Shown: one piece after another, positions 1-38,961 of the stretch
How positions within the stretch are numbered: the first letter of the stretch is position 1
Layout of the letters: each line of letters starts with the position of its first letter
Source of the DNA: a virus
Virus record (IMG/VR): IMGVR_UViG_3300025327_000086
Coordinates: 1-38,961 of that record
Direction: 5' to 3' (one strand)
Length of the DNA: 38,961 nucleotides
Program-made: the position numbers and the translations under genes
The notes under the pieces: model-generated
What the model saw: only the letters and a program-made list of their open reading frames with translations
Told to the model about the DNA's origin: nothing
Database searches by the model: none

Positions 1-1
1 G

Positions 2-37
2 TACGACGACCCGCGGAAGGGAGAGGACACACCATGA
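2..37 (+). CDS. 3' end of an upstream gene (partial)
   Basis: The frame reads YDDPRKGEDTP and stops at TGA 35-37, which overlaps the ATG at 34 as ATGA. That overlap is the standard junction in this genome, so this is probably the tail of a gene that starts before the window. Nothing can be said of its function. Confidence 0.4.
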   Translation, partial: YDDPRKGEDTP

Positions 38-237
38 CCTATCAGGAAGGACTCTCCACGTGGGCCGACGCAGTACGCTGGAACCCCGACCGGGGCACGT
101 GGGAGGTCCGGGGGAAGGATGGGCGCCGCATTACCTTGAACCGTAACGGGGTCTTTATCCTGCACGAACGGGCGCCGACACTGGCCGCAGACGCGACGCG
201 ATGGCCCTGGACGTGGGTCCACGTAGGAGCGCCATGA
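34..237 (+). CDS. hypothetical protein, 67 aa
   Basis: A small soluble protein of unknown function. It is rich in Trp and Arg, with a middle (residues about 20-45) that looks like alternating beta strands (GTWEVRGKDGRRITLNRNG). A purine-rich AGGGAGAGGA element lies upstream of the ATG, and the stop overlaps the next ATG as ATGA, which supports translation in an operon. No family was recognised. Confidence 0.6.
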   Translation: MTYQEGLSTWADAVRWNPDRGTWEVRGKDGRRITLNRNGVFILHERAPTLAADATRWPWTWVHVGAP

Positions 238-359
238 ACGCCGCGGCGCGGGTGGGCCTGTTGCTCCTCGCGGTCCCGTGGGGCCTGCTCGCGGTCGTCG
301 TGATCGGATGGCTCCGGCAACGGCGCCGAAGGAAGGAGGGGCACCGTGGGGAGGTGTAG
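234..359 (+). CDS. small single-pass membrane protein, 41 aa
   Basis: This is too short for ordinary gene finding. ATG 234 overlaps the previous stop (ATGA). The protein has one hydrophobic segment, about residues 7-25 (VGLLLLAVPWGLLAVVVIGW), followed by a strongly basic tail (RQRRRRK). That suggests an inner-membrane protein with the C-terminus in the cytoplasm. Function unknown. The overlaps at both ends support it being real. Confidence 0.55.
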   Translation: MNAAARVGLLLLAVPWGLLAVVVIGWLRQRRRRKEGHRGEV

Positions 360-828
360 CCTAGTAGACCACCTCGGCGCCCCGCTCCTGTGGACTGTTG
401 ACCAATGGTCCTGTATGTGGTGCGGCCGTCCTATCGCGCAGTCTTCCGCGGAGGCGCGATGGGAGGCTGCGAAGGAGAAAGGACCCATGACACCTGATGA
501 GGCCCTGAGTCGTGTACTGGCTCATCTGCACCTCCCCCAGCTCGGCGCCCTTGATCGGGAAAGGGCGGCTCGACTGGCCGATTTGGCTACACCGCCCTGT
601 GAGGGGCTGGGAGGCCCCGTCCGTGCGTCCGCCACGTCGGCCCCCTGTCCTACCTGTCCTCTGCTCCATAAGGCCCTGGACGCCCTGCTAGGCGCCGCCC
701 GAGATGTCCTCCAAGGGCCGCCAGAGGATGGTTTCGAGGTCGGGGGGGTCCTGTCCGTCCTCTCCATGGCTGTCAATGCCGCGGAAAGAGCCCTCCTGGC
801 AGCAGACGACGCCGGAGGCACGCCATGA
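346..828 (+). CDS. hypothetical protein with possible zinc knuckles, 160 aa
   Basis: GTG 346 has a perfect AAGGAGG at 333-339, six bases upstream, so I prefer this start. A second start, ATG 487, also has an AAGGAG upstream and would give a 113-residue form, so two products are possible. The long form carries CMWC at residues 23-26 and CPTC near 101-104. The rest is alanine/leucine-rich and probably helical. No family recognised. The stop overlaps the next gene as ATGA. Confidence 0.6.
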   Translation: MGRCSLVDHLGAPLLWTVDQWSCMWCGRPIAQSSAEARWEAAKEKGPMTPDEALSRVLAHLHLPQLGALDRERAARLADLATPPCEGLGGPVRASATSAPCPTCPLLHKALDALLGAARDVLQGPPEDGFEVGGVLSVLSMAVNAAERALLAADDAGGTP

Positions 829-1130
829 AACAGGCGAGAAAGGGCGTCCGCTACTACCCGAACCAAGCGGAGGAACCCACGCACGGCTACGCCGACACCC
901 TCCCCGACCCCGACTGCGAGGCCCGCCGCTCGGACCTCACCCGTGCTCGGGCCGGTGACATCGCCGCCCTTGAACGTCTCTGGGCCGTCTACCACCTTCG
1001 CCTCCCTCTCGTCGAGGCGCGCATCGGGTGGGCGCCGGCCCGCCCCGCGCGACCCTTCGTCACTCCAGACCCCGTCACCTTCCCCCGTCGCCACCATCGG
1101 CTTCCTCCGGCGGACGGGTGGGAGGAGTAG
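825..1130 (+). CDS. hypothetical protein, 101 aa
   Basis: Starts at ATG 825 overlapping the previous stop. The middle (SDLTRARAGDIAALERLWAV) looks helical; the C-terminus is Pro/Arg-rich and low in complexity. The last 56 bases overlap the 3' end of the leftward ATPase gene, so two operons converge and overlap here. Unknown function, and the C-terminal third may not be conserved. Confidence 0.5.
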   Translation: MKQARKGVRYYPNQAEEPTHGYADTLPDPDCEARRSDLTRARAGDIAALERLWAVYHLRLPLVEARIGWAPARPARPFVTPDPVTFPRRHHRLPPADGWEE

Positions 1131-1896
1131 GGGCATCGAAGCCGCCGCGGATCTGCTCAGGGTCCGTCCGATCCACCCGGAAGGCCCCGCGCTCGTACAG
1201 GACCACCTGAGACGCGGGGGACTCAGCGTAGCGCCCGATGGTCTCTAGCACCCTCTTCGCCGACCGTCGCCCTGCACGGGTGTAGCCATACAAGAACGCC
1301 TGGTCCGCGATGCCAAGCAGCGCGCCGCCTCCCCGAATGGTCTTTCCGGCGGTCCCTGCGCTCTTCCGCTCGTGATGGAGCAACAGGACCGCCGCGCCCG
1401 TCGCCCGCGCCAGTTCCAGGAAGGGGGCCACAGCCTTCAACACCTGCATGTTGTCGTTCTCGTCGTCCACGATGCCCCGCCAGAAGTGGGCGAGGGTGTC
1501 GAGGATGACCAGGCCGATCTGCTGGGCGCGAACGTACTCTCGGAGTTCCAGATGGAGAGCAGCGGTCGGTGGCAGGCCGCCTCGATGCAGGTGGAGCGGC
1601 ACATCATGGGCACGCAAGGCCCGGAGCCGGCGCTGGACGTCCTGGGGGTGTTCCTCCACAGCGAGGATCAGGACGTTTTTCTGCTTGGTCGCGCCCCCCA
1701 GGAAGGGCACCCCGCGTTGAATCGCCAGAGCGAGAGGATAGGCCAGCGTGGACTTGCCGACCTTGGGATAGCTGGCGAGGACGGCCAGGGTTCCCAGGGG
1801 AAGGTAGGGCTCCCACAACCAATCGATGCCGATGTCTGGCTCCGTGAGGATGTCGTCGGCCTTGCGGATCTTGAGGAGATTCAAGCGGGCCTCCAA
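1075..1896 (-). CDS. RepA/AAA_25-like RecA-fold ATPase
   Basis: A 273-residue P-loop ATPase of the RecA/DnaB fold, most like RepA-type hexameric helicases and phage AAA_25 proteins. Walker A is ASYPKVGKST at residues 41-50, a probable catalytic Glu is in AVEEHPQDVQRRL (E81/E82), Walker B is LVILDTL with D133, and a LLLHHERK strand follows. The family role is loading or helicase work in DNA replication. The only in-frame start near the N-terminus is TTG 1896; the ATG at 1907 is out of frame. The C-terminus is a Pro/Gly-rich tail that overlaps the convergent gene. It lies downstream of the small HEMGH gene on the same strand. Confidence 0.82.
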   Translation of the reverse strand: MEARLNLLKIRKADDILTEPDIGIDWLWEPYLPLGTLAVLASYPKVGKSTLAYPLALAIQRGVPFLGGATKQKNVLILAVEEHPQDVQRRLRALRAHDVPLHLHRGGLPPTAALHLELREYVRAQQIGLVILDTLAHFWRGIVDDENDNMQVLKAVAPFLELARATGAAVLLLHHERKSAGTAGKTIRGGGALLGIADQAFLYGYTRAGRRSAKRVLETIGRYAESPASQVVLYERGAFRVDRTDPEQIRGGFDAPTPPTRPPEEADGGDGGR

Positions 1897-1916
1897 GTAC
1901 CCGTCATATGACGACT

Positions 1917-1922
1917 AGTATA
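1917..1922 (-). promoter_or_regulatory. possible extended -10 for the leftward ATPase gene
   Basis: On the minus strand TGGTATACT gives an extended -10 (TGn plus TATACT), about 20 bases upstream of the TTG start. No good -35 is seen at the right distance, so this is tentative. Confidence 0.25.
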
Positions 1923-1975
1923 CCAGGCGCCGTTCCTGTTCTACTACTGTCCTAAGAGTGACATACATCATCATT

Positions 1976-2003
1976 TTGACGCGTAACTTATTGATTCTAC
2001 TAT
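1976..2003 (+). promoter_or_regulatory. candidate rightward promoter TTGACG-N16-TACTAT
   Basis: TTGACG (1976-1981) and TACTAT (1998-2003) are 16 bases apart in an AT-rich stretch. Transcription would run antisense through the leftward 2039-2317 gene. The -10 overlaps the left arm of the inverted repeat at 2001-2032. Only four of six -10 bases match consensus. Confidence 0.25.
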
Positions 2004-2032
2004 CACTGATGCCTCCCGTGACCGCAGTGATA
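2001..2032. repeat. inverted repeat TATCACTG...CAGTGATA
   Basis: Perfect 8-bp arms at 2001-2008 and 2025-2032 are separated by 16 bases. They lie just past the stop of the 2039-2317 gene, in the 140-bp AT-rich gap before the ATPase gene. There is no T tract on either side, so an operator or mRNA hairpin is more likely than an intrinsic terminator. Confidence 0.45.
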
Positions 2033-2038
2033 ACAATA

Positions 2039-2317
2039 TCAGCTACTTAGGCTATCTTGGGACTGATTGCTCTCTAGCGGCCTAGTCGCGGCGTAGTCGG
2101 GGAAGTGGCACTCTAGCCATGCCCTATCGTTGACATTGTGTCCCATCTCATGCAGGAGGGAGCGCAACAGGAGGAAGAGTTCATCTAGGCCGAGGGGAGG
2201 CAGCGCGGCTTCGTCGCCCCACGCGAGACGGCGCACGGTCTCTAGGCCTTCATGGTAGCTGCAATGGTGAGCAAGGTGATCCGCGAGGCGACGGAGGGTG
2301 ACGAAGGTGATCGGCAT
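2039..2317 (-). CDS. 92-aa protein with HEMGH motif, leaderless candidate
   Basis: I start at ATG 2317, not at any upstream codon, because TTGACA-N16-TATAAT ends eight bases before it. Transcription should begin at or one base before this ATG, making a leaderless mRNA. The frame remains open upstream to about 2557, but that part lies across the promoter. Residues 44-60 form a hydrophobic helix ending in HEMGH (56-60), which matches the HExxH zinc-protease signature; no third ligand is obvious and the protein is short. It could be a small metalloprotein or regulator, or the motif may be chance. First gene of the leftward operon. Confidence 0.55.
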   Translation of the reverse strand: MPITFVTLRRLADHLAHHCSYHEGLETVRRLAWGDEAALPPLGLDELFLLLRSLLHEMGHNVNDRAWLECHFPDYAATRPLESNQSQDSLSS

Positions 2318-2324
2318 GGGGCGC

Positions 2325-2352
2325 ATTATAAGGCGCGGTGTTGGGCTGTCAA
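2325..2352 (-). promoter_or_regulatory. consensus sigma-70 promoter, leftward
   Basis: Minus strand TTGACA at 2352-2347 and TATAAT at 2330-2325, spacer 16 bases. Both hexamers are perfect consensus, which stands out against the GC-rich surroundings. It should drive the 2039-2317 gene and perhaps the ATPase gene. Confidence 0.8.
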
Positions 2353-2388
2353 GGCGCGCCGGATGTTCAGTGTTTGGCGCGATGGACT

Positions 2389-2403
2389 GGCACGTCGTTT
2401 GCC
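2389..2403. repeat. degenerate copy of GGCAAACNGTTTGCC palindrome
   Basis: GGCACGTCGTTTGCC matches the exact sites at 23500 and 28893 in 12 of 15 bases; the right half-site is intact and the copy is flanked by T and A that extend the symmetry. It lies between the two divergent promoters, where an operator would be expected. Confidence 0.4.
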
Positions 2404-2410
2404 ACACGCC

Positions 2411-2422
2411 CGCCACGTGGCG
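2411..2422. promoter_or_regulatory. 12-bp palindrome CGCCACGTGGCG, candidate operator
   Basis: A perfect 12-bp palindrome sits five bases before the -35 of the rightward promoter. A second CACGTG (2463-2468, in CCCACGTGTGGC) sits at the expected transcription start of the same promoter. Two related sites flanking one promoter suggest regulator binding. Confidence 0.45.
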
Positions 2423-2427
2423 CCCCG

Positions 2428-2456
2428 TTGACAGGCGGCGTAGAGACGTGTAGAGT
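2428..2456 (+). promoter_or_regulatory. early rightward promoter TTGACA-N17-TAGAGT
   Basis: Consensus TTGACA at 2428-2433, 17-base spacer, TAGAGT at 2451-2456 (four of six matches). It points at the recombination operon that begins at 2526 and diverges from the promoter at 2325-2352. Confidence 0.6.
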
Positions 2457-2525
2457 GCGTCCCACGTGTGGCGCTTCGACACCACGAACTCGGCTGCGGC
2501 CGACTCAGGAAAGGATGGTCCCGCC

Positions 2526-2711
2526 ATGGACGTCACGACCAGCATGCACCTCCTCAACGCCTTCGCAGAATCCTGCTTGACCTACTACACTGCGCCCCCG
2601 GACACGGCCATCGCCCTCGGCGCGTTGAAGGCGATGCATATCTACAAGGATCTCTTGGCGGCAGCGTTGTACGCGTACACGCCGCCCATCGCGCCGGAGA
2701 AGGTGTCCTGA
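2526..2711 (+). CDS. hypothetical protein, 61 aa
   Basis: First gene after the rightward promoter. ATG 2526 follows an AGGAAAGGA element about 10 bases upstream; an in-frame ATG at 2466 is possible but lies at the start of the transcript. The protein is mainly helical and moderately hydrophobic (residues 24-52). Its stop overlaps the ATG of the nuclease gene (TGATG). No family recognised. Confidence 0.6.
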   Translation: MDVTTSMHLLNAFAESCLTYYTAPPDTAIALGALKAMHIYKDLLAAALYAYTPPIAPEKVS

Positions 2712-3568
2712 TGCCCAACATGCTCTTCACCCGCTACGAGCGCCACACCACCTTCGCCGCGCTCTCCCGGTGCCCTCAAGAGTACGCCCACCTCGTCGCC
2801 ATCCGGGAGGGCCGGGCGCTGGACCGGCCGGCGAGCCTTCCGGCGCTGATCGGCATCGGCGCGGACCACATCGTCACGTCTTACTGGCGGGCGACGCTTG
2901 CTGGTGAGAACTGGGCGCCGACAATGGCGTGCGGGTATGCGATCCTCGAAGTGTCGAAGGAGGCCGGCCATCTCCAAGAGGCAGATCGGGCAATCCTCCA
3001 TGCAGAACTCGGTCTCTTCGCGCCGCAATACTACGACCAGTGGAAGGACGCCCGGTCGCACTGGCGCCCGCTCGCGCTGCATCCCTACCTTGACCCGAAG
3101 ACGCATCCCATGCTCCTCTTCGGCGACGACTACCTCACGATGCCCGATGCCGTCATGGATATCGGGGATGGTGCCATCACCGTCGTCGATGTCAAGACCT
3201 CCGCGCGCCCCTACGACTGGCGCCGCTACGCCTACGACCTCCAGCTCCTCGCCAACTGTCTCCCCTACGCGGACGGCCCGAAGCCGGTCCAGTTCCTGAT
3301 CGACTTCGCCCAGCGCCCGAAGAAGACCGTGCGGGAGTGGACGTTCCCACCGGCGCAGCCCTTCCCCTTCGACGCCCCACGCCGTGCCATCGCGGAACGC
3401 TGGTTGGCGCGGTGTCGTGCGATGAAGACCGTCTACGCGGCGATGGACGAGTGGGCGCAGATTCCCATCGACGGCTGTCAACGCTGGTACGGCCGGTGTG
3501 AGTTCTGGGAGCAGTGCTTTGGCGACGCCGCCGTCGTCGGAGGGCACGCAGATGACGGCGCAGCCTGA
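2711..3568 (+). CDS. Cas4/AddB-like PD-(D/E)XK nuclease with Fe-S cysteines
   Basis: A 285-residue protein of the PDDEXK_1/RecB-Cas4 nuclease group. The N-terminal signature SRCPQEY places Cys21 where these families have their first cluster cysteine. The nuclease core is MPDAVMD followed by VVDVKTS, giving D146, D160 and K162. Three C-terminal cysteines (C256, C263, C269) complete the usual one-plus-three 4Fe-4S pattern. Family members resect or trim DNA ends. Lying two genes before a Sak4-like ATPase, it probably supplies 3' tails for phage recombination. ATG 2711 is chosen because it overlaps the previous stop; the frame is open further upstream but without support. Confidence 0.85.
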   Translation: MPNMLFTRYERHTTFAALSRCPQEYAHLVAIREGRALDRPASLPALIGIGADHIVTSYWRATLAGENWAPTMACGYAILEVSKEAGHLQEADRAILHAELGLFAPQYYDQWKDARSHWRPLALHPYLDPKTHPMLLFGDDYLTMPDAVMDIGDGAITVVDVKTSARPYDWRRYAYDLQLLANCLPYADGPKPVQFLIDFAQRPKKTVREWTFPPAQPFPFDAPRRAIAERWLARCRAMKTVYAAMDEWAQIPIDGCQRWYGRCEFWEQCFGDAAVVGGHADDGAA

Positions 3569-3701
3569 TCGATCCTTCCGGCCCTTAGTAGAGGCCATCG
3601 AAGAGGTCTATTATCTCGTGGTGTGCAGCGACGCCGCGCTAAGAGCGGGGATGGACGCACTCCTCAAGGAACTCTGGAGGGCCGACGATGCCACCGATTG
3701 A
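3552..3701 (+). CDS. hypothetical protein, 49 aa
   Basis: ATG 3552 overlaps the end of the nuclease gene by 17 bases, and the stop overlaps the next gene by 14. The product is acidic and probably one or two helices (FRPLVEAIEEVYYLVVCSDA). Function unknown; the position inside the recombination operon is the only clue. Confidence 0.5.
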   Translation: MTAQPDRSFRPLVEAIEEVYYLVVCSDAALRAGMDALLKELWRADDATD

Positions 3702-4515
3702 ACTCACCCGCCTGACCTGGCTCCGCTCCGTCTGCCGCGTCCTCTTCACCGGCCTGCCCCTCGCAGGGAAGAGCACGGGCGCCCTGACTCTGCCACATCG
3801 GACCCGGGATGGCGCAGAGACCATCGTATGGGGAGCGCCAGTCCAAGGCGACATCCTTTTCCTTGTTGTCCCGGGCGAGCAAGGCTACTCCAGTATCGTC
3901 CCGTCCGACGCCATCCGCGTCATGGCGTGGGAGTTCCGGGAGACCCTGGATCTCGCCCATCGCCGCACCGTCGCGGACGAGTTCCATGGTGCCCTGAAGG
4001 CCGCGATCACCGGCCAGCTCGGCGACGTCCACACCCTCGTCATCGACGGGATGTCGTGGTGGTATCCCCTGATGATGCCGCTCCTCGGTTGGACCGAGAC
4101 GGACTACCTCGACAAGGAGGGCGCGCGGAAGTACAGCCGCTTCCACGCGGAGTTCTCGCGGACCTTTGCGCCGCTCATGCAGTCCCGCATCCCGGTCGTC
4201 GCCGGCACAGCCTACCTCGACCGGGAGCCGTCCGACCCGGACAATCCCAAGTCATTCAAGACGGGGATGCCAGCGTTTCCTGGGCGCATGGGGCGCCAAG
4301 ACATTTTCGGGATGTTCCCGTTCCTGATCAACTGTGAGCGGGAGGAGTCGCAGGGGAAGGACACCTTCACGTGGCGCCTCGCTCCGTCGGCACGTGTCCA
4401 GTCGGCGGGGATGCACCTCCCGCGGGAGTTGGCCGCGCTGCTCCCGAAGCAGTGTGCGCCGGACTGGCGGATCATCGAGCAGGCGGTACAACAAGGACTG
4501 GACGCCCGTGCCTGA
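3688..4515 (+). CDS. Sak4-like RecA-fold recombinase ATPase
   Basis: A 275-residue P-loop ATPase. Walker A is GLPLAGKST (residues 22-30) and Walker B is TLVIDGMSW with D120. The layout, with a short N-terminus, P-loop near residue 25 and an acidic strand near 120, fits phage Sak4/AAA_24 proteins, which promote single-strand annealing with an SSB partner. It follows the Cas4-like nuclease, so resection and annealing are probably coupled. The start ATG 3688 overlaps the previous gene. Confidence 0.8.
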   Translation: MPPIELTRLTWLRSVCRVLFTGLPLAGKSTGALTLPHRTRDGAETIVWGAPVQGDILFLVVPGEQGYSSIVPSDAIRVMAWEFRETLDLAHRRTVADEFHGALKAAITGQLGDVHTLVIDGMSWWYPLMMPLLGWTETDYLDKEGARKYSRFHAEFSRTFAPLMQSRIPVVAGTAYLDREPSDPDNPKSFKTGMPAFPGRMGRQDIFGMFPFLINCEREESQGKDTFTWRLAPSARVQSAGMHLPRELAALLPKQCAPDWRIIEQAVQQGLDARA

Positions 4516-4584
4516 TTGGGCGTTCTCACATCCCACCGAGCCCGAGGGCGAAGGAGGCGTTATGCGGCAGGATGAGGTGGAACT

Positions 4585-4752
4585 ATGGGGATCGTAGGGG
4601 CCATCCTCTGGTCTATCCTGATCTGGAGTAGCCCACTCCAACAGTGCTGGGCCGTATGGGACAGCCCGGCACAAGCGTGGCAGACCGTCTGCGTTCTGGA
4701 CATCCAACCCATCCCTGGCCGCGTCGTCGGCCCACAAGGAGGACCAAGATGA
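4585..4752 (+). CDS. small membrane or exported protein, 55 aa
   Basis: ATG 4585 has GAGGTGG just upstream, and the TGA 4750-4752 overlaps the next ATG (ATGA). The N-terminus (GIVGAILWSILIWSSP) is a hydrophobic segment, then come two cysteines (residues 21 and 36), which suggests a small exported or membrane-anchored protein. No family recognised. A variant of the 15-bp palindrome lies within it. Confidence 0.5.
   Translation: MGIVGAILWSILIWSSPLQQCWAVWDSPAQAWQTVCVLDIQPIPGRVVGPQGGPR
4679..4693. repeat. variant palindrome GGCAGACCGTCTGCG
   Basis: Keeps the 6+6 bp symmetry GCAGAC-C-GTCTGC. Relative to GGCAAACCGTTTGCC the two inner changes are compensatory (A to G and T to C), as expected if symmetry is selected. 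It falls in the coding sequence of the 55-aa protein. Confidence 0.4.
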
Positions 4753-5285
4753 GTGACGATCTCGACATCGTAGGCACCGTCTCCGAGGACATCCGTTCGA
4801 CCCCCATTGACCAGGGTTCGTACTTCGCCGAGGCCGTCCGCGCCGACGTGGCGGACACCTCGACGTGGGATCTCGACCCGAAGACCGGAAAGATGGTGGC
4901 GCCGTTCGGCCGCGTCCGTTGGCGCATCCTGGCCGGCAAGTTAGGCGAGGAGACCGCCTTCGCCGGGCGCCAGACCGAACAGCGCGTCAACCTCACGGCG
5001 GGGAAGTTCGTGGACTCCATGGGCCGCGAGCGGAACAACCTCGACAACCTCGCGCAGCTCATCCGTCTGAAACATGGTCTGCCCAAGGGTGCCGACGTCC
5101 GGGGATTCGCGCTCTTCCAGACGAGCGATCTCGGCGGCCTCCCCTTAGACGAGAGGATCGCCACGCTCTCGAAACGCTTCAGCGACGCGGTGATCGGTCT
5201 GAAAGCCGTGGTCCGCATCTACCATCGGAAGGGTGATGACGGGCCCCAGGACGCCATCGCGGCGGTCAGTGTGCCGGAGGTGTAA
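4749..5285 (+). CDS. unknown recombination-module protein, 178 aa
   Basis: ATG 4749 has AAGGAGG a few bases upstream, the best ribosome site of this operon, so high expression is likely. The protein is soluble, with a mixed alpha/beta look (FGRVRWRILAGKLGEE, VIGLKAVVRIYH). No motif was recognised. Sak4-type annealases usually act with a single-strand DNA-binding protein encoded nearby, and this abundant downstream gene is a candidate for that role, but this is inference from position only. Confidence 0.7.
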   Translation: MSDDLDIVGTVSEDIRSTPIDQGSYFAEAVRADVADTSTWDLDPKTGKMVAPFGRVRWRILAGKLGEETAFAGRQTEQRVNLTAGKFVDSMGRERNNLDNLAQLIRLKHGLPKGADVRGFALFQTSDLGGLPLDERIATLSKRFSDAVIGLKAVVRIYHRKGDDGPQDAIAAVSVPEV

Positions 5286-5286
5286 C

Positions 5287-5424
5287 ATGCGGAAGGGATC
5301 TGACATGGCGACGACGTGGTGCCGGCTCCTTCCCTCCCCTGTTCAGGTCGCCATCTGGCGCTGGCCTGTCTACGGGCGACCCGGCGTGCGGGGGATGTGC
5401 TGGGTCGTTCTGATGAGGAACTGA
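5287..5424 (+). CDS. hypothetical protein, 45 aa
   Basis: ATG 5287 follows GGAGGTG; ATG 5305 is an alternative start after AAGGGA. The protein is small, basic and Trp-rich with a moderately hydrophobic centre. No family recognised. The gene fills the gap between its neighbours with one base to spare, so it may be real, but evidence is thin. Confidence 0.35.
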   Translation: MRKGSDMATTWCRLLPSPVQVAIWRWPVYGRPGVRGMCWVVLMRN

Positions 5425-5425
5425 A

Positions 5426-5644
5426 ATGGCGCAGACCGCCGGAGCCGCCGCGATGACCGACAACCGAGGACCCCTCAAAGTATCGGTCAAAGTTTCAGGG
5501 CCCTACATCGTCACCGGACCTGATGTGGGTTGGGCGTACCAAAAGGGCCGCCACGTCATCGCCTACGCAACCGTCGCGTGGAAAGGTGAACTGCTACTGA
5601 TAAGCATTGAGATCCCGCGGGCGTTGCCGGAGCCCCCGCGATGA
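5426..5644 (+). CDS. hypothetical protein, 72 aa
   Basis: Begins one base after the preceding stop; an internal ATG 5453 is another possible start. The sequence KVSVKVSGPYIVTG...HVIAYATVAWKGELLLISIEI suggests an all-beta fold. The stop overlaps the next ATG. Unknown function. Confidence 0.5.
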   Translation: MAQTAGAAAMTDNRGPLKVSVKVSGPYIVTGPDVGWAYQKGRHVIAYATVAWKGELLLISIEIPRALPEPPR

Positions 5645-5892
5645 CCCGCGCCGAAGCGACCGAGGCCCTGTGGCAGTGGATGCTCGCTAACTGGCGCCAG
5701 TGGGGGTGGGCCACGGACATCGCTGGGGACTACATTGAGGGGAAGGCCGCAGACCTCGGCCTGCTGCGCCTGGAGCGGTTCGACCCTGAGAAGCATGACG
5801 ACGCTGGCTGGGGGGCCGAACCGGGCGACCCCTGGTTCGTGCCGGTGGGGCCGCCGCGACGTGTGAATACGCCGCGTGTTGGTGAAACTTGA
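5641..5892 (+). CDS. hypothetical protein, 83 aa, probably cut short by an in-frame TGA
   Basis: ATGA overlap with the previous gene. The protein is Trp-rich at its N-terminus (LWQWMLANWRQWGWATD) and ends at TGA 5890-5892. The same frame then stays open for 50 more codons and encodes a convincing zinc ribbon, so the natural product is probably about 134 residues. Function unknown. Confidence 0.55.
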   Translation: MTRAEATEALWQWMLANWRQWGWATDIAGDYIEGKAADLGLLRLERFDPEKHDDAGWGAEPGDPWFVPVGPPRRVNTPRVGET

Positions 5893-6045
5893 AAATGTCT
5901 TGTCTGTGGCTACTTCCGTCCTTGGGGAATCTACGATGAACAGACCGGAGCTACTGTGTGTGTCGCTTGTAGGGATGCTGCTCGGGACCCGGGAGAGCCG
6001 CCGCGCCTGGCCGCGCCGCCTGCTGCGGCGGAGACCCCGCTATGA
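5890..6045 (+). pseudogene. zinc-ribbon extension of the 5641 gene after in-frame TGA
   Basis: Directly after TGA 5890-5892, in the same frame, the sequence reads KCLVCGYFRPWGIYDEQTG and then CVACRDAARD. Two CxxC knuckles about 17 residues apart make a typical zinc ribbon. The frame ends at TGA 6043-6045 overlapping ATG 6042 of the next gene (ATGA), exactly the junction used elsewhere. There is no start codon between the TGA and the first Cys. One transition (TGG or CGA to TGA) would explain it; readthrough is the alternative. Confidence 0.55.
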
Positions 6046-13647: not shown

Positions 13648-15215
13648 CGCCCCTCGTCTCCGTCTCCCTCCTCTGCCTCAACCGCCTGGACCTGACGCGG
13701 CGCTGCGTCGAGTCGCTTGTCGCCCACACGCCCGGGCCCTGGGAGCTGCATATCACGGACAACGGTTCGACGGACGGGACGGGGGACTACCTGCGGGCGC
13801 TGGCGGCGGAACGCGCCGCCGTTCGGCTGACGACCCACGGCGCCAACCGGGGGTTCATCGCCCCCCACAACGCCCAGGCCGCCGCCGCCGCCGGGCAGTG
13901 GCTCTGCGTCCTGAACAACGACACCGAGGTCGGCCCCGGCTGGCTCGACGCCCTCTTGGCGCCCTTCCGGGCCGACCCGCTCGTCGGGCAGGTCGGGCCG
14001 GCCGACCCCTACGGCGCGCTCACGGCGGACTTCCTCGGGGTGCCCTGCGCCCCCGGCGCCGCGCCCGAGTACCTCAGCGGGCATTGCTTCGTCGTCCCCC
14101 GCCGCCTCGGCCAACTCCACGGCCTGTTCGACGAGGCGTCCCTCGCCTGGGCCACCTGCGAGGACGCCGACCTCTCCCTCCGCCTCCGCCGGGCCGGCTA
14201 CAAGATCGTCCGTGTGCCCGACGCCCCGGTCCGGCACCTCGGGCGCGCCACGATGGACGGGCCGGACCGCCACCTGCTCGGCTACGACCCGGCCGAGAAC
14301 GAGCTGCGCAACCGGGCGGCCATGCGGGCGCGCTGGGCCGGCTACCTGCGGGACCGCGCCTTCGGCCGCTGGCGGGTCCTGGTGCGCCGGGGCTCGGCCT
14401 TCGGGGACGTGCTCTGCGTCGAGCCCATCCTCCGGGGCCTCCGGGAGAAGTACCCCGCGGCGCACATCACGATGCTGACCACGCCGGGCTACCTGCCGGG
14501 CATCGCGCACAGCCCGGCGGCCGACCGCTTCACGACCGACACGGGGTTCCTGCGGCGGCGGGGGGAGTTCGACGAGGTCATCGACCTCGACGACGCCTAC
14601 GAGCGGGAGCCCCGGACCCACCTGGTGGCCGCCTACGCCCGGGCCGCCGGCGTCCTCCCGGACCGCCCGCGCTGGCACCTGGACGAGCAGGGCCGGCAGA
14701 TGGCCGCCTCGCTCGCGGACGGCCCGCCGCTCTGCGTCGTCTCGTCCGACGGCGGCTGGCCCATCCGGACGTGGCCGCTGGACCGCCTCCGGGAGGTCGC
14801 CCGGCGGCTGGAGGCGCGCTTCCGCGTGGTGGAGGTCGGGGGGGCCACGCGGGTCGGCGTCGGCCGGAGCCTCTGCGGCCGGACGACGCTCCAGCAGCTC
14901 GCGGGCGTCTACAGCCGGGCGCGCCTGGCCGTCCTCTGCGATTCCCTCCATGTCCATCTCGCCGCCTGCTTCGCGGTCCCGACCGTCGGGGTCTGGGGCG
15001 GGACGGACCCGGCCCTGCGGGTGCACGGCCCGGAGCACACGGCGGTGCGCCGCGAGGGCTTCCCCTGCCTCGCCTGCCACCACGACCGCCCGGCGCCGCG
15101 CCACCACAGCGACTGCGACCGGGGGGCCTTCCGGGGCCTGGCGGTCGGCGACTGCGCCTGCCTGGACGTGCCCGTCGAGGCCGTCTGGGCGGCCGTCGAG
15201 AAGGCGGCCGGCTGA
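13644..15215 (+). CDS. GT2-GT9 bifunctional glycosyltransferase
   Basis: A 523-residue fusion. Residues 1 to about 235 are a GT-A/GT2 domain: VSVSLLCLNRLDLTRRCVES, ITDNGSTDGT, and the metal-binding LNNDTE near 91. From about 245 a GT9 (ADP-heptose transferase-like) domain begins with RRGSAFGDVLCVEPIL and ends with LAVLCDSLHVHLAACF and VPTVGVWGGTDP, the usual nucleotide-sugar site. A C-terminal Cys-rich patch follows. GT9 enzymes mainly act on lipopolysaccharide core. The two activities may add successive sugars to one acceptor, on the virion or the host surface. Confidence 0.8.
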   Translation: MTPLVSVSLLCLNRLDLTRRCVESLVAHTPGPWELHITDNGSTDGTGDYLRALAAERAAVRLTTHGANRGFIAPHNAQAAAAAGQWLCVLNNDTEVGPGWLDALLAPFRADPLVGQVGPADPYGALTADFLGVPCAPGAAPEYLSGHCFVVPRRLGQLHGLFDEASLAWATCEDADLSLRLRRAGYKIVRVPDAPVRHLGRATMDGPDRHLLGYDPAENELRNRAAMRARWAGYLRDRAFGRWRVLVRRGSAFGDVLCVEPILRGLREKYPAAHITMLTTPGYLPGIAHSPAADRFTTDTGFLRRRGEFDEVIDLDDAYEREPRTHLVAAYARAAGVLPDRPRWHLDEQGRQMAASLADGPPLCVVSSDGGWPIRTWPLDRLREVARRLEARFRVVEVGGATRVGVGRSLCGRTTLQQLAGVYSRARLAVLCDSLHVHLAACFAVPTVGVWGGTDPALRVHGPEHTAVRREGFPCLACHHDRPAPRHHSDCDRGAFRGLAVGDCACLDVPVEAVWAAVEKAAG

Positions 15216-15877
15216 TGGCCGTCAACACGTCCGAGCGGGTGGTCTTTCACCTTGGCGACCTCTTGGAGCCGATGGAAGACCGCACGAAACGGGAGCACCT
15301 CGACCGCTATCGGCTAGCCGCCTGGCGGCTCCCGCACGGGGCGCGGGCCCTCGATGTGGGCTGCGGCTGCGGCTACGGCGCGTACCTGCTCGCCACTCAG
15401 GGGCGCGCAGGCTACGTGCTGGCGCTCGACCACGACGAGGAGTCCATCAATTACGCCCGCACGCACTTCCGGCACCCCGCGATTGTCTTCCAGTGGCTCG
15501 ACGCAGGCCAGATCATCGAGGACGCGCCGCTCGGCGAGCCCTACGACGCCGTGATCGCCTTCGAGGTCCTCGAGCACGTGGCCGACCCGGAGCGGCTGGT
15601 CCGCGTCTGCGCCGAGAACCTGCTCCCCCGCGGCGTCCTGTTCGCGTCGTCACCCGTCGTGCCCACGACGCAGGACAACCCCTGGCATAAGCGCGACTTC
15701 ACGCCCCGCGCCTTCCGCGCCCTCATCCGGACGCGCTTCGTCATCCACGAGACGCTCCTCCAGAACGAATCGATCCTCATGGTCTCGGCGTTCCGCCAAG
15801 GGGGCGGGGTGCCCGGGACGCTGTGGCCGGACGCGGAGCCGGCGGAAACTGAGCATGGGCCCCCCGTACAGCTCTGA
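15215..15877 (+). CDS. class I SAM-dependent methyltransferase, 220 aa
   Basis: Motif I is LDVGCGCGYG near residues 46-55, motif II LALDHD, and YDAVIAFEVLEHV is the methyltransferase-11/23 signature. SASxPVVPTTQDNPWHKRDF-like text follows as in sugar or lipid O-methyltransferases. ATG 15215 shares its A with the previous stop. In this cluster it most likely methylates a sugar. Confidence 0.8.
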   Translation: MAVNTSERVVFHLGDLLEPMEDRTKREHLDRYRLAAWRLPHGARALDVGCGCGYGAYLLATQGRAGYVLALDHDEESINYARTHFRHPAIVFQWLDAGQIIEDAPLGEPYDAVIAFEVLEHVADPERLVRVCAENLLPRGVLFASSPVVPTTQDNPWHKRDFTPRAFRALIRTRFVIHETLLQNESILMVSAFRQGGGVPGTLWPDAEPAETEHGPPVQL

Positions 15878-17378
15878 GACCGCAAAGTGCCGCGCCCGGC
15901 TCCTCCCGTTCTGCCGGGGGTACGGCGCCGACCTCGGGTGCGGGACGATAGAGAAGATTAGGCCCGAGGCCGTCGGCGTGGATGCGCGCCCGGGCTTGGC
16001 GCGGCACGTGGGCCCGATCGAGGCCCTGCCCTTCTTCCGCGACGGGTCCCTCGATTACGTCTATTCCTCCCACGCCCTGGAGCACCTGCCGTTCCCCGAG
16101 GCCGCGCTCGCCGAGTGGATGCGGACGCTCCGCCGGGGCGGCCGCCTCGTGCTCTACCTGCCGCACAAGGACCTCTACCGGCAGTACAACCCGGAGCACC
16201 ACTGGAACCCGACGCCGGAGACGGCGAGGGGCGCGGTCCTCCGGGCCGCCGCGCGGCTCCAGCGCACGCCCTTCTTTGCTTACGAGTACTTGGATGACGG
16301 GCCGGACCGCTACTCGTTCGACTTGGTCGCGCAGATGGACTACCCGCCGCCGCCCGGCCCGCCCCGGGTCGCCGTCTTCCCCACCGGCGTGGACGGCTGC
16401 GCCTACGTGCGGGCCCGCTGGCCGCCCGAGTGGGCCGCCGAGGGCGGCCATGCCGAGGTGCGCGTTCATGAGGCGGGCGCGGTCGCCGATTGGGATTGGC
16501 CCGAGATCTGCGTCTTCCAGCGCACCCGCGACCCTATAGCCGGGCTCGCGGCCTGGCGGCGGGCCGCCGGGGCGGGCAAGGCCCGCGTGTATGACACGGA
16601 CGACGACGTGTTCCGCCACCCCGACGTGCTGGGGAGACCCTACTACGCTCTGGATGAACTGGCGGCCATGCGGGCGATGGTGGCCGAGGCCGACTTGGTG
16701 ACTTGCTCGACGCCGGGGGTCGCGGAGGCCATGCGGCCGCTGAACGCGCGGATAGACGTGGTCCCGAACGGCCTCCCGCCCGCGTGGTTCGACGCGCCAG
16801 TCCGGCGTCCCCCCGGCGGCATCCGCATCGGCTTCGTCGCGGCCCCGGCGCACGACGAGGACTTCCGCCTCGCGGCCCCCGCCGTCTGGTCCATCCTGCG
16901 CCGCCACCCCGGCGTGTCCATGGTCTTCCAGGGCCACCGGCCGGCCATCCCGCTAGACGGGATCCCGGCCGCCCAGATCGTCGAGAGCACATGGGTGAGT
17001 TTCCCGGATCTCGCCGCCGTCCTGGCCCGGCTGGGCCTCGATATCGTCCTAGCGCCGTGGGCCGACACGCCGTTCAACCGGGGCAAGAGCCTCGGGAAGT
17101 GGCTCGACGGGGCCTGGCTGGGCGCCGCCGTGGTCGCCACCCCGCTCAGCGACTACGCGGGGTTGCGGCACGGGGAGACGGCGCTGCTCGCCGGCACCCC
17201 CGGGGAGTGGGAGGCCGCCATCGAGGCGCTGGTCTCGGACCCGGATCTGCGGCGGCGGGTCGCCGCGGCCGCGCGCGCCGAGGCGCGGGAGCGGTACGCG
17301 GGCGACGTGCTGGCGCCCCGGTGGGCCGACGCCTGGTGGTCGGCCGCCGCCGGGCGCCGAGAGGGGAGGGGGGTATGA
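15855..17378 (+). CDS. methyltransferase-GT4-like glycosyltransferase fusion
   Basis: A 507-residue two-domain protein. Residues 20-150 are a degenerate class I methyltransferase (ADLGCGTIEKI, GSLDYVYSSHALEHL, LRRGGRLVLYLP). From about 170 a GT-B domain follows: VYDTDDDVF, ADLVTCSTPGVAEAM, IDVVPNGLP, IRIGFVAAPAHD and NRGKSLGKWLDGAWLGAAVVATP, as in GT4/CgeB-like enzymes. It overlaps the upstream methyltransferase by 23 bases. Probably builds and modifies the same glycan. Confidence 0.75.
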   Translation: MGPPYSSETAKCRARLLPFCRGYGADLGCGTIEKIRPEAVGVDARPGLARHVGPIEALPFFRDGSLDYVYSSHALEHLPFPEAALAEWMRTLRRGGRLVLYLPHKDLYRQYNPEHHWNPTPETARGAVLRAAARLQRTPFFAYEYLDDGPDRYSFDLVAQMDYPPPPGPPRVAVFPTGVDGCAYVRARWPPEWAAEGGHAEVRVHEAGAVADWDWPEICVFQRTRDPIAGLAAWRRAAGAGKARVYDTDDDVFRHPDVLGRPYYALDELAAMRAMVAEADLVTCSTPGVAEAMRPLNARIDVVPNGLPPAWFDAPVRRPPGGIRIGFVAAPAHDEDFRLAAPAVWSILRRHPGVSMVFQGHRPAIPLDGIPAAQIVESTWVSFPDLAAVLARLGLDIVLAPWADTPFNRGKSLGKWLDGAWLGAAVVATPLSDYAGLRHGETALLAGTPGEWEAAIEALVSDPDLRRRVAAAARAEARERYAGDVLAPRWADAWWSAAAGRREGRGV

Positions 17379-17611
17379 GCCGGTGGCGGGAGTTGTGGTG
17401 CGTGCTGGCGGGCCACCGCTGGATCGACGGCCAGCCGCCGACGCGGACGGTCTACTCGGTCTCCGGCGGCGGGCGGGCGGTCTTCGGCACGGCGCCGTTC
17501 GCCGCCGCCCCCGCGGTCGGCCTCCGGCTCTGCCTCCGGTGCGGGCTCGCCTCCGGCCGGGAGGTCGCCGTGGCCATCCAGGCGATGGCCCCCTCGACGA
17601 GGCCGCGGTGA
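17375..17611 (+). CDS. hypothetical protein, 78 aa
   Basis: ATGA overlap with the fusion gene. Starts MSRWRELWCVLAGHRW and has a central LRLCLRCGLASG that looks like half a zinc knuckle paired with WCVLAGH. Similar short phage proteins often sit next to structural modules. Unknown function. Confidence 0.5.
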   Translation: MSRWRELWCVLAGHRWIDGQPPTRTVYSVSGGGRAVFGTAPFAAAPAVGLRLCLRCGLASGREVAVAIQAMAPSTRPR

Positions 17612-17952
17612 GCGCCCGAGGGCCCACCGGCGGCCCCCTGGACAGCCTACGGCAGATCACCAAAGAGATCGCCGAGGCCCAGGCCCCCAGGAGGCAGGAC
17701 CCGAAGGCCGAACCGCGGGACTTGGCCACCCTGCTGCTGATGCCGAGCGGGGACCCGGTGCTGGAGTACCGCCAGGAGCAGGCGCCCCTGGTGGAGCGGG
17801 CGCTGCTGCTCGTCCTGTTCCGCTTCGTCCGCGAGAACGTCCTGGAGGTGGCCGATCGCCACGGCGAGGCCCGCCTGATTCCGCTGGCCGAGCAGATCAA
17901 GGCGCTGGAGGCCCGCGTGGGGGCCTTGGAGCGCCGCGGCGGCCCGGCGTGA
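17608..17952 (+). CDS. hypothetical helical protein, 114 aa
   Basis: GTG 17608 overlaps the previous stop. Mainly helical, with a likely coiled coil at the C-terminus (LAEQIKALEARVGALERRG). No motif recognised. It overlaps the HTH gene downstream (GTGA), so the two may act together. Confidence 0.55.
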   Translation: MSARGPTGGPLDSLRQITKEIAEAQAPRRQDPKAEPRDLATLLLMPSGDPVLEYRQEQAPLVERALLLVLFRFVRENVLEVADRHGEARLIPLAEQIKALEARVGALERRGGPA

Positions 17953-18149
17953 GGCTCATGACGATCCGCCAGGTGGCCGAGCGGCTCGCCGTCAGCGAGC
18001 GCACGGTCTACCGCGAGATCGCGGCCGGGCGCCTGGCCACCGTCCGCGTCCGGTCGGACCAGCGCGTCACCGAGGAGGCGCTGGCGGAGTACCTGCGCAT
18101 CTCCGGCCGGCAACCGCCGCCGGCGGGCTGGCCTTCCTCCGACGCTTGA
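17949..18149 (+). CDS. excisionase-like HTH (HTH_17/MerR-type) DNA-binding protein
   Basis: A 66-residue protein, almost all a winged helix-turn-helix: MTIRQVAERLAVSERTVYRE then IAAGRLATVRVRSDQRVTEEALAEYL. This is the HTH_17 excisionase fold. Start GTG 17949 or ATG 17958. No integrase is visible, so it may be a regulator instead; it sits immediately before the late promoter, whose -35 overlaps its stop codon, making local control plausible. Confidence 0.75.
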   Translation: MRLMTIRQVAERLAVSERTVYREIAAGRLATVRVRSDQRVTEEALAEYLRISGRQPPPAGWPSSDA

Positions 18150-18174
18150 CACGGCGCGGGGGGCCTGCTATCTT
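18146..18174 (+). promoter_or_regulatory. late-operon promoter TTGACA-N17-TATCTT
   Basis: TTGACA 18146-18151 is perfect, the spacer is 17 bases, and TATCTT 18169-18174 matches the -10 at four of six positions. It precedes the head operon by about 240 bases. Transcription would start near 18181. Confidence 0.65.
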
Positions 18175-18213
18175 CCAGACCCTGGGGTAGAGATCGGCCC
18201 ACTCACGCGAGAG

Positions 18214-18244
18214 ACGCCCCGCTGGCCACGAGCCGGCGGGGCGT
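18214..18244 (+). terminator. GC-rich hairpin in the late leader
   Basis: ACGCCCCGC (18214-18222) pairs with GCGGGGCGT (18236-18244), and inner bases extend the stem to about 13 bp with a CACGA loop. TTCGGTTTCT follows, a weak T tract. It could end the upstream operon, or act as an attenuator about 35 bases into the transcript from 18146-18174. Confidence 0.5.
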
Positions 18245-18371
18245 TCGGTTTCTCCGCCCCTATCCGACCCTTCCTGACGCGCCGCGCTCAAGGCGCTTGA
18301 CTTCCGCGCCCGGTGAGGTAAGAGGGAGACGGCACGCTCGGCCGGACGGCCGCCGTGCCCTCCCTTCCCGG

Positions 18372-18399
18372 GGCCGGGGGTCGGCGGCGGCCCCCGGCC
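18372..18399 (+). terminator. second hairpin before the portal gene
   Basis: GGCCGGGGG and CCCCCGGCC form a 9-bp stem with a 10-base loop, followed by a pyrimidine run TCTTTCCCTTCC. It lies 21 bases before the portal ATG. The 270-base gap 18150-18419 holds only the promoter and these two hairpins. Terminator, leader structure or attenuator cannot be told apart. Confidence 0.35.
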
Positions 18400-18419
18400 T
18401 CTTTCCCTTCCGGGGGGCG

Positions 18420-19985
18420 ATGGCGCTCAAGGATACCCTCCGCTCCATCATGGACCGCCTCTTCCCGCCCGCGCCGGACCCGGCGCGGACGACGGAGTCC
18501 CTCCCCCCCGCGTCGCCCTACGGACCGCCCGCGCTCGCCCGCTACGTCGAGGACCGGACCCGCCTGGAGCAGACCCGCGCCGCGCGGTATAACGATTTCG
18601 AGCGCATCGACGAGGAGATGCCGGAGGCCGCCGCGGCGCTGAGCATCTTCGCGGATAACGCCGCCTACGCCGACCGCGAGCCGTCCGAGACGTTCGCCTT
18701 CGAGACGGAGGACGAGCGCCTGAAGGAGACGCTGGAGGAGATCGCGGCGCGCGTGGGCGCCCGCGAGAACGTCTGGACCCTCGCCCGCGACGTGACGAAG
18801 TACGGCGAGGAGTTCCAAGAACTGATCTTCGACCAGGGCAAGGACTTGGTGCGCGTCAAGTCCCTCGACCGCTTCCAGACCTTCCGGGCCGAGGACCCCT
18901 ACGGGCGCCTCCCGGCCAAGGGCGCCTTCTGGCAGGGCCGGGCCGAGGCGGACAAGCCCGAGGTGGAGTTCGAGGACTGGCAGGTCGTGCACTACCGCCT
19001 CCGCCGCACGGCCCGCTCGCGCTACGGCACCTCGCTCCTGCACTCCGCCCGCAAGACGTTCCGCCGGCTCGACATGATGGAGGACGGCCTCGTCTTCACC
19101 CGCCTCACGCGCGCCGTGCAGCGGACCGCCTTCCTCGTGGACACCGGCGGCCTGCGCGGCCCCGAGGCGGCGGCGCACCTCGAGCGGGTGCGCGACGCCT
19201 TCAAGAAGCGCCGGTACATCGACACGCGCACCGGCCAGCTCGCCGTGCAGGACAACCCGGCCCTCGCCGAGGACGACATCTGGCTGCCGCAGGGCGAGGG
19301 GGCGAAGTCGGACGCGAAGGTCCTCCAGGGCGACTCCAACCTCGGGAAGATCGAGGACATCGAGTACTTCCGCAACAAGTTCTTCGCGGCCCTCGTCGTC
19401 CCGAAGGCCTACCTCGGGCTGGAGCAGGACACGCGGGCGCGCGCGGTCATGACCGAGCTGGACGTGCAGTTCGCCCGCTCCGTGCGCCGCATCCAGAAGG
19501 CGCTGGCGGCCGGCGACAAGGAGAAGTTCGACCGCGCCCTGGCCGCCAAGGGCGTCACGGGGGCCGACTACCGGGTCGTCTACCCGCCCATCTCCACCAT
19601 CGACGAGCTGCGCGAGTGGGGGGTGGAGCGGCTCAAGGCGGAGATCGCCAAGATCTGGGGCAAGGACATCAACGAGGTCTCGGCGGCGTTCCTGCTCCGC
19701 AAGTACCTCGGCCTGACGGACGAGGAGATCGCCCAGATGGGCCTGGAGCCGAAGCCCGCGGCCCCGTTCAGCTTCGGGGCCTTCGGGGGCGGCGCGCCGC
19801 CGCCCGCCGGGGAGGAGGCCTACGCGCAGGCGCGCCTGGCCAGCGCGCTGGAGACGCTGCGGGAGCTGGCCGACTGGGAGGCCGATGGCGAGCGGTGGGC
19901 GCGCGCCGCGGAGCCGCCGCGCCGCGGCCGCCGCCTCTTCGTCCCGGTGTCCGGGAACGGGGCCGCCGCGGACGGGGCGGGATGA
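18420..19985 (+). CDS. portal protein, T4 gp20-like
   Basis: A 521-residue portal of the T4 gp20 type, the 12-fold ring through which DNA enters the head. Diagnostic stretches are RLTRAVQRTAFLVDTG, AFKKRRYIDTRTG, DDIWLPQGEGAKSDAKVLQG, and NLGKIEDIEYFRNKFFAAL ending in VPKAYLG. Length is close to T4 gp20. The C-terminal 80 residues are a low-complexity tail. First gene of the late operon. No large terminase gene lies near, which is unusual. Confidence 0.88.
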   Translation: MALKDTLRSIMDRLFPPAPDPARTTESLPPASPYGPPALARYVEDRTRLEQTRAARYNDFERIDEEMPEAAAALSIFADNAAYADREPSETFAFETEDERLKETLEEIAARVGARENVWTLARDVTKYGEEFQELIFDQGKDLVRVKSLDRFQTFRAEDPYGRLPAKGAFWQGRAEADKPEVEFEDWQVVHYRLRRTARSRYGTSLLHSARKTFRRLDMMEDGLVFTRLTRAVQRTAFLVDTGGLRGPEAAAHLERVRDAFKKRRYIDTRTGQLAVQDNPALAEDDIWLPQGEGAKSDAKVLQGDSNLGKIEDIEYFRNKFFAALVVPKAYLGLEQDTRARAVMTELDVQFARSVRRIQKALAAGDKEKFDRALAAKGVTGADYRVVYPPISTIDELREWGVERLKAEIAKIWGKDINEVSAAFLLRKYLGLTDEEIAQMGLEPKPAAPFSFGAFGGGAPPPAGEEAYAQARLASALETLRELADWEADGERWARAAEPPRRGRRLFVPVSGNGAAADGAG

Positions 19986-19991
19986 TGCGCG

Positions 19992-20207
19992 GTGCCGAAC
20001 GGGCCGCTCTCGGACCACGACCTGATCATCCTGCACCAGGAGCGGCTGAAGAACATCCAGCGCCGGATCGAGGAGATCGAGGACCGGCTGGAGCAGGAGA
20101 CGGTGACGAAAGACGCCTTCCTGCCGGTCAAGGCGCTCGCGTACGGGCTGACGGGCGCGCTGCTGCTCGGCGTGGTGGGCGCGCTGCTCCGGCTGGCGCT
20201 CCGGTGA
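19992..20207 (+). CDS. XhlA-like coiled-coil membrane protein, 71 aa
   Basis: GTG 19992. Residues 12-40 form a charged coiled coil (HQERLKNIQRRIEEIEDRLE) and residues 50-68 one transmembrane helix (GLTGALLLGVVGALLRLAL). This is the layout of XhlA-type haemolysin/holin-associated proteins. Its place next to the portal is unusual for a lysis gene, so another membrane role is possible. Confidence 0.5.
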   Translation: MPNGPLSDHDLIILHQERLKNIQRRIEEIEDRLEQETVTKDAFLPVKALAYGLTGALLLGVVGALLRLALR

Positions 20208-20704
20208 ACGACCGGGCGAACGGCCTGCGGCGGCGCCTCGTGGTGGTGTACGCGGCGCTGTCCGTCCTCGTCGGCGGCGCCGGGGCGAACCTCTACCTGC
20301 TCTTCTGGCCGCCGCACGGGTTCCGGGAGGTCTACACGTACCCCGGCGTCCACGACGGGTCCGCCACGGACCGCGCCGCCATCCGACCGGTGCAGTCGGT
20401 CTACCCCGGCGGCTCCTTCTTCACCTACCGCGAGATCTGCTACGATCGGGCGCACGAGCCGCCTCTGGTGCTCTCCGCCTTGGTGGAGGACAACGACTCC
20501 AGAATGGTGTCGGCCTACCGCTACCCCGTCCGCGCCGGCATCCCCCTCGGCGTCGGGTGCCACAATCTGTCGGTCCTGCTGGAGGTCCCGCCCGGGCTGT
20601 CCCCGGGACGGTACTGGCTGGAGACGCGGCTCGCGCTGCGGGTCAACACGTTCCGCACGGAGACGGTCGCCCTCTCCCGGGTGCCCGTGATTGTCCGTGA
20701 GTGA
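20204..20704 (+). CDS. membrane-anchored protein with extracytoplasmic domain, 166 aa
   Basis: GTG 20204 overlaps the previous stop. Residues 10-32 are a membrane anchor (LVVVYAALSVLVGGAGANLY); the rest is a beta-rich domain with two Cys (REICYD, VGCHNL) that could form a disulphide outside the cytoplasm. No family recognised. It may act with its two membrane neighbours. Confidence 0.55.
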   Translation: MNDRANGLRRRLVVVYAALSVLVGGAGANLYLLFWPPHGFREVYTYPGVHDGSATDRAAIRPVQSVYPGGSFFTYREICYDRAHEPPLVLSALVEDNDSRMVSAYRYPVRAGIPLGVGCHNLSVLLEVPPGLSPGRYWLETRLALRVNTFRTETVALSRVPVIVRE

Positions 20705-21050
20705 GGCCGGCGGGCTCGGTCGCCGCCTCAAGTGGGCGGCCTCCACGGCCGGGGCCGTCGGAGCCATCATAGCCGCCGGCTTCTCCTTCGACGGCCGCTA
20801 CGCCAAGGCCGAGGACGTGCGCCAGCAGATCGGCGGGGTCAAGGTACTCTACCTCCACAGCGAGCGGCGCGCCCTGGAGCGCCAGCGGTTCGAGCTGCAG
20901 GTGGAGGCGCGCCGCCGCCGCCTGACGGACATGGAGGTCGGCCGCCTGGCGGAGATCGAGCGCGAGCTGCGGCAGGTGGAGCGGCAGATCCGAGTGCTGG
21001 AGGGCCCGCCGCCCGCTGCGCCGCGGCGCCCCTCGGGGGGCTCCCCGTGA
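20697..21050 (+). CDS. membrane protein with long coiled coil, 117 aa
   Basis: GTG 20697 is chosen; TTG 20691 is an alternative. A short hydrophobic segment (WAASTAGAVGAIIAAGFSF) is followed by a charged helix of about 50 residues (RRRLTDMEVGRLAEIERELR) and a Pro-rich end. One anchor plus coiled coil resembles an i-spanin, but no partner was found and the position next to head genes is odd. Function unknown. Confidence 0.55.
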   Translation: MSEAGGLGRRLKWAASTAGAVGAIIAAGFSFDGRYAKAEDVRQQIGGVKVLYLHSERRALERQRFELQVEARRRRLTDMEVGRLAEIERELRQVERQIRVLEGPPPAAPRRPSGGSP

Positions 21051-23596
21051 CGCCGGCGCTCGCCGAGGCCATCGACCGGGCCCTGCCCCTGCTGGCCGAG
21101 GGCAAGAGCTACGGCTCGCGCCGCTCGCGCTCCGCCGTCCGCGCCGCCCTCAACGCCGCCGAGCGCGCCCTGCGCCCCGAGGTCTCCCGCTCCGCCGTCC
21201 GCGAGGCCGAGGCCGCCTACGCCGAGCTGAAGTCGGGCTTCGAGGACGCGCTCCAGGGCCTCCTCGGCGCCTACGAGGCCGAGGACGTGACGAAGGCGGA
21301 GTTCAGGCGCCGCATGCAGGAGGCGATCCGCGACCACTACGAGGCCGCGTACCGCGTGGGCCTGCGGCGCGCCGGGGGCGGCCCGCCCGTGGGGAGCCTG
21401 GCGCTGGAGGCCGAGGACCTGGCCTGGCTCAAGGGGGCGGCGAAGGAGGAGGGCGGGTACGCCCGCGCCTTCATCGACGCGGTGGAGGACGGCACGTCGC
21501 GGATGGACCCGGCGCGGCGGATGCAGATGTACGTGGACACGCTCGACGGCATCTACCGCCACGGGCAGGTGGACGCCTACGACGAGACGACGCAGATCGT
21601 ATGGGCGCTCGGGGTCGCGGAGCACTGCCGGACGTGCATCACCTTCGCCGCCGGGAGCCCGTATACGAAGGCGACGTTGCCGGCCACGCCGGGCGACGGC
21701 ACCAGTGAATGCAAGTGCATCACGACCCCGTGGAGCCGAGTATTGACGGACAAGGGGTGGATTCCCATCGGCCTGGTCGAACCCGGGGCGCTCGTGTGGA
21801 CGCATCGGCAGAGGTGGCGCCGGGTGACCGCAAGAATCGTGCGCCCGTCCGGCCCGGAGCACCGGCAAGCGTTCGTCCGCTCCCCGTCCGGGGAGTTCGT
21901 CGGATGCACCGCCGACCATTGGTGGCTGACATCCGATGGGTGGAAAGACACAGAGAGCATTGAAAAATATCGCTTGCAGATATATAGTATTGCCCATGCC
22001 GAAAGTTTGCATTCGCTGCTCAGGTGTGATGCGGTCACACAGGAAATCCGATCTTTGCCGGTCGTGCGCGAGTGTCTGCCATTGCGGGACGCCAAAGCAC
22101 TGGATATCCGCACAATGTCTATCGTGCGCGATGCGACGCAAAGCTCTGGTTCAATGGGGTTCGCCGCGCACAGAGGATGTGAGTCGGCCGAGGAAGTTTG
22201 CGGATCTTCAAGAGGGACATTTCCGCAATGCACGCAAGGACGGGCGCTATTGCGCGATCTTCTGGACGGAGGATGGCAGGGAACGGATAAGTTTTCGCTC
22301 GATTTGGCGATGGCAGAACATGAACGGTCCGGCTCCGCGTGGTTGTCAAATCCATCATATCAATGGCGATCCGACAGACGACCGGATAGAAAACCTATCG
22401 CTCATGACCATCGGGGACCATCGGCGACATCATTCTTCTGGGTCAATGAATCCCAGGTGGAAAGGTGGGCCGACGCAGCGAACATGCGCCCATTGCCGCA
22501 TGGAGTTCAGAACTTATTGGACGCGGAAATTCTGCTCAATGAGATGCTTCCGCCTAGCACGCCGCTCTACGATCTCTCCATCGAAGACGACCACTCCTTC
22601 GTAATTGAAGGCCTCGTCTCACATAATAGTAACTGCCGCTGCCGCCTGATTTTCCGCCCCGGCCAAGTCGAGCCCGAGGCCGAGGAGGCCGTCCGGGGCG
22701 GCCCCCCGCGCGAGGACCTCCCGCCCAAGGGCTTCCGCCGCCCCACCGAGCAGGAGCGGGCGTTCATCGAGAACCTGACGGCGCGCATCACGTTCTCGCG
22801 CGAGCTTACCGACCAGCTCGCGGGGCCGCAGCGGCGGGCCGAGATCCTGGCGCGCCAGCAGATGGCCGACCGCCTCGTGCGCTTCCTGGAGGAGCGCAAG
22901 ATCTGGCAGCGGCCGACGTGGGCCGCCGGCAACCGGGCGCACGGGCAGGCGGTGGACCGGGGCGCGCTGGAGGAGGTCCTCAAGGGGCGCGACCTGACGG
23001 GCGAGCAGCTCCGGCGCCTGCGGCGGGCGAGCCGGGGGGACTTCGACGACGTGCTCGACCGCTTCGAGGCGGCCGTGGCGGCGCGGCGCGCGGCCGTCAA
23101 GGTGGCGGCGGGCGACCGGGCGGCGGCCGACGAGATCGAGCGGGCGGCCAACATCGTCCTGGCCTCGGCGCTGACAGGGCCCGTCTCGGAGGCGGGCGAG
23201 CCCGAGCCGCCGGACGCGGAGACGGCGAGGGAGCTGGGCCGCCCGCAGCTGCGGCGGCCCAAGGCGCCCCCGCGGGAGCGCCCCGTCAAGCCCGTGAAGG
23301 ACCTCAGCGCGGCCAAGTTCCGTGTCGGCCAGCGGTTCCGCATCGGCAAGAGCCCGTTCGTGTGGAAGATCGTGGCCGTGGCCGTCTCCGCCGGGGCCGT
23401 CTCCTACGCCCTGGAGGACCCGGAGAACCCAGAGCGGGGGCGGGGGGCGACGCAGGCGGAGCTGGAGCGGGCGGAGGAGGTGACGCTCCAAGAGGCCCTG
23501 GCAAACCGTTTGCCAGTCCGGGAGTTGGTGGAGTACCTGGCGGCGTCCCGTGCCCGAGCGCGCCCAGAAGCAGCCCCAACCCCAGCGGCGGGCTGA
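21047..23596 (+). CDS. Mu gpF-like head morphogenesis protein, intein-containing
   Basis: An 849-residue precursor. The extein (about 545 residues) is a Mu gpF-like minor capsid protein: a helical N-terminus, then AEHCRTCITFAAGSPYTKA, PGDGTSEC and, after the intein, SNCRCRL, the Cys-rich signature of the family. An intein interrupts that signature at residues 224-527. The C-terminal half is charged and helical and ends in a small beta domain (FRIGKSPFVWKIVAVAVS). Such proteins join the portal region inside the head and are sometimes ejected. Splicing is likely needed for function, as the insertion splits the conserved Cys cluster. Confidence 0.85.
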   Translation: MTPALAEAIDRALPLLAEGKSYGSRRSRSAVRAALNAAERALRPEVSRSAVREAEAAYAELKSGFEDALQGLLGAYEAEDVTKAEFRRRMQEAIRDHYEAAYRVGLRRAGGGPPVGSLALEAEDLAWLKGAAKEEGGYARAFIDAVEDGTSRMDPARRMQMYVDTLDGIYRHGQVDAYDETTQIVWALGVAEHCRTCITFAAGSPYTKATLPATPGDGTSECKCITTPWSRVLTDKGWIPIGLVEPGALVWTHRQRWRRVTARIVRPSGPEHRQAFVRSPSGEFVGCTADHWWLTSDGWKDTESIEKYRLQIYSIAHAESLHSLLRCDAVTQEIRSLPVVRECLPLRDAKALDIRTMSIVRDATQSSGSMGFAAHRGCESAEEVCGSSRGTFPQCTQGRALLRDLLDGGWQGTDKFSLDLAMAEHERSGSAWLSNPSYQWRSDRRPDRKPIAHDHRGPSATSFFWVNESQVERWADAANMRPLPHGVQNLLDAEILLNEMLPPSTPLYDLSIEDDHSFVIEGLVSHNSNCRCRLIFRPGQVEPEAEEAVRGGPPREDLPPKGFRRPTEQERAFIENLTARITFSRELTDQLAGPQRRAEILARQQMADRLVRFLEERKIWQRPTWAAGNRAHGQAVDRGALEEVLKGRDLTGEQLRRLRRASRGDFDDVLDRFEAAVAARRAAVKVAAGDRAAADEIERAANIVLASALTGPVSEAGEPEPPDAETARELGRPQLRRPKAPPRERPVKPVKDLSAAKFRVGQRFRIGKSPFVWKIVAVAVSAGAVSYALEDPENPERGRGATQAELERAEEVTLQEALANRLPVRELVEYLAASRARARPEAAPTPAAG
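21716..22627 (+). other. intein in the gpF-like protein (304 aa)
   Basis: Starts with Cys (TGC 21716) in CITTPWSRVLTDKGWIPI, typical of intein block A. Block B is GCTADHWWLTSDGW with the conserved His. Block F is PLYDLSIEDDHSFVIEG and block G is LVSHN, followed by Ser as +1 residue. All splicing residues seem present. Between the blocks, about 21990-22530, the intein frame is open but encodes nothing recognisable, while another frame encodes an HNH protein. The middle is AT-richer than the host gene. Confidence 0.85.
21996..22604 (+). CDS. HNH homing endonuclease nested out of frame in the intein
   Basis: A 202-residue ORF in the +1 frame relative to the intein. Cys pairs at 5/8, 21/24, 28/30 and 41/44 look like zinc ribbons. 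The HNH core is CQIHHINGDPTDDRIENLSL with H120/H121, N133 and a His at 142-146. A C-terminal knuckle (CAHC...FCSMRC, C164-C184) follows. The last 15 or so residues read intein block F out of frame. ATG 21996 has no clear ribosome site. It may be expressed alone, by frameshifting, or be in frame in an error-free sequence. Confidence 0.75.
   Translation: MPKVCIRCSGVMRSHRKSDLCRSCASVCHCGTPKHWISAQCLSCAMRRKALVQWGSPRTEDVSRPRKFADLQEGHFRNARKDGRYCAIFWTEDGRERISFRSIWRWQNMNGPAPRGCQIHHINGDPTDDRIENLSLMTIGDHRRHHSSGSMNPRWKGGPTQRTCAHCRMEFRTYWTRKFCSMRCFRLARRSTISPSKTTTPS
23500..23514. repeat. exact palindrome GGCAAACCGTTTGCC
   Basis: The best copy: symmetry extends to 9-bp arms, CTGGCAAACCGTTTGCCAG (23498-23516). 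It lies near the 3' end of the gpF-like gene, about 35 bases before the Pup start. Confidence 0.85.
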
Positions 23597-23750
23597 GGAG
23601 CCCGCCCCGTCCGCAGCGCCCAAGGGCCAGGGCCGCCCCGACGCCAAGCGCCTGCGGGACCGGATGGACGCGGTGATCGAGGAGATCGACAAGGTGGTGG
23701 AGGAGAACCAGGGCCTGGCCGAATCGTTCGTCCAGCAGGGCGGGGAATAG
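23550..23750 (+). CDS. pup: Pup-like prokaryotic ubiquitin-like protein, 66 aa
   Basis: GTG 23550 overlaps the gpF-like gene by 47 bases. The protein has the Pup layout: a disordered Gln/Pro/Glu-rich half (residues 1-32), then a helix and the tail. The segment IEEIDKVVEENQ parallels mycobacterial Pup LDEIDDVLEENA as I remember it, and the end FVQQGGE parallels YVQKGGQ, with one residue fewer between. A terminal Glu means it could be ligated by PafA without deamidation by Dop. Neither enzyme nor proteasome genes are in the window, so it would have to use host ones. Virion or decoy roles are also possible. Confidence 0.82.
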   Translation: MPERAQKQPQPQRRAEEPAPSAAPKGQGRPDAKRLRDRMDAVIEEIDKVVEENQGLAESFVQQGGE

Positions 23751-24029
23751 ATGCCGGTGCTGGTGCTCCGCTCCGTGGACGATTCTGCGAACCTCCGCGT
23801 GATGCGCGCCGTCCTGGAGGCCCTCCGCGCCCGCGACTACGGCCGCCTCCGCGTCGGGCCGTTCGACGACGGCCTGGCCGCCGAGATCGGCGTGTTCGTG
23901 GAGGGGCCCAAGGGCGCGCTGGAGCGGCTGCGGCCCGACCTCGACCGGCGCCTGGCCCGGGCCGTCGTCCCGGCCCTGATAGAGCAACTGGAGATCATGG
24001 AGACACGCGCGGAGGGGGCCGGCCTATGA
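23751..24029 (+). CDS. hypothetical protein, 92 aa
   Basis: ATG 23751 follows the Pup stop with no gap. Alpha/beta look: VLVLRSVDDSANLRVMRAVL, then DGLAAEIGVFVEGPKG, then a C-terminal helix. The stop overlaps the next ATG. It is the immediate partner of Pup in the operon, but no family was recognised. Confidence 0.55.
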   Translation: MPVLVLRSVDDSANLRVMRAVLEALRARDYGRLRVGPFDDGLAAEIGVFVEGPKGALERLRPDLDRRLARAVVPALIEQLEIMETRAEGAGL

Positions 24030-24373
24030 GCGGGGAGGGGCGGGACGAGGCCCGCGCCGGCTTGCGGGAGGCCATCGCGGAGGCCCTGCGCGGCGGGGGG
24101 GCCAAGGCCGTCGTCGAGGCGGGCCTCCAGGCCGCCGGCCCGGTCGTCGAGCGCCTGTCGCCGCGGCAGCTCCGCCTGCTCTTCGCCCGGGGCGTCTTCC
24201 GGGCCGCCCGCCAGGCCGGGGCTTCGGTCGTCCGCTCCGGCGGCGGGCTGGCCGGGGCGCGGCGGGCCCAGACGGGCGCCCTCGTCCGGCGCCAGGCGGG
24301 CCTCCAGAGGTTCGCGGCCGCCCGGTCCTCCCGGGACGTGCGGATCGCCCGGCGCTTCGGGGTGGCGCGGTGA
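24026..24373 (+). CDS. LSxxQLR-motif family protein 1, 115 aa
   Basis: ATGA overlap with the previous gene. Contains VVEAGLQAAGPVVERLSPRQ and then LRLLFARGVFRAARQA, which aligns well with the next gene and, over the LSxxQLRxLFA part, with the kinase-like gene after it. The C-terminus is rich in Arg and Gly. Probably a tandem duplicate. The shared motif may be a docking or packaging signal; function unknown. Confidence 0.6.
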   Translation: MSGEGRDEARAGLREAIAEALRGGGAKAVVEAGLQAAGPVVERLSPRQLRLLFARGVFRAARQAGASVVRSGGGLAGARRAQTGALVRRQAGLQRFAAARSSRDVRIARRFGVAR

Positions 24374-24783
24374 GCCTAGCGGCGGCCATCCAAGATGTCC
24401 TCGCAGGCACCGGGAGCCTCCGCTGCGTCGTGGAGGCCGGGTTGGCATCCTCCCACCCGGTGGTCGAGCGCCTCTCGACTCGTCAGCTCCGCTACCTGTT
24501 CGCCATCGGGGCGATCCGGGCGGGGCGGCAGGCGGCTCATGGCCTGGCGCTGGGGCCAGCCCGGCGCGAGGCCATCCGGGGTGCCGTGGCGGGCCAACTC
24601 CGCAAGGTGCGCGCCGTGCGGCCGGATGTCTTCCGGCGCCTGCGGGACTACTATGCCGTATCCGTCGGGGACTTCGGCGCGACCGGCCTGGCGGGGACGC
24701 GCACGCCATTGCGGGTGGCCCGCCAAACGGCCCGTCAGCAGGCGCGCAAGCAGGGCCTGCGCTTCTTGGCCGTCCAGGCATAG
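24370..24783 (+). CDS. LSxxQLR-motif family protein 2, 137 aa
   Basis: GTG 24370 overlaps the previous stop. Residues 20-55 (VVEAGLASSHPVVERLSTRQ, LRYLFAIGAIRAGRQA) match the preceding protein closely. The C-terminal half is different: RKVRAVRPDVFRRLRDYYAV and a basic end. A paralogue of protein 1 after tandem duplication. Confidence 0.6.
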   Translation: MSLAAAIQDVLAGTGSLRCVVEAGLASSHPVVERLSTRQLRYLFAIGAIRAGRQAAHGLALGPARREAIRGAVAGQLRKVRAVRPDVFRRLRDYYAVSVGDFGATGLAGTRTPLRVARQTARQQARKQGLRFLAVQA

Positions 24784-24792
24784 GAGACGGCC

Positions 24793-25857
24793 GTGGCGAA
24801 CGCCCTCCGCCAGCTCCGCGACGACCTGCTCCGGCTCCTCGACGGGGTGGAGGAGGAGGCCCGCCCCGACCCCCTGCGGGCCGTGCTCGACGAGGAGATG
24901 AGCGTGCGGCAGCTCGTGCGGCAGATGGCGGAGGACGGCCGCCTAGACGAGGCCGGGCGCCTCTCCCAAAAGCAGCTCCGCTTCTTGTTCGCCATCGGGG
25001 CGATCCGGGGCCAGACCGTTCCGAGGGTCGGCGCGGTGCGGGGGCCGAAGGAGCGTGCGATCGTCAAAGACCGCCCGGTGATCGCCGCCGGGCAGGCCCC
25101 GAAGGCCAAGAAGCCGGACAGCCTGGAGACGAGCCCGGTCACGGGCAGGAAGAGCCTCGGCGGCGGCGTCAACACGACGGAGATCGTCACCCTCCAGGAC
25201 GGCAGCAAGGCCGTCTGGAAGCCCACGGCCGGCGAGAGCCCCGGGCTGCGGCCCGGCCTGGTCCCGGACGGCACGCAGTACCGGAGAGAGGCGGCGGCCT
25301 ACGCCTTGGCGAAAGGGATCGGCATGGAGGACATGGTCCCGAAGACCTTCGCCCGGACGGTGGGGAGCCAGGCCGGCTCGATCCAGGAGTTTGTCGGCGA
25401 CGCGGAGGTGGCGAAGGCGGTCCAGTCTCAGGACCGCTACGACGGCCCGCGCGACCTGGCCCGCGCGGCGGTCTTCGACTACGTCATCGGGAACACGGAC
25501 CGGCACGCCGGGAACTGGATGGTGACGTCCGGCGGGCGGCTGAAACTCATCGACAACGGGCTGGCGTTCCCCGTGAAGAACCCGTTCGCGGAGTGGGGGA
25601 ACTTCCGGATCCTCCGCGAGGCCGACGAGCGGGCCGACGTGTGGGGCCGGCCGATCTCGAAGCTGGAGCGGCCGAGCGCCCTCTCGCCGTTCGACGAGGC
25701 CCGCCGCGCCCTGGTCGGCAAGTGGCCGGCGGTCCGGCGCTCCCTCAAGGCCGCCGGGCTGGAGGACGAGGCCATCCGCGGCGTCGCGGGCCGCTGGCGG
25801 GCCATCACGAAGCCGAATATCCGCCGGCTCCGGGACTTGACGGGGGACCTCCCGTGA
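24793..25857 (+). CDS. PI3K/HipA-like kinase with N-terminal LSxxQLR motif
   Basis: A 354-residue protein. The N-terminal 75 residues carry GRLSQKQLRFLFAIGAIRG, the motif shared with the two upstream genes. From about 115 a kinase-like core follows: GGGVNTTEIVTLQDGSKAVW then KP (ATP-binding strand and Lys), REAAAYALAKGIGM, IQEFVGD, FDYVIGNTDRHAGNWMV (catalytic loop with D and N), and LKLIDNGLAF (metal-binding Asp). The order fits the PI3K/HipA-like fold. Substrate unknown; a protein kinase acting on phage or host targets is plausible, and delivery within the head is a speculation. Confidence 0.7.
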   Translation: MANALRQLRDDLLRLLDGVEEEARPDPLRAVLDEEMSVRQLVRQMAEDGRLDEAGRLSQKQLRFLFAIGAIRGQTVPRVGAVRGPKERAIVKDRPVIAAGQAPKAKKPDSLETSPVTGRKSLGGGVNTTEIVTLQDGSKAVWKPTAGESPGLRPGLVPDGTQYRREAAAYALAKGIGMEDMVPKTFARTVGSQAGSIQEFVGDAEVAKAVQSQDRYDGPRDLARAAVFDYVIGNTDRHAGNWMVTSGGRLKLIDNGLAFPVKNPFAEWGNFRILREADERADVWGRPISKLERPSALSPFDEARRALVGKWPAVRRSLKAAGLEDEAIRGVAGRWRAITKPNIRRLRDLTGDLP

Positions 25858-26114
25858 CGCTACGCGTGTCCGTGCACACGATGGCAGGGGGCCAGGACAA
25901 GGAGGCCGGGACCATCACGCTCACAGACGGCAAGCTCGCGGCCGAGCCGGACAGCGCCCTGCTCCGGGAGATCCTGGCGGACGACATTGTCGCCCCGGAC
26001 GGCGCGGGCGGATTGGAGCGGCTGGACGCCAGCGACCCCGAGCGGTTCCTGCGGGCGCTGCACTACCAGTACAAGTCGGCGTACCTGCGGGTCTCCGAGG
26101 CCGAGGAGGTCTGA
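25854..26114 (+). CDS. hypothetical protein, 86 aa
   Basis: GTG 25854 overlaps the kinase-like gene stop. Strands at the N-terminus (LRVSVHTMAGG, GTITLTDGKLAAEPDS) and a helical C-terminus (PERFLRALHYQYKSAYLRV). It may be a partner of the kinase-like protein, judged by overlap only. Confidence 0.5.
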   Translation: MTLRVSVHTMAGGQDKEAGTITLTDGKLAAEPDSALLREILADDIVAPDGAGGLERLDASDPERFLRALHYQYKSAYLRVSEAEEV

Positions 26115-26332
26115 TGGCCCAGGGCAACGGCCCGCGGCCGGCCAGCGACCCCAAGTTCCGGGGGCTCGTCCTGACCCTCGAAAACTTGTGGTCCGCCGGG
26201 TTCCGTGGTAAGGTGACGCTGGACATGGACGGCTGCGGCTCCGTGCGCCTCAAGGCGGAGCCGCCCAGCGTCGAGATCACGGGCGAGACCGCGGCGCGGC
26301 TGATGATCATGGGGGAGACGGTGAGACGCTAG
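26114..26332 (+). CDS. hypothetical protein, 72 aa
   Basis: ATG 26114 shares one base with the previous stop. Beta-rich (KVTLDMDGCGSVRLKAEPPS). Last gene before a strong intrinsic terminator at 26367-26411. Unknown function. Confidence 0.5.
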   Translation: MAQGNGPRPASDPKFRGLVLTLENLWSAGFRGKVTLDMDGCGSVRLKAEPPSVEITGETAARLMIMGETVRR

Positions 26333-26345
26333 ACCGGAGAGCGTA

Positions 26346-26372
26346 GGGGCCCGGCGAGAAACTCAGCGCCCC
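26346..26372 (+). repeat. 27-base leader repeat, copy 1
   Basis: Identical to 28854-28880 at 25 of 27 positions. Both copies lie in the untranslated stretch before a gene start, 86 and 92 bases upstream. Here the 3' part forms the left arm of the terminator stem. The shared core reads GAAAC(T/C)CAGCGCCCC. Confidence 0.55.
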
Positions 26373-26411
26373 GTTGCCTGGGGGAACCCAGGTGGCGGGG
26401 CGTTTTCTTTT
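26367..26411 (+). terminator. strong intrinsic terminator
   Basis: CGCCCCG (26367-26373) pairs with CGGGGCG (26396-26402); CCTGGG pairs with CCCAGG inside; three G-T wobbles join them into a 16-bp stem capped by a GGAA tetraloop. TTTTCTTTT follows at once. It separates the Pup/kinase group from the capsid genes and probably lowers transcription between them. Confidence 0.85.
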
Positions 26412-26431
26412 GGCGCGGAGAGGGGGCGGCG

Positions 26432-27178
26432 ATGCCCTACGACAAGCTGAGCGACCTCCCCGATCACATCAAGAAGCTGCCCGCGAAGAAGCAGCACATC
26501 TGGCGGGCCGCCTTCAACGCCGCGCACGCCGGGTACGACCCGAAGAAGGACCGCCAGCGCGACCCGAAGAAGACGCGCGCCGAGAACCGCGAGTCCTACG
26601 CCTTCCGCGTCGCCAACGCCGCCATCGCCACGAATGAGACGCGCCCCCTCTGGTCGGCGATCCGCGCCGGCCTGATGCAGGAGCGCCGGGCGCGCGGCTG
26701 CCCCATGTGCGGCGGGCCCCGCGCCGGCGCCAACGGCCGCCCGCTGGGCGAGGCCGCGCACGGCATGGACAACGGCGCCGCGCCCCCCGGCATGCGGAGG
26801 CGCAAGAAGAAGGCGGTGGAGAAAAGCGTCGGCCGCATGATGGAGGGCGCCCTGGCCGGGACCGTGGCCGTGCGCGAGGTGGTGCGCGCCGCCTTGGCGG
26901 AGGCCGTCGAGGACCACAGCTTCACGGACATCGAGGGCGCCGTCCGCCGCGCCGTCCGCGAGAAGTACGAGGCGCATGGGAACGGCCCGACGCCGGCCAT
27001 GGCCATGATGGAGACGCCCTACGTCATCGAGGTCTTCACGGACCGGGCCATCCTCCGCTGGCAGGGCAAGCTCTGGGCGGTGGACTACGAGATCGACGAC
27101 GCCGGGGACGCGACGCTGGGTGAGCCCGAGCGGGTGCGCGTGGAGTACCGGCCGGTCCCGGCGGGCGAGGAGGAGTGA
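26432..27178 (+). CDS. ChaB-domain head-module protein, 248 aa
   Basis: Residues 1-35 (MPYDKLSDLPDHIKKLPAKK then QHIWRAAFNAAHA) match the ChaB domain found in phage head modules. A CPMCGG knuckle lies near residue 90. A long helix (MMEGALAGTVAVREVVRAAL) and a C-terminal beta domain (YVIEVFTDRAILRWQGKLWA) follow. Its place before protease, scaffold and capsid suggests a core or decoration role. Exact function unknown. Confidence 0.65.
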   Translation: MPYDKLSDLPDHIKKLPAKKQHIWRAAFNAAHAGYDPKKDRQRDPKKTRAENRESYAFRVANAAIATNETRPLWSAIRAGLMQERRARGCPMCGGPRAGANGRPLGEAAHGMDNGAAPPGMRRRKKKAVEKSVGRMMEGALAGTVAVREVVRAALAEAVEDHSFTDIEGAVRRAVREKYEAHGNGPTPAMAMMETPYVIEVFTDRAILRWQGKLWAVDYEIDDAGDATLGEPERVRVEYRPVPAGEEE

Positions 27179-27185
27179 GGGGGGC

Positions 27186-27606
27186 GTGAGCAAGTTTCGA
27201 GAAGACATCCAGTGGGCGGCTGGATTCTTGGAGGGCGAGGGAAGTTTCGTCGCAAACGCTGCGCATCCAACCTTGGTGGCTAGTCAGGCTCTTGATATCG
27301 CCCATTGCGAGAAAACATCTTGGCCTCTTGACCGAATACGGGGCATCTTCGGTGGGACAATTACTAGAGTAAACCGCAAACAACCAGGGAGGCCACTCCA
27401 GGTATGGCGCTTGACGGGGACCGCAGCAATAGCCGTCTGGTATATGGTCTATAGATAGAGCAAGGGCGGCGAAGCGTTTTGCAACGGCAGAGGCCCGCGA
27501 ATCTCGGGCCGCATACTTGAGACAATATCGCCGGGTTCAGAAGGGTCTGCCTCCATTGAATCAAGCCAGCGAATTGACAGCGATGGCCCCTTTGCCCGGC
27601 GCATGA
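27186..27606 (+). pseudogene. frameshifted LAGLIDADG homing endonuclease
   Basis: GTG 27186 opens a 90-residue frame with DIQWAAGFLEGEGSF (LAGLIDADG helix), LDRIRGIFGGTITRV and the typical VWRLTG strand, ending at TAG 27456-27458. The +1 frame, from about 27457 to TGA 27604, continues RARAAKRFATAEARESRAAY, the basic helix that usually ends this domain. One base change near 27450 would restore a protein of about 139 residues. AT-richer than its surroundings. The N-terminal part resembles the remnant at 12321. Confidence 0.65.
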
Positions 27607-27619
27607 AAGGGAGCATCCA

Positions 27620-28843
27620 ATGAGCACTAATGCTAGGGAGCCGATCCTCATCGAAGTAACCCGTGCGCCCGTAACCATCATTTCCGAGGGAAAAGATGGC
27701 GACGGGAGGATGCAGATAAAGGCGAGGCTCCTCGAAGCCGGGATCAAGAACAGAAACAACAGAGTTTATCCCGTCGAAATTGTTCAGAGGGAAGTAGGGA
27801 AGTTGCAAGAGCGCATCGCCGCTGGCGTGGCGTTCGGAAGTGGAGGGCATCCGCAAGACGGGATGACATCGTTCAACGATATCTCTCATGTGTGGCGAAA
27901 AATCTGGATGGAAGGTTCCCAGGTTTTCGGAGAAGCAACGGTACTCAATGCCGGGCGCGGGAAAGTGCTCCAAGAAGTCATTCGGGTGACCGGTTCTGTC
28001 CCAGTATCCGTAAGGGGATTCGGAACCTGCGCAAGGGGGCAATTCAACGGTGAACCAGCGGATATAGTCGAATCCTCGTACCAAATGGTTACCGCGGACG
28101 TAGTCCTGAACGATGCTGGTTTCGAGGACGCCAAGGTCCTGCAAGTCAAAGAGGACGCTGCGGCCAAGGAAGGAGGCGCACCGATGGACCTGAAGGAGCT
28201 GAAGGAGAAGCACCCCGACCTGGTGAAGGCGCTCGCCGACGAGGTGACCGCCAAGGTCAAGCCCGAGATCGAGGCGGCCCTCGCCAAGCAGTACGAGGAG
28301 AAGGTCCTCGCCAAGATCGGCGAGGAGAAGGACGCCATCCGCGAGGCGGTGGAGAAGGAGGTCGCCGAGAAGTTCCACGTCGCGGCCATGCTGGAGGCCC
28401 TGGAGGCCATCGCCGTGGCCGTGGCGCCGTTCGCGGGGCCCGAGGACGACAAGGACAAGGTCCCCGCCGCCGACGCGGCCCTCAAGGCGACCGTGGACCA
28501 TCTCCAAAAGGAGTTGAACAAGGTGGGGCAGGGCCTCAAGGAGGCGCAGGAGCGCGAGGCGAAGCTGCTGGCCGACCTGGAGGCCGCCAAGGTGCCGGCC
28601 TACATCGGCGAGAAGGTCAAGGCCGAGCAGGGCGCGGAGCTGCTCGCCGAGGAGCTGCGGGACTGCCGGAGCACGCAGCAGGTGGACGAGCGCCTGCCGG
28701 CGGCCAAGGCGAAGGTCAAGCGCCTGCTGGAGATGCTCCCCGCGCTGCCGGGCCGGGGCAAGGTGCACGAGGAGCGGCAGGACGACGACGGCCTCACCCC
28801 GCAGCAGCGGCGGGAGCGGCGGCTGGCCGGCGTCCGCGACTAG
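27620..28843 (+). CDS. prohead protease (T4 gp21-like) fused to scaffold
   Basis: A 407-residue fusion. Residues 30-170 are a prohead protease: NRNNRVYP, catalytic His in GGHPQDG (H77), HVWRKIWMEGSQVFGEATVL, and catalytic Ser in VPVSVRGFG (S130), as in gp21/HK97-like assembly proteases. From residue 189 a charged helical scaffold follows (KELKEKHPDLVKALADEV, LKEAQEREAKLLADLEA). The protease half is AT-richer, with different codon use, and the change falls near the join. The scaffold guides capsid assembly and is then cut away by the protease. Confidence 0.82.
   Translation: MSTNAREPILIEVTRAPVTIISEGKDGDGRMQIKARLLEAGIKNRNNRVYPVEIVQREVGKLQERIAAGVAFGSGGHPQDGMTSFNDISHVWRKIWMEGSQVFGEATVLNAGRGKVLQEVIRVTGSVPVSVRGFGTCARGQFNGEPADIVESSYQMVTADVVLNDAGFEDAKVLQVKEDAAAKEGGAPMDLKELKEKHPDLVKALADEVTAKVKPEIEAALAKQYEEKVLAKIGEEKDAIREAVEKEVAEKFHVAAMLEALEAIAVAVAPFAGPEDDKDKVPAADAALKATVDHLQKELNKVGQGLKEAQEREAKLLADLEAAKVPAYIGEKVKAEQGAELLAEELRDCRSTQQVDERLPAAKAKVKRLLEMLPALPGRGKVHEERQDDDGLTPQQRRERRLAGVRD
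28184..28843 (+). CDS. internal in-frame start: scaffold-only protein, 219 aa
   Basis: ATG 28184 has a perfect AAGGAGG at 28170-28176, seven bases upstream, inside the fused gene. It would yield the scaffold alone in excess over the protease-scaffold form, as lambda Nu3 is made from within gene C. The start coincides with the rise in GC content, suggesting the scaffold was once a separate gene. Confidence 0.65.
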   Translation: MDLKELKEKHPDLVKALADEVTAKVKPEIEAALAKQYEEKVLAKIGEEKDAIREAVEKEVAEKFHVAAMLEALEAIAVAVAPFAGPEDDKDKVPAADAALKATVDHLQKELNKVGQGLKEAQEREAKLLADLEAAKVPAYIGEKVKAEQGAELLAEELRDCRSTQQVDERLPAAKAKVKRLLEMLPALPGRGKVHEERQDDDGLTPQQRRERRLAGVRD

Positions 28844-28853
28844 GACCGGGCCG

Positions 28854-28880
28854 GGGGCCCGGCGGGAAACCCAGCGCCCC
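28854..28880 (+). repeat. 27-base leader repeat, copy 2
   Basis: Matches 26346-26372 at 25 of 27 positions. Here no terminator stem follows; instead an exact 15-bp palindrome lies 12 bases downstream. Located in the 102-base gap before the capsid gene, which otherwise holds only the GGAGGAGGG ribosome site. Confidence 0.55.
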
Positions 28881-28892
28881 CTCCGCACAGAC

Positions 28893-28907
28893 GGCAAACC
28901 GTTTGCC
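28893..28907. repeat. exact palindrome GGCAAACCGTTTGCC before the capsid gene
   Basis: Symmetry extends to 8-bp arms (28892-28908). This is the only exact copy in non-coding DNA, 38 bases before the capsid start. As RNA it would form a hairpin close to the ribosome site; as DNA it could be a protein-binding site. Confidence 0.8.
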
Positions 28908-28945
28908 GGGCGCCGCGCGACGCGGCCCCGGAGTGGAGGAGGGCG

Positions 28946-30070
28946 ATGAAGCACGAGGGAGCGACCTGGCTCACCGAAGATGCCGCCCGAGAGCGGCGGT
29001 GGGCGCACATCATCAAGGGCAAGAAGATCGACCCCGCGGACCGCATCGAGCGCCCCGCGGTCCGGATGATCACCGAGACCCTCCTGGACAACATCGCGGC
29101 CCACCTGGTCAGGGAGGGGAAGCTCACCGAGGACCTCGTCACCACGTCCCTCGGCGACCCGTTCACGACGTTCGCCTTCCCGCTCGTCCGCCGGGTCTTC
29201 CCCCGGCTCCTCGCCAACGACCTCTTCAGCGTCCAGCCGATGAGCCGCTCCACGGGGAAGATCTTCTTCCTCGACACGGAGTACACCGGCGGCGGCAACC
29301 GGGATGACCCGGCCGTCTTCAACAAAGACTACGCGACCACGGGCGAGGGGGCGGCCGTCGCCGAGGTGAACTACCGCATCACCGACGTGACGGTCACGGC
29401 CGAGCGTAAGGCCCTCAAGGCCAAGTGGACCATCGAGGCCGAGCAGGACCTGCGCAGCGACCACGCGCTCAGCGCCGAGGCCGAGCTCATGGCGATCGTC
29501 GCCGACGAGCTGGTGCGGGAGATCGACCGCACGCTGATCGAGGACTGCCTGTCGCAGGTGCCCGTCGGCAACCAGTTCACCTTCTCCAAGACGGCCCCCA
29601 CGGGCACGCCCTACAGCAACCTCGACCCGAAAGTCTACCGCCGGCAGTTCTGGGAGAAGATCGTGGACGCCAACACGGCGGTCTTCAAGAAGCGGCACGT
29701 CAACGCGACGTGGATCCTCGCCGGGGCGGACGCGGCGGGCTACCTGGAGAAGCTCGACGAGTTCAGCCTGTCCCCGACCGTCAACCCGACGGAGTGGCAG
29801 GCCTTCACCGGGTCGCACTTCTTCGGGACGCTCGGCAACCGCTGGCTCGTCTTCAAGGACCCCTGGTTCAGCGCCGACAAGATGCTGCTGGGCTACCGGG
29901 GGCCGTCGTTCATGCACGCCGGGTACGTCTACGCGCCGTACATCCCCGTCTTCACCACCGCGCTGCTCCAGGACCCGCACGACATGACCAACCGGCGCGG
30001 GATGATGAGCCGGTACGCGCGGAAGATGGTGATCCCGGAGATGTACGCCTCGCTCGAGCTGACGGCCTAG
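28946..30070 (+). CDS. major capsid protein, T4 gp23-like
   Basis: A 374-residue capsid protein of the gp23 type (HK97 fold). FAFPLVRRVFPRLLANDLFS followed by VQPMSRSTGKIFFLD, VTAERKALKAKWTIEAEQDL and ADELVREIDRTLIEDC are the gp23-family blocks. It is shorter than T4 gp23 (about 520), consistent with loss of the insertion domain. GGAGGAGGG precedes the ATG. No obvious N-terminal protease site was identified. Confidence 0.88.
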   Translation: MKHEGATWLTEDAARERRWAHIIKGKKIDPADRIERPAVRMITETLLDNIAAHLVREGKLTEDLVTTSLGDPFTTFAFPLVRRVFPRLLANDLFSVQPMSRSTGKIFFLDTEYTGGGNRDDPAVFNKDYATTGEGAAVAEVNYRITDVTVTAERKALKAKWTIEAEQDLRSDHALSAEAELMAIVADELVREIDRTLIEDCLSQVPVGNQFTFSKTAPTGTPYSNLDPKVYRRQFWEKIVDANTAVFKKRHVNATWILAGADAAGYLEKLDEFSLSPTVNPTEWQAFTGSHFFGTLGNRWLVFKDPWFSADKMLLGYRGPSFMHAGYVYAPYIPVFTTALLQDPHDMTNRRGMMSRYARKMVIPEMYASLELTA

Positions 30071-30080
30071 CGGGGGCGGC

Positions 30081-30788
30081 GTGACGCAGTCCGAGGCCCT
30101 GCGGGCGCTCCGGCTCCGGCAGGGCGGCCCCGACGCGGCGGACGTGCCGGAGGCCTGGCTCGAGGAGGGCCTGGCCTCCGCGCTCCGCCTCTACGCCCGG
30201 CACCGCGGGCGCGTGGCCGTGGCGGCCCTCGACGGGGTCGCCGACGAGCCCGTGTATGCGGTGCCGGGGGCCGTCGCGGTATTGGAGGCGCACTGGAACA
30301 TCCAGGCCTCCCCGGCGGAGCCGGACCCGTTCGCGGCGGACACGCTGTTGTTCCAGCCGGAGCTGGACGCGGGCGCCGGGCTCTCGCTCTGGGACAGCCC
30401 GTCGCTCTTGGCCATCTGGTATCAGAAACTCCGGGCGGCGCGGGAGCGCTTCCGGGGCGAGTGGGAGGCGATGCCGGCGCCCACGGGCGGCGGCCTGGAG
30501 GTGCGGCTGATGCCGCCGCCCACGACGACGGGGGACAAGGTCTACGTGGTGTACCGGGCGGGCGTCGAGGACGTGAACCGCGTGCCGGAGCGGGACATCG
30601 ACGCGCTGCTGGACGCGGCGGCGGCGGTCGTCTTCGAGTCCCGGGCGACGCGGGCCGCCGTGGTCGAGTCCGTGAGCTTCGGAGGCGCCTCGCTGAAGTT
30701 CGGCGTGGACAAGCTCCGCGACCTGGCCGCGGCGCACCGCGACCGGGCGCTCGCGCGCCTGGCGGGCCCCGCGGGGCCGGTGCACTGA
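30081..30788 (+). CDS. putative head-tail connector/adaptor, 235 aa
   Basis: GTG 30081, eleven bases after the capsid stop. The N-terminus is helical with an LEEGLASALRLYARHR segment; strands follow (EPVYAVPGAVAVLEAHWNI, TGDKVYVVYRAGVEDV), then an alpha-helical end. Position right after the capsid gene and the helical-plus-beta plan suit a neck adaptor. Family not recognised with certainty. Confidence 0.55.
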   Translation: MTQSEALRALRLRQGGPDAADVPEAWLEEGLASALRLYARHRGRVAVAALDGVADEPVYAVPGAVAVLEAHWNIQASPAEPDPFAADTLLFQPELDAGAGLSLWDSPSLLAIWYQKLRAARERFRGEWEAMPAPTGGGLEVRLMPPPTTTGDKVYVVYRAGVEDVNRVPERDIDALLDAAAAVVFESRATRAAVVESVSFGGASLKFGVDKLRDLAAAHRDRALARLAGPAGPVH

Positions 30789-30789
30789 C

Positions 30790-31179
30790 GTGGTCGGCGC
30801 GCTCCGGGCGCTGCTCACGGGCGCCATGCGCGACCTCGGCATGGCCGACCAGGCGGTGTTCCTGCGGGCGGTCGCGGCGACCGGGGAGGACGCCCTGCTG
30901 GGGATCAAGGGGGACGAGACGGTGACGGACACGGAGGTCGCGCCCCGCCCGTGGGTGGCGAACGTGAGCGAGAAGAAGGTCGCCGAGTCCAACGGCCGCC
31001 TCCTGTTCGGCGACCTCCAGGTGCTCTTCCCGCCCGGCGTGGCCGAGAGCGCCGTGCGGGGCGCGGACGCCGTCGTGGTCGGCGCCGACGAGTACCGCGT
31101 GGTGCGGGTGGACACCTTCGCCTTCCAGGGCCAGGCCGTCCAGGTCGCCGCCGTCGTGCGGCGCGTGGTGCGCCCGTGA
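30790..31179 (+). CDS. putative head-tail stopper-like protein, 129 aa
   Basis: GTG 30790. The C-terminal part is beta-rich (NGRLLFGDLQVLFPPG, ADEYRVVRVDTFAFQGQAVQ), as in small head-closure proteins, and the size and order fit. Assignment rests on gene order; no diagnostic motif. The stop overlaps the next start. Confidence 0.45.
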   Translation: MVGALRALLTGAMRDLGMADQAVFLRAVAATGEDALLGIKGDETVTDTEVAPRPWVANVSEKKVAESNGRLLFGDLQVLFPPGVAESAVRGADAVVVGADEYRVVRVDTFAFQGQAVQVAAVVRRVVRP

Positions 31180-31691
31180 TCGCCGTCGAGGTGGACGCCG
31201 CGCGCCTGGACGGCTGGGTCGGCGCGCTGCTGCGGGAGAACCTCGACCTGGAGGCCGTGATCTTCAACTTGGTGCCCTACGTGAAATATCTGGAGTACGG
31301 GACGAGCCGGATGGCGCCCGCCGGCATGGTCCGCGTGAGCCTCCGCGAGATCGCCGCCCATCTCGGGCTCAACGTGGCCGGCGTCGCGGCGGGCGAGGCC
31401 ATCAAACAGGGGACGTTCCGCACCCGCATGGCCGCCGCCCTCGACGACGCGGCCGAGGCTGGGCGCCTGCTTATCCGGTCGCGGACGCCCATCGATACGG
31501 GCCGGTCCCGCCGGGGCTGGGCGGTGATCCGTGCCGAGGACCGCGGGGGCGAGGTGGTCGCCCGCGAGGCGGAGCGGCAGGTCGCGGAGGCCGCCGCCCA
31601 GGCGCGCCTGCGGGCGCTCGCGGCGCCCTTCCCCGTGCGCCGCCGCGGGGGCTTCTTCACGCGGGGCACGCCGGGCCCGCCGGGGGGCTAG
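31176..31691 (+). CDS. HK97 gp10-like tail completion protein, 171 aa
   Basis: GTG 31176 overlaps the previous stop. The diagnostic stretch is LVPYVKYLEYGTSRMAPAGM near residues 33-52, then PIDTGRSRRGW. The HK97 gp10 family acts at the head-tail joint. Somewhat longer than usual owing to a basic C-terminal tail. Confidence 0.75.
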   Translation: MIAVEVDAARLDGWVGALLRENLDLEAVIFNLVPYVKYLEYGTSRMAPAGMVRVSLREIAAHLGLNVAGVAAGEAIKQGTFRTRMAAALDDAAEAGRLLIRSRTPIDTGRSRRGWAVIRAEDRGGEVVAREAERQVAEAAAQARLRALAAPFPVRRRGGFFTRGTPGPPGG

Positions 31692-32126
31692 GTGGTCCAC
31701 GCCCAGGACACGATGCTCAAGTTCTTGCAGGCCGGCCTCGCGCCGAAGGGCGTGGCGGTCGCCGCCGACGCGGACGGGCCGCTCGGCGTGAACCAGCTCA
31801 ACGTGCTGTTCCTGGCGAGCGCCCCGGTGCTGCGGACGAACCCGGCGTGGCACGAGCTGCTGGTGAGCCTGGACATCGTGGCGGACTCGGACGCGGCGCA
31901 GCGGGGCCGCCGCAAGGCCGCCGTCATGGCCCGCCTGGTGGACGAGGTCCTGACGAGTTTCGCCGTGCCGAAGCAGAACTTCGCGTCGCCGTCCGCCCCG
32001 ACGGGGATGGGGACGTTCCTGCTGCCGGACTACCACGGGTCCTGGCGCCGGGTCGCGGACCCGGAGAGCCGGTACGAGCACCTCAACCGGACGCTGACCG
32101 TGCGCTACTTCGAGGAGGCGCGCTAG
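31692..32126 (+). CDS. putative tail terminator, 144 aa
   Basis: GTG 31692, directly before the tail tube gene. Contains LNVLFLASAPVLRTNPAWHE, then LVSLDIVADSD and RTLTVRYFEE strands. Size, order between gp10-like and tube genes, and the fold outline suit a tail terminator that caps the tube. No sequence hallmark known to me. Confidence 0.5.
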   Translation: MVHAQDTMLKFLQAGLAPKGVAVAADADGPLGVNQLNVLFLASAPVLRTNPAWHELLVSLDIVADSDAAQRGRRKAAVMARLVDEVLTSFAVPKQNFASPSAPTGMGTFLLPDYHGSWRRVADPESRYEHLNRTLTVRYFEEAR

Positions 32127-32141
32127 CAAGGAGGTCGAGCG

Positions 32142-32966
32142 ATGGCATCCACCGCCCTGGAGGGAAGACTCCGCGACCAGAAGAAGGTCCGGATCGGGTT
32201 CGTCCGGCTCTTCGTCTCCGCCGTGGGGACCGCCTACGACAAGACGGCGAAGTTCGACACCGAGACCCCGCCCACGGGCTGGCGGGACCTCGGGGCCACG
32301 GGCGACGACACCACCGTGGAGGCCACCAAGGAGGTCTTCAACCTCCAGACCGGCGTCCTGCGGACGGTGAAGTTCCAGGCCGTCATCGGGCTGAGCGGCC
32401 GGCTGACGGCGAATCTGCACGAGTACGACGCCGCGGGCGTCTACCAGGCGCTGGGCGCGGCCCTGCCGTTCAACGCCCTGCGGGCGGCCCCCACCGCCTC
32501 GGGCATCGCCAGCGTGGCGGACAAGACGCAGTTCACACTGGCCTCCGGGCAGGGGGCCAACTTCGCCGTGGGCGACCGGGTCGTCGTGGACCTCTCGGCG
32601 AACCTGACGCGCTCGCTCAACACGAGCGCGATCTCGGTCATCGCCGCCGACGTCATCACGGTGAGCCCGGCGCTCTACGTGCTCCCGACGACCAGCATGC
32701 TCGTCCAGAAGGTCCTGGCCCGGAAGAACGCGGCGGGCACGACCGAGCTGCCGCACTTCGCCGTGCTGGCCGTGCACGACATGGCCGTCGGGGCCGGGCA
32801 GGTCGCGTACCACTTCCCGGAGGTCGCCTTCGGCGCGGCCGGGTTCCGCCCGGACTTCGCCGGGGGGCGGGAGAACGTCAAGCTGGCCTTGGAGGCGACC
32901 GCGTTCGGCGTGACCGACGCGGACTTCGCCGACACGGTGGTGTTCACGATCCACGACTTCGACTAG
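32142..32966 (+). CDS. major tail tube protein, 274 aa
   Basis: AAGGAGG lies upstream of ATG 32142, the strongest site in the tail region, as expected for the most abundant tail protein. Beta-rich throughout, with TGWRDLGATGDDTTVEATKE, RTVKFQAVIGLSGRLTANL and a C-terminal ENVKLALEATAFGVTD. A central insert (residues about 120-190, ASVADKTQFTLASGQ) looks like an added beta domain. It comes just before the tail chaperone gene, in the usual order. Confidence 0.72.
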   Translation: MASTALEGRLRDQKKVRIGFVRLFVSAVGTAYDKTAKFDTETPPTGWRDLGATGDDTTVEATKEVFNLQTGVLRTVKFQAVIGLSGRLTANLHEYDAAGVYQALGAALPFNALRAAPTASGIASVADKTQFTLASGQGANFAVGDRVVVDLSANLTRSLNTSAISVIAADVITVSPALYVLPTTSMLVQKVLARKNAAGTTELPHFAVLAVHDMAVGAGQVAYHFPEVAFGAAGFRPDFAGGRENVKLALEATAFGVTDADFADTVVFTIHDFD

Positions 32967-32991
32967 GCCCGGCGCGCGGGGGAGGGGTCCG

Positions 32992-33435
32992 ATGGCTGGC
33001 AAGGACGGCAAGGGCGCGGCCGAGGCCGTGCGGGGCGAGATGCTCTTCCCGGAGTCCTCGCCGGACTGGTTCACCGTCGAGGACCGGCGGTTCCAAATCC
33101 GGCAGATGCCCTTCACCTATGAGCGGCGCGTCCTGGCGCTGCTGGAGCCGACGCTCGGGCGCGTCCTGGAGTCCCCGGACGGGGCCTGGGGCGCCGCCCT
33201 CGTCGGCGAGTTCTCGCGCCTCCTCCCGGAGGTCGTCGCCATCGTCGCCCAGATGACCGACCCGGCGGTGACGCCGGAGTGGGTCGCCGACCGCATGATC
33301 GCGGCGGACATGGTGGACGTGGTCAGGCGGCAGCTCGAGAAGAACAAGCTCATGGACCGGGTGGCCGATTTTTTCCGGTCGAGGGGGACGGGGGCGGCGC
33401 GGGCGGTCCAGGACTTCCTGAGCACGCCGTCCTGA
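32992..33435 (+). CDS. tail assembly chaperone, G-like, 147 aa
   Basis: The first ORF of the chaperone pair found between tube and tape measure in long-tailed phages. Residues 1-120 are mainly helical (RQMPFTYERRVLALLEPTLG, EFSRLLPEVVAIVAQMTDP). Near its end, at 33369-33375, lies a T TTT TTC slippery site in phase. It helps fold the tape measure protein during tail assembly. Confidence 0.75.
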   Translation: MAGKDGKGAAEAVRGEMLFPESSPDWFTVEDRRFQIRQMPFTYERRVLALLEPTLGRVLESPDGAWGAALVGEFSRLLPEVVAIVAQMTDPAVTPEWVADRMIAADMVDVVRRQLEKNKLMDRVADFFRSRGTGAARAVQDFLSTPS

Positions 33436-33677
33436 CCTACGTCTGCAAGACGTTCGGGTCCCCCGACCTGAACGCGGTGGGCCGCACGCTGACCCGGGCG
33501 CAGCTCCACCTGCTCCTCCACGGGGACCTCCTGCTCCAGCGGCGGGCCCGGCCCGACGCGGGGCACGCCGGCCGCGGGGCGGCGGACCCGGCCCACCGGG
33601 ACACGCGGAAGATGGCCAAGCGCGAGTACCTCGACTACGTGTGGTCCCAGATGGGGACGAGCGAGACGTGCCACTAG
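32992..33677 (+). CDS. G-T frameshift product of the tail chaperone
   Basis: A -1 shift at 33369-33375 enters a frame that stays open to TAG 33675-33677 and reads PEHAVLTYVCKTFGSPDLN and later MAKREYLDYVWSQMGTSE. This downstream frame overlaps the tape measure start at 33668. The fused product would be 228 residues. The T part has no convincing start of its own. Gene order, slip site and phase all agree with the lambda G/GT scheme. Confidence 0.72.
33369..33375 (+). promoter_or_regulatory. -1 ribosomal frameshift site T TTT TTC
   Basis: Zero-frame codons are GAT TTT TTC CGG, so the heptamer is in the X XXY YYZ phase. After the shift the frame avoids the TGA 33433-33435 and continues 80 codons past it. 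GC-rich sequence downstream could form a stimulating structure. Confidence 0.72.
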
Positions 33678-36600
33678 ACGTCGGGGCCATCGGCGACATC
33701 GTCGTCCGCCTGCGGGCGGACGCCAGCGAGGTCAAGGCCGCCGTCCAAGACGGCGCCAACGGCGTGGACGTCCTGCGCCAGGCGGCGGTCCGGGCCACGC
33801 GGCAGGTCGGGGACTTCGCGGGCGCCGTCCGGCGGGCCGCCGAGGCGCTCGCCGGCCTCCGCCAGGCGGAGACCTTCGGGGCCGTGGCCCGCCAGGCCGC
33901 CGCCGGGGTCGCGGGCGTCGAGCGCTTCCGCGGCGCCGTGCAGGGGGCCGCCGCGGGCCTCGCCGCCGTCGCGGAGTCCGACCCGTTCGCCCGGGCCGCC
34001 CGGCAGGCCGCCGCGGCGGTCGCCGAGATCCAGCGCTTCGCCGCCGCCGCCCAGGGGGCCGCCGCCCAGCTCGCCGCCATCCCGCAGGCCGCCCGCTTCG
34101 AGGGCCTCGCCGCCAACCTCCAGCGGGCCCTCGCCGGCATCGCGGACCCCGCCCGCCTGGAGGCCGTCCGCGCCCGCTTCGAGGGCCTCTTCGCCTCCCT
34201 GGCCGACCCCGCCCAACTCAAAAACATCGGCGCCAACATCCGCCAGGCGCTCGCCGGCGTCGGCGAGGCCGCCCAGCGCGAGGGCCTCGCCCGGCAGTTC
34301 GAGCGGGTGTTCGCCGGGCTCAAGACGCCGGAGCAGGTCCGCCAGCTCGGCGAGGCCGTCACCGGCACCTTCCAGACCGCCACCCGGGAGATCGGCCGGG
34401 CCGGCGACGCGGCCGCGCGCTTCGGCCGGGCCGGCGAGGCGGCCAGCGCCTCCTACGGCGGGCTCGCCGGCACCTTCCGCACCCTCGCCGGGCTGGCCGC
34501 CGTCGTGTTCGCCGTCCGCCAGGTCCGCGAGTGGGTCGGCGCGGGCGCACAGTTCAACGCGCAGATCGAGCAGATGGTCCTCGGCATGCGCGCCGTCCTG
34601 GCGACGAACCTGGAGGTCACCGACCAGTTCGGCCGCCAGGTGGAGGGGGCGCAGAAGCTCGGCATCGCGGGCGAGCAGGTCAGCCTCCAGATGGAGAAGC
34701 TGAAGCGCGACGCCCTGCTCACGACGGCGACGCTCCAGCAGCTCATCGAGACCATGCAGGTCGCCATCGGCCCCGGCTCCGCCGTCGGCCTGTCCGTGGA
34801 CCAGATCCGCCAAGTCGTCGTCGCCCTCTCGCAGATGGCCGCCGCCATCGGCCTGCCGCTCGTCCAGATCCCCATCGAGATCCGCGAGATCCTGGAGGGC
34901 ACGATCCAGTACCGGACGCGCATCGCCCAGGTCCTGAACATCCAGAACGAGCAGGTGAACAACTGGAAGGCGCAGGGCACGCTCTTCCAGGAGCTCATCA
35001 AGCGCACGGCGTCCTTCCAGGTGGCGGGCCAGCAGGCGGGCGAGACGTGGATCGGCATCCTGTCCACCCTCCGGGACTTCAAGGAGCAGCTCGCCGGCGC
35101 CGCCCTGGCGCCCGCCATGGACCTGATCCGGCGGGCGTTCGTGGCCATCCGCGACAGCCTGGGCGAGGCCCGGGGCGGCATTTTCGTGTTCAACGAGAGC
35201 GTCGTCCAGGTCCGCGACAGCATCGGGCGTTTCGCCACGGGGGCCGTGCAGGGATTCTTGGAGTTCCTGCAACGCATTCGCCCCGTCGCCCCGGCGCTCC
35301 TCGAGCTCGCCGCCGTGCTCGGGGACGCGGTGCGGATCGCCGGGAGCCTCGCGGCCTCGCTCGGCGTGCTGGCGGCCAACCTAGTGGCCGCCTACAACGA
35401 GTGGCTCAAGTGGACCGGCATCCCGGCGATCCTCGAGGCGGCCGGTAACGCCCTCGACAGGCTCCGCAAGCGCGCCCGCGGCGAGGCCCTGACCGGCGTG
35501 GAGGCGGCCCAGCGGGACGCCGAGGCGGCCGCCGAGGCGGGCCGCGCCGCCGAGGCGCGCCAGCGCCTCTTGGTGGCCGAGATCTCCGGCCTCAAGGACG
35601 TCCGGGCGGTCCTGACCGACACCACGGCGGCGCGCGAGGACCAGGCCAAGGCGGTCAGCGCCCTGGCGCAGCAGTACCCGGAGCTCCGGCGCTTCCTGAA
35701 CACGGAGGCCACGCAGACGCGGGAGGTCGCCGCCGCGATCGACCAGATGACGGCGGCGCGCGAGGGCGACATCGAGAGGACGCGCGAGCAGCGCGTGGCC
35801 GCCGTCCAGGAGCAGATCGACGCCCAGCGGCGCATCCTGGCCCTGGCCGCCCAGCGGCGGGCCGAGATCGAGCCGGGCCTGCCCGACCCGGCGAAGATGC
35901 GCGAGGCCGCGGCCTTCGCCGAGAAGCTCTCCGCCGGGGCCGGGAAGCTGATCGAAGCGCGGGCGGAGGAGGCCGCCCAGCTCCGCCGCGCGGAGACGGC
36001 GGCGATCGACGCCCTCATCGAGAAGGACCGGGAGCTCCGGACGCTCGTCGGCAAGCCGGTCATCGAACCGCGCCTGCGGGCCGAGACGCCGGACGAGCTC
36101 AAGCGCCGCCTCGCGCTGGAGACGGAGGGGCGCAAGGGCGCCGCCCAGGCGCTCCTCAAGATCCAAGAGGACGCCGAGGCGGAGCTGTCCAAGCGCCGCG
36201 CGGAGTTCGAGGCGCGCGAGGGCGCGACCATCGAGGAGCGGCTGCGGTTCGAGCGGGCGGCCCTGGCCGAGAAGCAGCGCATCGAGCGGGCCAAGCTCCA
36301 GATCGCCATCGACGCCCTGCGGGCCGAGTCCGAGGCCATCCAGCGCACGGAGGACCAGCGCCAGCAGGCGGCGCTCGGGACCGCCGCGCGGATCGAAGAC
36401 CAAGCGCGCCGGGCCCGGGAGGCCGGCCGGGTCACAGAGGCGGCCGAGCTGGAGCGCAAGGCGAACGAGGCCAAGGTCCTGGCCGCCCGGCAGGCGGCGC
36501 CCGAGCTGGTCCGCGTCGAGCGCGAGATCCAGGACAAGCGCGCCGACCTCGCCCGGCTCGCCCTCCGCCAGGAGGAGGAGGCCATCCGCCAGCGGACGGC

Positions 36601-38029
36601 CCTCCGCGACAAGGAGCGCCAGGAGGAGGACGACCTCTTCGAGTTCCGCCGGAAGCTCGGCGAGATCGGGCTCCTCCAGGAGATCGACCGCCAGCAGCGC
36701 ATCGCGCGCGAGGCCGAGGAGGGCTCCAAGCGCCAGCGCGACGCCCTGGTGGCCGTCCGCGACACCGAGAAGCGCCTCCAGCAGGAGCGCGAGTCCGCCG
36801 CCCTGGGGGAGATCGGCAAGCTCCAGGAGCGGCTGAAGCTCGGCCCGCTCGGCCGGTTCACCGCCGAGACGAAGTTCACCCAGGATACGCTGGCCGAGGC
36901 CTTGGAGTCCCTCCGGGCGGAGCAGCGCGAGGCCCTCGCCCGGGCGCAGACGCGGTTCCAGGGCGAGGGCCTCCGGCTCGACCAGGCGGCGAAGGTCACG
37001 CCCGGCGTCGGGCTCGAGGTCGGCGGCGTCCGCGGGCTCGTCGAGGGCATCAAGGAGACGCGGGAGGCCGGCGAGCGCGCCCGCCAGGTGGGCTCCATCC
37101 GCGACATCATCGCCGGGGTCGTCCGCCTCCCAGAGGCCCTCGTCCCGGAGCTGCACGACCTCCGCGCCGCCGTCGTGGCCGGCTTGATAAAGGTCGAGGA
37201 CGCGGTGTTGGAGCTGGTCCGCATGGCGGGCGGCAGGGTGCCTGAGCGGCGGCCGGAGGCGGCGCCAACGCCGGGCGGAGAGGTTCCGCGGCCAGCCCCG
37301 GCCGGGGAGACACCGCGGCCCGCCCCGGCGGCGGCCCGCCCGGCGGCGGCCCCGCCCGCCCCGGTGGACCTCGCCGCCGAGGAGGAGAGGATCCGCCGGG
37401 GCGTCGCCGCCGGGGCCTTCACGGAGCGCCAGGCGCAGGGCCTCCTCGACTTGGCGAGACAGCGGGCGGCCCAGGCCGCTGCGGCGCCGCCAGTCCGGCC
37501 GGCCCCCCAGGTCCCGCCGCCCGAGATCCCGGAGCCGCCGGAAGCCGCCCCCCGGCCCGCCCGGCGTCTCTCGCCAGCCGAGGAGGACTTCCTCCGCCAG
37601 CAGGGCTTCCCGGCCGAGCCGTCGGCCCAGGAGCCCGCCCGGGAACCCGCCCCGGCCCTGCCGCAGCCGCCGCGCGAGATCACGCCGCCGTTGCCGCGGC
37701 TCCGCCTCTCCCCCGCCGAGGAGGAGTTCCTCCGCGAGCAGACGGGCCCCCCGCAGCGCGCCGTCGAGGACGCCGGGCGACTCATCCCAAGCGGCGCGCA
37801 GGCCGAGGCGCTGACGGAACCCATCGCCGCCGGCTTCGAGGCGCTGCCGGCCCGCGCCCAGGAGGCGATGGCGAAAGTCGCGCAAATCGTCGGGGATACC
37901 ACCGAGAAACTCCTGGCGGACGCTCAGAGGTTCGAAGGCGCGTTCCCGCGCGAGCTGTTCGAAGGGTTCTACGGGCAGTTCGTGGACACGATGAAGACCG
38001 AGATGCGCCGCGCCGGGGTCGCGGTGTGA
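33668..38029 (+). CDS. tape measure protein
   Basis: I prefer GTG 33668, which overlaps the end of the T frame, over GTG 33641; it gives 1453 residues starting PLDVGAIGDIVVRLRADASE, a usual tape measure opening. Residues 60-220 hold imperfect repeats (RFEGLAANLQRALAGIADP, RFEGLFASLADPAQLKNIG). A hydrophobic stretch near 270-295 (FRTLAGLAAVVFAVRQV) may cross the membrane on ejection. Residues about 610-1140 are coiled coil, followed by a Pro/Ala-rich part with repeated RLSPAEEDFLRQQ and RLSPAEEEFLREQ. The protein sets tail length. Confidence 0.88.
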   Translation: MPLDVGAIGDIVVRLRADASEVKAAVQDGANGVDVLRQAAVRATRQVGDFAGAVRRAAEALAGLRQAETFGAVARQAAAGVAGVERFRGAVQGAAAGLAAVAESDPFARAARQAAAAVAEIQRFAAAAQGAAAQLAAIPQAARFEGLAANLQRALAGIADPARLEAVRARFEGLFASLADPAQLKNIGANIRQALAGVGEAAQREGLARQFERVFAGLKTPEQVRQLGEAVTGTFQTATREIGRAGDAAARFGRAGEAASASYGGLAGTFRTLAGLAAVVFAVRQVREWVGAGAQFNAQIEQMVLGMRAVLATNLEVTDQFGRQVEGAQKLGIAGEQVSLQMEKLKRDALLTTATLQQLIETMQVAIGPGSAVGLSVDQIRQVVVALSQMAAAIGLPLVQIPIEIREILEGTIQYRTRIAQVLNIQNEQVNNWKAQGTLFQELIKRTASFQVAGQQAGETWIGILSTLRDFKEQLAGAALAPAMDLIRRAFVAIRDSLGEARGGIFVFNESVVQVRDSIGRFATGAVQGFLEFLQRIRPVAPALLELAAVLGDAVRIAGSLAASLGVLAANLVAAYNEWLKWTGIPAILEAAGNALDRLRKRARGEALTGVEAAQRDAEAAAEAGRAAEARQRLLVAEISGLKDVRAVLTDTTAAREDQAKAVSALAQQYPELRRFLNTEATQTREVAAAIDQMTAAREGDIERTREQRVAAVQEQIDAQRRILALAAQRRAEIEPGLPDPAKMREAAAFAEKLSAGAGKLIEARAEEAAQLRRAETAAIDALIEKDRELRTLVGKPVIEPRLRAETPDELKRRLALETEGRKGAAQALLKIQEDAEAELSKRRAEFEAREGATIEERLRFERAALAEKQRIERAKLQIAIDALRAESEAIQRTEDQRQQAALGTAARIEDQARRAREAGRVTEAAELERKANEAKVLAARQAAPELVRVEREIQDKRADLARLALRQEEEAIRQRTALRDKERQEEDDLFEFRRKLGEIGLLQEIDRQQRIAREAEEGSKRQRDALVAVRDTEKRLQQERESAALGEIGKLQERLKLGPLGRFTAETKFTQDTLAEALESLRAEQREALARAQTRFQGEGLRLDQAAKVTPGVGLEVGGVRGLVEGIKETREAGERARQVGSIRDIIAGVVRLPEALVPELHDLRAAVVAGLIKVEDAVLELVRMAGGRVPERRPEAAPTPGGEVPRPAPAGETPRPAPAAARPAAAPPAPVDLAAEEERIRRGVAAGAFTERQAQGLLDLARQRAAQAAAAPPVRPAPQVPPPEIPEPPEAAPRPARRLSPAEEDFLRQQGFPAEPSAQEPAREPAPALPQPPREITPPLPRLRLSPAEEEFLREQTGPPQRAVEDAGRLIPSGAQAEALTEPIAAGFEALPARAQEAMAKVAQIVGDTTEKLLADAQRFEGAFPRELFEGFYGQFVDTMKTEMRRAGVAV

Positions 38030-38030
38030 C

Positions 38031-38456
38031 GTGCCGGCGACCATCCCGGCCTTCGGGCGCCTCACCATCGGGCCGACGGGTGGCGAGACGACGTTCACCA
38101 CGGACCCCGAGCCCTACGAGCCGTACCAGTGGCCGAAGCGCCACAGCGTCCACCCGGGGCTCCAGGGGGCCGCCACGATCCAGGACTTCGGCGTGTTCGC
38201 CGCCGACCGCCGCCTCACGCTGGAGGGCTCGTTCGACCAGCCCATGGACGACACGGTGGTGAAAATCCTCGACGGCTACTACCGCACGCGCGGCGCCACG
38301 TTCGTCCTCGACGACTGGCTCGGCAACAAGTTCACCGTCTTCATCGCGGCGTTCACGCACCGCCCGCACGGGCGGCTGGCGATCTCGGCGTACCGGATGG
38401 AGTTGCAGGTGGTGAGCATCACGAACCTCTTCGGCTCCGCATACACGGGGAACTAG
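38031..38456 (+). CDS. putative distal tail protein, 141 aa
   Basis: GTG 38031 begins one base after the tape measure stop. Beta-rich with DRRLTLEGSFDQPMDDTVVK, GATFVLDDWLGNKFTVFIAA and RMELQVVSITNLF. Small beta proteins in this position form the distal tail or tail tip. No certain family match. Confidence 0.55.
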   Translation: MPATIPAFGRLTIGPTGGETTFTTDPEPYEPYQWPKRHSVHPGLQGAATIQDFGVFAADRRLTLEGSFDQPMDDTVVKILDGYYRTRGATFVLDDWLGNKFTVFIAAFTHRPHGRLAISAYRMELQVVSITNLFGSAYTGN

Positions 38457-38459
38457 GCC

Positions 38460-38961
38460 ATGGGCGCGAGCATCCGGCACCTGGCGAACGACGGCAACAC
38501 CAGCATCACCGGAAAGACCTGGCCCGACATCTTCGCCACGCAGCCCGCAGCCACGGGCACGCCGGAGAAGTTCGCCGTCGAGAACAACGGCGACCGCGCG
38601 CTCATCACCGTGCAGCTTGGCATCGCGCAGGCGGGCGGCAGCGACGGCCACACGATGGTCCGCCTCGTGGCGGACACCGCGACGCTGAGCGCGCCGTACT
38701 CGTTCGCGGCGGCCGTGGGGCCGACGGGCGGGACCTGGGGCGCGACGGGCACGCGCTACTACCGCATCACGGCGACGAACGCGACGGGCGAGACGGCCGG
38801 CTCGTTGGAGGCCTCGTTCAACGTCACGGACACGGCCAAGAAGGTGACGCTCACCTGGGCCGCCGTGGCGGGGGCGACGGGGTACAAGGTCTACCGCAGC
38901 GCCACGTCCGGCGTCTACACGACTCCCGCCCTGCGGGCCACGCTCGGGGCCGTGACGACCT
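38460..38961 (+). CDS. tail tip/fibre protein with fibronectin-III-like domain (partial)
   Basis: ATG 38460; the gene runs off the window after 167 codons. From about residue 98 RYYRITATNATGETAGS and VTLTWAAVAGATGYKVYRS form a fibronectin type III-like fold common in tail proteins that touch host surfaces or sugars. The first 95 residues are beta-rich and unassigned. Confidence 0.65.
   Translation, partial: MGASIRHLANDGNTSITGKTWPDIFATQPAATGTPEKFAVENNGDRALITVQLGIAQAGGSDGHTMVRLVADTATLSAPYSFAAAVGPTGGTWGATGTRYYRITATNATGETAGSLEASFNVTDTAKKVTLTWAAVAGATGYKVYRSATSGVYTTPALRATLGAVTT

Follow-up and report, generated by a model that had tools for sequence, protein, structure and literature searches.

Some bacteria attach the small protein Pup to other proteins as a tag, and the tagged proteins are sent to the proteasome. 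The DNA analysed here (the window) is a stretch of 38,961 nucleotides, IMG/VR virus record IMGVR_UViG_3300025327_000086, and it contains a short gene whose product resembles Pup. This raises the question of whether the virus encodes a genuine Pup and, if so, what a phage would do with it. The ORF (23550-23750, plus strand) has a GTG start and a TAG stop according to the ORF list and the sequence. The 66-residue product was found as the initial annotation had described it, with an N-terminal half rich in Pro, Gln and Ala, the helix segment EEIDKVVEEN (residues 44-53), and the C-terminus FVQQGGE. The first 47 bases of pup are shared with the 3' end of the preceding 954-aa ORF, and the ATG of the next gene (23751) directly abuts its stop codon. 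No strong ribosome-binding site was evident near the GTG in the window sequence. The codon-position G+C of pup (0.83/0.44/0.92) resembles that of the adjoining genes, namely the next 92-aa ORF (0.85/0.45/0.93) and the portal gene (0.72/0.50/0.97), which speaks for a genuine gene in this frame. The features are listed in Table 1.

Table 1. Coordinates of the phage pup gene, its parts and the surrounding genes in the window
Feature	Position	Strand	Evidence
Portal protein (context)	18297..19985	+	phrog_213, 167.6 bits
954-aa ORF with intein (context)	20732..23596	+	TIGR01443 intein C-terminus, 20.6 > 15.6 bits
pup, 66-aa phage Pup	23550..23750	+	PF05639 profile positions 6-69 of 69; codon periodicity
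Disordered N-terminal arm, residues 1-31	23550..23642	+	AlphaFold2: no secondary structure, pLDDT 64-67
First helix, residues 32-52	23643..23705	+	AlphaFold2 H32-52; conserved alignment columns
Shortened inter-helix junction N-Q-G-L, residues 53-56	23706..23717	+	EEN-to-end length
Second helix, residues 54-62	23709..23735	+	AlphaFold2 H54-62, lower confidence: pLDDT 66 then 55
C-terminal Gly-Gly-Glu, presumed ligation end	23739..23747	+	Sequence
Head maturation protease (context)	27620..28843	+	phrog_207, 120.9 bits
T4-type major head protein (context)	28946..30070	+	phrog_138, 185.7 bits

The proposal that this gene encodes a Pup was borne out by the HMM search: the protein matched Pfam PF05639 with 37.7 bits (cut-off 27, E 4e-9), and the alignment reached the last residue. 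A profile built from 39 other Pups, with the window Pup left out, gave it 42.7 bits, whereas two sets of 20,000 shuffles peaked at 10.3 bits (whole sequence permuted) and 20.5 bits (last 7 residues kept in place). The window has a single occurrence of the spaced Pup motif, which none of 100 dinucleotide shuffles contained. Among 16,699 ORFs, the 74 matches of at least 35 bits were Pup ORFs, including that of the window, and the next match scored 10.9 bits. A chance ORF or a generic coiled coil was ruled out by the shuffles, the codon periodicity and this score gap. The reading of the protein as an unrelated coiled coil that ends in GGE by chance could appeal to its low-complexity N-terminus and to the NCBIfam model TIGR03687 (pupylate_cterm equivalog domain), against which it scored 16.8 bits (cut-off 41.45); however, the Pfam match above the curated cut-off, the tail-kept shuffles and the ORF ranking make this reading highly improbable.

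According to PMC2588565 (in part), Pup is defined by 50-90 residues, a two-helix core, an extended tail and a C-terminal G[EQ] for isopeptide ligation. The window Pup agrees in size and in its predicted two-helix core, and its GGE is followed by the stop codon. The AlphaFold2 model is of moderate confidence (mean pLDDT 71, pTM 0.35), with pLDDT 86-88 across residues 31-50 in the first helix. Bacterial Pups (PF05639; e.g. PDB 3m91, 3m9d, 7px9) have the same length, the same disordered N-terminal arm and a two-helix core with the EIDxVxEEN motif and the GG[EQ] end; the arm of known Pups threads into the Mpa pore (PMC8755798, in part). Six Pup chain sequences were matched by phmmer at E 0.004-0.07. 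Unlike the bacterial proteins, the window Pup is phage-encoded, in a window without ligase, depupylase, ATPase or 20S genes, is one residue shorter between the helices, and falls below the NCBI equivalog cut-off. About 38 of 40 aligned Pups from viral records passed that model, counted at E <= 2e-10, which approximates the cut-off by conversion. Judged from its sequence, the product is a genuine Pup, and a divergent one.

One difference lies at the helix junction. From EEN to the C-terminus there are 16 residues in the window Pup versus 17 in 42 of the 46 distinct viral-record Pups; three further ones have 18, 20 and 21. The window Pup thus departs from the usual spacing, and an exact-pattern search for the 16-residue form returned no other case in IMG/VR or in 84,980 genomes. 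The junction is also altered in L033, L067 and L070. The residue preceding GG is Gln in the window Pup and Lys in 31/46 viral-record Pups. The idea that a terminal Glu could bypass deamidation holds as a normal option but not as a special property, since both end forms are common in viral Pups (27 GGE, 19 GGQ among the 46) and also occur in cellular Pups (PMC8223512, in part). The TIGR03687 failure and the unusual one-residue shortening leave the term "ligation-ready" no more than plausible, and for the same reasons the window Pup might have lost ligase binding. Moreover, the host of the window phage might lack PafA. The shortened variant may be adjusted to the PafA or Mpa of its own host.

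The window Pup is carried by a T4-type tailed phage, and its gene lies between the portal gene upstream and the head maturation protease and T4-type major head protein (MCP) genes downstream. Judging by its gene types, the window probably represents only part of a larger T4-type genome; no tRNA was found in it. The label "gpF-like head gene" for the 954-aa ORF found no backing: no head family passed the cut-off in Pfam, NCBIfam or PHROG, and only the intein C-terminal block did. The absence of ligase and proteasome genes was confirmed by profile searches of the window for the Pup ligase (PF03136), the 20S proteasome and Mpa. The window Pup protein as query found no relatives in viral or genome contigs. 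The portal found only distant relatives (27-32% identical), and MCP patterns found none in viral contigs; in the phage collection the MCP had only T4-type relatives, all <60%. These portal and MCP searches yielded nothing usable on whether related phages carry pup at the same locus.

Two DNA patterns recovered Pup on 69 IMG/VR contigs, some of them redundant; adding the window and Streptomyces phage Dagobah brings the number of Pup records to 71. Pup scored over the cut-off in 25/26 and 46/49 of the records searched, and all 40 aligned proteins matched PF05639. The helix-only pattern, in which the tail was not required, gave 24 loci; L009 contains no Pup, L003 is cut short, and the remaining 22/22 end in GG[EQ], so the ligation end is kept. 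Conversely, 46 of 47 new contigs from the tail-only pattern score as Pup, so the helix is kept. Pups of other viral contigs therefore retain both parts, in line with the assignment of the window protein to this family. GG is invariant in 40/40 aligned proteins, 26 of which were found only by the GG[EQ]-requiring pattern, and the conserved columns are those of the helix and the tail. Two pattern matches (L009 and L056) are not Pups and were dropped. Four contigs with Pup by HMM, L003 (end cut) and L010, L043 and L068 (no start), stand outside the 46 distinct proteins, whose start codons were chosen by script.

The genes adjoining viral Pups include terminase, portal, UvsY and endolysin genes. 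In a PHROG scan of 20 flanking proteins, which took one representative per cluster and thus does not prove each single contig viral, 14 had a named phage function (10/10 and 4/10 in two sets); the other six, including one from record L092, which was dropped, had no match or a function listed as unknown. The position of Pup varies. In T4-like contigs it is flanked by UvsY on one side and a helicase on the other; L014/L020 have it close to ribonucleotide reductase, and Dagobah-like phages close to endolysin and primase-polymerase. In two other groups it mostly precedes terminase and portal by a few genes. The last arrangement, like the location in the window, would suit a two-helix protein that is part of the head or virion, serves head assembly or tags virion proteins, and such a role would explain the place of pup among head genes. 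However, the position is inconstant, and the conserved columns are the helix and tail that known Pups appear to use for PafA and Mpa (PMC8223512, in part). A virion or assembly role is therefore considered improbable.

In the group of L035, L036, L039 and L071, helix codons not covered by the search pattern allowed a test of selection. There, pN was below pS in 6/6 pairs (pN 0.04-0.14, pS 0.16-0.78), a signature of purifying selection at the sequence level. No clear excess of silent change was found over the last 32 codons for Dagobah and L065 (pS 0.14, pN 0.13) and for L059 and L062 (0.25/0.21), or over the helix codons for L059 and L062 (0.20/0.22) and for L030 and L051 (0.37/0.30). Such pairs, and the TIGR03687 score, would fit a host pup that was acquired by chance and has no role, the window copy being in decay and for that reason low-scoring and deleted by one residue. 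This has a poor chance of being correct: the window frame is open, codon-typical and directly abuts the next gene, the GGE is intact, the gene recurs in several unrelated phage gene settings, and purifying selection acts in the group described above.

The Pup ligase/Dop family (PF03136) was found in 0/73 records including the window, 71 of them with Pup, and the 20S proteasome (PF00227) in 0/71 Pup records (searched as 26 records including the window and 48 others). By the same two families, the bacterial pup-proteasome locus (pup, pafA, dop, arc/mpa, prcA/B) is not present in the window. The suggestion that such a phage would rely on host parts fits the lack of a ligase in all 71. Host contamination was discarded as an explanation for the set taken together, because none of the 71 carries PafA/Dop, although the cellular locus keeps them together with pup (PMC8223512, in part), and the flanking genes include phage hallmarks. 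One record, MT835496 ('Bacteriophage sp.', human faeces, unverified), was first taken for a second isolated phage with Pup and was then dropped. Its Pup match lies between two PF03136 genes, with a split mpa-like ATPase, and it was therefore assigned to a bacterial-type locus; it served as a positive control.

Genes for the proteasomal ATPase Mpa/ARC were found on 12 contigs (8 distinct genes), and all 12 end in G[QM]YL. Weak TIGR03689 matches in four virus records (G032, G036, G045 and G049; 13-14 bits) and weaker Mpa-like ATPases without a GQYL end (L112-L119; <45% identity) were left out of this count. Pup and an Mpa over the cut-off occur together on two T4-like contigs, G034 (also L036, L093 and L095) and G056 (also L058 and L094), that is, in 2/71 Pup records; the other 10 of the 12 show no visible Pup, and many of them are short. 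The G034 Mpa aligns with mycobacterial Mpa from the coiled coil to the last residues including GQYL; unlike the mycobacterial Mpa/ARC it is phage-borne, and the window has none. The same contig bears T4-type genes for portal, sheath, tube and MCP. In its T4-type head genes G034 resembles the window, and both G034 and G056 have Pup without ligase or 20S. They differ from it in that Pup lies between UvsY and helicase and a full Mpa with the GQYL end is also encoded; moreover, the portal, protease and MCP of G034 are only 27-31% identical to those of the window.

The presence of Pup genes in many phage sequences without the attaching enzyme suggests that phages borrow the protein-disposal machine of the host. 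The best overall explanation, to which we give about even credence, is that the phage Pup is a tag attached by host PafA, after which the tagged proteins are degraded by the proteasome. During infection, host PafA would couple the terminal Glu of the phage Pup to lysines of phage or host proteins, with no prior deamidation required; Mpa, either that of the host or in some phages their own, would deliver the tagged proteins to the host 20S proteasome. The phage might thereby rid the cell of host defence or regulatory proteins, or recover amino acids at a late stage of infection. Against this reading count the rarity of Pup and Mpa on one contig, the pairs with no clear silent excess, and the TIGR03687 failure and one-residue shortening of the window Pup. 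In a more specific form, held at somewhat short of even, phages of proteasome-bearing bacteria recurrently supply their own Pup, their own Mpa (with the 20S-docking G[QM]YL end) or both and leave ligation and proteolysis to the host, and the short junction of the window Pup shifts its preference for partners or substrates. Alternatively, the phage Pup might be a decoy that occupies PafA, Dop or Mpa, blocks host pupylation or degradation and so protects phage proteins, with no productive tag. Pup is bound by the ligase, the depupylase and Mpa alike (PMC8223512, in part), phage Pups lack an accompanying ligase, the junction is altered in the window and three other Pups, and the GG[EQ] end would also be expected to persist in a Pup that competes for PafA or Dop. 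However, a pure Mpa decoy needs no such end, which is kept in all 22 helix-pattern Pups where the end is visible, and a full phage-encoded Mpa ending in the 20S-docking GQYL seems suited to promoting degradation rather than blocking it. The decoy function is thus regarded as rather unlikely.

Hijacking of the ubiquitin-proteasome system by eukaryotic viruses is well known. The recurrent ligase-less phage Pups, some with phage Mpa, point to a counterpart that acts on the bacterial proteasome. Literature searches found no description of a takeover of the bacterial proteasome by phage Pup, but the Dagobah record names a Pup, with HUN42_00036 (MT711977) already annotated as 'ubiquitin-like protein Pup'. 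The terms ubiquitin, Pup and proteasome do not occur in the main text of the Dagobah genome paper. A tBLASTn search with the Pups of L047 and L013 found no match in the phage collection, although Dagobah is present there; such searches are thus weak, and there may be more than one isolated phage with Pup. Dagobah, like the window, has a lone Pup gene ending in GGE, and searches of its genome for ligase, 20S and Mpa were negative. In contrast, its Pup is longer (78 aa) and has the usual spacing to the end, and its gene follows the endolysin gene and precedes a small ORF and the primase-polymerase gene. If the proposed role is true, natural Pup and Mpa variants could be used as tools. Since Dagobah is already isolated, with Streptomyces coelicolor M600 as its host, the role of a phage Pup is directly testable.

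The ORF at 23550-23750 of the window is a real but divergent phage gene for Pup (prokaryotic ubiquitin-like protein), one among many. Its product matched the Pfam Pup family PF05639 over residues 6-66 with 37.7 bits against a curated cut-off of 27, which agrees with the initial annotation of this 66-residue protein as Pup; the stricter NCBI model TIGR03687 gave 16.8 bits, below its cut-off of 41.45. Six solved Pup chain sequences were also matched (E 0.004 to 0.07). A profile made from the 39 other rows of an alignment of viral Pup proteins scored the window protein at 42.7 bits, against top scores of 10.3 bits among 20,000 shuffles of it and 20.5 bits among 20,000 shuffles with the last seven residues fixed. 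Run over 16,699 ORFs from the loci and the window, this profile gave 74 matches of at least 35 bits, all of them Pup ORFs, and the next match scored 10.9. The disordered arm, helix and FVQQGGE end noted initially are present in the sequence; in the AlphaFold2 model (mean pLDDT 71, pTM 0.35) a disordered arm is followed by helices at residues 32-52 and 54-62.

The ORF shares 47 bases with the end of the preceding one, and its codon-position G+C (0.83/0.44/0.92) is the same as that of the genes around it; the G+C of the window is 64-76% over its length. The window, a virus record of 38,961 bases, also carries genes of T4 type for a portal (phrog_213), a head maturation protease (phrog_207) and a major head protein (phrog_138), and so probably represents only part of a larger genome. 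The features are listed in the table.

Features of the window around the Pup gene, and Mpa/ARC (proteasomal ATPase) genes on other records
Feature	Record	Position (strand)	Details
Pup ORF	window	23550-23750 (+)	66 residues, MPER...FVQQGGE; GTG start, TAG stop
Next gene	window	from 23751	ATG directly after the Pup ORF
Intein-bearing ORF	window	20732-23596	end overlaps the Pup ORF
HNH_3 endonuclease ORF	window	21936-22604	47.3 bits; inside ORF 20732-23596 in another frame; reduced G+C, weak codon periodicity
Three successive ORFs	window	24026-25857	downstream of Pup; common motif like LSxxQLRxLFAxG (by eye); in the last, additionally, a PI3/4-kinase-like domain (PF00454, 47 bits)
Sugar gene cluster	window	9336-17378	epimerase, glycosyltransferase and methyltransferase; perhaps for surface or DNA glycosylation
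Mpa/ARC with G[QM]YL end	L098/L101, L102, L103, L104, L105-L108, L099/L109, L100, L110, L111

Pup genes were found on many other viral records. Streptomyces phage Dagobah is the one isolated phage in the phage collection with an annotated Pup. In IMG/VR, a DNA pattern for the helix found 24 loci, 23 of them with Pup; a pattern for the GG[EQ] tail found 66, of which 47 were new and 46 of these had a Pup over the cut-off. The resulting 69 Pup contigs (2.63 Mb in total, 27 of at least 40 kb) are partly redundant, several representing the same phage. Together with Dagobah and the window, 65 of them supplied 46 distinct proteins, which end in GGE (27) or GGQ (19). The alignment took in 40 of these: all 40 matched PF05639, about 38 passed the NCBI Pup model (E-value converted from its cut-off), and none matched a PHROG family at E 0.001. 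As each pattern biases toward its own motif, the fair test is crosswise. All 22 helix-pattern loci with a visible Pup end (16 distinct sequences) finish in GG[EQ], the truncated L003 being left out, and 46 of the 47 new tail-pattern contigs score as Pup, among them L068, which shows only 16 residues. One helix-pattern locus, L009, was rejected, since it has no Pup and its end is not GG[EQ]. The Pups of two contigs, L062 and L063, are identical except for the last residue (GGQ versus GGE); this is a naturally occurring change in whether deamidation is needed.

The flanking ORFs were clustered, and 20 proteins, one representative per cluster, were scanned; 14 have a named phage function and six have none. 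Pup occurs in varied gene settings: with terminase (phrog_2) and portal; with terminase (phrog_9), portal and protease/MCP; with UvsY and a helicase; with ribonucleotide reductase; or with endolysin and primase-polymerase. Across 20 helix codons outside the pattern in four T4-like contigs found only by the tail pattern, pN was 0.04-0.14 and pS 0.16-0.78, with pN below pS in all six pairs. Over the last 32 codons, pN/pS was at most 0.34 in 15 of 17 chosen pairs, a result biased in that direction by the included pattern codons. Three pairs count against purifying selection: Dagobah and L065 (pS 0.14, pN 0.13 over the last 32 codons), L059 and L062 (pS 0.25, pN 0.21 over 32 codons; pS 0.20, pN 0.22 over helix codons), and L030 and L051 (pS 0.37, pN 0.30 over helix codons).

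The length of the helix junction varies among the phage Pups. From EEN to the end there are 17 residues in 42 of the 46 distinct proteins, 16 in the window, and 18, 20 and 21 in L033, L067 and L070. The exact pattern with the window spacing, which also requires EEN and a canonical tail so that looser variants would escape it, occurred in the window but on no other viral contig; a scan of genome contigs, run without a normal-spacing control, also gave none. The one-residue change falls where the two helices meet. According to a review (PMC8223512), Pup forms two orthogonal helices on the ligase PafA and the depupylase Dop, and one longer helix on Mpa; the junction might therefore be where the partners differ.

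The Pup family is already known; its recurrence in phages without a ligase, some with Mpa, appears to be undescribed in the open-licence literature. Among the matches listed from open-licence PubMed Central, for several searches the top of a longer list, none dealt with phage-encoded Pup or Mpa. Ubiquitin, Pup and proteasome are all absent from the main text of the Dagobah genome paper (PMC7650747), term searches of PMC6802176 and PMC10202952 found nothing, and the words phage and virus are absent from a 2008 pupylation survey (PMC2588565). In the 2021 review (PMC8223512), the sole bacteriophage passage concerns Hfq.

Searches of the window for Pup ligase, 20S proteasome and Mpa found none, in line with the initial remark that it holds no ligase or proteasome gene. 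Similarly, PF03136 (PafA and Dop) turned up in none of 73 records, 71 of them Pup-bearing, and PF00227 (20S) in none of two sets of 26 and 48 records that between them include all 71; most records may be fragments, so a part missing from a contig need not be missing from the phage. The PF03136 search itself works, because it found two such genes (dop/pafA type) either side of a Pup match in MT835496.1 (an unverified 'Bacteriophage sp.' entry). That entry also carries a split mpa-like ATPase, and with this gene content it looks like mislabelled bacterial DNA and was rejected as a phage.

There is roughly an even chance that the phage Pup is a tag used by the host: host PafA would ligate it to proteins and the Mpa-20S proteasome would degrade the conjugates, with the targets and the benefit likewise presumed. 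Behind this reading stand the Pfam family, the intact end, the recurrence, the lack of the other parts in the records and some phage Mpas. The main rival, a decoy competing for PafA, Dop or Mpa, is considered unlikely. The retained GG[EQ] end speaks against a decoy of Mpa, but not against a competitor for PafA or Dop; the phage Mpas speak for promoted degradation.

Two of the 71 Pup records exceeded the cut-off of 504.75 bits for the proteasomal ATPase model TIGR03689, namely G034 (616.6) and G056 (586.3). The G034 ATPase aligns to residues 51-609 of the 609 of mycobacterial Mpa and ends in GQYL, through which Mpa docks into the 20S (PMC8755798). An IMG/VR profile scan queried with three phage Mpas yielded 12 contigs of at least 45% identity, the three query contigs counted; compared over the last 250 residues, they hold eight distinct genes. 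No Pup ligase was found on these 12, and Pup was present on two (G034 and G056). All 12 end in G[QM]YL (GQYL in eight, GMYL in four). G034 also encodes a T4-type MCP, scaffold, protease, portal, tail tube and tail sheath, and L099, another Mpa-type locus, has a terminase two genes downstream.

Follow-up and report, generated by a model that had tools for sequence, protein, structure and literature searches.

The window analysed here, 38,961 bases, covers an entire IMG/VR virus record from an uncultured phage and carries T4-type head genes, with homologues of gp20, gp21 and gp23. The gene order is portal, MuF-like gene, Pup-like gene, a 92 aa ORF, three tagged genes, a small acidic ORF, a ChaB-like gene and protease (Table 1). 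The three tagged genes, which overlap or almost touch, have in common the motif RLSxxQLRxLFAxGxxR. All three peptides listed in an earlier note on this DNA were found exactly, and a motif HMM scored 46-51 bits on the three ORFs versus at most 4.8 bits on all other six-frame window ORFs, a separation far beyond chance. The same note had suggested that the neighbouring Pup and gpF-like proteins, too, may be cargo or regulators of head assembly; by HMM the motif is missing from both, and the data do not support them as further cargo. The ChaB-like gene, considered as a fourth tag copy for its LPAKKQHIW likeness, likewise found no support from the motif HMM.

Table 1. Tagged genes and neighbouring features of the head module, in window coordinates
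Feature	Position	Strand	Basis or remark
Portal gp20	18297-19985		E=2.5e-53
MuF-like ORF	20732-23596		apparent intein at CxC site
HNH endonuclease ORF	21936-22604		PF13392 E=1.6e-12
Pup-like protein	23550-23750		PF05639 E=4e-9
Tagged protein 1, 115 aa, pI 12.0, tag from residue 43	24026-24373	+	ORF; no Pfam/PHROG match
Tag copy 1, RLSPRQLRLLFARGVFR	24152-24202	+	
Tagged protein 2, 137 aa, pI 11.9, tag from residue 34	24370-24783	+	duplicate of protein 1 over first 55 residues
Tag copy 2, RLSTRQLRYLFAIGAIR	24469-24519	+	
Tagged protein 3, 354 aa, kinase-like, tag from residue 56	24793-25857	+	PF00454 E=4e-12
Tag copy 3, RLSQKQLRFLFAIGAIR, helix at model residues 59-72	24958-25008	+	
Kinase domain, residues 110-350	25120-25842	+	model; PI4K type II, Fam20, CtkA nearest solved folds
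orf86, small acidic protein, pI 4.6, without tag	25854-26114	+	directly downstream of kinase
Protein with N-terminal ChaB-like domain	26432-27178		PF06150, E=7.8e-6, just below cut-off
ORF with WAAGFLEGEGSF	27120-27458		likeness by eye
Protease gp21 (gp21-type, PF03420)	27620-28843		E=1e-11
Major capsid protein gp23	28946-30070		E=2e-56

The first two tagged proteins had been described as duplicates, and the BLASTP comparison agrees (E=7e-15). The similarity joins residues 13-64 of the 115 aa protein to residues 3-55 of the 137 aa protein and includes VVEAGL and PVVERLS, so that the two are partial duplicates, duplicated over their first 55-65 residues and with unrelated C-terminal parts. Similarity to the kinase-like protein is lower, at 2e-7 for the 137 aa protein and 9e-4 for the 115 aa protein. 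In all three, an N-terminal extension comes first, and the tag is internal rather than at the extreme N-terminus. The pattern L-[ST]-x-x-Q-L would fit a helix with an N-cap box and a hydrophobic staple, and a helix is predicted at the tag, with low to moderate confidence, in the models of the 137 aa protein and the kinase. For the 137 aa protein, AlphaFold gave an all-helical, low-confidence model from a three-sequence alignment (mean pLDDT 59.7), which was taken as a hint of a helix only.

The third partner had been called kinase-like, a call that the data bear out. Its PF00454 match scores 47.0 bits against a curated cut-off of 27.1, and K143, D236, R237, N241 and D254, corresponding to the Lys, the DRHxxN loop and IDxG, are invariant among 43 relatives. 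By this match and these residues it is a member of the PI3/PI4-kinase-like superfamily with an intact active site, and a predicted kinase. In the model (mean pLDDT 81), the tag belongs to a helical stretch near the N-terminus, followed by a low-confidence linker at residues 73-109 and a well-predicted domain. The catalytic core and fold are as in PI4-kinase type II, Fam20 and CtkA-like kinases, but identity to the solved structures is just 10-24%, TM-scores are 0.3-0.5 over the whole model, and this kinase is a phage protein. It forms a separate ORF without a MuF or portal domain. Among its relatives, the one in L018 is joined to a Mu-type portal (PF06074 E=4e-58), several are fused to MuF-like proteins (L024, L026-L029, L074) and, by sequence reading, others to XkdF-like and neck-like proteins. 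In a viral structure library, proteins with this kinase fold go by the names portal, head morphogenesis protein and ADP-ribosyltransferase.

The kinase is accompanied by orf86, which has no family match. The orf86 family lies directly downstream in 35 of the 77 listed kinase matches (some ORFs counted more than once), with relatives in L018, L020, L021, L023, L024, L026, L103 and others; in L103 the gene is directly upstream of the kinase. The basic kinase and the acidic orf86 are a conserved pair, in which orf86 may act as inhibitor, chaperone or substrate of the kinase.

With an alignment of the kinase domains, relatives were found in viral contigs, which were chosen by kinase and not by tag. 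One of these, L103, has two consecutive kinase genes starting MSRRPLSKKQLAAMFARM and (G)VSKLTRKQLAFLFATVY; it comes from the record of G001, an uncultured phage (IMG/VR 3300017971_000314, 59,113 bases). Eleven G001 genes carry an LSxKQLAxxFA-type tag at their start, each at E<1e-9 with a profile, A5. The tag begins at residue 4-7, as against 34-56 in the window. All 11 genes are on one strand, at 14.5-34.5 kb in the late structural region, and several sit among neck and tail-completion genes. The partners comprise two kinases, two HExxH proteins (one with weak, sub-threshold Pfam peptidase matches only), one protein judged ART-like by eye from an LYHVT segment, which matches no family, and six very basic proteins of small size. 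Once the tag is removed, only the two kinases, the two HExxH proteins and, weakly, one pair of small proteins still resemble each other, and the tag is reused on mostly unrelated proteins. All 14 tagged proteins of the two phages are basic (pI 8.7-12.0); the pI of the window portal, protease and major capsid protein is 5.4-6.6.

Because A5 was built from both phages, its scores are not independent, and a G001-only profile was therefore built. Among all window ORFs, this profile ranked the tagged genes first (E=0.0018), second (0.059) and fourth (2.1), and a profile-profile comparison gave P=9.5e-8. The G001-only E-values are individually modest, yet three of the top four places would be hard to get by chance. 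The capsid families differ, gp23 in the window and SU10_MCP in G001, and what tblastn finds in common is the kinase, one weak match and, at E=7e-25, a tail-tube-like protein; the tag is thus not simply a consequence of close overall relatedness. The earlier note had said beforehand that its proposal would be refuted if the motif were absent from homologues of these genes elsewhere. Since 11 genes of the unrelated G001 carry the same kind of tag, the motif is not confined to the window, and the proposal survives this check.

This occurrence also bears on the idea that a helical segment was merely copied between neighbours and has no common function. Duplication could by itself account for the window tags, given the shared N-terminal stretch of proteins 1 and 2 and that close relatives were not found. 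The window tags also have identical codons in 21 of 29 cases versus 14.4 expected, small numbers that lean toward more recent copying. In contrast, where the amino acid agrees between two G001 tags, the codon does so too in 197 of 485 cases versus 177 expected from codon usage; as codon pairs are not independent, the figures for both phages are descriptive. Synonymous sites in G001 are thus close to saturation, yet the peptide is conserved, which argues that selection acts on the peptide. With the same tag type on 11 genes of an unrelated phage, and the window genes recovered by a profile built without the window, we consider local duplication alone unlikely. The codon data also speak against a nucleic-acid or expression feature, such as a conserved leader or a translation start context, for which the position of the G001 tag at the very start of genes could be adduced. 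The near-saturated codon choice in G001 led us to reject a DNA-level leader as an explanation of the tag, and the window segment is internal. This reading is already largely refuted, and we attach hardly any weight to it.

A processing signal would make sense of a different feature of the window proteins. Upstream of the tag, the two small proteins have VVE|AG and the kinase has LDE|AG, which resemble Glu-P1 prohead-protease sites, and a gp21-type protease is present; it could cut just before the tag, which would be recognised by the protease or the scaffold. Precedents are T4 gp21, which trims N-terminal peptides off internal proteins (PMC9958956), and the SPN3US protease, which cuts after AXE (PMC10052503). 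The presence of such sites in all three proteins is weakly significant by shuffling (P=0.03, with two of the three proteins of common ancestry), and this protease may follow another cleavage rule. Moreover, the G001 tags, so close to the start, leave no room for a propeptide. We therefore regard processing as a distinctly improbable reason for the tag; a processing signal and a cargo tag could be compatible.

The tag is clear in two phages only so far. When 48 kinase-bearing or comparison phage records were searched with A5, matches below 1e-3 outside noise were seen in G001 and L123 only, leaving 46 of the 48 without the tag. Beyond G001, a second pattern scan also gave just L123 as seemingly real, and the matches of a scan with the GC-rich motif pattern were rejected as junk frames or unrelated proteins. 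The tag profile found none at 1e-4 in 692 genomes of two bacterial phyla, an empty answer that shows little, as the search had no positive control. Direct searches of IMG/VR, named phages and GTDB contigs gave no near relatives of the window kinase, major capsid protein or motif proteins, none of the named phages covered turned out to carry the tag, and a literature search, with many journals not covered, found no paper on the tag peptides. In L123, a neck-type protein (1445-2008, minus strand; PHROG 5, E=4.5e-9) contains one tag-like segment, KLTQKQLAYLFANGIL, a likeness that may be due to chance or may mean that the tag arose from a neck helix.

This segment inside a neck protein, along with the G001 tagged genes that sit among neck and tail-completion genes, would suit a helix that docks on some other common hub, such as a neck protein, the scaffold or, late in infection, a site on the nucleoid or membrane, and has no part in packaging. 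The tagged proteins would then work inside the infected cell or serve as minor components of the structure, and a conserved peptide on diverse proteins suits any shared receptor. However, the effector-type partners (kinase, HExxH, ART-like) and the portal- and MuF-fused kinase relatives point to virion cargo. We would give the hub a minor, if still appreciable, chance of being right.

Several known systems resemble what we propose for the tag. The T-even internal proteins are diverse, with the CTS alone conserved (PMC3012670), and in P1 an N-terminal piece of DarB, 30 residues long, targets a reporter to the capsid (PMC9024508). One feature of capsid-targeting signals is that a single short peptide stands on several otherwise unrelated proteins of one phage, and we see such a peptide on three window proteins and 11 G001 proteins. 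Like the tag, the T4 CTS of IPI, IPII and IPIII is a short N-terminal peptide on small basic, otherwise different proteins (95-193 aa, pI 8.9-9.5); the window tagged proteins are likewise basic, and the window phage shares with T4 its portal, protease and capsid homologues. The two peptides are unrelated in sequence, however: the T4 CTS is of the MKTYQEFIAEA type and the tag is RLSxxQLRxLFA, with no tag-profile match in the ipI-ipIII N-termini. Unlike the CTS, the new tag also heads enzymes, in the window it is internal by 34-56 residues, and its part in packaging is a proposal. The N-terminal signal of DarB brings a large effector into the capsid, as proposed for the tag, but the N-termini of P1 DarA, DarB, DdrA, DdrB and Ulx have no tag-profile match and the P1 proteins are acidic. 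The tag thus appears, by analogy, to be a functional counterpart of the T4 CTS and the P1 DarB signal; by sequence it is neither. A third comparison is with enzymes fused to MuF or portal domains (polyvalent proteins), which comparative genomics regards as head-delivered effectors (PMC5512222). These are head-module enzymes thought to be delivered, and relatives of the window kinase occur as such fusions, whereas the window kinase itself is a separate tagged ORF with no structural domain.

The earlier note had suggested a docking, packaging or head-targeting signal. The varied partners, the head-module setting, the tag on G001 genes and the fusions of kinase relatives with portal, MuF and neck proteins make a cargo or head-targeting tag the best explanation, and we think that the RLSxxQLRxLFA segment is probably, though by no means certainly, a phage-specific capsid-targeting tag; presence in the virion and the binding partner are the parts of that suggestion that we infer. 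Against a cargo tag we count the two-phage occurrence, the absence of similarity to the T4 CTS and P1 Dar proteins, the differing position of the tag in the window and G001, and duplication as an explanation of the window tags. In our model, the tag would be a short capped helix that docks on some part of the head or neck during assembly, and the fused protein would be carried into the particle, as with the T4 CTS, from which it could be ejected with the DNA. The window tag would load two small very basic proteins, plus the PI3/PI4-type kinase via a flexible linker; the basic character of the tagged proteins, as of T4 internal proteins, suits residence with packaged DNA. The gp21-like protease might also cleave at the Glu-P1 sites ahead of the tag, a step for which the shuffling result gives weak support. 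The kinase would be a likely effector, perhaps phosphorylating a host component after ejection; we infer the receptor, the ejection step and the kinase target alike.

The usual route to the phage proteins that are borne in the particle and enter first is proteomics, and a readable tag would predict such cargo from sequence. In G001 it would mark eleven cargo candidates at once, most of them without a recognised domain. The tag would also add a packaging handle beside the T4 CTS and P1 DarB, and would point to a class of phage-delivered kinases.

Other relatives of the kinase are preceded by a second recurring peptide, (Q/H)(P/A)RDxxGRF, with 50 occurrences (redundant loci counted in) versus 1 in a shuffle. 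Followed by Gly/Ser, it stands before or between the domains of many head-module proteins (L018, L021, L023, L065, L068, L075, L088, L099). In L023 it is ahead of successive ORFs; L065 and L068 repeat it 7-8 times between different domains, with up to 8 copies in L068. The arrangement in these three is the same design as that of the window tag, with another peptide; a literature search in which many journals were not covered found no paper on it. As a tentative generalisation, which we hold to be possible rather than probable, tailed phages may have a few modular address peptides, among them at least LSxxQL(R/A)xxFA and the commoner (Q/H)(P/A)RDxxGRF, copied before interchangeable enzymes as a sorting code for delivered effectors that is independent of MuF fusion.

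The head module has other features. The Pup-like protein, in a T4-type phage head module, has the C-terminal end GGE; it has no match among named phages, and no paper on a phage-borne Pup was found in a literature search with many journals not covered. The ChaB-like domain is encoded between the kinase cassette and the protease. The next ORF, which Pfam leaves without a match, contains the segment WAAGFLEGEGSF, which by eye resembles a LAGLIDADG homing endonuclease. The HNH endonuclease ORF lies within the intein region of the MuF-like ORF in another frame, both frames being open, and L032 and L105 have inteins at a similar MuF site.
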